From the NCBI GenBank assembly GCA_002708315.1, contig PANC01000021.1, positions 37,778 to 101,777 of the forward strand: a stretch of 64,000 nucleotides of DNA, given 5' to 3'. Made by a program: the position numbers and the translations under genes. Below, one piece after another: positions 1 to 64,000 of the stretch. The notes under the pieces were generated by a model. It did not search any database, was not told where the DNA came from, and saw nothing but the letters and a program-made list of their open reading frames with translations. Position 1 is the stretch's first letter; each line of letters begins with the position of its first letter. This DNA is from Lentimicrobiaceae bacterium (GTDB lineage Bacteria > Bacteroidota > Bacteroidia > Bacteroidales > F082).

Positions 1-1
1 A

Positions 2-697
2 ATAGCCAATAAAAATAACCTGTATGTTATTGAAGATACTGCTCAGGCAATAGGTGCTGACTTTAAATGTCCAAAAAGTGGTGAAATAAAAAAAGCGGGA
101 ACCATAGGTCACATAGGATGCACTTCATTTTTTCCATCAAAAAACCTAGGAGCTTATGGAGATGGTGGAGCAATTTTCACAGATGATGATGAATTAGCAG
201 AGAAGATGCGCGTGGTTGTAAATCATGGAATGAAAATTAGATATTATCATGATGAAGTTGGAATAAATTCACGATTGGATAGCATTCAGGCTGCAATTCT
301 TGATATAAAATTAAGATATCTTGATGAATACGGAAAAGCTAGGCAAGAGGCTGCTAACTTTTATAATAGGGCGTTTTCAAATTGTACAAAAATTACGACT
401 CCAAAAATAAGTGATTTCACAACTCACGTCTTTCATCAATACACTCTGGTTTTGAAAGATATAGACAGAGAAAGTCTTATGAAACACTTGTCAGAGAGAG
501 GAATAGCATCAGCTATATACTATCCGGTACCATTACATCTTCAAAAAGCTTATTTGGATCCACGATATAAGGTAGGTGACTTCCCTGTAACTGAGATGCT
601 ATCTAAATCCGTAATGTCATTACCAATTCATACAGAACTTACTCCTGAAATCCAACAAGAAATTACCGAAGCCGTTTTGGAGTTTGTTGAAAAATAA
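2..697 (+). CDS. DegT/DnrJ/EryC1/StrS-family PLP aminotransferase, WbpE/WlbC-like (5' truncated by window edge)
   Basis: Open reading frame continues upstream of the ORF-track ATG at 206 to base 2 (IANKNNLYVIEDTAQAIGADFKC...FFPSKNLGAYGDGGAIFTDDDELAEKM). Motifs EDTAQAIGA, FFPSKNLGAYGDGGA and YYHDEVGINSRLDSIQAAIL are typical of sugar aminotransferases. Confidence 0.93.
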   Translation: MANKNNLYVIEDTAQAIGADFKCPKSGEIKKAGTIGHIGCTSFFPSKNLGAYGDGGAIFTDDDELAEKMRVVVNHGMKIRYYHDEVGINSRLDSIQAAILDIKLRYLDEYGKARQEAANFYNRAFSNCTKITTPKISDFTTHVFHQYTLVLKDIDRESLMKHLSERGIASAIYYPVPLHLQKAYLDPRYKVGDFPVTEMLSKSVMSLPIHTELTPEIQQEITEAVLEFVEK

Positions 698-717
698 TTA
701 TCCCTAAATATTTAACT

Positions 718-761
718 ATGCCGGATATTTTATGCATTTTTGCTAATTATCCGGCATTTTA
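718..761 (+). terminator. Intrinsic terminator-like hairpin between the aminotransferase and acetyltransferase genes
   Basis: Perfect 10-bp inverted repeat ATGCCGGATA (718-727) / TATCCGGCAT (748-757) with a 20-nt AT-rich loop, followed by TTTATTG. Confidence 0.6.
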
Positions 762-787
762 TTGTGCCTCCCACTAATTTATCGAAC

Positions 788-1363
788 ATGGAAAGCACCT
801 TTTTTGCGCATGAATCAGCAATAATTGACGAAGGCTGTCACATTGGAAATGGCACTAAAATATGGCACTTTTCGCATATTATGTCAAACTGCAAGCTTGG
901 TAATAACTGTAATATAGGACAGAATGTTGTTGTATCCCCTGAGGTTATATTGGGTAACAATGTAAAGGTTCAGAACAATGTGTCAATATATACTGGGGTT
1001 ATATGCGAGGATGATGTATTTCTTGGGCCCTCAATGGTTTTCACGAATATAATAAACCCTAGAAGCAATGTAATTAGGAGAGGTCAATACACAACAACTT
1101 TAGTAAAGAAGGGAGCAAGTATTGGTGCCAACGCAACAATAGTATGTGGCCATGATATTGGCGAATACGCATTTATTGGCGCTGGAGCAGTTGTTACGAA
1201 AGAAATTCCAGCATATGCATTAGTTGTTGGAAACCCTGCAAAACACATAGGATGGATGAGTGAATATGGGCACAGACTAGAGTTTGATAATAAAGGGTTC
1301 GCCATCTGTCAAGAAAGTAAAGAAAAATATTCACTAGTGAACAACGAAGTTCGTAAAGTTTAA
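788..1363 (+). CDS. Left-handed beta-helix acyltransferase, WbpD/WlbB-like UDP-sugar N-acetyltransferase
   Basis: Hexapeptide repeats ([31 protein letters not shown]...[44 protein letters not shown]). ORF-track start at 740 is a TTG inside the terminator hairpin, so ATG 788 is preferred. Confidence 0.9.
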
Positions 1364-1401
1364 TAATACTTTTTGTTAATCCTTATTTTTTGAATACACC
1401 A

Positions 1402-2421
1402 ATGAAAATACTTGTAACCGGAGGAACTGGATATATCGGATCTCATACAGTAGTTGAACTACAAGCCAAAGGATTTGAGGTAATAATAATAGATAATCTA
1501 AGTAATTCCAGCTCTGATATCATTGAGAAGATAGCAACTATTTCTGGTATTATTCCCAAACTCGAAGTTTTTGACTTAACAAGCAAAGAGTTAGTGGCAG
1601 ACTTCTTTAGTCGCAACAAAGATATTGTTGGTATTATACATTTCGCTGCATACAAAGCAGTTGGGGAGTCGGTTAATAAACCACTGCTTTATTATAGAAA
1701 TAATATAGAATCCCTAATAAATGTGTTGGAAGGAATGCAAACAAATGGTATTGAAAATATAGTGTTCTCATCATCATGTACTGTTTATGGGCAACCTGAT
1801 GTGCTTCCTGTGAATGAAGAGGCCCCCATTAAAATTGCTGAATCGCCATATGGTAATACAAAACAAATATCAGAGGAAATAATAGATGATACTGTTAAAT
1901 CGAGTGATCTTAAAGCAATTGCACTTAGATATTTCAATCCTATAGGAGCCCATGAATCTGCTCTCATAGGCGAATTACCGTTAGGAGTTCCAAATAACCT
2001 AATGCCTTTCATAACTCAAACAGCAATTGGCATTAGAAAATGTCTAAGTGTTTTCGGTGATGATTACCCAACCCTTGATGGAACTGCAATTAGAGACTAC
2101 ATACATGTCGTTGATCTTGCCAAGGCTCATGTAATAGCGATTGACAGAATGATAAATAAAAACATGAAATCTAACTTGGAAATATTTAATTTGGGCACCG
2201 GAAACGGCTATTCTGTGCTTGAAGTTATAAATTCCTTTGAAAAAGTATCAGAATTAAAATTAAACTATCAAATAGTTGGCAGAAGAGAAGGAGATATAAT
2301 TCAAGTTTGGGCTGATCCAACATATTCTAATGATGAACTAGGATGGAAAGCAGAGATGGGAATTGATGAAATGACAAATTCTGCGTGGAATTGGGAGAAG
2401 TTTCTATCAAAAAATAAGTAA
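1402..2421 (+). CDS. galE: UDP-glucose 4-epimerase
   Basis: N-terminal GGTGYIGSHTVVELQAKGFEV, YxxxK motif (SPYGNTKQISEEI), ALRYFNPIGAHESALIGE. ATG at 1402 fits the Rossmann start better than TTG 1390. Confidence 0.95.
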   Translation: MKILVTGGTGYIGSHTVVELQAKGFEVIIIDNLSNSSSDIIEKIATISGIIPKLEVFDLTSKELVADFFSRNKDIVGIIHFAAYKAVGESVNKPLLYYRNNIESLINVLEGMQTNGIENIVFSSSCTVYGQPDVLPVNEEAPIKIAESPYGNTKQISEEIIDDTVKSSDLKAIALRYFNPIGAHESALIGELPLGVPNNLMPFITQTAIGIRKCLSVFGDDYPTLDGTAIRDYIHVVDLAKAHVIAIDRMINKNMKSNLEIFNLGTGNGYSVLEVINSFEKVSELKLNYQIVGRREGDIIQVWADPTYSNDELGWKAEMGIDEMTNSAWNWEKFLSKNK

Positions 2422-2430
2422 TTTAACTCC

Positions 2431-3489
2431 ATGGATAAGAAAAGAATACTCATAACAGGAGCTGCTGGCTTTATAGGCTCACACGTTGCAAGGTTATTTA
2501 TAAATAAATATCCCGAGTATGAAATTTATAATCTGGATAAACTTACTTATGCAGGGAACCTTGAAAACCTTAAGGATATTGATAAAAATTCCAATTACAA
2601 ATTTATTCTTGGAGATATAGTAGATTCAGAACTTGTAAACAATCTTTTCGAAGAATATAAGTTTGATGGAGTTATACACCTAGCAGCCGAATCTCATGTT
2701 GATAGGTCCATTGAAAATCCAATGGACTTCATAATGACAAATATTGTTGGAACGGTTAACCTACTAAATGCTGCAAGAGAAATATGGAAGGGTAGTCACG
2801 AGAATAAAAGATTTTATCATGTCAGTACAGATGAAGTTTACGGATCTTTAGATTTGGAAGGGTTTTTTTATGAGGATACTCCCTACAACCCGCATAGCCC
2901 TTATTCAGCTTCTAAGGCAAGCTCGGATCATTTAGTAAGAGCATATCATGATACATATGGTATGCCGGTAATTATCTCAAACTGTTCAAATAACTATGGG
3001 CCAAATCAATTTCCTGAAAAGCTCATTCCGCTCTTTATAAATAATATTAGGAATAATAAGCCTCTTCCTGTTTATGGCAAGGGTGAGAATATTCGTGATT
3101 GGTTATTTGTAAAAGATCATGCAGCAGCAATAGATGTAATTTATCATGGAGGAAAAATCGGAGATACATATAATATTGGCGGGCATAATGAATGGACTAA
3201 TATTGACTTGATAAAAGTAATTTGCAAAGTAATGGATAAGAAGCTTGGACGTGCAAATGGATCATCCGAAGAACTAATAACTTTCGTTACAGACCGAGCA
3301 GGTCATGATTTACGCTATGCAATTGACTCTCAAAAACTTCAGAATGAACTTGGTTGGAAGCCTTCACTACAATTTGAAGAAGGAATTATACTAACAGTTG
3401 ATTGGTATATAAATAATCAAAAGTGGCTAGATAATGTCACATCGGGCAACTACCAGAAATATTACAATAAAATGTATGAAAACAGATAA
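2431..3489 (+). CDS. rfbB: dTDP-glucose 4,6-dehydratase
   Basis: GAAGFIGSHVARLF, HLAAESHVDRSIENP, HVSTDEVYGSL, PYSASKASSDHLVRAYHDTYGMP, NCSNNYGPNQFPEKLIPLFI. Confidence 0.96.
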   Translation: MDKKRILITGAAGFIGSHVARLFINKYPEYEIYNLDKLTYAGNLENLKDIDKNSNYKFILGDIVDSELVNNLFEEYKFDGVIHLAAESHVDRSIENPMDFIMTNIVGTVNLLNAAREIWKGSHENKRFYHVSTDEVYGSLDLEGFFYEDTPYNPHSPYSASKASSDHLVRAYHDTYGMPVIISNCSNNYGPNQFPEKLIPLFINNIRNNKPLPVYGKGENIRDWLFVKDHAAAIDVIYHGGKIGDTYNIGGHNEWTNIDLIKVICKVMDKKLGRANGSSEELITFVTDRAGHDLRYAIDSQKLQNELGWKPSLQFEEGIILTVDWYINNQKWLDNVTSGNYQKYYNKMYENR

Positions 3490-3497
3490 GTAATTAT

Positions 3498-5561
3498 CTA
3501 ATTGTTAGTATTTGTATCCTGATAAATTGCCACACCTTCTTTTGCTAGTTTATTTATGGTTGGATTTAGCAAAAATGAACTAATATGCCACTGAAAGCCA
3601 AACTGTTTGCTAATTTCAGCTTCCAAAGTAACTGCAGCGAGAGAATCAATTCCATAGGATATAATGTTTTTATCACAATCAATATCTTTTATATTATAGT
3701 TATGATTTCTAGCTATCCAGTTTATTACCCATTCTCTGATGCCTTCTTCAGTGGGTTCCCGATTAACAAATTTATCTTCCTCCTTATGTTCTGATAAATT
3801 AATATTATCCCACTCTGCTAATTTATTCAAATTATCGTGCAGATAGTCATATTTTGCTTGTCTGTGTTGTATTTTTCCACTGGAGGTTATGGGTATACTT
3901 CCTGGTCTTATCAAAATTACTGCATGAACATCTATTTCATGGTTTTCAGCAACAACCTCTCTCACTCTATCAATTATATCTGAATAATTAGCATCTCGCA
4001 TTGAAGTCCTTTCAATTTCTTGAACAATTACTAATTTTTCGGACTCATTAATAGAAACAGGAAATGCAGCACCCCCATTTTGTCTCAACTCTGAAATATT
4101 GTTTTGAATACTATATTCAATATCACTTGGATAATGATTCATACCTCTTATGATGATAATATCCTTTAATCTGCCAGTAACAAAAAGTTCATTACCATTA
4201 AAAAATCCCATGTCCCCAGTTCTAAGGAAAGGACCATCTTTGCCGTCGCCGATATAAGCGCCAAATATACTTTCTGTGTCTTCTGTATTTCTCCAATAAC
4301 CTTGAGCTACAGTTTGCCCTTGAATCCAGATTTCTCCTACCCTATCCTTCTCACATTTCGTTTTGGAAACTGGATCAACTATTTCTATTCTCATATCCAT
4401 CCAAATATGACCACATCCTACAATACTTGTTGCCTTTTTCGTTCCCTTTCCAGAAACTACAATAACCTTTTTTGATAATGAAGAAGTATCAACATATAGA
4501 TAATTTGGATTATCCATACTATTACCTCCTGTAACTATTAATGTTGTTTCTGCCATTCCATAGCACGGATAGAGTTGATTCTCGCTTACATTTGATTTTC
4601 TAAAAGCCTCGCTAAAATTCTTAAAAGTAGTTTCTCTAATGGGCTCTGCTCCGCAGAAGAAAACCTTCATTGAACTCAAATCCAAAAATTCACGATCTTC
4701 TTCTTTTGTTTTATCAATACAGTAATCAAATGCAAAATTTGGACCTCCTGCAATCGTACCTCTATATTTATGGATTGCATTTAACCAGTTTAATGGATTT
4801 CTCAGAAATGCCATTGGAGGCATGTTAACATTCATACAACAAGCATATGGTGCCTGTAATATACCACCAATTAGTCCCATATCATGAAATAATGGTAGCC
4901 AGTGAACTCCAACTGTTTCCTTATCAATGCTGAATGATTGACGAATATATTCTGAATTATAAAGCAGATTTAATTGACTTATCATTACTCCTTTTGGCTG
5001 ACCTGTTGAGCCAGATGTGTATTGGATTAAAGCTAAATCTTCGGAATTTAATTCTACATTTTGAAAGTATTTATGGTCTGAAGCATCTATATCCTCATAA
5101 ATTATCCATTGCAGATTGTTAAAAATCTCATCATCGCCAAAATTTCGTTGAATATCATCGTAAACTTGTTTAGAGACCAAACAAATTTGCGTGCGAGAAT
5201 CTTTCAATATTCTATAAATTCTGTCAAAGCCCCTATTTCTCCTGGGTGGATATGCTGGCACAGCAATAAATCCAGAATAAAAGCAAGCATATAATGAAGC
5301 TACATATTCTAGCGAAGGCTGAAATAACAAAAGCACTGAGTCACCTTTATTGCCAGCACGTTGTAAAGAAGCAGCAAGTGCCTGAGCCCTAGTTTGTAGT
5401 TGCAAGAAAGTAAATGACCCATTCTCATTGATACCATCTTCTAAAAAACGAAAAACAACATGGTTTGGAAAGGACTTTGTTCTGTTCTTTATTACTTCGG
5501 TATATGTGGTGCAGTTCCTTACATCCGGATCATCATAATCCTTAAGAAATGAAAATGACAT
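3498..5561 (-). CDS. Fatty acyl-AMP ligase (FAAL-type adenylate-forming enzyme) with C-terminal acyl carrier protein domain
   Basis: Adenylation motif IQYTSGSTGQPKGVM, CYGMAETTLIVTGG, LRTGDMGFF; C-terminal phosphopantetheine motif YGIDSLAAVTLEAEI. Start moved from 5600 to ATG 5561 because a TATTTTTG -7 box lies between them. Confidence 0.88.
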   Translation of the reverse strand: MSFSFLKDYDDPDVRNCTTYTEVIKNRTKSFPNHVVFRFLEDGINENGSFTFLQLQTRAQALAASLQRAGNKGDSVLLLFQPSLEYVASLYACFYSGFIAVPAYPPRRNRGFDRIYRILKDSRTQICLVSKQVYDDIQRNFGDDEIFNNLQWIIYEDIDASDHKYFQNVELNSEDLALIQYTSGSTGQPKGVMISQLNLLYNSEYIRQSFSIDKETVGVHWLPLFHDMGLIGGILQAPYACCMNVNMPPMAFLRNPLNWLNAIHKYRGTIAGGPNFAFDYCIDKTKEEDREFLDLSSMKVFFCGAEPIRETTFKNFSEAFRKSNVSENQLYPCYGMAETTLIVTGGNSMDNPNYLYVDTSSLSKKVIVVSGKGTKKATSIVGCGHIWMDMRIEIVDPVSKTKCEKDRVGEIWIQGQTVAQGYWRNTEDTESIFGAYIGDGKDGPFLRTGDMGFFNGNELFVTGRLKDIIIIRGMNHYPSDIEYSIQNNISELRQNGGAAFPVSINESEKLVIVQEIERTSMRDANYSDIIDRVREVVAENHEIDVHAVILIRPGSIPITSSGKIQHRQAKYDYLHDNLNKLAEWDNINLSEHKEEDKFVNREPTEEGIREWVINWIARNHNYNIKDIDCDKNIISYGIDSLAAVTLEAEISKQFGFQWHISSFLLNPTINKLAKEGVAIYQDTNTNN

Positions 5562-5578
5562 GGTCTTTTGATTTAATA

Positions 5579-5586
5579 CAAAAATA
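5579..5586 (-). promoter_or_regulatory. Bacteroidota-type -7 element (TATTTTTG) for the FAAL gene
   Basis: Matches TAnnTTTG on the minus strand about 18 nt upstream of ATG 5561. Confidence 0.45.
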
Positions 5587-5623
5587 GTTTTTTGATACAA
5601 TATTTACATCCAATAAATCAGAT

Positions 5624-5631
5624 TATATTTG
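5624..5631 (+). promoter_or_regulatory. Bacteroidota-type -7 element (TATATTTG) for the alpha/beta hydrolase
   Basis: Exact TAnnTTTG match; implies a start codon downstream of about 5635. Confidence 0.45.
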
Positions 5632-5645
5632 TGCAAAACAAAAAT

Positions 5646-6440
5646 GTGACAAAAGTATTATCTTATAAAAATCAAAATATAACCTATGATACTGTAGGAC
5701 ATGGTGATACAATTGTATTTATTCATGGTTTTTTAGAAGATTCATCCATTTGGAATGATTACTCAGACGCACTAAAGTCAAAATATAATGTAATCAAAAT
5801 AGATCTCCCCGGTTTTGGAAAAAGTGATATTATCAGCGATACACATGAGATGAGCCTAATGGCAGATGTTGTTATTAATGTTCTAGAACAAGAATCGATT
5901 GATAAATATATTCTTGTAGGACACTCAATGGGTGGATATGTTTCTCTATCGGTTATATCCAATAAAACAAATAATTGTAAGGGCCTTATACTTGTTAATT
6001 CCCAGGCAGGTCCGGATGATGATACTGCGAAAAAGAACAGAGATAGAGCCATAGATATTGTAAATAAAAATCATTCAACATTTATAAGTGGGTTTGTTGA
6101 ATCACTTTTTGCAGAAGAAAATATATCAAAGTATCAAAAGGAGATAAACGAATTAACAAGATCATCTCTTAAAACCTCTAACAAAGGAATTATTGCAGCA
6201 TTGAAGGGGATGAAAATACGAGATGATTCACTCCCAATTATCAAAGAAACTAATGTGCCCATATTATTTATAATTGGAAAGCAGGATTCAAAAATTCCAT
6301 TTAAGAAAATTCATGAGCAGTCAAGGTTACCAAGGTTAAGCGAGTCACTAATAATGCAAAATGTAGGTCATATGTCGTTTATTGAGGCCCGAGACCTATG
6401 CTTAGCTACAATTGAGTGTTTCACTAAAAAGCACTTATGA
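5646..6440 (+). CDS. Alpha/beta hydrolase
   Basis: FIHGFLEDSSIW oxyanion region, nucleophile elbow LVGHSMGGYVS, C-terminal VGHMSFIEA catalytic His. ORF track begins at 5592; GTG 5646 is proposed because of the internal -7 box. Confidence 0.82.
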   Translation: MTKVLSYKNQNITYDTVGHGDTIVFIHGFLEDSSIWNDYSDALKSKYNVIKIDLPGFGKSDIISDTHEMSLMADVVINVLEQESIDKYILVGHSMGGYVSLSVISNKTNNCKGLILVNSQAGPDDDTAKKNRDRAIDIVNKNHSTFISGFVESLFAEENISKYQKEINELTRSSLKTSNKGIIAALKGMKIRDDSLPIIKETNVPILFIIGKQDSKIPFKKIHEQSRLPRLSESLIMQNVGHMSFIEARDLCLATIECFTKKHL

Positions 6441-6444
6441 TATT

Positions 6445-8499
6445 ATGAATGCAAATATTTTAGATGATAAAAAACCGGTTACATGGTTTAGTTTAGTATT
6501 ACTACTTATAACATTTATTTTCTACTCCAATGTTATTTATAATCATTTCTCAATGGATGATTATCATGTTAATATTAACAACCCCATTATAGCAAAAGGT
6601 ATATCTGGTATTCCAGAAATATGGACATCCCTTTATGCAGAAGAAAGTGGAATGGCATATGGATACAGACCATTGGTGAGAACTAGCTTCGCTCTTGAAT
6701 ATCAATTTACATCTAAGATGGATATAAATCCATACATAAGTCATTTCATAAATTTACTTTTGTATGCTATTTCCATTCTAGTTTTATACAAGCTTTTACG
6801 TCGTGTTTTCAATAATTACAACATATGGTTTCCGTTTCTGATCACCCTTTTATTTATGGCTCACCCTTCCCATACAGAGGCTGTTGCTAGTTTAAAAAAC
6901 AGAGATATTATACTAAATTTTCTATTCTCAACAATGGCAACATTGCAGTTTATCAAATGGGTAGACTTCAAAAAAACTATCCATATTATTCTTGGATTCC
7001 TTTATTTTGGACTAGCTTTACTCTCAAAAGAAACAGCAATAGCCCAGTTGGCAGTATTCCCATTGGTATTATATTTCTTTACAGACATACGACCAAAAAA
7101 ACTAATTGGTCTAATTACCATTTCCCTTATTTTTGTTGCTGGCCTGATTGTTCTTAGAAACCTAATTCTTCCAGAAACATTTAGGCTTCTAAAGTTCTGG
7201 GAGAATCCTCTAGTCGTTAATGATTTTCCATTGAGACTGAGTACAGGAATGTATATTATTGGTCATTATTTAAAATTATTAGTAATCCCGTTTCCACTAC
7301 TTTTTTATTATGGTTACAACACCATTCCAATTGTTTCATTTGCCGATCCATTGGTTATATTTTCAACTGTTTTAGTAATTACAATGTTAACCTATGCGAT
7401 TTATAACTTAAAAAGAAAGGATGTAATATCATTTGTGATCTTATTATTTTTTATGGATATCTCAATGTATACAAACATTGTAGCATTAGTGCCGGGTATT
7501 GTTGCTGATAGATTTATATATTTCGCCACGTTGCCATTTTCCATTTTTATTATTTGGTTACTTTTTAGAATATTTAATGTCAGCCTTATATCAAACGATA
7601 AAATGAATGTCAGATTGGTGTGGGTTATTTTATTAACGGTGATTATATTACTTCCATATGGATATTACGTAAGAGTTAGAAATAGCCAATGGCAAACAGA
7701 GATGTCTCTTTACAGCTCTGATATCAAGAGGCTCGGTAATTCAGTTAAAGCGAATGCTCTTTATGGGCATGAGCTTATGAAAAAAGTAAATAGGGAACTT
7801 GCAAAACCGGTAAACCCATACAAGTTTATTATGGGCACAATTGCCAAAGCAGAAAAGCATTATAATAAAGTTTTAGAGCTTGACTCTAGTCATTATACCA
7901 CCTGGAACAATCTCGGTATAATTTACTCAAGAATTCATGGTAATCAATCTAATTTGAGGGTAAATAGCCATGTTAAGTATGAAAGGTTTGATAAAATTGA
8001 AGAGGAAAAAAATAATGCCAATAAATATTTTAGTAATTCAATAGAATATTTTCATAATGCGTTAAAATACAATCCTGAATATGGAAGTGCATACTTTAAC
8101 CTAGGTTATGCTTATGAACTACAAGGAAAATATGACTCATCAGTAATATATTACGGAAAAGCTATTGAAGTTGATGGTGGAGAGCTTGTGAGTATGTCTC
8201 GCCTGGCAAATTCATATTTTAGAACAGGGCAAGAGGAAGATGCAGTTCTTTTAAATGAAAAAATAATTGTAAAATTTCCACATAGCGATAAACCATTTAT
8301 AAATTTGGGAAATTACGCTATGAAGAATGAAGATACTTTAAGGGCTATCAAATTCTATAAAAATGCAGTTAAATTAGGCACAAGGCCTGAGGTAGGCAGG
8401 TTATTATCAAATTATTATGAGTCGACAGGAGATTTAAAGAGTGCCGAATATTATATGAGGAAATCTTATGAAGCTGAAAAACAAAATCTAGATAAATAA
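6445..8499 (+). CDS. Multi-pass membrane protein with C-terminal TPR repeats, TMTC/DUF1736-like (putative GT-C glycosyltransferase)
   Basis: N-terminal TM segments, HFSMDDYHVNINNPII and YGYRPLVRTSFALEYQF motifs, HPSHTEAVASLKNRDIIL, C-terminal TPRs (GSAYFNLGYAYELQGKYDSSVIYYGKAIE). Confidence 0.78.
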   Translation: MNANILDDKKPVTWFSLVLLLITFIFYSNVIYNHFSMDDYHVNINNPIIAKGISGIPEIWTSLYAEESGMAYGYRPLVRTSFALEYQFTSKMDINPYISHFINLLLYAISILVLYKLLRRVFNNYNIWFPFLITLLFMAHPSHTEAVASLKNRDIILNFLFSTMATLQFIKWVDFKKTIHIILGFLYFGLALLSKETAIAQLAVFPLVLYFFTDIRPKKLIGLITISLIFVAGLIVLRNLILPETFRLLKFWENPLVVNDFPLRLSTGMYIIGHYLKLLVIPFPLLFYYGYNTIPIVSFADPLVIFSTVLVITMLTYAIYNLKRKDVISFVILLFFMDISMYTNIVALVPGIVADRFIYFATLPFSIFIIWLLFRIFNVSLISNDKMNVRLVWVILLTVIILLPYGYYVRVRNSQWQTEMSLYSSDIKRLGNSVKANALYGHELMKKVNRELAKPVNPYKFIMGTIAKAEKHYNKVLELDSSHYTTWNNLGIIYSRIHGNQSNLRVNSHVKYERFDKIEEEKNNANKYFSNSIEYFHNALKYNPEYGSAYFNLGYAYELQGKYDSSVIYYGKAIEVDGGELVSMSRLANSYFRTGQEEDAVLLNEKIIVKFPHSDKPFINLGNYAMKNEDTLRAIKFYKNAVKLGTRPEVGRLLSNYYESTGDLKSAEYYMRKSYEAEKQNLDK

Positions 8500-8504
8500 G
8501 ATAA

Positions 8505-9512
8505 ATGTATAACACCATAAAACATATTAGCTGCTATTATCCTAAAAATATTCTTACCAATGATGATATCCATAATAAGTTTCCTAAGCTTAAAATAAAA
8601 GAATTAACACGGCTAACCGGCGTTCATAAACGTTATATCTGTGGAGAAGGCGAAACATCTGTTGATATGGGTTTTTCAGCTGCAGAGATTTTATTAGCCG
8701 AGAATAGTATTGATAGGAATGACATTGACTTTATTATATTTTGCTCTGCAGGAGGTGATTTCATTACGCCTGCTTCAGCATGTATAATACATAATCGGTT
8801 GGGGCTTAAATCAAATTGCGGTGCTTTCGACTTTAACCAAGGATGCACAGGATACATATATGGGCTAAGTCTTGCTGACAGTTTAGTTCAATCAAGCAAT
8901 GCTAAAGATATTTTATTAATCACTTCAGAAGCAATAACTAAAACAATACATCCCGAAGATAGCAGTAATAGAGCAATTTTTGGTGATGCTGCCACAGCTA
9001 CACTAATAACTAAAAACAATAAGGGATCTGACAATAAATTCATATTTGGTACCGACGGGAGTAAGTTTGATAAAATTATTATAAAACATGGTCGTGAACG
9101 ATATCCATTACCTGAATATGCTGAACAGGATAGCTTGGATAATTATGGTAATGCGCACAACGATTCAAAATTTTATATGGATGGTGCAGAGGTTTTTAAT
9201 TTTTCGGTGAAAAAAGCTCCAGACCTTGTTAATGAAATACTTGTACAAAACAATATTAGCATTGATGACATCAATTATTTCATTTTTCATCAAGCAAATC
9301 AAATAATCCTTGAAACTTTGGGGAAAAAGCTAAAGATTCCAGAAGATAAGCTAATTATAGATATCTCAAATACTGGTAATACTGTATCATCAACAATACC
9401 CATTGCGCTATCAAATGCACTAAAATCTGGTAAAATAAAAAGAGGGAATCGCATTATGATTGCTGGATTTGGAGTAGGGTTTTCCTGGGGAGGAACTATT
9501 CTGGATATATAA
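8505..9512 (+). CDS. 3-oxoacyl-ACP synthase III family (FabH-like)
   Basis: Active-site FDFNQGCTGYIYGLSLAD, FHQANQIILETLGKKL, NTGNTVSSTIPIAL, C-terminal GFGVGFSWGGTIL. Confidence 0.88.
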   Translation: MYNTIKHISCYYPKNILTNDDIHNKFPKLKIKELTRLTGVHKRYICGEGETSVDMGFSAAEILLAENSIDRNDIDFIIFCSAGGDFITPASACIIHNRLGLKSNCGAFDFNQGCTGYIYGLSLADSLVQSSNAKDILLITSEAITKTIHPEDSSNRAIFGDAATATLITKNNKGSDNKFIFGTDGSKFDKIIIKHGRERYPLPEYAEQDSLDNYGNAHNDSKFYMDGAEVFNFSVKKAPDLVNEILVQNNISIDDINYFIFHQANQIILETLGKKLKIPEDKLIIDISNTGNTVSSTIPIALSNALKSGKIKRGNRIMIAGFGVGFSWGGTILDI

Positions 9513-9521
9513 ATACTATTA

Positions 9522-10400
9522 TTATACTTTAGACAGTCTCACTATAACTTCTTTTACAAGTAATTGCATACTTGATTTATAATCTGGGTCAAACTCCTTC
9601 GTAATTCTATTTGCAATAATGGCACAAACAGTTATGGCATTATGCCCTAGCATTGATGACAGAAAATATAATGCTGAAGTTTCCATCTCAAAATTAGTAA
9701 TGGAATCATTTTTATAGCTAAATCCCTGAGCCCTGTCTATAATGGTAGGATCCTTTAACTTTAATCTTAATTCACGTCCTTGTGGAGCATAAAATCCTGG
9801 TGCAGTAAGTGTAATACCTTTTCTCCAGTCATAACCGATCGTCCTTAAAAGGTAATCCGATCCCTTAATGGCGTATGGTTTTGGTAAATCTGAATCCCAG
9901 TTCATATAATCAATGAAGTATTGGGTCATATTCCTGTCAATAATATTTGATTCGTCTTTGTAGAAGTAGGCAAGACCATCCAAGCCAATGCTATACTCTG
10001 ACATCAAAAAAGATTCCTTAACAGGTATATCCGACTTAAGGCCACCGGATGTTCCGATTCGAATTAAGTTTAATGATGTATGATGGGGCTTTACTTTTTT
10101 TGTTTCCAAGTCAATATTAAATAATGCATCAATCTCATTAATTACGATCTCAATATTATCAGTACCCATTCCTGTTGAAACAACAGACATGCGTTTACCC
10201 TTATAGCTTCCTGTGATAGTATGTACCTCACGATTATGCTTTTCCAACTCTATATCATCAAAAAAGCTTGACACAAGCTTTACGCGACCTGGATCACCAA
10301 CCAGAATTATGGTTTCGGCTAAATCACCAGGAGATAAGTTAATATGGTATAACGAGCCATCGCTATTTAGAACAAGATCTGATTTTTTTGATTCTGACAT
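9522..10400 (-). CDS. Nucleoside phosphorylase (uridine phosphorylase family)
   Basis: ILVGDPGRVKLVSSFFDD, VVSTGMGTDNIEIVINEIDAL, IRIGTSGGL, NFEMETSALYFLSSMLGH. Confidence 0.88.
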   Translation of the reverse strand: MSESKKSDLVLNSDGSLYHINLSPGDLAETIILVGDPGRVKLVSSFFDDIELEKHNREVHTITGSYKGKRMSVVSTGMGTDNIEIVINEIDALFNIDLETKKVKPHHTSLNLIRIGTSGGLKSDIPVKESFLMSEYSIGLDGLAYFYKDESNIIDRNMTQYFIDYMNWDSDLPKPYAIKGSDYLLRTIGYDWRKGITLTAPGFYAPQGRELRLKLKDPTIIDRAQGFSYKNDSITNFEMETSALYFLSSMLGHNAITVCAIIANRITKEFDPDYKSSMQLLVKEVIVRLSKV

Positions 10401-10566
10401 ATGAACTTGATGTAGAAATAATTAATTTTGTAAAGATAACATTTACTTGACCATGAAAAGATCATTTTTATTTAACGATTTTGTTTATGTTTACCACCAA
10501 AAAAATAATTAAACATAATTACACTTTTCAGATAATTATACTTGAATTCTAACTTAAATTGAAAAA

Positions 10567-11448
10567 ATGAGCACAGACCCCAGCACTATTTTGGTTCCTG
10601 TTGATTTCAATGAACAATCAATGCATGCACTGGAACGCTCTCAGATAACTGCTCCTTTCCTTGGACTTAACATAGTTTTGTTATATGTCTTTGAAGAAAA
10701 TGGACTTACATCTTCCCTAATATCAAGTTCAACAATTGATATAATGATTCAAGAGAAACTTGATCAGGCCGCAGAGGAAATAATTCAAAAATCTAGAATT
10801 GATGTTACTACTTGCATTAGAAAAGGGAAAGTATACTCTGAGATTTTAAAAGCCGCAGAAGAATTTAACTCAAAATTTATTCTAATGGGAACAAATAACT
10901 CCTCTGAGAATATAAGAATGAGTAAAAATACCATAGGATCAAACACCTTAAAAGTTGTTCGCCAATCTTCAATCCCGGTAATAACTATAAATGGTAAGGA
11001 AGTTACAAGATTTGTTCACAACATTCTTCTTCCTCTTGATCTTACAAAGGAAACACGTCAAAAAGTTACTAATGCAATTGATGTTGCAAAGGCCTTTGGT
11101 GCCGGTATTAATGTTGTTTCCGTTTTATGGTCAAAAAACAATAAGGATTTGAAAGCAGAGTTACTTCAGCAATTAAATCAAGTTAAATGGTTCATTGAGG
11201 AGCAAAATATTAGATGCGAGAGTGACCTTTTGGAAATTAATGGAGGAGAAAGAATGTTAGTACCAAAGCTTTTAGAATACGCTGATTTAAAAGGAAACAT
11301 TGACCTTATAATGATTATGACACAGCAGGAGAATAAACTTGTTGAATATTTTCTTGGCTCAGCAGCACAATCCATCATTAGAATGTCTAAAGTAGCAGTT
11401 ATGACAGTTACACCAGATAGAATTGGCTATGAACAACCTATTTTCTGA
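10567..11448 (+). CDS. Universal stress protein, two tandem Usp domains
   Basis: TILVPVDFNEQSMHALERS...MGTNNSSE...GSNTLKVVRQSSIPVITI, second half HNILLPLDLTKETRQKV...GSAAQSIIRMSKVAVMTV. Confidence 0.85.
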   Translation: MSTDPSTILVPVDFNEQSMHALERSQITAPFLGLNIVLLYVFEENGLTSSLISSSTIDIMIQEKLDQAAEEIIQKSRIDVTTCIRKGKVYSEILKAAEEFNSKFILMGTNNSSENIRMSKNTIGSNTLKVVRQSSIPVITINGKEVTRFVHNILLPLDLTKETRQKVTNAIDVAKAFGAGINVVSVLWSKNNKDLKAELLQQLNQVKWFIEEQNIRCESDLLEINGGERMLVPKLLEYADLKGNIDLIMIMTQQENKLVEYFLGSAAQSIIRMSKVAVMTVTPDRIGYEQPIF

Positions 11449-11451
11449 TAA

Positions 11452-12696
11452 ATGAGTAAAATATATGCTGATATAATAAATATTGGAGATGAATTATTAA
11501 TCGGTCAGGTAATAAATACCAATGCCTCATGGATAGCATGCGAACTAAACCAAAATGGTGTTGCTATAAACGAAATAAAAGTAATCGCCGACACTGAAGA
11601 TGCAATCTTAAAGTCAATTTCAGAATCCAAGTCAAGCATAATAATAATGACTGGAGGACTTGGCCCAACAAATGATGATATAACTAAAAAATCACTTGCT
11701 AATTATTTCAACTCAAATATTATTTTTCATAAACCTACTTATGATCAAATAGTTAGTCTTTTTGGGGATAGAAATTACAAAATTACAAAACCAAACAAAG
11801 AACAAGCAAATATTCCCCATAATTGCACTCCCTTGCTTAATAAGCATGGAACCGCTCCAGGAATGTGGTTCGATAAAGATGATAAGGTTATTGTGTCTAT
11901 GCCAGGGGTTCCGTATGAAATGAAAAGTCTAATAATAGACGAAGTAATTCCCAGAATAATTGACAAATTTAACCTTAACCATATCATCCATAGAACTGTT
12001 ATGACAATTGGTGTTGGTGAATCAAAAATTGCAGAATTAATTCATGAGTGGGAAATGCACCTTCCAAGGAATATAAAACTGGCCTATTTACCGCAACCAG
12101 GCATAGTTAGATTAAGACTTTCCACTATAAATGAAAATTATAATGAGTCAATTATAGAAATGAATAACCAAATAGAATTGTTGCATAAAATTATACCAGA
12201 CATAATATTTGGCTACGATGATATTACCATGGAAGAAGTTGTTGGCAATATGCTAAAAGAATCCTCATCTACAATTTCAACTGCTGAAAGCTGTACAGGT
12301 GGTTATATAGCACACCTTATAACACGAATTTCAGGAAGCTCAGACTATTATAAGGGCTCAGTTATCAGCTATAGCAATAATATTAAGATAAATCAACTAA
12401 ATGTTAGCAAGAATACTATTGATAGATATGGAGTTGTAAGCAGAGAGGTAATAGAACAAATGGCCACCGGAGGAAGAAATTTATTGAAAACAGACTATTG
12501 CATTGCAACTTCAGGTATTGCAGGACCTAAAGGAGGGACAAAAGACAAGCCAGTTGGAACTGTTTGGATTGCCATAGCCACCCCAAACCAGATAATCTCT
12601 AAAGAATGTCATCTAGGCAAACATAGGGAAAGAAATATTAGACGATCGGCATTAATAGCCATGAATATGCTAAGGCAAGAATTATCTGTGGAATAA
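11452..12696 (+). CDS. cinA: CinA-like protein (competence/damage-inducible; NMN deamidase domain)
   Basis: IINIGDELLIGQVINTNASWIACEL, MTGGLGPTNDDITKK, C-terminal STAESCTGGYIAHLITRISGSSDYYKGSVISYSN and ATSGIAGPKGGTKDKPVGTVWIA. Confidence 0.95.
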   Translation: MSKIYADIINIGDELLIGQVINTNASWIACELNQNGVAINEIKVIADTEDAILKSISESKSSIIIMTGGLGPTNDDITKKSLANYFNSNIIFHKPTYDQIVSLFGDRNYKITKPNKEQANIPHNCTPLLNKHGTAPGMWFDKDDKVIVSMPGVPYEMKSLIIDEVIPRIIDKFNLNHIIHRTVMTIGVGESKIAELIHEWEMHLPRNIKLAYLPQPGIVRLRLSTINENYNESIIEMNNQIELLHKIIPDIIFGYDDITMEEVVGNMLKESSSTISTAESCTGGYIAHLITRISGSSDYYKGSVISYSNNIKINQLNVSKNTIDRYGVVSREVIEQMATGGRNLLKTDYCIATSGIAGPKGGTKDKPVGTVWIAIATPNQIISKECHLGKHRERNIRRSALIAMNMLRQELSVE

Positions 12697-12706
12697 AAGG
12701 CCTTAA

Positions 12707-12742
12707 TAAAAAAAGGCTATTTCCATAAATTGAAAACAGCCT
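12707..12742 (-). terminator. Intrinsic terminator downstream of fabD
   Basis: Minus strand AGGCTGTTT-TCAATTTATGG-AAATAGCCT (9-bp stem with one G-T) followed by a run of T; convergent gap between cinA and fabD. Confidence 0.65.
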
Positions 12743-12765
12743 AATTAATCCTTCAAAGTTATCAT

Positions 12766-13647
12766 CTATATTATTGCACTTTGCGTTTGTATTTTCCTGT
12801 CAACTTTTTTGAATAATCCTTGTAATACCTTACCAGGACCAACCTCAGTGATATTATTAGCTCCATTTGCAATCATGTTTTGCATGATTTTTGTCCATCT
12901 TACGGGAGCTGTTAATTGTGCAATGAGATTCTTTTTTATAATCTCACCATCATTAACCGATTGACCTGTTACATTTTGATAAATAGGACATATTCCATTA
13001 TTGAATTTTATGGAATTAATTGCATCTTCGAGTTCTACTCTTGCAGGCTCCATTAATGGGGAGTGGAAAGCTCCTCCAACTTTTAGAAGTAATGCTCTCT
13101 TTGCTCCAGCTTCTGTACATTTTTCAATGGCCTGATTAATACCATCATTTGTGCCTGATATAACTAATTGACCTGGGCTATTATAATTTGCAGGTACTAC
13201 AATATCATCAGTACTTGTACATATATCCTCAACAACCTTATCATCAAGCCCAATGATAGCAGCCATTGTTGAATCTTCTATTTCACATGCCTTTTGCATG
13301 GCTTTAGCTCTCTTTATAACCAATTTAAGACCATCTTCGAATGAAAGTGTTTTATTTGCTACAAGGGCGCTAATTTCTCCCAGGGAATGACCAGCAACCA
13401 TATCTGGTTTAAAATTATCTCCCATTACTTTTGCAAGTATAACTGAATGTAAAAAAATGGCAGGTTGTGTAACTTTAGTTTGCTTTAGATCTTCTTCAGT
13501 GCCAGTAAACATTATATCTGTGATCTTAAATTTTAAGATACTGTTTGCCTTATTAAATAGCTCTTGAGCTTCCTTAGAATTGTCAAACAATTCCTTCCCC
13601 ATTCCTACATATTGTGCTCCCTGACCGGGAAAAACATATGCGTTCAT
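12766..13647 (-). CDS. fabD: Malonyl-CoA:ACP transacylase
   Basis: YVFPGQGAQYVGMGKEL, VAGHSLGEISALVAN, GGAFHSPLMEPAR, ITEVGPGKVLQGLFKKV. Confidence 0.95.
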   Translation of the reverse strand: MNAYVFPGQGAQYVGMGKELFDNSKEAQELFNKANSILKFKITDIMFTGTEEDLKQTKVTQPAIFLHSVILAKVMGDNFKPDMVAGHSLGEISALVANKTLSFEDGLKLVIKRAKAMQKACEIEDSTMAAIIGLDDKVVEDICTSTDDIVVPANYNSPGQLVISGTNDGINQAIEKCTEAGAKRALLLKVGGAFHSPLMEPARVELEDAINSIKFNNGICPIYQNVTGQSVNDGEIIKKNLIAQLTAPVRWTKIMQNMIANGANNITEVGPGKVLQGLFKKVDRKIQTQSAII

Positions 13648-13675
13648 ATTATATTAATTTGATTAATAACGTTTT

Positions 13676-14407
13676 TTATTTTCTACCACCAAAAAAGCGC
13701 AGCAAAAATAGAAATAAATTTATAAAGTCTAGATAAAGAGTTAGCGCACCAAAAATTGTTGCTTTTCTTGCCATTTCAGATTCAGTTCCAATACCTGCTC
13801 CAAGGCGTTTTAATTTTTGGACATCATAAGCAGTTAGTCCAGTAAATACCATAACTCCAATGAAGCTAATAACATAATCCATCGTTGCACTCTGTGTAAA
13901 GAAATTAACCACTGATGCTATTATTATCCCTACCAATCCCATCATCATTATTTTACCAAACTTGGTTAAATCTGTTTTTGTGGTGTAACCAACAATTGCC
14001 ATAAACCCAAACATGCCAGCTGTAATTACAAACGTTTTGGCAATTGATGGCAATGAATAAACAAGAAAAATGAAGCTTAAACTCATTCCCATTAGAATTG
14101 AGTAAACAATAAAAACTAATAACATTGATGACGCACTCATCTTCTGAAATCTCATACCCATTAGCAAAACCAGGCCCAGCGGGGCAAGCATTACAACCCA
14201 ACCAATGGCTGACATACTTCCAGTTTCCGAATTCATAAGAATGCTCATTAATGATGGGTTTGATGCAAACGTCCAGGAAACAAGTGCTGTAATTGATAAA
14301 GCCATTGTCATCCACATAAAGACGCCTGACAAAAATGTTTTTGATACAGAAACAGCATTTGAAGTTTCTGCATAATTTATTTGATTATTTGTGTAATTCA
14401 TATTCAT
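13676..14407 (-). CDS. Bax inhibitor-1/YccA family membrane protein
   Basis: Seven hydrophobic segments; MVFTGLTAYDVQKLKRL, GALTLYLDFINLFLFLLRFFGGRK C-terminus. Confidence 0.9.
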   Translation of the reverse strand: MNMNYTNNQINYAETSNAVSVSKTFLSGVFMWMTMALSITALVSWTFASNPSLMSILMNSETGSMSAIGWVVMLAPLGLVLLMGMRFQKMSASSMLLVFIVYSILMGMSLSFIFLVYSLPSIAKTFVITAGMFGFMAIVGYTTKTDLTKFGKIMMMGLVGIIIASVVNFFTQSATMDYVISFIGVMVFTGLTAYDVQKLKRLGAGIGTESEMARKATIFGALTLYLDFINLFLFLLRFFGGRK

Positions 14408-14496
14408 AATTTAAATGGCAAACATACTGTTAAGTGAAATGCTCTTCAAAGAGCAAGTTACCCTTTACTTGAACTGATAACGATTGTTAAAAGCTA

Positions 14497-15129
14497 TCAA
14501 GAAAGAGAAGTGGATATTAGACTTATGAACTCAGCTCTTGTCTGAGCCCTTTCAAACGCTCCAGTAAAATCCGATGTGATTGTAACCGAATGCTGTTTTT
14601 GTATTCCACGCATCGCCATACATAAATGACGTGCTTCAATAACCACAGCAACACCTAAGGGTTTTAATGTTGTTTGAATTGCATTCTTAATCTGAGTGGT
14701 TAATCTCTCTTGAACCTGAAGCCTACGTGAATATGCCTCCACTACTCTAGCAATCTTACTCAATCCTGTTATATATCCATCAGGAATGTATGCTACGTGA
14801 GCTTTTCCTATAAATGGAATCATATGATGCTCACACATTGAAAAAATTTCAATATCCTTAACAAGCACCATCTGTCTGTAGTCTTCTTTGAACATCGCAG
14901 ACATAAGTATTTCCTCTGGATCATGATCATGACCCTGAGTTAAAAATTGGATTGATTTTGCTACCCTTTTAGGGGTCTGAATTAACCCTTCACGATTTAC
15001 ATCCTCTCCTATTAGTTTTAATATTTCTTTATAGTGGTACTCAAGTTTATTTAGATTCTCTGGATTAAATTTTTCAATTTTCTCGTATCCTAACAAATTA
15101 AGTGGTTTTTCCATTTTGAGTATTTTCAA
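14497..15129 (-). CDS. folE: GTP cyclohydrolase I
   Basis: [63 protein letters not shown] at 15114 (MEKPLN) is an alternative start. Confidence 0.96.
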
Positions 15130-15178
15130 TTATAATGTCAAAAACAATGCCATGCTAAATTATATTAGCAAATTGGCA

Positions 15179-15589
15179 TTAGCCATAATATTCAACAAAA
15201 TTATTTTCTGATTCAACTACCTTAACACAATGAAGTTCTGCTCCTAATACATTTACAGAACCTTCTAACTCATTCCATATGCTAGCTGCCAAATTTTCTG
15301 TTGATGCTAGCTTTCCCTTCATGAAGTCAACTTCAAGATTAATATTCTTATGGTCAAGCTTATTTATAACATTAGTTTTTATTATTTTGCTTAAGACCTT
15401 TAAGTTAATCAAAAAGCCTGTTTCGTTATTTATATCACCCTTTACCGTTACGAAAAGTTCATAGTTATGGCCATGCCAGTTTGGGTTAGAGCACTTTCCA
15501 AATACTTCGTTATTTTTTTCATCAGAATAATCTGCCCTAAATAGTCTATGGGCAGCGTTAAATCTTTCTCGTCGTGTAATATGTATCAT
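15179..15589 (-). CDS. queD: 6-pyruvoyl-tetrahydropterin synthase / 6-carboxytetrahydropterin synthase (QueD family)
   Basis: ERFNAAHRLFRADYSDEKNNEVFGKCSNPNWHGHNYEL, DHKNIN, PTENLA-like STENLAASIW, VVESENNFVEY. Confidence 0.9.
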   Translation of the reverse strand: MIHITRRERFNAAHRLFRADYSDEKNNEVFGKCSNPNWHGHNYELFVTVKGDINNETGFLINLKVLSKIIKTNVINKLDHKNINLEVDFMKGKLASTENLAASIWNELEGSVNVLGAELHCVKVVESENNFVEYYG

Positions 15590-15696
15590 TGATTTGGATT
15601 AGGGTTCAAAGGTAATTATTTTTTAAGTCAACACAAATAACACTTAATTGAGTCTAACTTATTATTTGTTACTAACTTTACGCGAAAATTAATCAT

Positions 15697-16989
15697 ATGA
15701 GATACCTACCCCTTGACAATAGTATGTTCATCATAAACAGAAAAAAATTTTCTGAGAAAATGATAAAAGGATCAGCGTCAATATTCTTTTCAAATGATGA
15801 GCAACCTAGAAATGGAGATCAATACTTTCCATATCGTCAGCAATCTGATTTTTTTTATTTAACAGGAATTGATCAAGAAAAGAGTATCCTAATTATTGCT
15901 CCTGACATGGTAAACAAAAGCTACAGGGAGATGTTGTTTATTATCAAAACAAACGAGAATATAAAGATATGGGAAGGTCATAAATACACTAAGTCTGAGG
16001 CTGAGCACATTTCCGGAATCAAATATGTATACTGGGTAGATGACTTTGAAATGTTACTAAGAGAAGTAATGATGGTAACTGATAATATATACCTAAATAG
16101 AAATGAATACCCTAAATTTTTTCCCGAGGTTGAAGGCAGAAACGAAAGGCTTGGAAGACAATTGAAGGTTGATTTTGCACTACACAATTATAAAAGATCA
16201 GCACCATTGCTAAAAGATCTAAGAACCATCAAAACCGAAGCTGAAATTAAATTAATAAAAAAGTCATGTGATATAACCAATGGTGCGTTTAAGAGAATAT
16301 TATCAAAGGTTAAACCAGGAGTTCATGAATTTGAAATTGAAGCAGAGATAGATTATGAATTTAAAGTAAACCGAGCAAATGGGCATGGTTATTCACCAAT
16401 AATTGCCTCTGGAGTTGATTCATGCGTACTTCATTATATTGATAATGATAAAGAGTGCATTGAAGAAGCATTACTGTTACTTGATTTTGGGGCCGAATAT
16501 GCTAACTATACAGCTGATATGAGTAGAACCATTCCTGTAAGTGGAAAATATACCAAACGACAGAAAGATTGTTACAATGCTGTTTTAAGAGTTTTAAATA
16601 AAGCAATTAAACTATATGTGCCTGGTAATACAATAAACAAGATTAATGAGGAGGTCAACAAAATGATGGAAACCGAGATGATAGGTCTAGGATTATTTAC
16701 CCAGGAAGATATTAACACTCAAGATAACGAAAACCCTATGTATAAGAAATATTTTATGCATGGAACTGCTCATTTCCTTGGTCTTGATGTTCATGATGTT
16801 GGTGACAAAGAAGAACCATTTAAGCCAGGAATGATATTAACATGTGAGCCCGGATTATATATTAGGGGAGAACATATAGGTATAAGGTTGGAAAATAATA
16901 TTTTGATTACTAATGATATACCTATAGATCTTATGTCAGAGATTCCAATTAACCCAGAAGAAATTGAGGAATTAATGAATAAAAGTTAA
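15697..16989 (+). CDS. pepP: Xaa-Pro aminopeptidase (M24B)
   Basis: FFYLTGIDQEKSIL, LLLDFGAEYANYTADMSRTIPVSGKYT, HGTAHFLGLDVHDVGD, LTCEPGLYIRGEHIGIRLEN. Confidence 0.93.
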   Translation: MRYLPLDNSMFIINRKKFSEKMIKGSASIFFSNDEQPRNGDQYFPYRQQSDFFYLTGIDQEKSILIIAPDMVNKSYREMLFIIKTNENIKIWEGHKYTKSEAEHISGIKYVYWVDDFEMLLREVMMVTDNIYLNRNEYPKFFPEVEGRNERLGRQLKVDFALHNYKRSAPLLKDLRTIKTEAEIKLIKKSCDITNGAFKRILSKVKPGVHEFEIEAEIDYEFKVNRANGHGYSPIIASGVDSCVLHYIDNDKECIEEALLLLDFGAEYANYTADMSRTIPVSGKYTKRQKDCYNAVLRVLNKAIKLYVPGNTINKINEEVNKMMETEMIGLGLFTQEDINTQDNENPMYKKYFMHGTAHFLGLDVHDVGDKEEPFKPGMILTCEPGLYIRGEHIGIRLENNILITNDIPIDLMSEIPINPEEIEELMNKS

Positions 16990-16999
16990 CAATTCAATC

Positions 17000-17569
17000 A
17001 TGAAACTAATTTTAACTACCTCTTTGATTCTGATTACTTACATATTATTGCCAGCGCAGGAAGTTATTTTTGAAAACTCATCAATACTGGGGAAAGGCGA
17101 AACATTACCTCCATCAATAGAATTAATCAAATCGGCTGCCAAGGAGATCATAGCTAATTCGCAGAGTTGTGCTCTTATTACCATTGATAGAGATGGGTCT
17201 CCTAGAGCGAGAGCTATGGACCCTTTCCCGATTGAGGAAAATTTTACGGTCTGGTTTGGAACCAATCCAAAAAGCAGAAAAGTATCCCAAATACAACACG
17301 ATCCGAGGGTAACATTATATTATATCAACAAAGACATATCTAGTTATGTCGTTATTTGTGGAACTGCTGAACTAGTTAGTAATCAAATTCTAAAGAACAA
17401 ATATTGGAAAAGAAAGTGGGAGTCATTTTACATCAATAACCAAGAAAACTATCTGCTTATTAAAGTTAGCCCATTATGGATGGAAGTACTAAGCTCAAAG
17501 CATAACATAAATAATGACACAGTAACATGGATGCCTCCTAGAATTAATTTTAATACTGAGAATGAATAA
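17000..17569 (+). CDS. Pyridoxamine 5'-phosphate oxidase-like (general stress protein 26-like) FMN-binding protein with N-terminal signal peptide
   Basis: N-terminus MKLILTTSLILITYILLPAQE resembles a Sec signal; SCALITIDRDGSPRARAMDPFPIEENFTVWFGTNPKSRKVSQIQHDPRVTLYY is PPOX-fold. Confidence 0.8.
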   Translation: MKLILTTSLILITYILLPAQEVIFENSSILGKGETLPPSIELIKSAAKEIIANSQSCALITIDRDGSPRARAMDPFPIEENFTVWFGTNPKSRKVSQIQHDPRVTLYYINKDISSYVVICGTAELVSNQILKNKYWKRKWESFYINNQENYLLIKVSPLWMEVLSSKHNINNDTVTWMPPRINFNTENE

Positions 17570-17575
17570 GTATAA

Positions 17576-19690
17576 TTATTCCAAAAGCATAAGCATAAAA
17601 GCATACTCAAGGGCAACCTCTTTATATTGCTCAAAACGACCAGATGCTCCACCATGGCCAAAATCCATATTTGTTTGCAGAAGTAATAAGTTGTTATCTG
17701 TTTTTAGCTCACGGAGTTTAGCCACCCATTTTGCTGGTTCCCAATACTGAACTTGACTATCATGTAACCCTGTGGTTACAAGTATTGCAGGATATTCTTT
17801 GGCCTCAACCTGATCATAGGGCGAATACGAAAGCATATAGTCATAATATATTTTTTCATTTGGATTACCCCATTCATCATATTCACCTGTTGTTAATGGG
17901 ATACTCTCATCAAGCATAGTGGTAACAACATCCACAAATGGCACAGCAGCGATGACTCCCTTAAAAAGGTCGGGACGATAATTCATTACAGCACCCATGA
18001 GAAGTCCTCCAGCACTACCACCCATGGCAAACATTTTTTCAGATGAAGTATACTTTTCACCAATAAGGTACTCCCCACAATCAATAAAATCAAAAAATGT
18101 GTTTTTCTTATTAAGCATTTTGCCATCCTCATACCAATGCCTACCCATTTCTTCCCCTCCTCTTATGTGAGCAATTGCAATTGCAAACCCTCTATCAAGA
18201 AGACTTAACCTTGATGATCTAAATGTTGATTCTACACTATATCCATAAGAGCCATATCCATACAACAAAAGAGGAGACTCGCCATTGATTATAAATTCCT
18301 TTCTATAAACTATGGATATGGGAACTCTTACACCATCTCTCGCGATTGCATATTTTCTCTCAGTAACATATTCATCAGGATTATATCCACCAACAACTTC
18401 TTGCCTTTTTAGTAATTCTTGGTCTTCTGATATCATGTCATAGTCATAAACAGAGCTAGGAGTTTTTAGTGATGTGAAGTTATATCTAAATTTTTTTGCC
18501 TTATAACTAGGGTTTCCTGATGAAGACACAAAATAGTCATCTTCTTCAAATCTTAAATAATGATTTACCCCTTTTTCAGTGTTGAAAATTCGAAACATCC
18601 GCAATCCATCTTTTCTTTCCGTAACAACAAAGAAATTTTCAAAGGAATCTAAGTCTTCTAACATTACATCTGACCTATTTGGAATTATTTCGTCCCAATT
18701 ATCAATGGAAGTATTGGCTAAAGAGGTCTCCATTAATCTAAAATTCTTTGCTTTATAATTGGTTCTGATCAAGAACCTACCATTCTGATGGCTTATACCA
18801 TATTCAACGCCCTCTATTCGTGGTTGAAACGTTTCAAACTTTCCATCAGGATTATCTGCATCTAAAAGTTGACATTCAGATGTTAGAGTACTGGCTGATC
18901 CTATTATTAAGTATTTGTCTGATTTAGATTTATATATGTACGTAGAGTATGTTGGATCCTTTTCTTCATATACCATATTATCATCAGCCACTGGATTACC
19001 TATTACATGCTTATATATTCTATATGACCTTAGAGTTTCGTCTTTAGTTTGATAAAAAACTGTCTTATTATCGTTCGCCCAAACAATATTTCCCGTAGTA
19101 TTGGATATAACCTCATCGGAGATAATACCTGTTTCAATATCCTTAAAATAAATATCGTATTTTCTTCGACTTACAGTATCAGTGCTATAAGCTAAAATTT
19201 TATTATTTGTACTAAAATCCCATCCCCCGATTTGAAAGTAGGCATGGCCCTGGGCCATTTTGTTACCATCTAGAAATATTTGATTACTTGATTCATTAAC
19301 TAATTGTTTTCGGCAAAACAAAGGATATTCTTTACCCTCATCATATTTTACAAAATATGAATAGCCATTGTAATCATAGGGTACACTCTCATCGGTTTGT
19401 TTAATTCTTCCCACAATTTCTTTGTAAATATCTTTCTGAAGGGCTTCTGTTGACTTCATCATTTCCTTCGTGTAGGCATTTTCAGACTCTAGATATGTAA
19501 TTACATCCTGGTTATCACGGTCGTTTAGCCAATAATAATTATCTATTCGAGTGTTGCCATGAATAGCCATTTCTTTAGCTATTTTTTTGGCTTTGGGTGC
19601 ATTCATATTATCATTATGTGTTTGCATACATCCACTTAAGGTAATGCCTGCAGTTATGAAATATAGATATAGTGTTTTTCTTTTTAACAT
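17576..19690 (-). CDS. S9A prolyl oligopeptidase family (oligopeptidase B-like), predicted lipoprotein
   Basis: Lipobox-like TLSGC near N-terminus; IHGNTRIDNYYWLNDRDN; catalytic MFAMGGSAGGLLMGAVMNYRPDLF; C-terminal NMDFGHGGASGRFEQYKEVALEYAF. Confidence 0.93.
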   Translation of the reverse strand: MLKRKTLYLYFITAGITLSGCMQTHNDNMNAPKAKKIAKEMAIHGNTRIDNYYWLNDRDNQDVITYLESENAYTKEMMKSTEALQKDIYKEIVGRIKQTDESVPYDYNGYSYFVKYDEGKEYPLFCRKQLVNESSNQIFLDGNKMAQGHAYFQIGGWDFSTNNKILAYSTDTVSRRKYDIYFKDIETGIISDEVISNTTGNIVWANDNKTVFYQTKDETLRSYRIYKHVIGNPVADDNMVYEEKDPTYSTYIYKSKSDKYLIIGSASTLTSECQLLDADNPDGKFETFQPRIEGVEYGISHQNGRFLIRTNYKAKNFRLMETSLANTSIDNWDEIIPNRSDVMLEDLDSFENFFVVTERKDGLRMFRIFNTEKGVNHYLRFEEDDYFVSSSGNPSYKAKKFRYNFTSLKTPSSVYDYDMISEDQELLKRQEVVGGYNPDEYVTERKYAIARDGVRVPISIVYRKEFIINGESPLLLYGYGSYGYSVESTFRSSRLSLLDRGFAIAIAHIRGGEEMGRHWYEDGKMLNKKNTFFDFIDCGEYLIGEKYTSSEKMFAMGGSAGGLLMGAVMNYRPDLFKGVIAAVPFVDVVTTMLDESIPLTTGEYDEWGNPNEKIYYDYMLSYSPYDQVEAKEYPAILVTTGLHDSQVQYWEPAKWVAKLRELKTDNNLLLLQTNMDFGHGGASGRFEQYKEVALEYAFMLMLLE

Positions 19691-19697
19691 GGTGGTA

Positions 19698-22025
19698 TTA
19701 GAAATAAAGGCTTAGGCCAAAGCTAGGCATAAATGGCAGTTGATAAACGACTTCATTTGTAACTATGTCAACATAAAAGATATTTTTACGATCATAAACA
19801 TTTGTAATACTGAGATCAAGCACTAGTTTAGAGTTTGCACCTAGAAAGAAATTTCTTTTTATATCCAAGTCCAGACGGTGATAAACAGGCAACCTGTTTG
19901 AATATAAATCTCCATAAATAATTCCCAACTGTCCATTTTCATCTACGTAATCAGAATTGATTCCATCTGGAAACCCCAGGTATTCATAGAAACCTTGAAT
20001 TGGCGTAAAAGGAAATCCAGTACCTAGATTCCATCTAGCACCAAGTTCCCACTGATTCTTACTGCCAGTTGTATATGAAAATACTAGATTTACATTATGG
20101 CGACGATCAAAATGCGGTGTATAGCTGATCATATCGCCATTTACTGCCTCGTATTCTCGGGTTACAAAGCCGAGAGAGTATACAAGCCATACATACATTT
20201 TTTTGTAATCATATTTGAAAACCACATCCAGTCCATACGCATTTCCTTTTTCTAAAATAAAGTCTTTAGTTTCCAAGTCAGATGATCCAGGGGGAGCATT
20301 TTCTTCAGAGTATATTTTGAACCTGTTTATGTTAGTTAATTGAGGAAATGATTTATAATAACCTTCTAAATTCATTGTTAGGCTTCTTCCCAGATCAAGC
20401 TCTGTTCCCAATACCAAATGATTTGATTTTTGAAGTTTGCTATTAACATCCTTGCCATCAAAATCTCTTGGCAAATTCTCAGGACCAGAAAGAAAACCAT
20501 AAAATAAATTAACAACATCTCTATCTGAAGATGCCGCAATTAGGTTTTGAGTATACATTCCAGCAGCCAATTTAATTCTAAAATTGTCCGTTGCATTATA
20601 CTTTAATGCAAATCTGGGCTCGGGTGATATTTCGGATAATGAAGCATATAGCTGAACTCTAAGCCCTGGTTCCAAGATAAGTTTACCGATAACAGCTTTA
20701 TACTTTGCATAAATACCAAGTTGCGTTGTATTCTCTATTTGTTCAATTTCTGTATTTATGAAATTTCTGAATTTATATTCAGTTCTATATCCTTCCAACT
20801 CAAACCCAAACTTGAGTTCATCTTTCCCCAAAAAGTATGTTACATTAAAACCTGCATTGAACCCACCAATAAAACTAGACCTTTCATTAAGAGTGGTGGA
20901 GTTTATACTTGAGTTATACTGAGAATAGGCGACGATTCCATCTATTAGTACAGGTGATCTTCCTGGTATTATTACAAAATTAGCTCCACCACCAGCAGAT
21001 TTCCAACCAAAATCAGAAATTGCTTTGTAATTTTTAACATTGTCATTAAAGCTAAATCCAAAAAAGCTAACCTTGCTACCATTGGCTCCATTCAGAGAAA
21101 TCTTACCATAGTAATCATCAAAATTAAATGGTAGTCCCTCTTCGTCAACATATTCGTAAAAAATTTTCGAACTTTCTGCTAGATATGAGTTTTTAAATGA
21201 GAAAGCAAATGATGCACTTCCCTTATCTGCAGACTTTTGTTTAACGATAGGTCCTTCAAGAACAGCTCGTGCACCAAAAGTGCTTGCTCCAATTACCCCT
21301 GCAAACCTCTTTTTGTTTCCATCCTTTGTAGTAATATCCATTACAGAAGAAAGTCTACCGCCGTATTCTGCATTAAAACCTCCTGTATAAATATCTGCAC
21401 TTCTTATCAGGTCTGTTTCAAACACAGAAAATAATCCGATTGAGTGGAATGGGTTATATATTGTCATTCCATCAAGCATTACTTTATTCTGAACGGGTGA
21501 GCCACCACGAATATAAAACTGGCCACCTTGGTCTCCTGTAAAGACAACACCAGGAACAACCTGCAGATATTGTGCAAAATCTGCCTGACCACCAACGGAA
21601 GGGATTTGCTTAATTTCCTTGGGAGTTATCTTAACAACAGATGTCTTGGTTTCAGTTCTAGCCTCTGCTCGTTCAGCACTAATGGTTATTGTTCCAAGTT
21701 TCACGGCCGACTTTGTCAAGAAATAGTTTTTACTAATGATATCATCATCTTTGATTACAACACGCTCCGTAATAGTATCAAAACCAAGATATGTTACCTT
21801 GAGTTTGTAGCTACCAGGTTTAACTTTTGTTATTATAAAGTATCCATTAATGTCGGTGGTCGATCCAAAGGTAGTTCCTTCAAGAATTGCATTACAGAAA
21901 ACGGCAGGTTCACCTGATTCATCTTCATAAATAAACCCCCGAATTATACCGTCCTGTGAGAACATGGACGTGGGCATTAGTAGTGCTGAAAAGAAAATTA
22001 AAAAAGAAAGGTATATTTTATTCAT
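19698..22025 (-). CDS. TonB-dependent receptor with N-terminal carboxypeptidase-regulatory-like domain
   Basis: Signal peptide, GIIRGFIYEDESGEPAVFCNAILEGTTFGSTTDINGYFIITKVKPGSYKLKVTYLGF, plug QVVPGVVFTGDQGGQFYIRGGSPVQNKVMLDGMTIYNPFH, aromatic C-terminus GLSLYF. Confidence 0.93.
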   Translation of the reverse strand: MNKIYLSFLIFFSALLMPTSMFSQDGIIRGFIYEDESGEPAVFCNAILEGTTFGSTTDINGYFIITKVKPGSYKLKVTYLGFDTITERVVIKDDDIISKNYFLTKSAVKLGTITISAERAEARTETKTSVVKITPKEIKQIPSVGGQADFAQYLQVVPGVVFTGDQGGQFYIRGGSPVQNKVMLDGMTIYNPFHSIGLFSVFETDLIRSADIYTGGFNAEYGGRLSSVMDITTKDGNKKRFAGVIGASTFGARAVLEGPIVKQKSADKGSASFAFSFKNSYLAESSKIFYEYVDEEGLPFNFDDYYGKISLNGANGSKVSFFGFSFNDNVKNYKAISDFGWKSAGGGANFVIIPGRSPVLIDGIVAYSQYNSSINSTTLNERSSFIGGFNAGFNVTYFLGKDELKFGFELEGYRTEYKFRNFINTEIEQIENTTQLGIYAKYKAVIGKLILEPGLRVQLYASLSEISPEPRFALKYNATDNFRIKLAAGMYTQNLIAASSDRDVVNLFYGFLSGPENLPRDFDGKDVNSKLQKSNHLVLGTELDLGRSLTMNLEGYYKSFPQLTNINRFKIYSEENAPPGSSDLETKDFILEKGNAYGLDVVFKYDYKKMYVWLVYSLGFVTREYEAVNGDMISYTPHFDRRHNVNLVFSYTTGSKNQWELGARWNLGTGFPFTPIQGFYEYLGFPDGINSDYVDENGQLGIIYGDLYSNRLPVYHRLDLDIKRNFFLGANSKLVLDLSITNVYDRKNIFYVDIVTNEVVYQLPFMPSFGLSLYF

Positions 22026-22224
22026 GCTTTATAGTTCTATTGTCAAGGAACGTGCAAAATAACCAAAAAGTGTATTACAATTGTATATTTTTTTTGACAA
22101 TTTTTAACATACTTAGCAAAACAAAATATAAATGAGGGTATGAGGTCAAAAAAAGAAGTCCTACTTTGTAATGATGATAAATATAAGGGCTTACTAGAAG
22201 TATATTTATATCGGTTTTTATTAT

Positions 22225-23127
22225 CTAATATCGTATAATTGAATAGCTTGAAACAGCAGTCTCAACATCTAAATATATTTTATTCGCTGCATCAGAAAAA
22301 TTTTCTGTACGATAATGTCCATGATCAATTTTTTCAAATCCTGAAATACTCTTTCCAGATAGAACAGCAGAAATTGAAAGATCACAACCCACTTCCTTTG
22401 GAACTTCAATAAATATTGATGAGGCGCCAGTTTCTATGTGAACATTGGTTTTATCAAATTTGTCTCCAAGTTTAATTTTCAATGATGCAGCCCCTCCCTC
22501 AACATAAAGATTCCGGATTTTTAAACCTGTAAAATCCATTTTAACATCCGCAGCACCAACTTCGTAGTTCATATCCCAAACCGGGTAAGGATTCAATGAC
22601 ATTTCTACATAACAAGGGTTGGTAAATAATGCTTTTTCATCTTCAACGTAAACATTAACATCAACCGAATTGTCCATCTGTTTAATAGTATACCTATAGT
22701 CGACATTTGAGCCACTTTTTTGAAAATCAATAAGTCCATAAGATTCATCAGCTATGACAAAGCTACTGACAACTTCTACATCTAAATTTGCAAACTCAAT
22801 AGTATCCTCAAATGGAATTGTGAATTCCTCATCATTTGACTCAAAATCGGAATTATCTATTGAATAATGAAATTGAAAGTTACTATCTTTCCAGCGGACT
22901 GTATTATTCATCATAAAGCCTATGGACCCTAGAAGTATAATAAGAACAAAAATTACTTTTATGAAATTCTTAATAGGTAATATTGATATCCCCCATAATA
23001 TAAGGAATACTGGCCACAATCGCCATAAATTATACCAACTAAATTCAATAACATTTAAATTATCCAGAGTGAAAAGAAACCCCAAAAAGATTAAAAATAT
23101 GCCCCAAAATATGTTTCTAAATTTCAT
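22225..23127 (-). CDS. LiaF/DUF5668-like membrane protein with C-terminal cell-wall-active-antibiotic-response-like beta domain
   Basis: N-terminal MKFRNIFWGIFLIFLGFLFTLDNLNVIEFSWYNLWRLWPVFLILWGISIL; hydrophilic beta-rich C-terminus. ATG 23127 preferred over ORF-track start 23178. Confidence 0.7.
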   Translation of the reverse strand: MKFRNIFWGIFLIFLGFLFTLDNLNVIEFSWYNLWRLWPVFLILWGISILPIKNFIKVIFVLIILLGSIGFMMNNTVRWKDSNFQFHYSIDNSDFESNDEEFTIPFEDTIEFANLDVEVVSSFVIADESYGLIDFQKSGSNVDYRYTIKQMDNSVDVNVYVEDEKALFTNPCYVEMSLNPYPVWDMNYEVGAADVKMDFTGLKIRNLYVEGGAASLKIKLGDKFDKTNVHIETGASSIFIEVPKEVGCDLSISAVLSGKSISGFEKIDHGHYRTENFSDAANKIYLDVETAVSSYSIIRY

Positions 23128-23131
23128 GCTA

Positions 23132-23578
23132 TTATTTTTTATTTGATTTAAATATATCAGGTTTAACAAGTATAACACCCACCACCACTAGTATTAAAGG
23201 CCATAAATCACCAACATTATAAACTGGAAAAATACGTTGTCCAAGAAATAAAACCCCAAGGAGTATTAATATAACTCCAGCGATTAATGAACCATTGGAA
23301 TTACTTTCGGTTTCTTTTTTTTTTATTTCTTCATTGTTGACAGCAACAGGGTCAATATCTATTTCATTTTTGATATTTGTACTTTGATGTGGTGAAGTAG
23401 GTACCGCTATCCATAAAACTATGTATATAAGAACGCCTCCACCTCCAAATAAAGCCAATAAGACAAAAATTACTCTTACAAGCACGACATCTATATTAAA
23501 ATATTTTGCAAGACCCGCACATACTCCTCCAAAGACTTCCTTGTCTTTTAGTCGGTATAATTTTTTACTTGTTTCCAT
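23132..23578 (-). CDS. PspC domain protein with additional C-terminal TM segment
   Basis: KLYRLKDKEVFGGVCAGLAKYFNIDVVLVRVIFVLLALFGGGGVLIYIVLWIAVP. Confidence 0.92.
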   Translation of the reverse strand: METSKKLYRLKDKEVFGGVCAGLAKYFNIDVVLVRVIFVLLALFGGGGVLIYIVLWIAVPTSPHQSTNIKNEIDIDPVAVNNEEIKKKETESNSNGSLIAGVILILLGVLFLGQRIFPVYNVGDLWPLILVVVGVILVKPDIFKSNKK

Positions 23579-23612
23579 TATTAAATTTTTAGAGGTTCTA
23601 TTAATTTTTAAG

Positions 23613-23620
23613 CAAAAATA
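23613..23620 (-). promoter_or_regulatory. -7 element TATTTTTG upstream of pspC-like gene
   Basis: TAnnTTTG match on minus strand 35 nt upstream of the start. Confidence 0.4.
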
Positions 23621-23695
23621 TAATCAATTACAAGATGGATAAATAATATTTCGGTGAATGGAGGTCTTTTATCGGTGAGACCCTAAGGGAAGTTG

Positions 23696-24562
23696 TTATC
23701 TTACGATAAAGTTATAAGTGATTGTCCCTCTCTGAAGTTCAGATGCATTTTTATCTTGGGCAAATTTACTATTATAAGCAGCATCAATAGCAATCTTCTT
23801 TAGACGTGGTTCTACTATAGTTGTGCCTTTTGCACTTACTTGTGCTTTTTTAACAATCCCCGAGCGATCAACCCATATATTAACTACAACGGAACCTTGT
23901 TCATTGAATTTAGCCGTTGGCTTCTCCAAGAGCAAGGAACCTCGTCCACCAAGAAAAAATGAAATCCCATTTCCAGCACCACCCTTGCCATCATAAACTT
24001 GGCTATCTTTATCACCATATGGTTTACCTTGATCACCGCTGCCTTGAGTAACTCCTTGACTATTGCCTTGGCTTTCGGCTGTACTTCCAGTATATAAGGC
24101 TCTGGTATTAACAACGGGTTTTTGCTCTTCCAAAACAACCTCTTCGATATTTTCTTCATGGATATAAGAAGAATCTATGACTTCTTCGGGGGTATAGTCT
24201 TCCAATTTTTCTTCAATAAATTCATCCTCATTTTCTTGTATTTCTTGATCATAGACTTCTTTGTCTATGGATGGAGCCTCTTCAACATCCTGGGTAACAA
24301 TGTCTTCTTCAACCGACTCTATATTTTTTTCTGGTTCAGGGGGGGGATAATTTTTTGGATTTGGAGCTACTTGATTTGCAGGTGGCTCGGTCTGTATATC
24401 CCCCAGTCCGTTTTCATCATATCCTAGGTTAATCTCAACACCTTCTTCACCTGGAAGTGGCAACGGTGTTCTCAAGGCCATAAGTATTAACAAGAGGAAA
24501 ATTATGGAATGTACCAAAATGGTTCCTATTATGCCTCTTTTTCTATCTTTATTAAGTTTCAT
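23696..24562 (-). CDS. TonB-family energy transducer
   Basis: Single N-terminal TM, acidic/proline-rich linker (PPPEPEKNIESVEEDIVTQDVEEAP), C-terminal VVVNIWVDRSGIVKKAQVSAKGTTIVEPRLKKIAIDAAYNSKF. Confidence 0.85.
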   Translation of the reverse strand: MKLNKDRKRGIIGTILVHSIIFLLLILMALRTPLPLPGEEGVEINLGYDENGLGDIQTEPPANQVAPNPKNYPPPEPEKNIESVEEDIVTQDVEEAPSIDKEVYDQEIQENEDEFIEEKLEDYTPEEVIDSSYIHEENIEEVVLEEQKPVVNTRALYTGSTAESQGNSQGVTQGSGDQGKPYGDKDSQVYDGKGGAGNGISFFLGGRGSLLLEKPTAKFNEQGSVVVNIWVDRSGIVKKAQVSAKGTTIVEPRLKKIAIDAAYNSKFAQDKNASELQRGTITYNFIVR

Positions 24563-24591
24563 AGGAATTATAAATCAAATGACAAACTACA

Positions 24592-25005
24592 TCAACGCTT
24601 GGGCTTGGTTGCCAAAATAACCTTATGCTGAGTGCCATGCTTACTATTTATTTCATTTACTGCATCTATTACTACAACAATGTCCTGAACTGGAGCAGTT
24701 TTGTCTGACCTCAATACGATTGATGCAGCAGTTTCATTTCGTATTATACCATATATTATATTTTCAAGATTTACTGGCTCAACTTTACGATCTTCCACAT
24801 ATATGTTTCTGGCTTTGTTTATATACACTGTGACCGTTTGCTTTGACATTGTTTTACTATTGCTATTGGGAAGCAAGAGCTTTATTGCATTAGGAGCAAC
24901 CAATGTGGATGTAAGCATAAAAAATATTAGTAACAGAAAAACCATATCAGACATAGATGACATGCTAAAACTGGTATCTCTTTTATTTCGCATTTGAATT
25001 GCCAT
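24592..25005 (-). CDS. exbD: ExbD/TolR family biopolymer transport protein
   Basis: SMSDMVFLLLIFFMLTSTLVAPNAIKLLLPNS with the TM Asp; C-terminal VQDIVVVIDAVNEINSKHGTQHKVILATKP. Confidence 0.92.
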   Translation of the reverse strand: MAIQMRNKRDTSFSMSSMSDMVFLLLIFFMLTSTLVAPNAIKLLLPNSNSKTMSKQTVTVYINKARNIYVEDRKVEPVNLENIIYGIIRNETAASIVLRSDKTAPVQDIVVVIDAVNEINSKHGTQHKVILATKPKR

Positions 25006-25008
25006 CGT

Positions 25009-25710
25009 TTATTTTTTTGCAGGTTCATGAAGCATATCCATAAACTCAGTTGCGTTTATCTCTAACTTATAAACTACAGATTGAATTCTAGAGACAATAA
25101 TATTGTAAAAAATGTATGCAGTTATTCCAACTACCAGTCCTCCTACTGTGGTTATCATAGCCTGATATATTCCTCTGGAAAGTAGTTCAATATTAATATT
25201 ATTACCTGCCATAGACATATCATAGAATGCCCTTATCATACCTATTACGGTACCCAAGAACCCCAACATTGGAGCTGCACCAGCAATTGTTGCAAGGCCA
25301 GCAACATTGTTTTCAAGCTTTGAAACTTCTAGTTTGCCAGTATTCTCAATTGCGGCATTAATATCGCTTAGAGGTCTGCTAATTCTGGATAAACCCTTGC
25401 TTATCATTCTCCCTATTGGGCTATTGTTTGTTAAACAAAGAGCCTGAGCAGATTCAAGTTTACCCTCATGAATATATTTCCTTATGCTGTTCATAAAGTT
25501 TTTATCCTCTTTTTTTGCTCGTCCTATCACAAAAAATCTCTCAATGAAAATATAAATAGTAATAACTGACAAAACCCCAATAACGCCCATAATCCAACCA
25601 CCTTTCATCACAAGATCTATTATGGGAAGTGTAATTTCACCTTCGCTATCTGTTCCCGAAAGAAAACTTGCTGTTTCCTGAATCTGTAATATTATTCCTG
25701 TTATCATCAT
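25009..25710 (-). CDS. exbB: MotA/TolQ/ExbB proton channel family protein
   Basis: IATIAGAAPMLGFLGTVIGMIRAFYDMS, GIYQAMITTVGGLVVGITAYIFYN. Confidence 0.93.
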   Translation of the reverse strand: MMITGIILQIQETASFLSGTDSEGEITLPIIDLVMKGGWIMGVIGVLSVITIYIFIERFFVIGRAKKEDKNFMNSIRKYIHEGKLESAQALCLTNNSPIGRMISKGLSRISRPLSDINAAIENTGKLEVSKLENNVAGLATIAGAAPMLGFLGTVIGMIRAFYDMSMAGNNINIELLSRGIYQAMITTVGGLVVGITAYIFYNIIVSRIQSVVYKLEINATEFMDMLHEPAKK

Positions 25711-25890
25711 TAAATAGATTTGGAGTGTAAATTATATGGGTAAATGTACTTTGATAAAAATAACTTCATTCTCAAGTGGTTCTGTTTTTTAAACAAATCT
25801 CTGTTAATATAAACTGATATAGTAAAATATTATTATTCAACCATATTATGGGTTTTACTTAATATTATATTAAAGTTAGTTAAGTAGTTA

Positions 25891-28563
25891 CTATTTAATC
25901 CGATAATTATAAAGAGTATTTCCAGAAGCCGAAACAAGATTAATTTTATTGTTGTCTGAAAGCTTGCCAATGATAAACTGCCTCTCCCCAACCAATCCTT
26001 TACTAATTATTATATTTCCCTTCTTATCAAAAAGGTAAATTGTTTTTTCGTCGTCATCAACAACTCCAAGTACCTGCTGTTTGGCATCAAGTTCAAAAAA
26101 CATTGGCCTTATGTAAATATCTGAGTCAAAATCATAACTAAATAATTCCTTTTTGAACCTGTCAAACACTTTCAATTTACCTTCATCAATGTAGATAAAA
26201 TCCTTTGATCCATCGCCGTCAAAATCTTCATAAAGGAAAAAATGATTTGGACTAAACTTACCAAAATCAGTGGTATTTATGTTACCTGAAGAGGAAATAT
26301 AAATCAACTTTCCATCCACATTAGTTGTTATAATAATTCCTTTACTATTGGTTTTGTTAACATAGAAATCTGAATTCTTAGCCTTATTTAAGGTACCTTT
26401 AAGTTTAATACGGCGTTTGCCCTTTCTATCAACAATTTTAATTTGATTATCTATATCCGTAATTATTATATAATCTTTATTGGTTACCATTAACCTCTCT
26501 ATGGGCTTGTTGACTGTGCTCTGCATTCGAGGAAGCTTCCATCCCTTAATTTCTTTACCAGTTATTGAATAATTGTAAACTTTTTTATCAGACTGTGCTA
26601 CCACAACTCGATAATCTTTTTTCTTTAGATAGTCAAAAACGACAATGCCATTTGTTGCTTTTGTATGCAATCTCTTTGGGTAACCTTTAACATCTCGTCC
26701 TTTTTTATCAAGTAAATAAATAAAGTCGTTGGTATTGAATAAATATTGAATCTTTCTATTTTTGTAAAAATCAACCTCATAAATATTGCTGATAGGCCCA
26801 TTGTCAATCTTTTTCTCCCACAAGATATTACCTTGTGCATCTATAAAATACAAGATATGATTTCTATCAAATATGATAATATTCTTTGAATTGGTTTGAT
26901 GATCATTAACCAGAAATGGCCCATTTAAAATTTCATCATTTACATTTACTTTCCATGTTGCTAGGTTCTCTTCATGATATACATCAGAATGCTTTAAGTA
27001 TGAATTGGTGAATACATATGGCTTACCTGAAGTCATCTGAATTGAAACTCCCTGAATAGAAGATAAAATTTCATTTTCAGATTCAAATAATTGTGACGTA
27101 GTTTTATTTAAGTAACTCGATATTCTTTTTAAAATATCTTTAGGTTTGAAATAGAGTAGTAAATTAGAATTAGTTGAAATATTGTCTGAGAAGTCCTTAT
27201 AATTATCATTTAGATCTAAAGTTTTACCAGTTTCCACAAAATTTATCAAGTTTATCAATGAACTCTCGGAATTTGCAAAAATGATATAATCAGTAATAAA
27301 GGTATAATAATTACTCTTAATTGTTGAGAAAGCCTTACCAAATAATCCGGAAATAAACTTCTCATCTTTAATCTGTCTTATTTTGTACCCATTGTATTGT
27401 GATTCCTTATTATTACCAGTACTTACATCAATTAATTTAAATATTTTATTGGCATTTTCTTTGTCCCTAACTCCAGCTACTACCCATGAATTATTCATTA
27501 CCTGTGACAATGAAGCAGAGTTTGTAGCAAACGCAAATTCTCCACTTAAGACCTCTAACAAACCTCCAATATTATTATTTACCCTTGAAGATAATTTTTC
27601 TGAAGTGACATTTGTAGATATCTTTTGATAATAATCTTCAAAATCACTTACTCCTATCCAAAGCATTTGATTTGTATTAAAGGGCAGCAAATTTATTACT
27701 CCCATCTTTAAGGGTTTGGAATTACTTATTGAAGATATGTATTTATTGCTCTCTGAAGATGTAAATCCAGATAACAATATCTCACTTGATTTTATTTGAA
27801 GGTCCATTTCCGACCAGCTTGCGAAATTATTTAACCAATTAAAATCTATTCTTCTGTCCACAGCTATTATGGGAGATATTAATTCCGTGATGCTAGAATA
27901 ATTAATAAAGAGCCGTGCGTGTGCCTTAGAGCCTGAAGTTTTTCTGAGATTTGTGAAGATGGTATCACTACTTAACACATTCTTGGTATTATACGTGTTA
28001 TGTAATTTTACGATTAGTCTTTTGGAGGTACTATATACCAGCACACCATGAAGTAATGCTATGTACTGAGTCAATTCTGCATCGGCATCCACTATTTTAA
28101 AGCCATCAATATTTCCATCAAAATCCAAAATACCATAATCTCGTTCGAGCTTTGACTTAAGTAGTTTTTTAAGCGCAGTCAAAGATATATTACCGTTGTT
28201 GGGTGATAAAATAGCAATGTCTAAAAAATTAATTGTATCCGAAAAAATCGCAATAGACATAGGCCCGTCAAAGAGCATATTATTATCTTCTTCAACAAAT
28301 AGATTATGTATGTAGTTATAATTGTTGTTAAACTTTTCTATTGACGGAGCTTTTGATAATTTTTCCCAAAATGGATTATCCCCATTTAGTATGGAATATA
28401 CTTTTGATGGATTATCAATTTCTATTAAGATAGCTACATCATTTGGAGTTATGTCGAGTGGGGAGACGGTTCTTTGGAAAGTAGTATTAAATCCGTACCA
28501 CAATGAGGTAATGATGACAAGTAAAATTAATATGAAATAAATAACAATATTTTTCTTTGACAT
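25891..28563 (-). CDS. Large predicted signal-anchored/exported protein with C-terminal beta-propeller-like region; function unknown
   Basis: N-terminal TM KKNIVIYFILILLVIITSLWYGF; C-terminal repeats such as IIIFDRNHILYFIDAQGNILWEKKI and FDGDGSKDFIYIDEGKLKVFDRFKKELFSYDFDSD (PQQ/VCBS-like). Confidence 0.65.
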   Translation of the reverse strand: MSKKNIVIYFILILLVIITSLWYGFNTTFQRTVSPLDITPNDVAILIEIDNPSKVYSILNGDNPFWEKLSKAPSIEKFNNNYNYIHNLFVEEDNNMLFDGPMSIAIFSDTINFLDIAILSPNNGNISLTALKKLLKSKLERDYGILDFDGNIDGFKIVDADAELTQYIALLHGVLVYSTSKRLIVKLHNTYNTKNVLSSDTIFTNLRKTSGSKAHARLFINYSSITELISPIIAVDRRIDFNWLNNFASWSEMDLQIKSSEILLSGFTSSESNKYISSISNSKPLKMGVINLLPFNTNQMLWIGVSDFEDYYQKISTNVTSEKLSSRVNNNIGGLLEVLSGEFAFATNSASLSQVMNNSWVVAGVRDKENANKIFKLIDVSTGNNKESQYNGYKIRQIKDEKFISGLFGKAFSTIKSNYYTFITDYIIFANSESSLINLINFVETGKTLDLNDNYKDFSDNISTNSNLLLYFKPKDILKRISSYLNKTTSQLFESENEILSSIQGVSIQMTSGKPYVFTNSYLKHSDVYHEENLATWKVNVNDEILNGPFLVNDHQTNSKNIIIFDRNHILYFIDAQGNILWEKKIDNGPISNIYEVDFYKNRKIQYLFNTNDFIYLLDKKGRDVKGYPKRLHTKATNGIVVFDYLKKKDYRVVVAQSDKKVYNYSITGKEIKGWKLPRMQSTVNKPIERLMVTNKDYIIITDIDNQIKIVDRKGKRRIKLKGTLNKAKNSDFYVNKTNSKGIIITTNVDGKLIYISSSGNINTTDFGKFSPNHFFLYEDFDGDGSKDFIYIDEGKLKVFDRFKKELFSYDFDSDIYIRPMFFELDAKQQVLGVVDDDEKTIYLFDKKGNIIISKGLVGERQFIIGKLSDNNKINLVSASGNTLYNYRIK

Positions 28564-28747
28564 GAAGCTGCTATTTGTACACAAAATTATAATAAAACAA
28601 TGAGGTTATTTGAAATTGATATCTGATAATTAACATGTTGGTGTTAATATGGTGTAAGTAATTATCAAATTATATATTGGATAGGTGAATAATCAGATAT
28701 AATAATTTCAGTAATGCTAAACCATAAAATATTCAACACGCATATCA

Positions 28748-29989
28748 TCAGCTCATTAACTTTGGGTATGACAAAAAATACTTTGTTGTAGGTTTATTGA
28801 GTAGGCTTATATTTAATTCATCTGTAGCTTTAATTACATCAACTATTTTACCATCTTTCTGTAGAATACTTATATTTCCTGAGCCAGGCTTATAAGTATA
28901 GTTTGTTGTTTTTTCGTTTATCACAAAATAATCAACCTCAGACTTATCTAAACCAAACTTATTCATTACCTTATTTCTAACTTCATCAACCATATCAGAC
29001 TTAAATGGTTCATTCTGAATCTCTATTCTAAATAGCTTTCTATTGACCAGACTTTGACTTAAATAAGACAATATAAAATCATCATTATTTATCCAAACTT
29101 TCAAGGATGCTGATATGTCATAGTCGTCTAGCATGGAAAACTGATGTAGAACTTCAGGATTACTTTCAAAATCTCCGAATTTAACCTTATTTTTAAGAAA
29201 GAATGATAGAGCTGGAGTTGCAAATAAATCTACTCCTTGCAAGCTTAATTCCTTTGCTCTTTTTAACACATTCATTATTGTATACTCAGCAATAAGAACA
29301 GTTTTATGCAAATATACCTGCCAATACATTAATCTTCTTGCTGTTAGAAATTTTTCAACTGAATAAATACCTTTCTCCTCCATAACTATCTCGTCTTCAT
29401 GGATATTCAGCATACTTAATAACCTTTCATAATTAACAGTCCCTTCCGAAACGCCCGTAAAGAAGCTATCTCGCTTTAGATAATCTAATCTATCCATATC
29501 AAACTGCCCACTTACAAGCTTATGAAGAAAGCCCTTTTTATATTTATTCAAGAATATTTCTATGGCTATACTAAGTTTGCCATCAAATTCCGAATTAAGA
29601 TTATTCATAAATACCTTGGAGATTTGCTCATGGCTTATGTCATCTACTATGGATTGTTCTAAAGCATGAGAATAAGGTCCATGACCAATATCATGAAGTA
29701 AGATAGCAATTGCAGCACCCGTAACTTCCTCGGATGAAATTTTATGGCCTTTAAAAGTCAATTCACCAATAGCCTTTAACATCAAATGCATAGCGCCTAA
29801 AGAATGCTGAAATCGTGTATGCAATGCTCCTGGATATACTAAATGAGTAAGTCCAAGTTGTTTAATTCTTCTTAATCTCTGAAAATATTTATGCTCAATT
29901 ATATCGAAAATTAACTCATCCGGAATTGTAACAAACCCATATACAGGATCGTTAAATATTTTACGTTTATTCACCTTTCCTACCCTCAT
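28748..29989 (-). CDS. HD-domain metal-dependent phosphohydrolase
   Basis: FQRLRRIKQLGLTHLVYPGALHTRFQHSLGAMHL, ILLHDIGHGPYSHALE, QFDMDRLDYLKRDSFFTGV. Start MRVGKVNKRKIF at 29989. Confidence 0.92.
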   Translation of the reverse strand: MRVGKVNKRKIFNDPVYGFVTIPDELIFDIIEHKYFQRLRRIKQLGLTHLVYPGALHTRFQHSLGAMHLMLKAIGELTFKGHKISSEEVTGAAIAILLHDIGHGPYSHALEQSIVDDISHEQISKVFMNNLNSEFDGKLSIAIEIFLNKYKKGFLHKLVSGQFDMDRLDYLKRDSFFTGVSEGTVNYERLLSMLNIHEDEIVMEEKGIYSVEKFLTARRLMYWQVYLHKTVLIAEYTIMNVLKRAKELSLQGVDLFATPALSFFLKNKVKFGDFESNPEVLHQFSMLDDYDISASLKVWINNDDFILSYLSQSLVNRKLFRIEIQNEPFKSDMVDEVRNKVMNKFGLDKSEVDYFVINEKTTNYTYKPGSGNISILQKDGKIVDVIKATDELNISLLNKPTTKYFLSYPKLMS

Positions 29990-30128
29990 AAAAATTGTTA
30001 ATTTTGTATTACGTGTCAATCACCGGCACAATAAATGTTTTCTTTTACCATTGTTTATATGATTTTACCAGTTGGTAAAGTGATTACAACTTCACAAATT
30101 TAATTGATTTAAATAATATCCATATAGT

Positions 30129-31682
30129 ATGAGTAGAATAAAAATCCTATGGGCGGATGATGAAATAGAAATGCTTAGGCCACATATCATTTTTCTACAA
30201 GAAAAAGGTTATGATGTTGATGCTGTTGTGAGCGGGGATGAAGCCATTGAAATGATTTCAGAAAATTACTATGACATAGTATTCTTAGATGAGCAGATGC
30301 CTGGAATGAGTGGAATAGAAACCCTTGAACACATCAAAAAGAAAAATGCTACTCTTCCTGTGGTTATGATTACGAAAAGTGAAGAAGAGTCAATTATGGA
30401 AGATGCCATAGGATCTAACATTGCAGATTATTTGATAAAGCCCGTTAAACCAAGTCAGATATTATTATCTCTTAAACGTAATCTTGAAAACAGAAAACTT
30501 GCGGGAGAAAAAGCAACAGTTGCCTATCAGCAGCAGTTCCGAGAACTGGGCATAAGAATAACCGATAGACTTGATTACATTGAGTGGGGTGAAGTTTACC
30601 GGGATTTAACAAGATATGAGTTTGATTTGGATAAATCCGATGATAAGGGCATGGCTGAAATTCTAAATATCCAAAAACAAGAAGCTAATAACGCATTTGC
30701 CAAATATTATGGAAGAAATTATAAAGATTGGTTAAATGGTAATTCCGATTCAAAACCAACGCTTTCGCATACCCTAGTAAAAGATTATATTTTTCCATTG
30801 CTAGACAATGGAAAACAAGTTTTTATGCTTCTAATTGATAATCTTCGATTTGACCAGTGGACAATAATAAAGCCTCTAATTGAACAATACTTTCGTGTTG
30901 ATAATGAAAGTTTATATTACAGTATTATACCCACAACGACTCAGTACGCTAGAAATGCCATATTTGCTGGTATGATGCCTAATGAGATAAGAAATAAATA
31001 CAGAAATTACTGGGTGGATGAACATGAAGAAGGTACAAAAAATAAATTTGAGCAAGAATTGCTTAAAGAGCAATTCAAAAGGTTTGGACGTACAACTTCA
31101 ATCTCTTACAATAAAATTCTAAATCTAAATGCAGGCCGAAAGTTATTCGAAAATATATCAAACTTAATGAATACTGAGTTTAACGTTATCGTTTACAATT
31201 TTGTTGATATGTTATCTCATGCTAGAACTGAAATGGAAATAATACGAGAACTTGCAGATAATGAGGCCTCATATAGGTCATTAATGTTCTCTTGGTTTGA
31301 ACACTCTTCCTTATTTGATATAATAAAATATCTGGCTTCAAAGAATGTCTCTTTGATGATTACTACTGATCATGGATCAATTAAAGTAACAGATCCTATA
31401 AAAGTTGTAGGTGATAAGAATGTAAATACAAACTTACGATATAAATTTGGTAAAAGCCTGGCATATAAAGATAAAGATGTGTTTGAAATTGCAAACCCTG
31501 AGGAATATTACTTACCAAAAATTAATATAAGTACAAGATGGATATTTTCAAGAGGTGCGGATTTCTTTGCATATCCAAATAACTTTAACTACTATTCAAA
31601 CTATTATAAAAACACATTCCAGCACGGAGGGATGTCAATGGAGGAAATATTGATACCGGCCATAACCTTATCTTCAAAATAA
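30129..31682 (+). CDS. porX: PorX: two-component response regulator with C-terminal PglZ-type domain (T9SS regulator)
   Basis: Receiver KILWADDEIEMLRPHIIFLQEKGYDVD...DIVFLDEQMPGMSGIETL...VVMITKSEEESIMEDAIGSNIADYLIKPVKPSQIL; C-terminal LLIDNLRFDQW...TQYARNAIFAGMMP...LMITTDHGSIKV...FQHGGMSMEEILIPAITL. Confidence 0.94.
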   Translation: MSRIKILWADDEIEMLRPHIIFLQEKGYDVDAVVSGDEAIEMISENYYDIVFLDEQMPGMSGIETLEHIKKKNATLPVVMITKSEEESIMEDAIGSNIADYLIKPVKPSQILLSLKRNLENRKLAGEKATVAYQQQFRELGIRITDRLDYIEWGEVYRDLTRYEFDLDKSDDKGMAEILNIQKQEANNAFAKYYGRNYKDWLNGNSDSKPTLSHTLVKDYIFPLLDNGKQVFMLLIDNLRFDQWTIIKPLIEQYFRVDNESLYYSIIPTTTQYARNAIFAGMMPNEIRNKYRNYWVDEHEEGTKNKFEQELLKEQFKRFGRTTSISYNKILNLNAGRKLFENISNLMNTEFNVIVYNFVDMLSHARTEMEIIRELADNEASYRSLMFSWFEHSSLFDIIKYLASKNVSLMITTDHGSIKVTDPIKVVGDKNVNTNLRYKFGKSLAYKDKDVFEIANPEEYYLPKINISTRWIFSRGADFFAYPNNFNYYSNYYKNTFQHGGMSMEEILIPAITLSSK

Positions 31683-31694
31683 TTATTACAATCA

Positions 31695-32117
31695 ATGAAA
31701 ACCATAACCATAAATAGTTTGAGCGAGCTAAATATGGCTGCTCAAAATATCTTGGAACATTCGGGAGAGGAGACCATTTTTGCATTAAATGGAAAAATGG
31801 GAGCAGGTAAGACCACTTTGATAAAAGCATTTTGCAATGTGCTCGGCGTAAAAGAAGTTGTTAGTAGTCCAACTTTTTCCCTTATTAATGAATACTCAGA
31901 TAAAAATAAAAATCCTGTTTTTCACTTTGATTTTTATAGGATTAAGAAGTTAGATGAAGTATATGATATTGGCTACGAAGAATACTTTTACAGTCATAAC
32001 AAGTGTTTCATTGAGTGGCCAGAGTTGATTTCGGAACTTTTACCAGAAAGTTACGTATATATATCGATAGACGAAATAGAAGATGGTAAAAGAACCATTT
32101 CTTACAAAATTAAATAA
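31695..32117 (+). CDS. tsaE: tRNA (adenosine(37)-N6)-threonylcarbamoyltransferase complex ATPase TsaE
   Basis: LNGKMGAGKTTLIKAFCNVLGV, VSSPTFSLINEY, HFDFYRIKKLDEVYDIGYEEYF, CFIEWPELI. Confidence 0.95.
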   Translation: MKTITINSLSELNMAAQNILEHSGEETIFALNGKMGAGKTTLIKAFCNVLGVKEVVSSPTFSLINEYSDKNKNPVFHFDFYRIKKLDEVYDIGYEEYFYSHNKCFIEWPELISELLPESYVYISIDEIEDGKRTISYKIK

Positions 32118-32146
32118 TAACGTGGCAATTATTAGCACCTGTCTTT

Positions 32147-33373
32147 ATGGATGAAAAAAGTAAAGGTTTTCTTAAACCATCCGAAGTAGAGCAGTTAATG
32201 CCTCAGGAGGAAATGCTAGAATATCTACCTGATGAAAACAATTTCTCAATTGGGATTCCAAAGGAGCTCTCAGTAAATGAAAATCGTGTGCCTCTGGTAC
32301 CCGAAGCAGTTAAGCAGCTTGTTGATAGTAAACACAATGTTTTCATTGAAGATGGGTCAGGTGCGGCTGCCAACTTTACCAACGAGAATTATGCTGAAGC
32401 TGGGGCAACAATTGTAAGCTCTGCCGAAGAGATTTATAAATGTGATCTCGTATCGAAAATATCACCACCATTGGAAAGTGAAATAGAAATGCTAGGAAGA
32501 AATAAAGTACTCCTATCATCATTATTTCTTCCAAATACAAAAAAGGAACCCTACACAATGTTGATGGCCAATAAATCCATTGCAATTGCATATGAATTTA
32601 TTCAGGATAGGTCAGGTTCATTGCCGGTTATGAAATCAATAAGTGAAATAGTAGGGAATACAGCTGTGCTTCTTGCATCTCAATATCTTAGGAGTCCAGA
32701 ACATGGAAAAGGTAAATCATTGGGAGGTTTTCCAGGAATAACGCCAGCCCAGGTTGTTATAATTGGCTCTGGCACTGTTGCTCAAAGTGCTGCACGAACA
32801 GTTCTTGGAATGGGTGCTGCAGTTAAAATATTTGACAATTCCATCCACAAATTAAGAAGAATCCAAAGTAAACTAATGAATTCAATTCCTACTTCTACAC
32901 TCAATCCAAAGGCAATAAAGCATGCATTGCAAGAAGCTGATGTAGTTATAGCAGCAAAGTTTACAAATTTGGGAATTACTCCTTGCTTAATCACCGAAGA
33001 TATGGTTAGGTCAATGGAACAAGGTTCAGTTATAATTGATGTGAGCATAGACCAAGGAGGTTGTTTTGAAACATCAAAAATTACAAGGCACGATAACCCT
33101 ATTTTTGATAAATACGGTGTTACTCATTATTGTGTTCCAAATATTGCATCGTGCGTTCCAAATACGGCCTCACATTCCCTTAGCAATATTATTGGACCAA
33201 TTCTTGAATCCATTTCCCGTCATGGGGGTATTGATAGAATGCTTAAACATGATAATGGTTTAAGAAAAGGTGTGTATATCTACAAAGGGGCATTAACAAA
33301 TGGTCAAATTGGAAATTTAACTGGCTTACCATCTCGTGATATTGAACTATTGATAGCTGCATTTGATCTCTAA
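32147..33373 (+). CDS. ald: Alanine dehydrogenase
   Basis: IGIPKELSVNENRVPLVPEAV, VVIIGSGTVAQSAARTVLGMGAAVKIFDNS, VIIDVSIDQGGCFETS, THYCVPNIASCVPNTASHSLSNI. Confidence 0.93.
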   Translation: MDEKSKGFLKPSEVEQLMPQEEMLEYLPDENNFSIGIPKELSVNENRVPLVPEAVKQLVDSKHNVFIEDGSGAAANFTNENYAEAGATIVSSAEEIYKCDLVSKISPPLESEIEMLGRNKVLLSSLFLPNTKKEPYTMLMANKSIAIAYEFIQDRSGSLPVMKSISEIVGNTAVLLASQYLRSPEHGKGKSLGGFPGITPAQVVIIGSGTVAQSAARTVLGMGAAVKIFDNSIHKLRRIQSKLMNSIPTSTLNPKAIKHALQEADVVIAAKFTNLGITPCLITEDMVRSMEQGSVIIDVSIDQGGCFETSKITRHDNPIFDKYGVTHYCVPNIASCVPNTASHSLSNIIGPILESISRHGGIDRMLKHDNGLRKGVYIYKGALTNGQIGNLTGLPSRDIELLIAAFDL

Positions 33374-33475
33374 TATTAAATTTTTTCTTGATTTGTTTTT
33401 TTAGCCAATATTTCCTTTGATTAAATCTAATTGCTGCTTTAACAAATATTAACACGTTTTAGTAAAACCATTTTA

Positions 33476-33483
33476 TAATTTTG
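33476..33483 (+). promoter_or_regulatory. -7 element TAATTTTG upstream of moxR/bat operon
   Basis: Exact TAnnTTTG match 25 nt before ATG 33508; large upstream spacer. Confidence 0.5.
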
Positions 33484-33507
33484 CCTTGAACTTAATTTCA
33501 ATTTAAT

Positions 33508-34500
33508 ATGCTTGAAACAAATATTCGGGAATTAAACGAAAAAATCCAAAAAGAAAGCCAGTTTGCAGACCTTATACATCTGGAAATGAATAAGGTAATA
33601 ATTGGCCAGAAACATATGACCGAAAGACTTCTAATAGGACTATTGGCAAACGGACATATACTATTGGAAGGAGTCCCAGGGCTTGCTAAAACACTTGCTA
33701 TTAACTCATTAGCAAACATTATTGATGCTAAATTCTCGCGTCTACAGTTTACCCCTGACCTATTACCCGCTGATTTATTGGGTACATTGATATATAGTCA
33801 GAAAAAGGAAGAGTTTACCGTGAAAAAGGGACCCATATTTGCTAACTTTATTCTTGCAGATGAAATAAATAGATCTCCTGCAAAAGTACAAAGTGCATTA
33901 CTAGAAGCAATGCAAGAGCGTCAAGTTACCATTGGTGACAAGACCTTTAAACTGGAGGAGCCGTTTCTTGTTATGGCAACACAAAACCCCATTGAACAAG
34001 AAGGAACTTATCCTCTACCGGAAGCTCAGGTTGATAGGTTTATGTTAAAAGTTGTGATTAACTATCCAAAAAAAGAGGAAGAAAAGCTGATAATGAGGCA
34101 AAATATCACAAACACAAAAACCAAGACAAATACCATTTTAAAAACCTCAGATATTTTAAAGGCAAGAGAAATAGTACGTGAAGTATATCTTGATGAAAAG
34201 ATTGAAAACTATATAACAGATATCGTTTTTGCAACTCGCTATCCAAGTGACTATAAACTTAATAATTTTGCTCAAATGATTCAATATGGAGCATCACCAC
34301 GTGCTAGTATAAACCTTGCGCTTGCCTCAAAAGCATTAGCGTTCCTAAAAAAACGTGGATATGTGATTCCAGAGGATGTGAGAGCTGTTGCTCATGATGT
34401 CATGAGACACCGAATTGGGCTAACATATGAGGCAGAAGCTGAAAATATTACAACTGAAGATATAATTAATGAGATATTAAATTCAGTTGAAGTTCCCTAG
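33508..34500 (+). CDS. moxR: MoxR family AAA+ ATPase
   Basis: LLEGVPGLAKTLAINSLA, RLQFTPDLLPADLLGT, PIFANFILADEINRSPAKVQSALLEAMQERQVTI, ATQNPIEQEGTYPLPEAQVDRFMLK. Confidence 0.96.
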   Translation: MLETNIRELNEKIQKESQFADLIHLEMNKVIIGQKHMTERLLIGLLANGHILLEGVPGLAKTLAINSLANIIDAKFSRLQFTPDLLPADLLGTLIYSQKKEEFTVKKGPIFANFILADEINRSPAKVQSALLEAMQERQVTIGDKTFKLEEPFLVMATQNPIEQEGTYPLPEAQVDRFMLKVVINYPKKEEEKLIMRQNITNTKTKTNTILKTSDILKAREIVREVYLDEKIENYITDIVFATRYPSDYKLNNFAQMIQYGASPRASINLALASKALAFLKKRGYVIPEDVRAVAHDVMRHRIGLTYEAEAENITTEDIINEILNSVEVP

Positions 34501-34563
34501 AGAATTTCTGTAACCTTATTTTTATTTGTTAATTTTTTACCTATAATGCTTAGCTAGATAAGA

Positions 34564-35439
34564 TTGGAAGCACAAGAAATTTTTAAAAAAGTTAGGAAAA
34601 TTGAGATTAAGACAAGAGGCTTGTCGAATCAAATATTTTCAGGAGAATACCATAGCGTATTCAAGGGAAGAGGTATGGCTTTTAGCGAAGTTAGAGAGTA
34701 TCAGTTTGGAGACGACATACGAAATATTGATTGGAACGTTACCGCTAGATTTAATCATCCTTTTATTAAAGTCTTTGAAGAAGAAAGAGAATTAACGGTA
34801 ATGCTTCTGATTGACATATCAGGATCCAATGAATTTGGAACAAATAAGCAATTAAAACAAGATGTGGTAACAGAAATTGCTGCTGTTCTCTCATTTTCTG
34901 CTATTCAAAATAATGATAAGGTTGGAGTTATTTTTTTTAGTGACAAAATAGAGAAGTTCATACCACCAAAGAAAGGATCATCGCACATTCTTAGGATCAT
35001 TAGAGAACTTATAGATTTTAAAGCAGAAAATAGTGGAACAGATATTGCCGAGGCACTTCGTTATCTTTCAAATATAATCAAGAAAAAATCAACTGCTTTT
35101 CTCATCTCAGATTTCATGGATGATGGTTTTGAGAAAGCACTACAAATTGCAAATTATAAACACGACCTAATAGCAATAAGAGTTAATGATCAAAGAGAGT
35201 TTGAAATTCCTAATTTAGGTTTAGTTAGGATGCAAGATTCCGAAAGTGGTAAAACAACTTTAGTTGACACATCGAATTCAAAGGTTAGAAATGAATATTC
35301 AAGGATCATAAGAAATAAATCTACTGAACTAGATACAATATGCGGCAGATATGGTATTGACTTTGTAAAAGTATATACCGGCCAGGATTATGTAAAACCA
35401 CTTATGAATCTTTTTAAAAAGCGAGAGGCTAGAAAATAG
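34564..35439 (+). CDS. DUF58 domain protein of the Bat operon (TTG start)
   Basis: KIEIKTRGLSNQIFSGEYHSVFKGRGMAFSEVREYQFGDDIRNIDWNVTARFNHPFIKVFEEERELTVMLLIDISGS. In-frame TAG at 34555 and the family N-terminus force a TTG start. Confidence 0.93.
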   Translation: MEAQEIFKKVRKIEIKTRGLSNQIFSGEYHSVFKGRGMAFSEVREYQFGDDIRNIDWNVTARFNHPFIKVFEEERELTVMLLIDISGSNEFGTNKQLKQDVVTEIAAVLSFSAIQNNDKVGVIFFSDKIEKFIPPKKGSSHILRIIRELIDFKAENSGTDIAEALRYLSNIIKKKSTAFLISDFMDDGFEKALQIANYKHDLIAIRVNDQREFEIPNLGLVRMQDSESGKTTLVDTSNSKVRNEYSRIIRNKSTELDTICGRYGIDFVKVYTGQDYVKPLMNLFKKREARK

Positions 35440-35444
35440 AATCA

Positions 35445-36416
35445 ATGATTAGAAGGTTATTCATCATATTATCCCTAGTAATTGCAATAATGTTTCACGT
35501 TAATGCTCAGCAAACAGATGCATGGAGTTCATTAGATTCAAATGCAATCATGATTGGAGATCAAGTGGAATATAAAATTGGTATAACTATTCCTCAAAAA
35601 GCTATTGTTAAGTGGCCACTCATTTTAGACACTATAACATCAAATATAGAGGTAATAGATCGCAATGCAATAGACACTATATTAGAAAATGATGTTATGA
35701 GTTTATCTCAAACGATTCTTGTTACATCCTTTGATTCTGGGTATTTTGAAATCCCAATAGTTAATTTTGGCATCGTATTTGAAAATGACACAACCATATA
35801 TAGTACTTCTACAGGCGCTTTATTTCTTCAGGTATACGTACCAGAGGTTGACACTGCACAAGCATTTAAACCAATTATATCGCCATTTAGTGAACCATAC
35901 ACACTAAAAGAGATACTCCCCTGGGTCATTGGTTTTTTAGCTGTAATTATTGTAGTTAGTCTATTGGTTTACTACATATCAAAAAGAAGAAAAAATAAGC
36001 CTATATTCTCAAGTAAAGTCACACCTAAACTTCCTCCCCACGTTATAGCATTAAACGAATTGGAAGAATTAAGGTTGGAAAAAATATGGCAATCTGGAAA
36101 GATTAAAAAATATTATACCGTGCTAACCAATATTACAAGAGAATATCTAACTAATCGATACCAATTGGACGCACTAGAAATGACTAGCCATGAAATATTA
36201 AATTATCTTGAGAACAAGAAAATTAATAAAAACGCAATGACTAAATTAAGTGGTGTTTTGTATATGGCAGATATGGTAAAATTTGCAAAAGCTAATCCCA
36301 CAGCCTTAGAGAATGATCTTGGTATCTCACATTGTGTTGATTTTGTAAACGAAACCAAAGAGGTAATAATAACAGGTAATCATCAATTAAAGGAGGAGGC
36401 AAGTAAAGATGATTAG
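35445..36416 (+). CDS. Bat-operon membrane protein with signal peptide and single TM (BatD-N-like / DUF4381-like)
   Basis: Signal peptide IIRRLFIILSLVIAIMFHVNAQ; TM ILPWVIGFLAVIIVVSLLVYYISKRRK; position between DUF58 and BatA. Confidence 0.75.
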   Translation: MIRRLFIILSLVIAIMFHVNAQQTDAWSSLDSNAIMIGDQVEYKIGITIPQKAIVKWPLILDTITSNIEVIDRNAIDTILENDVMSLSQTILVTSFDSGYFEIPIVNFGIVFENDTTIYSTSTGALFLQVYVPEVDTAQAFKPIISPFSEPYTLKEILPWVIGFLAVIIVVSLLVYYISKRRKNKPIFSSKVTPKLPPHVIALNELEELRLEKIWQSGKIKKYYTVLTNITREYLTNRYQLDALEMTSHEILNYLENKKINKNAMTKLSGVLYMADMVKFAKANPTALENDLGISHCVDFVNETKEVIITGNHQLKEEASKDD

Positions 36417-37404
36417 AATAGATAATTGGGAAAATCCTGAATTTTTATATGCACTGCTTATAATACCTATTTTAATTGTTTGGTACTGGTTTAAGCATAA
36501 AGACAATTCGGCTGAACTGAGGTTTTCTAGTATGCAAGCCTTTGGTCAAATAAAGCCAACTCTAAAAACATATTTTTTTCATTCGTTATTTATTCTAAGG
36601 ATCCTATCAATAGCACTTATTATTATTGCTATGGCAAGACCCCAATCGGTATCAAAAAAGCAAAATGTTAATATTGAAGGTATTGATATTGTAATGACAT
36701 TGGATGTATCAGGGAGTATGTTAGCTCGTGATTTTAAGCCAGACAGATTAGAGGCTGCAAAGGATGTTGCAAAAGAGTTTATCGCCAAACGTCCCAATGA
36801 TAGAGTAAGCCTCGTTATTTTCAGTGGAGAAGCATTCACTCAGGTGCCACTTACCACGGATCATCAAATGATATCAAATATTTTTGAGGAAGTAAAAAGT
36901 GGAATGATAGAAGATGGCACTGCAATTGGGGATGGATTAGCGACATCCGTTAGCAGACTTGAAAACTCTGAAGCAATATCCAAAGTAATTATTCTAATAA
37001 CAGATGGTGTGAATAATGCGGGTTCTGTAGATCCCATATCAGCAGGTGAATTGGCAAATATGTTTGGCATAAGAGTCTATACTATTGGAATTGGCTCAAT
37101 GGGAACTGCGCCATATCCAGTTCAAACTCCTTTTGGTATCCAAATGCAACAAATGGAAGTTCAAATTGATGAAGAATTATTACAAAAGATAGCCGCAATG
37201 ACAGGTGGCAGATACTTCAGAGCTGATAATAACAAAAAACTTAGAGAAATATATAAAGAAATTGACACTCTTGAGAAGTCAAAGATAGATATTCAAGAAT
37301 TCAGAAAAAAACATGAAGCATACTTACCATTTGCATTGATAGCGCTTCTGATACTTGCCATTGAAATTACCTTAAGGTATCTTATATTTAAAAGATTTCC
37401 CTAG
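36409..37404 (+). CDS. batA: BatA: VWA-domain membrane protein
   Basis: MIDAS motif IDIVMTLDVSGSMLARDFKPDRLEAAKDVAKEFI, VIILITDGVNNAGSVDP, two N-terminal and one C-terminal TM. Confidence 0.93.
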   Translation: MIRIDNWENPEFLYALLIIPILIVWYWFKHKDNSAELRFSSMQAFGQIKPTLKTYFFHSLFILRILSIALIIIAMARPQSVSKKQNVNIEGIDIVMTLDVSGSMLARDFKPDRLEAAKDVAKEFIAKRPNDRVSLVIFSGEAFTQVPLTTDHQMISNIFEEVKSGMIEDGTAIGDGLATSVSRLENSEAISKVIILITDGVNNAGSVDPISAGELANMFGIRVYTIGIGSMGTAPYPVQTPFGIQMQQMEVQIDEELLQKIAAMTGGRYFRADNNKKLREIYKEIDTLEKSKIDIQEFRKKHEAYLPFALIALLILAIEITLRYLIFKRFP

Positions 37405-37419
37405 AAAAAAGGTTGATAT

Positions 37420-38451
37420 ATGATAAAATTTGCACATAACGAATATTTTATACTTCTATTAATCCTAGCGGTATTCATAGCTTATTTTTTTGTTTATAGA
37501 TCTTGGGTTAAAAAAGCGTGGTCTGAGTTTGGTGACAAATCTGTGATCGCATCTTTAATGCCGGAGGTTAGCGCATCCAAATCATTATTCAAATTTATTT
37601 TAGTTTTACTTGCTACGCTATTTCTTATTGTGGGGATTATAGATCCACAGATTGGTTCAAAACTTAAAAAAGTCAAACGAGAAGGCATTGATCTATACCT
37701 GGTATTGGATGTAAGCAACTCAATGTTGGCAGAAGATATTAAACCAAATCGTTTGGAAAGATCAAAACTTGCTATTTCATCACTTGTAGATAAATTAGAA
37801 GGTGATAGAGTAGGCATAATAATTTTTGCAGGAAATGCATACAAACAATTACCTTTAACAACTGACTATTCTGCTGTGAAATTATTTTTATCTGCCGTTG
37901 ATACCAAAATTGTTCCCACTCAAGGCACTGCAATTGGAGAAGCCATTGAAATGGCAACAGTTAGCTTTGGTGAAACAGAGCATAATAAAGCCATAATTGT
38001 AATCACTGACGGTGAAAATCATGAAGATGATGCAATTGAAGCTGCAAAAAACGCAAGTGACCTTGGGATAAATGTCTTTACAATTGGTATGGGTCTTCCC
38101 GAAGGGGCTCCAATTCCAATCTACAATAAATATGGATCTCAAACAGGATATAAGAAAGACAGAAGTAATAAAACTGTTATTACTAAATTAAATGAAGATA
38201 TGTTGAGGCAAATTGCAGCAGCAGGTGGCGGAGCATATGCAAGAGCAAATAATGCAAGCACAGGACTCAAAAGAATATTTAATGATATAAATGAAATCGA
38301 CAAAAAAGAAATTGAAACGCGTCAATTCAGCGATTATGAAGATAGGTTTCAAGTATTCTTAGGAATTGCATTATTTTTAATTGTTTTGGAATTACTTATA
38401 GCTGATAGAAAAACACGTTGGATTAGAAAATTTGATTTCTTTGGAAAGTAA
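37420..38451 (+). CDS. batB: BatB: VWA-domain membrane protein
   Basis: IDLYLVLDVSNSMLAEDIKPNRLERSKLAIS, QGTAIGEAIEMATVSF, AIIVITDGENHEDDAIEAAK. Confidence 0.93.
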   Translation: MIKFAHNEYFILLLILAVFIAYFFVYRSWVKKAWSEFGDKSVIASLMPEVSASKSLFKFILVLLATLFLIVGIIDPQIGSKLKKVKREGIDLYLVLDVSNSMLAEDIKPNRLERSKLAISSLVDKLEGDRVGIIIFAGNAYKQLPLTTDYSAVKLFLSAVDTKIVPTQGTAIGEAIEMATVSFGETEHNKAIIVITDGENHEDDAIEAAKNASDLGINVFTIGMGLPEGAPIPIYNKYGSQTGYKKDRSNKTVITKLNEDMLRQIAAAGGGAYARANNASTGLKRIFNDINEIDKKEIETRQFSDYEDRFQVFLGIALFLIVLELLIADRKTRWIRKFDFFGK

Positions 38452-38455
38452 TATT

Positions 38456-39205
38456 ATGATATCTAGAATACTAATAATAATAACCTTAACCATGTCTGCG
38501 GCATTTGGTTTCTCCCAATCGGAAAAAAGTCGTATTCGTGATGGTAACAACCAATATGAAGAAGGAAATTTTCAGGAAGCAGAAAAACAGTATCGTAAAG
38601 CTTTAATGGAAAACCCAGGATATTTAAAGAGTACTTTCAACCTTGGAGATGCAATGTATAAGCAGGAGAATTATGAAGAATCTGCTAACCTTTTCAATGA
38701 GGTGGTTGAACGCAATGCTTCAAAAGAAGAAAAATCAGCATCATACTATAACATTGGAAATACTCTTATGAAGGAGGAGAAGTACGAGGAAAGTATTGAG
38801 GAATTTAAAAACTCATTACGTATAAGTCCAGAAAATAATAATGCTAAATATAACCTTGAGTATGCAAGAAAGAAATTAAAGGAACAACAGAAGCAACAAG
38901 AGAATCAAGACCAGAACCAGGATCAAGATAAGAATGAAGATCAGGACCAGAAAAACGATAATAATAAGGACAACAAGGATAAAGACAAACAGGATAAAAA
39001 AGACAAGCAAGATCCTAAAAATAATGAGGATCAAAATAATGGTGATAAGGAAAATGAACAGGAAAAACAACCGCAAAAAATATCAAAACAAGATGCACAA
39101 CGTATGCTCGAAGCATTGAAAAATGATGAGAAGAAAACACTTCAAAAACTTCAGAAACAAAAGGCAAGAGCAATAAAAGGGAAAAAGTCAGACATAGACT
39201 GGTAG
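38456..39205 (+). CDS. batC: BatC: TPR protein with Q/N/D/K low-complexity tail
   Basis: Signal peptide, three TPR units (NNQYEEGNFQEAEKQYRKALMENPGYLKSTFNLGDAMY), low-complexity charged tail, syntenic between batB and batD. Confidence 0.9.
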   Translation: MISRILIIITLTMSAAFGFSQSEKSRIRDGNNQYEEGNFQEAEKQYRKALMENPGYLKSTFNLGDAMYKQENYEESANLFNEVVERNASKEEKSASYYNIGNTLMKEEKYEESIEEFKNSLRISPENNNAKYNLEYARKKLKEQQKQQENQDQNQDQDKNEDQDQKNDNNKDNKDKDKQDKKDKQDPKNNEDQNNGDKENEQEKQPQKISKQDAQRMLEALKNDEKKTLQKLQKQKARAIKGKKSDIDW

Positions 39206-39316
39206 AATGGCTAAATTTGTAATGCAATAATGAAATCGAAACCTTAGACATATAATAAGATGAAAAAATTAATGTTATTGATATGTCATAAATCAATGTT
39301 AAATAGAGCTAATTAA

Positions 39317-41158
39317 ATGATTAAAAGTATTTACATACTAGCTATACTTTTGATGGCATCCCAAACTGGATATGCCGATGATAAAATACGTTTTGTGGGC
39401 ACTTCTAAACAAACTGTTGCAGTGGGTGAAAGGTTCAGAGTTGTTTATGAAATTAATCAAGATGCTGAAAACTTCAACTCTCCAAACTTTGGAGATATGC
39501 AATTATTAAGTGGGCCAAGCACCTCAACTAATTCCAGTGTCCAATATACAAATGGAAAAATGACCCAATCATATTCTAAGACATACACCTTCATTTTAAG
39601 GGCATCCAAAGAGGGTCAGAATACCATAAGTCCAGCATCTGCGATGGTTAATAACAGGCGAGTTCAATCAAACTCACTAAAAATTAAGGTTGTTAAAAAC
39701 ACTAAAAATCAGAAAGCTAATTCTAGTAATGGATCAAATACAAATAATGAAACTCTTCAAGATGATGATGTTTACCTAAAAGCATCAATCACCAACTCTA
39801 AACCATATTTGGGAGAGCAGGTTTTAGTAACATATAGAATTTACACCAGAGTGCCTGTTTCAAACCTTATTGTAAAGAAACTGTCATCTTTTCAGGGTTT
39901 CTGGTCCAAGAGTCTTTTAGATAATCAGAAACAATTTAAACAAACCACTGAAATAATAAATGGGCAGGAGTATGTTGTTGCAGTTATAAATCAATTTGCC
40001 ATTTTCCCTCAAAAGACGGGTAGCCTTATAATTGAACCCACTGAGATGGAATGTGAAGTGCAGTTAAGGGTTCAAAATAACAGGAAACGCGGATATGATC
40101 CATTTGAGGATTTCTTTAATGATCCATTCTTTAATAGAAATGTAAAAAACATACGAACAGTAATAAAATCAAATTTAATCTCAATAGAGGTGAAACCATT
40201 GCCCCAAAAGAACAAACCACCAGACTTTAATGGAGCTGTTGGAGATTTTAGATTGAGCAGCAAAATTGATAGAACGGAACTCAAAGCTAATGATGCATTA
40301 TCCATAACTTATACAATTTCCGGAAAAGGTAATTTGGAGTTATTTAATATGCCAAATATCAAATTTCCAGTTGATTTTGAAACTTTTGACCCCAAAGTAT
40401 CTAGCAATATCAAAACATCTTCCTCGGGTGTTTCTGGGAAAAAGAAATTTGAATACCTAGTAATTCCAAGAGTGGGAGGCAATTATAAAATAAATCCATT
40501 TACTCTAAGTTACTTTGATCCAAAGGCTAAGAAATATCGAACAATTAAGTCTGAATCCTACGAAATACAAGTAGAAAAAGGTGAAATTACATCAGGTGGT
40601 ATATCTTACAGTTCGTCGGCCCAAGAAGATATTCAATTCATTGGTCAGGATATTCGTCATATTAAATCTCTTCCATTCAAACTCTATAATACTGGATCTC
40701 ACTTATTCTTATCCCTATCATTTTTTATAATAATGATAATAATTATTCTACTCATGGTAATTATAGTTGCTATTATAAAGAGAATGGAAAAAAGAAAATC
40801 AAATACAAGTCTTTTAAAGAACAGAAAGGCAAATAAGATTGCAAAAACGAGACTTAGGTCAGCTGAGAAGTTTAAGATTGAAGGTGATGACAAAGCTTAT
40901 TATGATGAAATAGCACAGGCTCTTTGGGGTTATATTGGAGATAAATTTACATTAAAACAATCCGAATTATCGATAGATTCTGTAGCAGAAACTCTAAATG
41001 AAAAAGGTGCTGATAATGTTGTGACAGAAAATTTTATAAATATACTTAACAACATAGAGTTTGCTAGGTTTGCTCCTGGAGACTCAAGTAATAAGATGGA
41101 AAGCATATATAATGAATCTGTTAATGCAATAATGCTAGCTGAAAAGGCATTAAAATAA
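39317..41158 (+). CDS. batD: BatD (oxygen tolerance protein)
   Basis: IRFVGTSKQTVAVGERFRVVYEINQDAENFNSPNFGDMQLLSGPSTSTNSSVQYTNGKMTQSYSKTYTFILRA; C-terminal TM; operon position. Confidence 0.93.
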   Translation: MIKSIYILAILLMASQTGYADDKIRFVGTSKQTVAVGERFRVVYEINQDAENFNSPNFGDMQLLSGPSTSTNSSVQYTNGKMTQSYSKTYTFILRASKEGQNTISPASAMVNNRRVQSNSLKIKVVKNTKNQKANSSNGSNTNNETLQDDDVYLKASITNSKPYLGEQVLVTYRIYTRVPVSNLIVKKLSSFQGFWSKSLLDNQKQFKQTTEIINGQEYVVAVINQFAIFPQKTGSLIIEPTEMECEVQLRVQNNRKRGYDPFEDFFNDPFFNRNVKNIRTVIKSNLISIEVKPLPQKNKPPDFNGAVGDFRLSSKIDRTELKANDALSITYTISGKGNLELFNMPNIKFPVDFETFDPKVSSNIKTSSSGVSGKKKFEYLVIPRVGGNYKINPFTLSYFDPKAKKYRTIKSESYEIQVEKGEITSGGISYSSSAQEDIQFIGQDIRHIKSLPFKLYNTGSHLFLSLSFFIIMIIIILLMVIIVAIIKRMEKRKSNTSLLKNRKANKIAKTRLRSAEKFKIEGDDKAYYDEIAQALWGYIGDKFTLKQSELSIDSVAETLNEKGADNVVTENFINILNNIEFARFAPGDSSNKMESIYNESVNAIMLAEKALK

Positions 41159-41159
41159 T

Positions 41160-41930
41160 ATGACGATGATTTATAAATCAAAACATATAATTCTTTTGGT
41201 AATCCAATTAATGGCATTAAATCTTTTTGCCATCGATGCTAATAAAATAATTGAAAAAGCTAATGATCAATACAATAGAGGCCTATACGATTCTGCAATA
41301 GTTAATTATCAGTATGTTATAGATAATGGGCTTGAGGCTGGTGAATTGTTTTACAACATGGGCAATACTCATTATAAGAATAATGATTTAGCGTCTTCAA
41401 TTTTATATTACGAAAAAGCGAAAAAACTTCTTCCAAATGATGAAAGCATAGAATATAACCTCAACATCGCAAATAGTATGATTGTGGATAAGATTGAAAA
41501 GGTACCTGAACTTTTTTATCAAAGATGGTGGACCTTTTTTTATAATATGCTAGATACGAATACAGGTGCCATTCTAACACTGATATTATTTGCTTTATTT
41601 ATTATCTCAATTGGATTTTTCATATTATCACAAACAAGAAATAACCGTAAACTAACATTCTATCTTAGCTTATTTTTGCTACTTTTAATTGTCGTTTCAA
41701 CGACTTTAACATGGCAGAGGTACAACAATAGTCTTGAACAAAAAGAGGCAATAGTTTTTGTCCCATCAATTACTATTAAAAGCTCACCCACACAAAATGC
41801 CGTAGATTTATTCGTTATTCATGAGGGCACCAAGGTAAAGATCATGGATAAAATAGATAATTGGTTAGAAATCAAAATAAATAATGGAAGTAAAGGCTGG
41901 CTGCCTGAAAAATCGATACGAGAGATATAA
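41160..41930 (+). CDS. batE: BatE: TPR + TM + SH3-like domain
   Basis: TPR GLYDSAIVNYQYVIDNGLEAGELFYNMGNTHYKNNDLASSILYYEKA; C-terminal SH3-like VPSITIKSSPTQNAVDLFVIHEGTKVKIMDKIDNWLEIKINNGSKGWLPEKSI. Confidence 0.92.
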   Translation: MTMIYKSKHIILLVIQLMALNLFAIDANKIIEKANDQYNRGLYDSAIVNYQYVIDNGLEAGELFYNMGNTHYKNNDLASSILYYEKAKKLLPNDESIEYNLNIANSMIVDKIEKVPELFYQRWWTFFYNMLDTNTGAILTLILFALFIISIGFFILSQTRNNRKLTFYLSLFLLLLIVVSTTLTWQRYNNSLEQKEAIVFVPSITIKSSPTQNAVDLFVIHEGTKVKIMDKIDNWLEIKINNGSKGWLPEKSIREI

Positions 41931-42037
41931 TTAAATCCTAATAATTATTTCCATAAGCCGCACAAATAATAAGTTGTAAATTAATCTTATGAATGATGGC
42001 ATCTCCAATTAAATGAAATACACTTTAACACAAATAA

Positions 42038-42065
42038 AAAAGCCTGCAATTACTTGCAGGCTTTT
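42038..42065 (-). terminator. Intrinsic terminator downstream of csp (possibly bidirectional, also for batE)
   Basis: AAAAGCCTGCAA-TTAC-TTGCAGGCTTTT, 12-bp perfect stem; T-rich flank on minus strand. Confidence 0.85.
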
Positions 42066-42092
42066 AATATCATAGTTGAATTAAATGTGATA

Positions 42093-42284
42093 TTAAGCGA
42101 TTTTTACGTTGTGCGCATTTAATCCTTTTTTACCTTCTTTCAATTCAAATTCTACAGCGTCACCTTCGTTAACTTTGTCAACAAGACCGGTTACGTGTAC
42201 AAAATACTCATTGTTTGATTCTTCATCGATAATAAATCCAAAACCTTTTGATTCATTAAAAAATTTTACTGTGCCTTTATTCAT
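42093..42284 (-). CDS. Cold shock protein (CSD)
   Basis: MNKGTVKFFNESKGFGFIIDEESNNEYFVHVTGL...GDAVEFELKEGKKGLNAHNVKIA. Confidence 0.97.
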   Translation of the reverse strand: MNKGTVKFFNESKGFGFIIDEESNNEYFVHVTGLVDKVNEGDAVEFELKEGKKGLNAHNVKIA

Positions 42285-42310
42285 TGTAATATATTTAAAA
42301 TTAGAACCTA

Positions 42311-42318
42311 CAAAGGTA
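42311..42318 (-). promoter_or_regulatory. -7 element TACCTTTG for csp, with TTG about 18 nt upstream
   Basis: TAnnTTTG match on minus strand about 27 nt from the csp start. Confidence 0.5.
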
Positions 42319-42350
42319 TACTTATATTAATATCAACAACATATTTATTT

Positions 42351-42450
42351 AAAAAAAAACGGGCGAGTAGCCCCACACATGTTATCTATCTGATTTATTG
42401 AGGATTACGGACTATCAGGCAGCGTGTTTTGATGTGTTTAATTAATAAAT
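42351..42450 (-). ncRNA. Candidate structured small RNA ending in an intrinsic terminator (boundaries approximate)
   Basis: Minus strand AACACATCAAAACACGCTGCCTGATAGTCC...AATCAGATAG...ATGTGTGGGGCTACTCGCCCG+T9: ACACAT/ATGTGT and CTGAT/ATCAG pairings, GGGC-TACTC-GCCC hairpin then a run of nine T; GC-rich patch in an otherwise AT-rich spacer, no ORF. Confidence 0.35.
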
Positions 42451-42622
42451 AAGACCAAATTAAGCAGTAAATATTACATAATAATCCGCAATAAGTGTCT
42501 ACAATATGACAACAAACGGTACAAACATTATGGTAATAAAGCCACTAAACTAGCACATAAATTGGCATTTTACTCAGCTATTAACACTCACAGCATTCGT
42601 GCTAATAATTTAAAAATTTTGA

Positions 42623-43567
42623 TTAATTCTCTAGAAATTTATTGATATTATCCTCTATTCTAGCCACAACATTGTCCACAGAAGATTTAACAAAAGTGTC
42701 ACCTGTAACCTGCTCATAAAGTTCAATGTACCGATTGGATATGCCTTGAACTATTTCGTCAGTCATCTCCGGCACTTGTTGTCCATCTTTTCCTTGAAAC
42801 CCATTTTCCATTAGCCACTCGCGCACAAATTCTTTGGATAATTGCTTTTGTTGCTCGCCTGCTGCAAACCTATCCTCATATTTATCAGAATAAAAATATC
42901 GTGATGAATCCGGGGTGTGTATCTCATCTATTAAGTAGATTTGATCACCAACTTTACCGAACTCATATTTTGTATCTACTAATATCAATCCTTTCTCAGC
43001 AGCTATTTCGGTTCCTCTATGAAATAATTTTCTGGTATAGTCTTCTAGTTTTGTATAATCTTCAGCAGAAACTAATCCCTGAGCAATTATTTCCTCCTTT
43101 GAAATATCTTCATCATGACCTTCTTCAGCTTTTGTAGTTGGTGTTAATATGGGTTCTGAAAATCGCTGGTGTTCCTTTAAACCATCTGGTACTTTCACGC
43201 CACAAATTTCTCTTGCTCCACTCTTATATGTTCTCCATGAGCTTCCCGTAAGAAATCCTCGAATTATCATTTCAATAGGAAATGGCTTACAATAATGGCC
43301 AACCGTTACCATTGGGTCTGGAGTAGCCATTTTCCAATTTGGCACGATATCCGAAGTAGCATCCAAAAACTTAGATGCTATCTGATTTAATACTTGTCCT
43401 TTAAACGGAATACCTCGAGGTAATACAACATCAAATGCTGATATTCGATCACTTGCCACCATAACAAGAAGTTCTTCTCCGATATTATAAACATCACGAA
43501 CTTTGCCGTGATAAACACTTTTTTGATTAGGAAAGTTGAAATCTGTTCTAGTTAATGCCTCTTTCAT
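42623..43567 (-). CDS. purC: Phosphoribosylaminoimidazole-succinocarboxamide synthase
   Basis: [90 protein letters not shown]. Confidence 0.96.
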
Positions 43568-43574
43568 GTTATGC

Positions 43575-44528
43575 TTATTTAATTTTACTTGACTTACTAT
43601 ATGCACTTATTATTTTAGTAACAAGTTTATGCCTTACAACATCACGACCATCGAGTTTTATAAATTCAATACCGGGTATACCATCCAATAATTGTTGTGC
43701 CTGAAGTAATCCTGACTGTTTCTGTTTGGGCAAATCTATCTGCGTGACATCTCCAGTAACTATAAACTTTGATGACTTTCCCATTCTGGTAAGAAACATT
43801 TTTAGCTGACTTTCCGATGCATTTTGAGCTTCATCCAAAATAGCATATGCATTACTCAAAGTTCGTCCTCGCATAAATGCTAGAGGCGCTACCTCAATAG
43901 TTTCATCTTCTATGTATGACAAAAACTTTTGGGTGGTAAGCATATCTCTTAGAGCATCATATAACGGTTGTAAATAAGGATCAAGTTTATCCTTCATGTC
44001 ACCAGGCAAAAACCCCAAACTCTCACCGGCTTCAATGGCTGGGCTGGCTAGTATAATTTTTTTTATTTCTTTATTTTTTAGAGCCCTAACAGCTAACGCA
44101 ACCGCAGTATATGTTTTGCCTGTTCCTGCTGGCCCAATTGCAAAAACAAGATCATTAGTTTCGCTACTATCAACCATTTTTTTCTGGTTTACTGTCAGTG
44201 CCTTTATCAATTTCCCATGACGTCCATATACAAGAACATCGCTATCATTAATCTCTCCTCCATCACTACCATTCTTATCATCACCCATAATTCTTGTTAT
44301 GACATCCTCGTTGAGCTTGCCGAATTTATCAAACTGTATCATTAATAAATCAATTCTTTTTTCAAAGACATCCATATCTGATTTAGCGCCTATCAATTTA
44401 ATAATATCACCACGCACGATAATCTTAAGCTTTGGAAACAATGACTTAATAATATTCATATGAACATCACCCGGTCCAAAAAACTCCACAGGGCTCATTA
44501 CATCTAGTTGGACTATCCTCTCACTCAT
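43575..44528 (-). CDS. phoH: PhoH family ATPase
   Basis: [91 protein letters not shown]. Confidence 0.95.
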
Positions 44529-44704
44529 AAATCGTGGTTAAATGAATATCATTTTAATTAAGGAGTTCAAAAATATTAAAAAAAAGCACCACAAAGAGAG
44601 TCAATTTTTATAATTTTGAACTTTTGGTATTAATCATAAATAGTTGCAGTTAAATACAAGCATTAAATTAGTTTCTGACATCTACCAAAAAATGAAAATC
44701 TTTG

Positions 44705-45487
44705 ATGATGGGGTTAATAACACTTATTAGTGATTGGGGAACGCGGGATTATTATGTATCAGGAGTTAAGGGAATGATTTATAAATTTAATCCTGACGCA
44801 CAGATCGTTGACATAACTCATCAAATAGAACCATTCAACTCGTCCGAGGCAGCCTATGTAATGAAAAATGCCTGCAAAAGTTTTCCTGACAACACTGTTC
44901 ATATCATTGGTATAAATACAGAGGAATCGCTAAGCCACATGCATATTGTTGCCTATTATAACAAGCAATATTTTATTGGCACGGACGATGGAATATTTTC
45001 TTTAATATTTGATAGTAAACCTGAAAAAATTGTTGAACTTGATATTACAATGGAATCTTCAAATCATACGTTCTCAAGCCGTGATAGATTTGCCAAAGCA
45101 GCAGCCCTTCTATCACAAGGAACTAATATGGAAGAACTTGGCCCCATAATGAATGACCTCGTAAGCAAAATGCATTTTAATCCTGTAATAAATGAAGATT
45201 TACTTAAGGGGATGATAATTTATATTGATAATTATGAAAATTTAATTACTAACATTAACATAGATGACTTTAAAAAGTTCACATCAGGAAGACAGTTTGT
45301 TATTTCGTTCCGAAATCAAAAATATAAAGTTAACAAAATACATGATTCATATGGAGATGTTAACCCAGGTGATATTGTAGCCCTTTTCACAAGTAATGAT
45401 GCCCTTGAAATTGCAATAAACAATGGTAAAGCAGCTTCACTACTTGGCATTTCTGTCAGCGATCCAATTTCAATATCATATTCGTAA
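44705..45487 (+). CDS. SAM hydrolase / SAM hydroxide adenosyltransferase family (DUF62)
   Basis: ITLISDWGTRDYYVSGVKGMIYKFNPDAQIVDITHQIEPFNSSEAAYVMKNACKSFPDNTVHIIGI, FIGTDDGIFSLIF, IDNYENLITNI. Several adjacent ATG starts (44702/44705/44708). Confidence 0.9.
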   Translation: MMGLITLISDWGTRDYYVSGVKGMIYKFNPDAQIVDITHQIEPFNSSEAAYVMKNACKSFPDNTVHIIGINTEESLSHMHIVAYYNKQYFIGTDDGIFSLIFDSKPEKIVELDITMESSNHTFSSRDRFAKAAALLSQGTNMEELGPIMNDLVSKMHFNPVINEDLLKGMIIYIDNYENLITNINIDDFKKFTSGRQFVISFRNQKYKVNKIHDSYGDVNPGDIVALFTSNDALEIAINNGKAASLLGISVSDPISISYS

Positions 45488-45561
45488 TATGTTATTAAGT
45501 GTAAAACTATTTAACCATAAATATCAGTAAGCAACACAAACACAATTATCAGATATGTTAC

Positions 45562-45569
45562 TAAATTTG
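45562..45569 (+). promoter_or_regulatory. -7 element TAAATTTG upstream of epimerase gene
   Basis: TAnnTTTG, 17 nt before ATG 45587. Confidence 0.45.
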
Positions 45570-45586
45570 TTACATAATAACTACCT

Positions 45587-46603
45587 ATGATACTTGTAAC
45601 AGGAGGTACTGGCCTTATTGGAGCTCATTTATTATACTCTCTAACAAGCAGTGGTTATAACCCCGTAGCTATTAGAAGGAAAACTTCGGATATTTCAAAA
45701 ACACTGAAAACATTCTCATTTTATACTTCCAAGCCAGAAAAACTTTTTGATAAAATAAAATGGATTGAGGCAGATATTCTTGATTATTACTCTGTTCGAG
45801 AGTCCTTAATAAATATAACACAGATATACCATTGTGCTGCAACTGTGTCATTTCAATCATCCGATAAGGAAACATTATTGGCAACTAATATTAACGGAAC
45901 AACAAATATTGTTAATGCCTGCTTAGAGCAAAAAAATATTAAACTAGTTCATGTAAGCTCAATAGGAACTCTTGGCAGGGCTGATAGTGAGGGTATCGTA
46001 ACTGAGGAAACCCAATGGAATAATAAAAAAACCTCAGTGTACTCCACAAGTAAATATCACTCTGAAATGGAGGTATGGAGGGGGATAGCAGAAGGGCTTA
46101 ATGCTGTAATTGTAAACCCATCCATAATAATAGGGCCTGGAGATTGGTCAACAGGCAGTCCAAAGCTATTCACAACAATGTACAATGGTTTGAAATTCTA
46201 TTCATCTGGCACAAATGGATTTGTTGATGTATCCGATGTTGTGATTGCAATGATAACGCTCATGAATAGTTCAACTTACTCCGAAAGGTTTATTTTAAAT
46301 TCTGAAAATATTAGCTATGAAAACCTATTCTTTTCAATGTCTAGAGCTTTGGACATAAAGCCTCCTCCTTACAAAGCATCTAAATTTATCAGTGAATTAG
46401 GTTGGAGAGCATTTTGGATTATTGCAAAAATAAAGGGAACTAGTCCTACAATAACCAAAGAAACAGCTGAAACAGCAAATCAACATTATAGATACTCCAA
46501 TGATAAGATTAGAAAAGAAATAGGCATGAGCTTTATTACTGTTGAGAAAAGTCTTACAAAAACTGCAAAATTATTTTTAATGGACCATAGTACTAGTAAA
46601 TAA
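45587..46603 (+). CDS. NAD-dependent epimerase/dehydratase (dihydroflavonol reductase-like SDR)
   Basis: VTGGTGLIGAHLLYSL, YHCAATVSF, VHVSSIGTLG, YSTSKYHSEMEVWRG, VNPSIIIGPGDWSTGS. Confidence 0.88.
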   Translation: MILVTGGTGLIGAHLLYSLTSSGYNPVAIRRKTSDISKTLKTFSFYTSKPEKLFDKIKWIEADILDYYSVRESLINITQIYHCAATVSFQSSDKETLLATNINGTTNIVNACLEQKNIKLVHVSSIGTLGRADSEGIVTEETQWNNKKTSVYSTSKYHSEMEVWRGIAEGLNAVIVNPSIIIGPGDWSTGSPKLFTTMYNGLKFYSSGTNGFVDVSDVVIAMITLMNSSTYSERFILNSENISYENLFFSMSRALDIKPPPYKASKFISELGWRAFWIIAKIKGTSPTITKETAETANQHYRYSNDKIRKEIGMSFITVEKSLTKTAKLFLMDHSTSK

Positions 46604-46636
46604 TTTTGCGCTGGAGGTGTTTTAAGCCGTCACTTG

Positions 46637-47014
46637 CTATCTTTCAAGAACAACTAAAGCATTAGCTATCTCTTTAAGGTGTGAGATACTAAGGTGTATT
46701 GTTTTAATTCCTTGCTCATTCAAGTAATCTTTTACTTTACCTTGAGGACTTACATATGGCTTTCCCAATTCATCATTTAGAACTTCTATTTCATGAAATG
46801 CCATTCCATATCTGAAACCAGTACCCAAAGCCTTAAAAAACGCTTCTTTGGCTGCGAATCGAGCAGCAAAACATTGATATTTTGTAACTGTTCCCTTATT
46901 ACAATAATCCTGTTCAGCCTTAGTATATAGTTTATTCATAAGAGCATCATTTTTCAAAAGACTCTTTTCCATTCGTTTTACCTCAATTATATCAGTGCCT
47001 ATACCAAATATCAT
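46637..47014 (-). CDS. acpS: Holo-[acyl-carrier-protein] synthase
   Basis: GIGTDIIEVKRMEKSL, AARFAAKEAFFKALGTGFRYGMAFHEIEVLNDELGKPYV, IHLSISHLKEIANALVVLE. Confidence 0.94.
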   Translation of the reverse strand: MIFGIGTDIIEVKRMEKSLLKNDALMNKLYTKAEQDYCNKGTVTKYQCFAARFAAKEAFFKALGTGFRYGMAFHEIEVLNDELGKPYVSPQGKVKDYLNEQGIKTIHLSISHLKEIANALVVLER

Positions 47015-47045
47015 ATTTTCTAATTTTTTAGGACAAGAGGTTCTT

Positions 47046-48236
47046 CTATTTTATAACATTCAATTCTTTACCAACCTTTACAAATGCAGATATGGCTTTA
47101 TCTAAGTGCTCTCGAGTATGTCCTGCAGATAATTGAACTCTGATTCTTGCCTCCCCTTTTGGAACAACGGGAAAATAAAACCCAATAACATAAATTCCTT
47201 CATCCAATAATTTGGAAGCCATTACTTGAGAAAGTTTGGCATCATAAAGCATAACAGCACATATGGCAGACTGTGTTGGTTTTATGTCAAATCCAGCTTC
47301 TACCATTTTTTCCACGAAATAATCTGTATTTTCATGTAATTGTTCTTGCAGTTCATTTGACTCACTCATCATATCAAACATTCTTATTCCAGCACTAACT
47401 ACTATTGGAGGGAGTGAATTCGAAAATAAATATGGTCGTGATCTTTGCCTTAGCATCTCTATTATTTCTTTTCTACCAGTTGTAAAACCGCCAACCGCAC
47501 CCCCAAAGGCTTTTCCCAATGTACCAGTTATAATATCAATCTTACCAAAGATATCGTAATGCTCACTCACTCCCCTACCGGTTTTACCAACTACACCAGC
47601 TGAATGACATTCGTCTACCATAATCATAGCATCATATTTTTCAGCAAGTTCTACCATCTTGTCCACAGGTGCGGTATTTCCGTCCATTGAAAATACTCCA
47701 TCGGTTACGATAATTCTAAACCTCTGTTCTTGAGCCTTTTTCAGTTCTGCTTCAAGAGCATCCATGTCAGCGTTTGCATACCGATAACGCTGTGCCTTGC
47801 ATAGCCTCACTCCATCTATTATGGATGCATGGTTTAAACTATCACTTATAATAGCATCTTCCGCCGTCAATAAAGGTTCAAATACACCACCATTAGCATC
47901 AAATGCAGCAGCATATAAAATTGTGTCTTCAGTACCAAAAAACTCTGCAATTTTTTTTTCAAGTAGCTTGTGAAGATCTGTTGTTCCACATATAAATCTA
48001 ACAGATGACATTCCATACCCATGTGAATCCAAGCCTTCCTTTGCAGCATTTATTAACTCCGGATGATTTGATAAACCCAAATAATTATTAGCACAAAAAT
48101 TTAGAACTTCCTGTCCAGTATCAAGCTTTATTTCAGATTGCTGAGGACTTACAATAATTCTTTCATCCTTAAACAAACCAGCATCACGAATATCTTCCAA
48201 CTCGTTGATTAGATGATCTTTTATTTTTCCGTACAT
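47046..48236 (-). CDS. kbl: Glycine C-acetyltransferase (2-amino-3-ketobutyrate CoA ligase) / AOS family
   Basis: NFCANNYLGLSNHPELINAAKEGLDSHGYGMSSVRFICGTTDLHKLLEKKIAEFFGTED, MVDECHSAGVVGKTGRGV, GTLGKAFGGAVGGFTTG. Confidence 0.93.
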   Translation of the reverse strand: MYGKIKDHLINELEDIRDAGLFKDERIIVSPQQSEIKLDTGQEVLNFCANNYLGLSNHPELINAAKEGLDSHGYGMSSVRFICGTTDLHKLLEKKIAEFFGTEDTILYAAAFDANGGVFEPLLTAEDAIISDSLNHASIIDGVRLCKAQRYRYANADMDALEAELKKAQEQRFRIIVTDGVFSMDGNTAPVDKMVELAEKYDAMIMVDECHSAGVVGKTGRGVSEHYDIFGKIDIITGTLGKAFGGAVGGFTTGRKEIIEMLRQRSRPYLFSNSLPPIVVSAGIRMFDMMSESNELQEQLHENTDYFVEKMVEAGFDIKPTQSAICAVMLYDAKLSQVMASKLLDEGIYVIGFYFPVVPKGEARIRVQLSAGHTREHLDKAISAFVKVGKELNVIK

Positions 48237-48363
48237 ATATATTGAGTTTCTGGTAAATTATTTTTTGATTTATCAAAAGTAATAAATCTATGAACTTGAA
48301 TACGGACTAAATTCAATTTAGATTTAATCAACATTTTAACGACCTTTGCAAAAATTTATTACC

Positions 48364-49434
48364 ATGAATATCGCGGCCTTGGTATCGGGAGGAGTAGACA
48401 GTTCTGTTACTGTTCCTCTTCTAAAACAAATGGGATTTGATCCTCATATATTCTATATCAAAATTGGTATGGAGGATCAAGATTCATTCATGGATTGTCC
48501 GTCTGAGGAAGACATAGAAATAACTACATGGATAGCAAAAAAATATGGCTGTAGGTTTGATATTATTGACTTACAAGAAGAATATTGGGCAACAGTAGTT
48601 AAATATACCATTGATACTGTTAAAAAGGGTTTGACTCCAAATCCTGATATAATGTGTAATCTACTGATAAAATTTGGAGCGTTTAATGATAGATATGGGC
48701 AAGAATTTGATAAGATTGCAACTGGTCATTATGCAACTAACTATGAAACAAAAGATGGTGTATTTTTAGCTGCGGCAAAAGATAAAGTAAAAGATCAAAC
48801 ATACTTCTTATCACAAATAACTTATCCACAGCTGCATAAAACATTATTTCCAATTGGTAATCTTCCCAAATCAGATGTCAGAAAAATTGCATCAGAAATG
48901 AGCCTTCCAAGTGCCACAAGAAAAGATAGCCAAGGTATATGTTTCTTGGGTAAAATCAACTACGGAGAATTCATAAAAAATCAAATAGGCATAATGCCAG
49001 GAGAGATAAGAGAGCTTGAATCAAACAAATTACTTGGCGAGCACCAGGGTTTTTGGTTTCATACTATTGGACAGAGAAGAGGTTTAAAACTTGGAGGTGG
49101 ACCATGGTTTGTTGTGAAAAAAGACACAATCAATAATATAATTTATGCTAGTAAGGGATACGACCCAATTTCAAGATATAGTGATGAGATAAAACTTGAT
49201 AGAGTACACTTTTTAAATCCTAACCATGATTATAGTGAACTAAATCAAATAAAATTTAAGATCCGTCATCAGCCTGAATTTATGGAAGGTTTTATCACCA
49301 TTGGTGATACCACAAGTAAAATTGTAAGTAAGGAAAAGATATCAGGCATAGCCCCAGGACAATTTACAGTAATGTATTCCAATGATGAAAAAACATGTAT
49401 TGGAAGTGCAATGATTTCAGAAGATAATAATTAA
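48364..49434 (+). CDS. mnmA: tRNA-specific 2-thiouridylase MnmA
   Basis: NIAALVSGGVDSSVTVPLLKQMG, PNPDIMCNLLIKFGAF, ATGHYA, KDQTYFLSQI, RKDSQGICFLGKINYGEFI, GQRRGLKLGGGPWFV. ATG 48364 preferred over 48346. Confidence 0.93.
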   Translation: MNIAALVSGGVDSSVTVPLLKQMGFDPHIFYIKIGMEDQDSFMDCPSEEDIEITTWIAKKYGCRFDIIDLQEEYWATVVKYTIDTVKKGLTPNPDIMCNLLIKFGAFNDRYGQEFDKIATGHYATNYETKDGVFLAAAKDKVKDQTYFLSQITYPQLHKTLFPIGNLPKSDVRKIASEMSLPSATRKDSQGICFLGKINYGEFIKNQIGIMPGEIRELESNKLLGEHQGFWFHTIGQRRGLKLGGGPWFVVKKDTINNIIYASKGYDPISRYSDEIKLDRVHFLNPNHDYSELNQIKFKIRHQPEFMEGFITIGDTTSKIVSKEKISGIAPGQFTVMYSNDEKTCIGSAMISEDNN

Positions 49435-49458
49435 CCCCCCAATAAATTGGGAGGTTAA
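49431..49458. terminator. Possible bidirectional terminator between mnmA and trpB (convergent)
   Basis: TTAACCCCCCAA-TAAA-TTGGGAGGTTAA, 12-bp stem with one mismatch, overlapping the mnmA stop codon; no strong T-tract. Confidence 0.45.
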
Positions 49459-49476
49459 TCAGATCGCCATTACCAA

Positions 49477-50676
49477 TTAAAATAATTGATCTCTTCCAAC
49501 ATCCTTATCGCCTCTACCTGATAGATTTACGATGCTTATTTTATCACCCTGTCCCTTTAATAAACTCATGGCGAGAGCAACTGCGTGAGACGATTCAATG
49601 GCAGGGATAATTCCCTCTAGGCAGGAAAGGATTTTAAAAGCCTCCACAGCCTCGTCGTCTGTAACTGCATAGTATTTTGCTCTCTGTTTTTCCTTGAGAA
49701 GTGAATGTTGAGGGCTAACACCTGGATAGTCCAATCCTGCTGCAATTGAAGAAGTTGGACAAACATCACCATTTTCATCCGATATAGCATAGGAATATGT
49801 ACCTTGAAAAACACCCGGTTTACCAATCGAAAGAGTTGCAGCTGTTTTACCAGGTTCTGCTTTTTCTCCGCCACCTTCGGCAGCATAAATATTGACCGGA
49901 TCATAAAGAAATTCTTGAAACAGACCAATTGCATTGCTACCACCTCCAACACAAGCAAATATATTATCTGGCAATCGTCCCTCTGCCTCAATAATTTGTT
50001 TTTTAGCCTCTTTACCAATAATTCTTTGGAAATACCCAACTATCGTTGGGTATGGGTGCGGACCCACCTGTGATCCAAGCAAGTAAAATACATCGGGGTT
50101 CTCAACATAATACCCCAGAGCTGCATCAACAGCATCCTTTAGTGTTGCTCTACCATTTTCAGTCAATATTACTTCGGCACCAAGCAATTTTATTCGATTT
50201 ACATTCATTTGCTGCCGCCTAGCATCCTTTGCGCCCATAAATATTTTACACTTGATGCCAAATAATGCTGCAGCGGTTGCCGTGGCCACACCATGCTGAC
50301 CTGCACCTGTTTCAGCCACTACTTCAGTTGCTCCCATTCTATGGGCAAGTAATATCTGACCAATGGTATTATTTATTTTATGTGACCCTGTATGATTAAG
50401 ATCCTCTCTTTTTAGATAAATCTTTGATCCAACATGCTTTGACAAGTTTCTTGCATAATATAAAGGTGAAGGTCTTCCAACAAATTTTTCCAAATAGTAT
50501 TTATATTCATTTTCAAAGTCATCGTGCAATATTTCTTTTTGAAAGAAATCTGCCAGTTTGATTAGCTTCTCCTCAAGGTGTGGAGGAACATACATCCCTC
50601 CAAAATCACCGTACATGCCATTATTAGCTTCAAAAATATTTTCATTTGATTTAATCGATTTTATAGTTGTTTCCAT
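49477..50676 (-). CDS. trpB: Tryptophan synthase beta chain
   Basis: GDFGGMYVPPHLEEKL, GRPSPLYYARNLSKHVGSKIYLKREDLNHTGSHKINNTIGQILLA, ETGAGQHGVATATAAALFG, CVGGGSNAIGLFQEFL, LSGRGDKDV. Confidence 0.97.
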   Translation of the reverse strand: METTIKSIKSNENIFEANNGMYGDFGGMYVPPHLEEKLIKLADFFQKEILHDDFENEYKYYLEKFVGRPSPLYYARNLSKHVGSKIYLKREDLNHTGSHKINNTIGQILLAHRMGATEVVAETGAGQHGVATATAAALFGIKCKIFMGAKDARRQQMNVNRIKLLGAEVILTENGRATLKDAVDAALGYYVENPDVFYLLGSQVGPHPYPTIVGYFQRIIGKEAKKQIIEAEGRLPDNIFACVGGGSNAIGLFQEFLYDPVNIYAAEGGGEKAEPGKTAATLSIGKPGVFQGTYSYAISDENGDVCPTSSIAAGLDYPGVSPQHSLLKEKQRAKYYAVTDDEAVEAFKILSCLEGIIPAIESSHAVALAMSLLKGQGDKISIVNLSGRGDKDVGRDQLF

Positions 50677-50709
50677 TTTATTATTGTGTTAAGTGTTAAT
50701 TATTAATTT

Positions 50710-50781
50710 CTAAGTGTCTTGGAAAAACCACCATCGAAAAATTGTTCTTGCCTTCCAGCTATTAATTTTAATTCTTTGCAT
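50710..50781 (-). CDS. Second Trp-rich small ORF (MQRIKINSWKARTIFRWWFFQDT*) between attenuator hairpin and trpB
   Basis: Codon-by-codon reading of the minus strand: ATG 50781-50779 ... TGG 50757-50755 ... TGG TGG 50733-50728 ... TAG 50712-50710; three Trp in 23 codons. Not in the ORF track (too short). Confidence 0.5.
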   Translation of the reverse strand: MQRIKINSWKARTIFRWWFFQDT

Positions 50782-50793
50782 ATTTGAATTGTT

Positions 50794-50834
50794 AAAACAA
50801 AAAAACCGCCTCATTTTGTAATGAGACGGTTTTT
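50794..50834 (-). terminator. trp attenuator terminator hairpin
   Basis: Minus strand AAAAACCGTCTCAT-TACAAA-ATGAGGCGGTTTTT (14-bp stem, one G-U) continuing TTTTTTTGTTTTAAC; located between the WWW leader ORF and trpB. Confidence 0.9.
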
Positions 50835-50856
50835 ATATTTCTAAAATAAGAGATAA

Positions 50857-50928
50857 TCACATAACAGAATGTCCAACTAAGGAGTATTTGTTGTGCCACC
50901 ACCAATTATTCGTTGTTATCTTAATCAT
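50857..50928 (-). CDS. trp leader peptide (MIKITTNNWWWHNKYSLVGHSVM*)
   Basis: ATG 50928-50926, three consecutive TGG codons at 50904-50896, TGA 50859-50857, 22 nt before the terminator stem, upstream of trpB. Confidence 0.85.
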   Translation of the reverse strand: MIKITTNNWWWHNKYSLVGHSVM

Positions 50929-50934
50929 ATTGTG

Positions 50935-50963
50935 CAAATATATAAGTAAAGTTTTTACTCCAA
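50935..50963 (-). promoter_or_regulatory. trpB promoter: TTG-N18-TATATTTG
   Basis: -7 TATATTTG at 50942-50935 and TTG at 50963-50961 on minus strand, immediately upstream of the leader ATG at 50928. Confidence 0.65.
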
Positions 50964-50970
50964 CAACTAT

Positions 50971-51936
50971 TTAAAAATATTTTTCTTGACTCAAGTATTT
51001 TTGAACATAGTCATTTATACCATCTTCAAGACTTGTAAAAGCTTTTTTAAATCCAACACCTTTTAACTTTTCCATCTTTGCCTCAGTAAAATATTGATAT
51101 TTATCTCTAATATCTTCTGGAGTATCAATAAAATCAATATCGGGCTTAATATCCATCGCTTTAAAAGTAGAAATAGCCAAGTCAATAAAAGTTCTAGCAT
51201 TTCCAGTACCGAGGTTGTATAACCCTGACTTGGGTTTTGTCTCCATCAGAAACATAATTACATTAGCCACATCCATAACATAAACAAAATCGCGCAGCTG
51301 TTCTCCATCATTAAAATCTGGATTGTGAGACTTAAATAGTTTTACTTTTCCAGTAAGTTTTATCTGATTAAATGCATGTAGTATAACCGATGCCATTCTA
51401 CCCTTATGGTATTCATTGGGCCCATAAACATTGAAGAATTTTAGTCCTGCCCAAAAAGGAGGTGCCACTTTCTCTTTAATTGCCCATTTATCAAACTCGT
51501 TTTTGGATATTCCGTATGGATTAAGAGGCTTAAGGTTGTAAATAACATCATGATTATCCATATAACCATATTCTCCCATGCCATATGTTGCTGCTGATGA
51601 TGCATAAATTAATGGGACCTGAAAACCAGAACACCTTAACCACATTTGTTTTGTATAATCAAGGTTTAATACATTTAATAAATCAATATTGAACTCTGTA
51701 GTATCAGTACGCGCCCCAATATGAATCACAAAATCAACATCTTTATGATTGTCATCAAACCAATGAAAAAAGTCATCTCTGTGAACCTTTTTTTCATATT
51801 TTTTTTCCGCAAGATTTCTGTTCTTGTTAGTATTGGAAAAATCATCTACTAAAATGAGATTCTCAAATTTATTATCATTGAATCTCTCAACAATCACACT
51901 CCCAATAAATCCTGCAGCTCCAGTAATAACTATCAT
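50971..51936 (-). CDS. hldD: ADP-L-glycero-D-manno-heptose 6-epimerase-like NAD-dependent epimerase
   Basis: IVITGAAGFIGSVIVERFNDNKFENLILVDDFSN, FVIHIGARTDTTEFN, YASSAATYGMGEYGYMD, LNPYGISKNEFDKWAI, FFNVYGPNEYHKGRMASV, GQLRDFVYV-like GEQLRDFVYVMDVANV. Confidence 0.93.
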   Translation of the reverse strand: MIVITGAAGFIGSVIVERFNDNKFENLILVDDFSNTNKNRNLAEKKYEKKVHRDDFFHWFDDNHKDVDFVIHIGARTDTTEFNIDLLNVLNLDYTKQMWLRCSGFQVPLIYASSAATYGMGEYGYMDNHDVIYNLKPLNPYGISKNEFDKWAIKEKVAPPFWAGLKFFNVYGPNEYHKGRMASVILHAFNQIKLTGKVKLFKSHNPDFNDGEQLRDFVYVMDVANVIMFLMETKPKSGLYNLGTGNARTFIDLAISTFKAMDIKPDIDFIDTPEDIRDKYQYFTEAKMEKLKGVGFKKAFTSLEDGINDYVQKYLSQEKYF

Positions 51937-51999
51937 GATATTTTTTTTTCAAAAGTAAATTAATTATGGCAAAGGATAGCTCTTTTCTTAAAAATCTCT

Positions 52000-52030
52000 T
52001 TTGAATTAAATACATTTATTACTAAATTTG
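52000..52030 (+). promoter_or_regulatory. Consensus Bacteroidota promoter TTTG-N19-TAAATTTG
   Basis: TTTG at 52000-52003, TAAATTTG at 52023-52030, 43 nt upstream of ATG 52074. Confidence 0.65.
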
Positions 52031-52073
52031 TAGTCACGCTAACCATTTAATAATTATACCAATAGTTACCTCT

Positions 52074-54254
52074 ATGAAAACCACTACAAGCAAATCATTT
52101 CTTATCATTCTATTTATTATTATTTTCGGGTTTAGATCATTTTCTCAAATTAATCAAGGAGGTATTCCACCAAGCATTGAGTATAATATTATTGATGAAA
52201 CCGACAAAATAAATCTTATTAAACCCAGCATGAATGCAATTCATGAGGAAGATATTATAAGGGAGGCTACAAATCCAAATGCACCTCAGAGAATGGGCAT
52301 TTCAGTTAAGGTTAATAAGACAATGTCAGAAATTGGCACATGGACGGATATTGAAGGCTTAGGAAGTATATGGAGGTTAGAGATTAAAGTTGAAGATGCA
52401 GTTGCTCTGGGAGTATATTACAATGATTTTTATATTCCTCAAGGAGGTAAGTTATTTTTATACAACAAAGACAGATCCTATTTAATAGGTGCTTACACTA
52501 ATATTAATAATCCAGAGGAAAGCTTATTTGCGACAGAATTTATTCCCGGCGATGTTGTTATATTAGAATATTTCAAACCCTTAAGTGTTAAAGAAGATGC
52601 AATAATATCAATAAGCAATGTTGCTTATGCATACCGCTTAATTGATTTTTCATTTAATAAAAATACCAACTCATGGTATTGCATGATTAACGTTGCGTGT
52701 CAAGAGGGTGACAACTGGGAAGATCAATCCAAGGGGATAGCTAGAATGTCCATAAGAATCGGTGGTAGTTATTATTGGTGCTCTGGTTCTTTGATAAATA
52801 ATACAAATAATGACAGAACACCTTATTTTCTCTCTGCAGCTCATTGTGGTGAAGGATCAACATCAAGCGACAGACTTCAATGGGTTTTTTACTTCAATTT
52901 TCAATCATCAACTTGTAGTGGTAGTAGCAGCGGGTATAACTCAATTACTGGCTGTCAATTAAAGGCCAAGGATCAAAGTTATGCTGATAGTGGATCAGAT
53001 TTCGACCTCATGAAATTTAATAGCTCTATCCCTGACTCTTATGATGTATATTACAATGGATGGAACCGCACCAATTCTGCCGATGATGCAGGAAGTGGAG
53101 TTGGAATACATCATCCTGCAGGCGACATAAAAAAAATATCAACCTATGATACTCCACTTATATCTTCAACATTTTGGAATGGTCTTCACAGTCACTGGCG
53201 ATTAACATGGGCTGAAACTATTAATGGCAAATCAATAATGCAAGGAGGTTCATCAGGGTCACCAGTTTTCGATAGTAATGGTCTTATCATGGGAGATTTA
53301 ACTGGTGGTTATGCATCAAATACCTGTGAAAATCCTTCCCCTGCTTACTATGGTAAGGTATGGTATTCTTGGGATAAAAATGGTACAACTAATTCAACAA
53401 TGTTAAAGCCATGGCTTGATCCAGGTAATACCGGTATTGAGAAGTTACCCGGAGTATCATGGGAAATTATACCACCAGAGGCTGATTTTGAAGCGATGTC
53501 AACAAATATCATTCAAGGTGACACTGTTTTCTTTAGTGATTTATCTGGACCAAGTATCTTAGAATGGTCATGGACATTTGAGGGCGGTGAACCATCAACA
53601 TCAGATCTCATGAACCCAAATGTATTTTATGCAGACACAGGTTTTTTTGATGTTTCCCTAACTGTAACAAATGCAGATGGAACCGACACAGAAATAAAAT
53701 CAGATTTTGTATATGTTGAGCAAATGCAACTTCCAATAACTGAATTTGAAGCTAATATCACAACAGTTGCCCCAGGAGGAGTAGTTTCTTTTACGGACCT
53801 CACTCTCAATAACCCAGACCAATGGTCATGGAGTTTTGATGGAGGTTCTCCCTCCACTTCTGAATACCAAAACCCAACGGTTAGATTTAATACACCAGGT
53901 ATCTACAATATATCCTTGGTAACTTCAAATCTGGGTGGATCAGATTCCCTTTTAAAAGAAGATTATATACACGTAGCAATTGTTAATATTGGAGAAAATA
54001 TTTCAGATAAAAAGCCTTCAATATATCCTAACCCTAGTAATGGGCTTTTCACAATAGATTTTAATAATGCATATAGCAGTGATGTAGAAATTGAAATTAA
54101 AACAGCATCTGGAAAAAGTATCCAAGTTCATAAAAGAATAAATACTTCTGAATCATTTATCGTAGATATGAATGATAGTCCTAACGGAATTTATTTGATT
54201 AATATTTATAATGGCACATCTAATATTACTCAAAAAATAGCGTTATTCAGGTAA
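52074..54254 (+). CDS. Secreted trypsin-like (lysyl-endopeptidase-like) serine protease with two PKD domains and T9SS type A sorting tail
   Basis: Signal peptide; YWCSGSLINNTNNDRTPYFLSAAHCG, SGSDFDLMKFN, MQGGSSGSPVFDSNGLIMGDLTGG; PKD repeats (WSWTFEGGEPSTSDLMNPNVFYADTGFFDVSLTVTN; WSWSFDGGSPSTSEYQNPTVRFNTPGIYNISLVTSN); C-terminus SIYPNPSNGLFTIDF...GIYLINIYNGTSNITQKIALF. Confidence 0.92.
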   Translation: MKTTTSKSFLIILFIIIFGFRSFSQINQGGIPPSIEYNIIDETDKINLIKPSMNAIHEEDIIREATNPNAPQRMGISVKVNKTMSEIGTWTDIEGLGSIWRLEIKVEDAVALGVYYNDFYIPQGGKLFLYNKDRSYLIGAYTNINNPEESLFATEFIPGDVVILEYFKPLSVKEDAIISISNVAYAYRLIDFSFNKNTNSWYCMINVACQEGDNWEDQSKGIARMSIRIGGSYYWCSGSLINNTNNDRTPYFLSAAHCGEGSTSSDRLQWVFYFNFQSSTCSGSSSGYNSITGCQLKAKDQSYADSGSDFDLMKFNSSIPDSYDVYYNGWNRTNSADDAGSGVGIHHPAGDIKKISTYDTPLISSTFWNGLHSHWRLTWAETINGKSIMQGGSSGSPVFDSNGLIMGDLTGGYASNTCENPSPAYYGKVWYSWDKNGTTNSTMLKPWLDPGNTGIEKLPGVSWEIIPPEADFEAMSTNIIQGDTVFFSDLSGPSILEWSWTFEGGEPSTSDLMNPNVFYADTGFFDVSLTVTNADGTDTEIKSDFVYVEQMQLPITEFEANITTVAPGGVVSFTDLTLNNPDQWSWSFDGGSPSTSEYQNPTVRFNTPGIYNISLVTSNLGGSDSLLKEDYIHVAIVNIGENISDKKPSIYPNPSNGLFTIDFNNAYSSDVEIEIKTASGKSIQVHKRINTSESFIVDMNDSPNGIYLINIYNGTSNITQKIALFR

Positions 54255-54270
54255 GGCTATAAAAAATCGT

Positions 54271-56094
54271 ATGAGTAAACATTTATTTTTGATTATCCTA
54301 TTAGTAGCACTATTCATTAAACTTGATGCACAAAACAAATTATCAAAACCATTATCATCTCAATACGAACTAAGCTCTATTATACCATTAAAAAGTTTTA
54401 TAAACACCCCAATAATAGTTGATAATAAAAGTAAAAACTACCCTCCGCAAGCTGGTTACACAATTCCCATTAAAATAAGTTTGGTAGATGGTATTATAGA
54501 TTCAACCTTATCTGGTTATATATGGAGAACAACCATCGAAATCAAAAATTCTAATTCGGTCAATTTTTATATTAGCAACGTGAGTCTTGAAGATTATCAG
54601 AGTTTATTTTTATACACTAAAGAATATGCTCATCTTACTGAATATCATTCCATTGATGCTAATAATATATCTACTGATTTCATTGATGGAGATAAAATAA
54701 TAGTAGAATTAAACTCAAAATCAGAAATAACTAATATCCCATTTCAGATTATGGAAGCAGGGATATTATTATCCAAACCACAGGGTTTTGGAGATGCAGG
54801 TAATTGTGAAGTTCATGTAAACTGTAGTGAAGGTAACGATTGGCAATTTCAAAAAAATGGAATTGCCCGTATACTAGTAAAGGAAGGTAATACAACCTTT
54901 TGGTGTTCAGGATCATTGATTAATAACACAAGGAATAATGGTGAACCGCTTTTTCTCACAGCAAATCATTGCGGAATAAACTCTGACTCTGTTGATTACG
55001 CAGATTGGATGTTTTATTTCAATTTTGAATCAGATGATTGTATTCAACCATTGGAAGAGCCCGATTATAACTTATTAACTGGCTCAACACTTCTTTCGAA
55101 TAGTAAGTTTGGCACTGGAGGTGGTTCGGATTTTAAACTTCTTAGATTATCTGAGAATCCAGGCCTCCAATTCAACCCATATTTTAATGGTTGGGACAGA
55201 AGCACCACAGAATCACCTAATGGTGTAACTATACATCATCCACAAGGCGACCTAAAAATGATATCTACATACCAGAAGCCATTAACATCAACAAAATATG
55301 ATAATGATCAGGTTGATCCAAATGGTATGTATTGGAGAGTTGTGTGGGCCCAGACAGAAAATGGCTTTGGAGTAACTGAAGGTGGGTCATCTGGAAGCCC
55401 ACTATTTAATGAAGAGGGATTAATAATTGGTGCTCTAACAGGAGGTAGAGCATCATGCACATACCTTGAACAGCCCGATTTTTATGGAAAGTTAAGTTAT
55501 TCATGGGCACCTTTAACATCTGATTCTTTATCACAACTCGCTCATTGGCTTGACCCCATTGGCAGTGGAGTTATGTATTTAAATGGATCCAGCCTAGATT
55601 CAACAAATGTATTTGCAGGGTTTGTGTCTAATACAAACACGGTAATAATTGGTGATAATATTACATTTAAAAATACCTCCATTGGAAATATTACAAGTTA
55701 TAAGTGGCTATTTGAAGGAGGTGAACCCTCTTATTCAGAATTAGAATTTCCGGAAAATATCAAATATAAACGAATAGGAGAATTCGATGTGACCTTAATT
55801 GTTTCATCATCTAAAGATTCTGATACATTGATAGCGCCTGATTATATAAAAGTCGTTCCTAACATATTCCCAAACCCTAGTGATGGATTATTTAAACTTG
55901 TCTTTGGAAAAGAAATTCCCGATTCCTATTCCCTAAGGATTTTTGGACTAGATGGTAAAGAAGTTAGGTTTATGATTAAGGAAAAAGGAACAAATTATTT
56001 AGTTATAAACATGAATTACTCCGAAGCTGGCTACTATTTAGTAAGGTTTTCTTCGGATGAACTAATTACCAGCTATAAGGTTATGGTATTTTAA
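54271..56094 (+). CDS. Secreted trypsin-like serine protease, one PKD-like domain, T9SS sorting tail (tandem paralog)
   Basis: TTFWCSGSLINNTRNNGEPLFLTANHCG, GGSDFKLLRLS, VTEGGSSGSPLFNEEGLIIGALTGG; YKWLFEGGEPSYSELEFPENIKYKRIGEFDVTLIVSS; NIFPNPSDGLFKLVF...GYYLVRFSSDELITSYKVMVF. Confidence 0.92.
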   Translation: MSKHLFLIILLVALFIKLDAQNKLSKPLSSQYELSSIIPLKSFINTPIIVDNKSKNYPPQAGYTIPIKISLVDGIIDSTLSGYIWRTTIEIKNSNSVNFYISNVSLEDYQSLFLYTKEYAHLTEYHSIDANNISTDFIDGDKIIVELNSKSEITNIPFQIMEAGILLSKPQGFGDAGNCEVHVNCSEGNDWQFQKNGIARILVKEGNTTFWCSGSLINNTRNNGEPLFLTANHCGINSDSVDYADWMFYFNFESDDCIQPLEEPDYNLLTGSTLLSNSKFGTGGGSDFKLLRLSENPGLQFNPYFNGWDRSTTESPNGVTIHHPQGDLKMISTYQKPLTSTKYDNDQVDPNGMYWRVVWAQTENGFGVTEGGSSGSPLFNEEGLIIGALTGGRASCTYLEQPDFYGKLSYSWAPLTSDSLSQLAHWLDPIGSGVMYLNGSSLDSTNVFAGFVSNTNTVIIGDNITFKNTSIGNITSYKWLFEGGEPSYSELEFPENIKYKRIGEFDVTLIVSSSKDSDTLIAPDYIKVVPNIFPNPSDGLFKLVFGKEIPDSYSLRIFGLDGKEVRFMIKEKGTNYLVINMNYSEAGYYLVRFSSDELITSYKVMVF

Positions 56095-57146
56095 CTTAAA
56101 AAATCATCATCCTTACGTGAAGAAACATACCCATCCCATTTTGATATTACTTCAAGCATATCAGCATTTAGAGGAGATTCAAAGTGCATCTTACTGCCAG
56201 TTGTCGGATGCACAAATCCAAGAGACCTCGCATGCAAAGATTGACGTGGAATTAATTTAAAACAATTTTGTATAAACTGCTTATACTTTGTAAAAGTAGT
56301 ACCCTTCAGAATCCCATCTCCACCGTAACGGGCATCATTAAAGAGTGGGTGCCCCAAATAACTAAAATGTGCTCTTATCTGATGAGTTCTTCCCGTTTCT
56401 AATTTACATTCAACATGGGTTATATAACCATATCTCTGTAAAACTTTATAGTGAGAAACAGCTTCCTTACCATATTCACCATCTGGAAATACGGTCATCA
56501 CCCTTCTATCTTTTAAACTACGACCTATGTGACCTGTTATGGTTCCTGTATCATTAAGTACATCTCCCCATACTAATGCTTCATAGGCTCTGTCAACAGA
56601 ATGATTAAAAAATTGCTTTGCAAGCTTCGTTTGCGCCATTTCATTTTTTGCAACAAGTATAAGGCCCGATGTATCTTTATCGATTCTATGAACCATATAA
56701 CCGAACCCATTCTCAATATTTGTTTTTCCTGTTTTATTGAAATAGAACATTAAGCCATTTAGCATAGTTCCAGAGTAATTGGCATGTCCTGGATGCACAA
56801 CCAAACCAGGTTGTTTATTAATAACAATTATGTCATCATCTTCATAAACAACATTAAGTTCAATATCCTCAGGAAATATTTCAACATCTCGAGGAGGATA
56901 CGACATTACTACAGAAATCTCATCTGCTGGACGAACTTTGTAATTTGACTTAGCAGGATTCCCATTTACTAATATATTACCTGCCTTTGCAGCCTGCTGA
57001 ACCTTGTTTCTGCTAACATTTATTATCTTACCAAATAAGAACTTATCAATTCTTACGGGCGACTGACCATCATCAACCACAATGTTATGATGCTCATATA
57101 ATTCAAAATTATCATCCGAAGAATCTGTTGTTTTATTGTCTGTCAT
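56091..57146 (-). CDS. rluD: RluD-type pseudouridine synthase
   Basis: S4-like RIDKFLFGKIINVSRNKVQQAAKAGNILVNG, MVHRIDKDTSGLILVAKN, LETGRTHQIRAHFSYLGHPLFNDARYGG. Confidence 0.94.
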   Translation of the reverse strand: MTDNKTTDSSDDNFELYEHHNIVVDDGQSPVRIDKFLFGKIINVSRNKVQQAAKAGNILVNGNPAKSNYKVRPADEISVVMSYPPRDVEIFPEDIELNVVYEDDDIIVINKQPGLVVHPGHANYSGTMLNGLMFYFNKTGKTNIENGFGYMVHRIDKDTSGLILVAKNEMAQTKLAKQFFNHSVDRAYEALVWGDVLNDTGTITGHIGRSLKDRRVMTVFPDGEYGKEAVSHYKVLQRYGYITHVECKLETGRTHQIRAHFSYLGHPLFNDARYGGDGILKGTTFTKYKQFIQNCFKLIPRQSLHARSLGFVHPTTGSKMHFESPLNADMLEVISKWDGYVSSRKDDDFLS

Positions 57147-59290
57147 CAGTTGACTAATAATTTAGCAGAATAATATTTATTGTTGCTCTTAGCCTTTACA
57201 ATATATATCCCATTAACAAGACGTGAAACATCGATTTGGTTTACTTTTCCGTTTTCTGAATAAACTAATTGACCAAAAATATTATATATTGTTAACTCAA
57301 CATCATTATCCACTGACAATTCATAATTTCCGATTGTGAATACATCTGAAGTGGGATTAGGGAAAATAATAAGTTTAGAGTTTTTTATTGGTGATAAATG
57401 GTCATGGGTTGATAAAATGATGTTAGTACCTATTATTGGCCTTATTAATAAGGCTCCAGAAACATTGGAAGTTTGCCAATCAATATCTGTTTTATAGAAG
57501 ATTCTGTTATGTCTATCATTGTTGGCATCCATTCCTACATTCATATTATCTTTCTGCTGTTTTTCCCAGCCAACATAAATTGTTCCGGATAGCATTAGTG
57601 GCTCCTCCAATAAATATGGATAAAATGAGTATAATCCTTCTTCCCACTTTACCTTTCGACCTTCCATTCTATGAATAATCTCTCCTGGCCTACCATTGTT
57701 ATCATTCCAAACTAGTAAATCAAAATAAAACTCATTTACATCATTAAGAGTTTTATTAAAATATATCTGGACACCTTGTAATGTATCTGGCATATTTAGT
57801 GAAAATTGATAGGCAACCATTGCGCCACCTGCACCATCAACTCCCCATCCAAGCTCAGGCGTTCCATCATCATATGCATAATAATTGTAAAAGCCTTGAC
57901 GGTATATAATTGAGTCCACTATGGAATTTTGATCCGATGAATCGCTGATAAAATGCTTTATGATGTATGAAGTAGTATCTCTATCATAATCAAGTGAAAA
58001 CAAGGAACTAACAGGAGGGCAAGAATGAGCTGCTCCACAACCTATACACTCCTGGAAACCAACTTCATAAAAAGGCTTAAGATTACAACTACCACCATCG
58101 TATTGAAATCCGAAATTTCCATTTACCTGACTTACCTCATAAGAATATTGAGTGTTATGCTCTATATCGTCTAGATTAGATATATACATCTTAATCTCAG
58201 GCTTGGTATTAGTTAATGGTGAATATCTGTATTGGCTGTAAGGCATTACTTCGTAATCCTTGAGGAAAGATGGTGCTCTCTGAGAAAATGTTAAAACACG
58301 GTATGTTGTGTCTGATATTGAACGGTTATAATTCAAGTATACGTAATCAATATTCCATTGGTCGCCATTACTTTTCCATGAAGGCGGATAATTATTATTA
58401 CTTACGGAGGCGTAATTTCTGAATCTAAACCTAAATTTATCATTGTAATAAGCACTATCTAATATTGGTATGCTAATTTGTTTCATGTTTTGGCCCCAAA
58501 CTTCTCTGAATTCATCAAGTGTTTCTCCTTCTGAATACCATATCGGATCCCAAATAATTTCTGGTACAAATATTGAATCACAGGCAACGTCTATAATATC
58601 TCCCCAAACTATAATTTTGTAATTAATTGTGAACACCTCAGGATTACATCCCATTGGCGCCCATAGTGTATCAAGAGGCCAAATAGTATCACTTTGAGAT
58701 TGTAAATAAATTTCTGCAGGAACCTGAACAGAATCGACATGAGAGAATATTATCTGTCCTGTTTCCCTTGAAAACTCTAACAATAAGGAATCATTCAATT
58801 GAGGAGCATCTCCCACCCCCTGAGGCTGATAGAAGAAACTTAGATAAACTGAGTCTGCTGGACTTAATTGCCTCGGGACCGGATTAAAAATGGAGTCAAG
58901 TCTTATGCACTGAGTTCTAAGCTCATCAGCCTTAAATGGTATCCATGAGGCATTTGGATAAACATTTCCTGTGCTATCAATTGCATCAAGTGTTGCAGAT
59001 CCATTATTAATGGGCATAAAAGGGAAGTCTCTATTTACAAAAACAGAGTAACCATCCCACAATTTCTGATTGGGAAAGATATTTGAGGTTGTAAAATCAT
59101 CAAAAAATGGCAATAATACCGCATCATTTCTTTCTACGGATAATGACCTTGTATTTTTATCCTCAAGCCCAAGTCTTTTAGCTTCCATTTTAACAGCCTC
59201 ATTAAACTGCAAGCCTGTTGTATACTCCTGACCAACAATAAGTCCTGAAATTTGTAAGAATAAAAATATTAAACACAGCCTACTATTCAT
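57146..59290 (-). CDS. Secreted protein of unknown function with T9SS type A sorting domain
   Basis: Signal peptide MNSRLCLIFLFLQISGLIVGQEY; C-terminal KLIIFPNPTSDVFTIGNYELSVDNDVELTIYNIFGQLVYSENGKVNQIDVSRLVNGIYIVKAKSNNKYYSAKLLVN. Confidence 0.88.
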   Translation of the reverse strand: MNSRLCLIFLFLQISGLIVGQEYTTGLQFNEAVKMEAKRLGLEDKNTRSLSVERNDAVLLPFFDDFTTSNIFPNQKLWDGYSVFVNRDFPFMPINNGSATLDAIDSTGNVYPNASWIPFKADELRTQCIRLDSIFNPVPRQLSPADSVYLSFFYQPQGVGDAPQLNDSLLLEFSRETGQIIFSHVDSVQVPAEIYLQSQSDTIWPLDTLWAPMGCNPEVFTINYKIIVWGDIIDVACDSIFVPEIIWDPIWYSEGETLDEFREVWGQNMKQISIPILDSAYYNDKFRFRFRNYASVSNNNYPPSWKSNGDQWNIDYVYLNYNRSISDTTYRVLTFSQRAPSFLKDYEVMPYSQYRYSPLTNTKPEIKMYISNLDDIEHNTQYSYEVSQVNGNFGFQYDGGSCNLKPFYEVGFQECIGCGAAHSCPPVSSLFSLDYDRDTTSYIIKHFISDSSDQNSIVDSIIYRQGFYNYYAYDDGTPELGWGVDGAGGAMVAYQFSLNMPDTLQGVQIYFNKTLNDVNEFYFDLLVWNDNNGRPGEIIHRMEGRKVKWEEGLYSFYPYLLEEPLMLSGTIYVGWEKQQKDNMNVGMDANNDRHNRIFYKTDIDWQTSNVSGALLIRPIIGTNIILSTHDHLSPIKNSKLIIFPNPTSDVFTIGNYELSVDNDVELTIYNIFGQLVYSENGKVNQIDVSRLVNGIYIVKAKSNNKYYSAKLLVN

Positions 59291-60137
59291 CTTCAACATT
59301 ATTAATTAACATTCTTGCTTCTCGTGCTGCAATGGTATCCGGATCAAATTGTAATAAGTAATGATGAAAGTCAATTAGTTCATCGGACCGGTACCATATA
59401 TTCACAGGCTGACCCAAATATAGCATTTCCTCCGTTAATGTTTTGGGATCTGTTTTATAGACTCTTGCATGCAATGTGTCCGTATCGTCCAAGAAATACT
59501 CTCTTCCCATATTTAGTGAGTGATGATGAAGTTTTTTTCTTACCTCATCTTGCTTGAGGGCAATAAGAAAAGGCATAGGAACCATTATAGCTCTGTCACC
59601 CTTACCCAAAACTAGGTCTATAAAAGACCCTTTGTTTAGTTCTGTTTGTGGCTCAATGGGTTCGTTATCCATGAGTTGATCGACAACAGCATTTTTTGCA
59701 AAATACTGAACATAATCAAGTTTGCCCACCATTAACTCATGTGACTCTAGCGTAACTAGTGCCTGTCTCAGTGATAAGTTCTTTAGATTTGGCATGAACA
59801 CCTTTTCAGGTGATTGAGCAACTATTGTAAGATACAAATGACGTCCTTGTTTTACCCTTGATCCTGATAACGGGTGCTGCTGAACTACGGTGCCCTTCTC
59901 TTTTGATTTAAAATAGACGGAATCAATTATCTTGAATTGAAAATAATCATCATAGCCCTTCTCAAGCAGCTGATCTAGTGTCTTACCTTTAAAATCTGGA
60001 ACTATATAAACATCTCCATGTTGAGTAAAAACATCCATTGATTTTAAAACAACCCAAAGCATAAATAAGGATATGACAATGATTATTAAAAGATGAATAT
60101 AAAATCTTTTTTTGCCAAGAAAATGAAAAAATCCCAT
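59283..60137 (-). CDS. PASTA-domain membrane-anchored protein (no kinase domain)
   Basis: N-terminal TM FYIHLLIIIVISLFMLWVVL; PASTA VYIVPDFKGKTLDQLLEKGYDDYFQFKIIDSVYFKSKEKGTVVQQHPLSGSRVKQGRHLYLTIV; second repeat VFMPNLKNLSLRQALVTLESHELMVGKLDYV. Confidence 0.9.
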   Translation of the reverse strand: MGFFHFLGKKRFYIHLLIIIVISLFMLWVVLKSMDVFTQHGDVYIVPDFKGKTLDQLLEKGYDDYFQFKIIDSVYFKSKEKGTVVQQHPLSGSRVKQGRHLYLTIVAQSPEKVFMPNLKNLSLRQALVTLESHELMVGKLDYVQYFAKNAVVDQLMDNEPIEPQTELNKGSFIDLVLGKGDRAIMVPMPFLIALKQDEVRKKLHHHSLNMGREYFLDDTDTLHARVYKTDPKTLTEEMLYLGQPVNIWYRSDELIDFHHYLLQFDPDTIAAREARMLINNVEDE

Positions 60138-60210
60138 TGATGTTTACATGTTATAAGACAACAAAATCATAACTCAACGATAATAAAATTATTGCCTTGT
60201 TCTTTGGTAG

Positions 60211-60218
60211 CAAAGGTA
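60211..60218 (-). promoter_or_regulatory. -7 element TACCTTTG for the PASTA-T9SS protein-rluD operon
   Basis: TAnnTTTG match on minus strand, about 74 nt from start. Confidence 0.4.
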
Positions 60219-60267
60219 AAAATATTTGATGTTTGAATAAAAACAAAGGATAATAAGTAAAACAGCT

Positions 60268-60275
60268 TATTTTTG
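60268..60275 (+). promoter_or_regulatory. -7 element TATTTTTG for ddl
   Basis: TAnnTTTG, 20 nt before ATG 60295. Confidence 0.45.
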
Positions 60276-60294
60276 CATATATAAACTTCTTATC

Positions 60295-61281
60295 ATGAAG
60301 AATATTGCAATAGTTTGTGGAGGGTTTTCCGGTGAACACGAAATTTCCGTGCAGAGTGCGCAGATGGTAAAAGAAAACCTCGACTCCAAGAGATACAATT
60401 CATATATAATATTTATAGAAAAAGATACTTGGTATCACAAGGATGAAAAAGGAACTATTTTTCAAATTAACAGGGATGACTTTAGTTTTAACAATGGAGA
60501 ATTAAATATTTATTTTGATGGCATATTTAATGCAATTCATGGTGAACCTGGGGAAGATGGAAAATTGTTAGGATACTTTGATATGTTAGACATCCCATAT
60601 ACATCATGTTCTGCAGATGTCTCTGCACTAACATTTAATAAATATTTATGTAATAAGTTTATTGATTCAATAGGTGTTAATACTGCTCGATCTATTTCAT
60701 TCACAAATTCAGAGCAATATTCCATACCGGAAATTATTGAAATTTTAGGGTTACCTCTATTTGTTAAACCAGCCTGCAGCGGTTCAAGTGTGGGAGTGTC
60801 AAAGGCAAAGACTGCCGATGAGCTTAATGAATCAATAATTCATGCATTTAAAAGTGGTGACAGAATAATTATCGAAGAATTTATCGAAGGACGAGAAATA
60901 GACTGTGGATTATACAAGCACAAAAATGAATTAATTATACTTCCTCTAACTGAAATTAAATCAGAAAATGAATTCTTTGACTATGAGGCAAAGTATACTC
61001 AAGGAAAAGCATCTGAAATAACTCCGCCTGAGAACCTTGATTTCAAACATGAACTAGAATTAAAAGCAACATCCTCCCTAATTTATAATAAGCTAGGGTG
61101 CAAAGGAATTGTAAGGATTGACTTTATACTAGCAACAACAGGCCTTTACTTTATTGAAATAAATACTGTGCCTGGAATGTCAGAAGCTAGTATTGTTCCC
61201 AAACAAGCAAAAGCAATGGGTATAAATATTTCCGATTTATTTGGCCTTTGTGTAGAAAATATATTTGAAAAAAGCTTATAA
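60295..61281 (+). CDS. ddl: D-alanine--D-alanine ligase
   Basis: NIAIVCGGFSGEHEISVQSAQMV, NAIHGEPGEDGKLLGYFDMLDIPYTS, LFVKPACSGSSVGVSKAK, FIEINTVPGMSEASIVPKQA. Confidence 0.96.
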   Translation: MKNIAIVCGGFSGEHEISVQSAQMVKENLDSKRYNSYIIFIEKDTWYHKDEKGTIFQINRDDFSFNNGELNIYFDGIFNAIHGEPGEDGKLLGYFDMLDIPYTSCSADVSALTFNKYLCNKFIDSIGVNTARSISFTNSEQYSIPEIIEILGLPLFVKPACSGSSVGVSKAKTADELNESIIHAFKSGDRIIIEEFIEGREIDCGLYKHKNELIILPLTEIKSENEFFDYEAKYTQGKASEITPPENLDFKHELELKATSSLIYNKLGCKGIVRIDFILATTGLYFIEINTVPGMSEASIVPKQAKAMGINISDLFGLCVENIFEKSL

Positions 61282-61294
61282 ATACAGACTTATA

Positions 61295-61876
61295 TTAAAA
61301 TTTACCTTTCAAAAATTTTACTAGTTTATTTGTTGCTAGCCCTCTATGACTAATCCTATTCTTTAGCTTAGAACTCATCTCAGAGAAAGTTATATCATAA
61401 CCATCTGGTATAAATATTGGATCATAACCAAACCCTGATTGACCACTTTTTTTATTAGAAATATTACCATCTATTCTACCTTCAAAAAAATATTCAATTC
61501 CTCCTAGAAACAGGGATATAACAGTACTAAAATGGGCACTTCTATTTATGGAGCCTTCTAATTCTTTAAGTAATTTTTCAACATTATCATTAGAGGAAGC
61601 ATTCTCACCTGCATATCGAGCTGAATATACACCAGGGGCGCCATTTAAATCATCCACCATTAAGCCTGTATCATCTGAAAAACAATCAATATTAAACCTT
61701 TCATATATGGTTTTAGACTTTATGGTGGCGTTTTCCTTAAGTGTAAGACCATTCTCAGGTATATCAGTATAAAAACCAATATCAGATAATCCTAATACAT
61801 TTATGGTGGCTGGTAAAATATGCCTTATCTCTTTTAGCTTATTATAATTATTTGTAGCAAACACAATTTGTAGCAT
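61295..61876 (-). CDS. rdgB: Non-canonical purine NTP pyrophosphatase (XTP/dITP diphosphatase)
   Basis: IVFATNNYNKLKEIRHIL, FSDDTGLMVDDLNGAPGVYSARYAGENAS, GFGYDPIFIPDGYDITFSEMSSKLKNRISHRGLATNKL. Confidence 0.95.
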   Translation of the reverse strand: MLQIVFATNNYNKLKEIRHILPATINVLGLSDIGFYTDIPENGLTLKENATIKSKTIYERFNIDCFSDDTGLMVDDLNGAPGVYSARYAGENASSNDNVEKLLKELEGSINRSAHFSTVISLFLGGIEYFFEGRIDGNISNKKSGQSGFGYDPIFIPDGYDITFSEMSSKLKNRISHRGLATNKLVKFLKGKF

Positions 61877-61991
61877 ATAATATTGTTATTGTAAAGTATC
61901 GTAATTATTACAAAATTAGTCAGATTAAAGGAATAATGTGTAATTTTGATATTTAAGATTAAAAGTTTATTCATCGTTTAAACCATACAAA

Positions 61992-62282
61992 ATGAAGATT
62001 TTCAATTTAATATTTGCATCCCTTATACTAGTATCAATAGCAGTTTCATGCAACCAATCTGCAAAAACAAACGAAAGTTTATCGAGTGAAGAACAAAAGT
62101 CAGAATGGACAAACAAATGCATGAAATTTATGGAATCAAACGGTACTGAAGAAAGAAACGCAACCGATTTTTGTGATTGTATGCTTAAAAAAACTTCCGA
62201 GAAATATTCTCCAGAACAAGCGGCTAGCATAACAGCAGAGGAGGAAAGAAAATTATGGGAATCTTGTGATTATACTTGGTAA
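61992..62282 (+). CDS. Small Cys-containing putative lipoprotein
   Basis: N-terminal KIFNLIFASLILVSIAVSCNQ (lipobox-like), later Cys residues KCMKF, FCDCMLKK, WESCDYTW. -7 element TAATTTTG at 61941-61948. Confidence 0.7.
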   Translation: MKIFNLIFASLILVSIAVSCNQSAKTNESLSSEEQKSEWTNKCMKFMESNGTEERNATDFCDCMLKKTSEKYSPEQAASITAEEERKLWESCDYTW

Positions 62283-62532
62283 CTATAGACCGACTTTCTG
62301 AACCCCATCTAAGTATTTAATTAAATCCTATTTTAAATATAATTTCTTTGGGGCTATTCTAATAGCATAATATAGAATATTTAATTGGTTAGTACTAACC
62401 TGTATAAACCATAAAAATAAATTAAGTTATAATGTTTGGGCCCATTTTAATTTGAGATATCAACAACATTTTGTTTTATTATTATGACAAGGAGGGGTTT
62501 ATAGTTATATTCAAAGAAAATTATGGGCAAAA

Positions 62533-62562
62533 AAAATACCCCTTGATATCAAGAGGTATTTT
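62533..62562 (-). terminator. Intrinsic terminator downstream of the T9SS-sorted hydrolase
   Basis: Minus strand AAAATACCTCTTGATATCAAGGGGTATTTTTTTT: near-perfect hairpin followed by T-run. Confidence 0.8.
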
Positions 62563-62582
62563 ATAAATATTGAGTGTTTACT

Positions 62583-64000
62583 TTATTTTATTATCAATTT
62601 TTTAGTCAACTGACCACCTTCTTCAAACATTACTGTTACGAAGTATATTCCTGTTTTCCATCCTCTGTGATTCAATGTGTATTGAGATCCCTCAACTTCA
62701 GTAGTGAAAACAACTCGTCCTATACCATCCATAAAAACAATCTCGCTCATATCAGCTTTATCATTTTCAATAACAACATAACCAACAGAAGGGTTAGGAT
62801 AAATTTTCATTGCATCTCTAACTTCAATGGATTCGCCAATACCAGTAGCAAGCTCCATTTGAAGAACTGCTCGTGGTTGCAGATACCCTTGTATTGTATC
62901 CAAATAAGTTAATCCTTTTTCCTGACCCATACCAGGGTTAGAAAGTAAACCTGTAGCATTTAAGGTAGTGGCGTCGAACTCAGTTCCCAAAGCAGCATTA
63001 GTTGCAGCTACAACAGCTTGTAGAGTAGCAAAATCCCACCAATCCCAAGGTGATCCTTGATTTCCAAATACACCCAAAGGTCCATCACTATTAATAGGCA
63101 AAATAAAAGGATATAATCCTTCTGGATCTGCACTTACAGTAACTTCAGGCTGTGAAGCATAAATATACTCATAGGTTTGACCATACATAGAGCGAGCAGC
63201 GTCGGTATATGCATCACCAAATGAAGGTATAGATGAAAATGCATCATTATTACCAAATTCGTTTGCCTTGCGGATAAATACATTTCCACCAGATACTGGC
63301 ACTACATTCTCATTAGTAGTAGGGACAACAACCATTCCATAATCAAATGGAGCATAAGGATCACGAAGACAATGGAAAGCAACCATTGCAGCTTCACCTT
63401 GATTTAGCCAAGAAGAATCAGCCAATGAACCACCCATATTAACCGACATACTTACATCTTTAGGAACACCTAACTGCCAAAGAGGATCAACCAATCTAAG
63501 AAAGCCTGGACCTCCATCTATAGTACCATCAATAGATTCTAGAACAAATGGTAGCCCCGTTTCAGTATTAATAAATTTAGCGATTCCTGCAATTTCAGTG
63601 TTATAATCACTTAAAGTGGTATAAGCTTGTGTTACATACCCTCCAGACCCTTGGCCTATGAGGGCAATTTTGTCAGGGTTAATTCCAAACGGAGCTCCAG
63701 CGGGCGAACGCATAAACCTTACAGCTGTTTGCACATCATGTAGAGCACGAAATACAGCTTGTAAAAGAGTTCCTCGTCTAACGTTTGGATCAGTAGATAT
63801 TGGGTTCCACCCTAATCTATAATTAACGTTAATAGCTACATATCCTCTCTTTGCCATTTGCTTGCAAATATTAACACCAACACTGTCAGATTTGTTACCG
63901 CTTATTGCGCCATTAAACAATGGTGGCAAAAAATTTCCAGTATGCACATTAATCCAGACTGGTCGGTCCGTAACATCATCACTTGCAGGTGGTGTATAAA
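62583..64000 (-). CDS. Carboxylesterase/alpha-beta-hydrolase-like secreted protein with T9SS type A sorting tail (N-terminus beyond window)
   Basis: Reading frame continues past the listed GTG to base 64000 (...YTPPASDDVTDRPVWINVHTGNFLPPLFNG); YVAINVNYRLGWNP; FMRSPAGAPFGINPDKIALIGQGSGGY; C-terminal KIYPNPSVGYVVIEN...TGIYFVTVMFEEGGQLTKKLIIK. Confidence 0.88.
   Translation of the reverse strand, partial: YTPPASDDVTDRPVWINVHTGNFLPPLFNGAISGNKSDSVGVNICKQMAKRGYVAINVNYRLGWNPISTDPNVRRGTLLQAVFRALHDVQTAVRFMRSPAGAPFGINPDKIALIGQGSGGYVTQAYTTLSDYNTEIAGIAKFINTETGLPFVLESIDGTIDGGPGFLRLVDPLWQLGVPKDVSMSVNMGGSLADSSWLNQGEAAMVAFHCLRDPYAPFDYGMVVVPTTNENVVPVSGGNVFIRKANEFGNNDAFSSIPSFGDAYTDAARSMYGQTYEYIYASQPEVTVSADPEGLYPFILPINSDGPLGVFGNQGSPWDWWDFATLQAVVAATNAALGTEFDATTLNATGLLSNPGMGQEKGLTYLDTIQGYLQPRAVLQMELATGIGESIEVRDAMKIYPNPSVGYVVIENDKADMSEIVFMDGIGRVVFTTEVEGSQYTLNHRGWKTGIYFVTVMFEEGGQLTKKLIIK

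Follow-up and report, generated by a model that had tools for sequence, protein, structure and literature searches.

The window analysed here, a stretch of 64,000 nucleotides from a Lentimicrobiaceae bacterium, carries two short Trp-rich open reading frames upstream of a stand-alone trpB gene, and the second of these (uORF2), located between the terminator of a trp attenuator and the trpB start, is a real, conserved and unexplained element and a new part of this locus. uORF2 is present in relatives and its peptide is under selection. We propose, with chances that we consider even, that a solo, Trp-free TrpB of the indole-salvage type is controlled here in two stages, a codon-reading attenuator being followed by a step at uORF2; the second stage, a nascent-peptide or peptide step acting on trpB, is the part that we infer. 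It is uORF2, and not the ordinary attenuator in front of it, that makes the locus worth following up. In a search restricted to open-access full texts, a second conserved ORF before trpB was not found described, and its novelty is thus provisional.

On the minus strand the order of elements is, from 5′ to 3′, an rfaD-like gene (50971–51936), the TATATTTG box, leader 1, the terminator, uORF2 and trpB (Table 1). The first-pass annotation of this DNA had described a leader peptide with WWW, a terminator hairpin of 14 bp followed by a T-run and, 5′ of trpB, a second ORF with Trp at codons 9, 17 and 18; all three were located, and the coordinates proposed were off by a few bases at most. The hairpin reads AAAACCGTCTCATT-ACAA-AATGAGGCGGTTTT, with one G–U among its 14 pairs, and the T-run extends to about 50799. 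Recounting gave the same six Trp codons in 46, and the opinion that this excess is very unlikely to be due to chance was borne out by dinucleotide shuffling of the leader region, which produced a WWW ORF in 0 of 2000 trials. The order rfaD-like epimerase, attenuator-trpB and mnmA-like gene (the latter on the opposite strand) occupies positions 48346–51936 of the window, and parts of it recur in relatives (L010, L014, L015, L016 and L022), so that the position of trpB is old within the group. Two adjacent paralogous genes at 52074–54254 and 54271–56094 on the plus strand encode, from a reading of their translations only, putative trypsin-like proteases that would be secreted and that have PKD-like repeats and, at the C terminus, tails of the sorting type.

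Table 1. Features of the trpB upstream region, in window coordinates.
Feature	Position	Strand	Remarks
−7-like TAnnTTTG element (TATATTTG)	50935..50942	−	Consensus of the Bacteroidota primary sigma factor; ends about 6 nt 5′ of the leader 1 ATG
Leader peptide 1 (uORF1), MIKITTNNWWWHNKYSLVGHSVM followed by stop	50857..50928	−	Trp at codons 9–11; WW/WWW kept in more than 40 loci
Attenuator stem 1:2, 5′ arm holding the Trp codons	50844..50911	−	From folding; equivalent stem in most relatives
Candidate antiterminator 2:3	50819..50879	−	UAGU-U-GGAC (50879–50871) with GUCU-C-AUUA (50827–50819), 8 bp; computed
Intrinsic terminator	50799..50833	−	14-bp hairpin (50833–50802) and U-run
uORF2, MQRIKINSWKARTIFRWWFFQDT followed by stop	50710..50781	−	Trp at codons 9, 17 and 18; W-x7-W core conserved
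uORF2 core, KINSWKARTIFRW	50731..50769	−	Invariant Trp codons 9 (50757–50755) and 17 (50733–50731)
Possible long-range duplex	50655..50737	−	UCGAU-GGUGGUUUUUCC (50737–50721) with trpB codons 1–8, GGAAACAACU..AUCGA (50674–50655)
Solo trpB, 399 aa, without Trp	49477..50676	−	TIGR00263 match, 519 bits

Regions upstream of trpB homologues with 57–100% identity were taken as the loci for comparison. A WW or WWW leader, a long 1:2 stem and then a terminator were found 5′ of solo trpB in more than 40 of these, an arrangement near-universal among the attenuator loci, and a hairpin with a T-run occupies the equivalent position in nearly all of them. In the window, leader and terminator fold at −41 kcal/mol, as compared with −21.6 kcal/mol for shuffled sequences (z −6.2). 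Folding for an antiterminator gave in the window a weak alternative, a 2:3 duplex of 8 bp with −5.2 kcal/mol, and the computed counterpart in relatives of genus g10 reached about −18 to −20 kcal/mol. The Rfam model Bacteroid-trp (RF01692) matched over its full length at 50951–50823 with 38.8 bits (E 0.12), below its gathering score of 49 bits, a cut-off reached by none of the 20 loci tested; one relative (L025) matched the enterobacterial Trp_leader model (RF00513) with E 8e-4, likewise under the gathering score. The same layout of a WWW leader and a terminator was present in trpE operons of the same order. The comparison gives good support to the assignment of leader 1 and its terminator as a standard ribosome-mediated trp attenuator, presumably an element of an ordinary kind, in agreement with what the first-pass annotation had proposed for this pair. 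Outside the Trp codons, leader 1 showed a pN/pS of 0.93 (9 pairs) and, to judge from these substitutions, it is neutral apart from its Trp codons.

An exact TAnnTTTG, the −7 consensus given in PMC7366714 for the primary sigma factor of Bacteroidota, was found 4–29 nt 5′ of leader 1 in 22 of 45 loci. Since this box stands close before leader 1, the transcript probably begins with leader 1 or a short distance before it, the transcription start being deduced from the box. Between the terminator and trpB no TAnnTTTG was found in any uORF2 locus; an internal second promoter before uORF2 was therefore rejected, and trpB probably lies with uORF2 on one and the same attenuated RNA. We also rejected a second terminator behind uORF2, since the spacers mostly fold no better than shuffled sequences (z −0.35 in the window).

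TrpA (PF00290) was missing from 26 of the 29 genomes carrying solo TrpB, being found in 3, and indole-glycerol phosphate synthase (IGPS/trpC, PF00218) was missing from 51 of 60 and found in 9. Neither trpA nor trpC was detected in the genome assembly of the window (78% complete) or in that of a close relative, G006 (95% complete), and in the trpA-bearing genomes examined a second, canonical trpB adjoins trpA. Since trpA and trpC are mostly missing, solo TrpB is most likely an indole-salvage enzyme. The first-pass designation of a Trp-biosynthetic gene is right in that the gene is trpB (TIGR00263), with the qualification that it stands alone, so that indole salvage is likelier than the de novo pathway. 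No Trp at all was present in 88 of 90 solo TrpB sequences (some loci being counted twice), as compared with 11 of 78 TrpBs from other phyla. Since TrpB is Trp-free, uORF2 is the only ORF on the message after leader 1 that requires Trp; such a confinement is sensible for a sensor and wasteful otherwise.

Homologues of uORF2 were identified between the terminator and trpB in many families of the order, in 43 distinct versions and with lengths of 16–40 residues across loci (for example MNQNIINWLKRVLFRWQR, MNATILSWIKKVIFRW, MKEYILIWLNIIENRWQ, MNRYILKWLNEITRFW and MTYKIFWENRTDFRW, the window having MQRIKINSWKARTIFRWWFFQDT), and across the relatives' trpB upstream regions the Trp codons of both ORFs and the hairpin are conserved. 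The uORF2 homologues share a core of 13 residues with two Trp exactly 8 apart, in the pattern I-x-x-W-[LI]-x-x-[VTI]-x-[FN]-R-W; the column consensus over the 43 distinct cores is I-[LI]-x-W-[LI]-[NK]-[KR]-[TVI]-[IE]-[FN]-R-W. With the Trp codons excluded, 20 disjoint pairs showed 67.9 differences at 140.5 synonymous sites and 78.1 at 519.5 nonsynonymous sites, which gave a pN/pS of 0.31 (bootstrap 95% 0.20–0.44; Fisher p 2.5e-15); these are Nei–Gojobori-type counts on a short alignment without saturation correction, which would lower the ratio further. On this substitution pattern the core is judged to be under strong purifying selection at the peptide level across many families. A W-x7-W ORF arose by chance in 0 of 200 shuffles of the window terminator–trpB spacer, and in 7 of 5800 over all loci. 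No match to uORF2 was obtained in Pfam, NCBIfam or the PDB.

The Arg codon 5′ of the second Trp was CGA in 23 cases, CGT in 10 and AGA in 2, CGA representing 76 of the 557 Arg codons (14%) of the trpB genes, and the Phe codon near the second Trp was free to vary (TTT/TTC 14:13); the CGA bias hints that a step at this point is slow or constrained at the nucleotide level. Between the second Trp and the stop of uORF2 lie from 0 to more than 20 codons, and the distance from this stop to the trpB start ranges from +4 to beyond −100, with an overlap (ATGA) in L145. In four species of family f99 (L118, L172, L173 and L174) the first Trp of uORF2 is lost and only its [IV]FRWR end is left, which suggests that the C-terminal part of the motif may be the more essential one in this family.

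uORF2 was restricted to loci having leader 1 and the terminator. It was missing from the attenuator-less solo trpB loci L024, L029, L036, L037 and L129, and also from seven of seven trpE-type attenuators checked in the same order, where the structural gene begins soon after the terminator; the solo trpB loci L125, L126, L130, L132, L136 and L143 have the attenuator without uORF2. A family-wide scan with the uORF2 DNA pattern returned matches upstream of trpB and others at the level of the reversed-pattern control. Occurrence of uORF2 before other genes was rejected, as the remaining matches were at background level and the sole FRW look-alike (L155) lies antisense inside another gene. In L027, L028, L122–L124, L133 and L134 the slot of uORF2 holds a different Trp-containing ORF across a GC-rich hairpin (e.g., TGGCGGGG..CCCCGC). 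In L128 (1354–2649, plus strand) uORF2 continues in frame and without interruption into TrpB, whose N terminus it extends (MKKYILTWLNIIENRWQ...MTTQTQ), and in its congeners a stop codon stands between the two.

The proposed two-stage control would operate as follows. In the first stage, a ribosome on leader 1 would sense charged tRNA-Trp at the WWW codons. When leader 1 is completed, stem 1:2 and the terminator would form; a stall at WWW under Trp starvation would leave the remainder of the leader available for pairing with the 5′ arm of the terminator, and RNA polymerase would read through. In the second stage, the read-through RNA would present uORF2 first, and the uORF2 nascent chain together with its two Trp codons would most likely hold the ribosome in a pause or set it free, depending on how much tryptophan is supplied, acting presumably in cis. 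Such pausing may set the translation, or the co-transcriptional survival, of the trpB message just downstream, and in some lineages, that of the window included, the paused ribosome would in addition open a pairing of the Trp codons with the trpB start region. Since leader 1 is selected for its Trp codons only and uORF2 as a peptide, the second stage would differ in kind from the first. As the second Trp stands at no fixed distance from the stop, a TnaC-like arrest at the termination stage cannot be general. The first-pass annotation had suggested a two-stage or decayed tandem attenuator: the former is still the best idea, and the latter was ruled out by the purifying selection on the uORF2 core. 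Several observations speak against the two-stage view, namely that many loci do not show the pairing with the trpB start, that the window antiterminator is weak, and that the first Trp was lost in the four f99 species, which keep the FRW end.

The strongest competitor, which we regard as unlikely and still the one to be taken most seriously, is that uORF2 encodes a microprotein acting in trans, for example an amphipathic helix that binds solo TrpB in the stead of TrpA, or that acts at the membrane; it would be co-expressed through the attenuator and be no regulator itself. Selection at the peptide level, the hydrophobic repeat, the basic residues and the host genomes mostly without trpA are in line with it, and W-x7-W with this repeat (helical-moment mean z 0.84) is also compatible with a stable amphipathic helix in trans. 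The fusion of uORF2 to TrpB in L128 is unexpected for a purely cis-acting arrest peptide, and AlphaFold2 gave a helix for residues 2–16 of this fusion; however, the pLDDT of the helix was about 30 and the model, whose alignment read the stop codons of other rows as Gly and is thus a rough pairing, was uninformative as to docking on TrpB. Against a microprotein there are also the absence of uORF2 wherever the attenuator is missing, and from the six attenuator-bearing loci named above, the cost under starvation of a Trp-rich partner for a Trp-free enzyme, and the lack of any Pfam or NCBIfam match.

A second Trp-codon sensor working through an RNA switch of the MgtP type, in which the Trp codons hide the trpB start and a stalled ribosome frees it, is considered improbable as the general explanation of uORF2. 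In the window, the Trp-Trp-Phe-Phe codons of uORF2 pair with trpB codons 1–8 in a duplex of −15.5 kcal/mol (z −2.2), and with a ribosome at the second Trp (W2) the trpB start is computed to open at a cost of 2.6 instead of 6.3 kcal/mol. The loci of family f25 behave alike: they contain CCATGGTGGTGG, a complement of the trpB start region, and the opening cost decreases from 12.7 to 4.1 in L122, from 9.6 to 5.7 in L028 and from 8.3 to 4.5 in L123. Native combinations of uORF2 and trpB start also paired better than swapped ones (mean rank 0.376, 45 loci). Most loci, however, are without such pairing (mean rank of the W2 mask 0.44 over 56 loci), the spacers mostly fold like shuffled sequences, and a switch of this type leaves the selection on the non-Trp residues unexplained. 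After three tests, general sequestration of the start codon by the Trp codons was rejected; it looks real in the window, in f25 and in some lineages, and since the effect is weak over all loci it is treated here as lineage-specific.

It is less probable again that uORF2 merely supplies trpB with ribosomes, through reinitiation or coupling, without sensing. It is common for a leader gene to lie a short way upstream of another gene (PMC4833913), and in L145 the stop of uORF2 and the start of trpB overlap; nevertheless, the stop-to-start distances across loci are far off the peak at 11–14 bp reported for Bacteroidetes, and coupling does not require a conserved peptide. That uORF2 arose by chance or as a copy of leader 1 now in decay, as its Trp-richness and its position next to leader 1 might suggest, is very improbable given the pN/pS over 43 versions, the rarity of such ORFs in shuffled spacers and the similarity of uORF2s to each other and not to leader 1.

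Leader peptides are normally selected for their regulatory codons only. Here one leader region holds both a leader of this codon-only type and, directly past the terminator, a micro-ORF selected as a peptide, and uORF2 is confined to the solo trpB of organisms mostly without trpA and trpC, in front of a Trp-avoiding enzyme. These features point to an undescribed second control layer or to a tiny enzyme partner. With the proposed two-stage control in mind, uORF2 may tentatively be regarded, at slightly less than even chances, as a new family of Trp-responsive nascent-chain regulators (or micro-subunits), specific to the solo Trp-free TrpB of one Bacteroidia order and placed downstream of a conventional attenuator, by which the same amino acid would be read as codons and then via a selected peptide. 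Should uORF2 be an arrest peptide, it would add to TnaC a second, unrelated one that responds to Trp; should it be a microprotein, it would be a candidate replacement of TrpA. Either way, how the activity or expression of a lone TrpB is tuned on salvaged indole becomes a testable question in cultured relatives.

The window resembles the elements described by RF01692 and RF00513 in having a run of Trp codons in the 5′ arm of a leader stem, a terminator and a trp gene downstream; these models end at the terminator, after which the window has a further conserved uORF and then a trpB that stands alone. Two short ORFs in one leader are likewise found in the Salmonella mgtCBR tandem leader (mgtM and mgtP; PMC3641672), where the second has regulatory codons and adjoins structures, one of which hides the start codon. 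The response of mgtP to proline survives scrambling of its sequence as long as two Pro codons and the stem-loop sequence are kept (PMC3641672), and mgtP thus needs no selection as a peptide, whereas uORF2 is selected as one; in the window, moreover, both uORFs contain Trp codons. With E. coli TnaC, which has an invariant Trp12 and Asp16 and arrests at Pro24-stop (PMC8429421), uORF2 shares the nature of a short conserved upstream peptide, an invariant Trp and the connection with tryptophan metabolism. It differs from TnaC at position +4 after Trp, where T, V or I takes the place of Asp, in lacking a Pro at the C terminus and in its variable stop position, so that neither the Asp at +4 nor the fixed C-terminal Pro-stop of TnaC-type peptides was found, and while the target of TnaC degrades Trp, that of uORF2 makes it. 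The property expected of regulatory peptides in general, conservation at the peptide level just 5′ of the target gene, was found in uORF2. The Sinorhizobium trp leader peptide peTrpL is able to act in trans (PMC7298713), and it is like uORF2 as proposed here, a peptide from a trp-attenuator region that would itself be functional; peTrpL is, however, the attenuator's own leader peptide and acts on another mRNA, whereas uORF2 is a separate ORF 3′ of the terminator.
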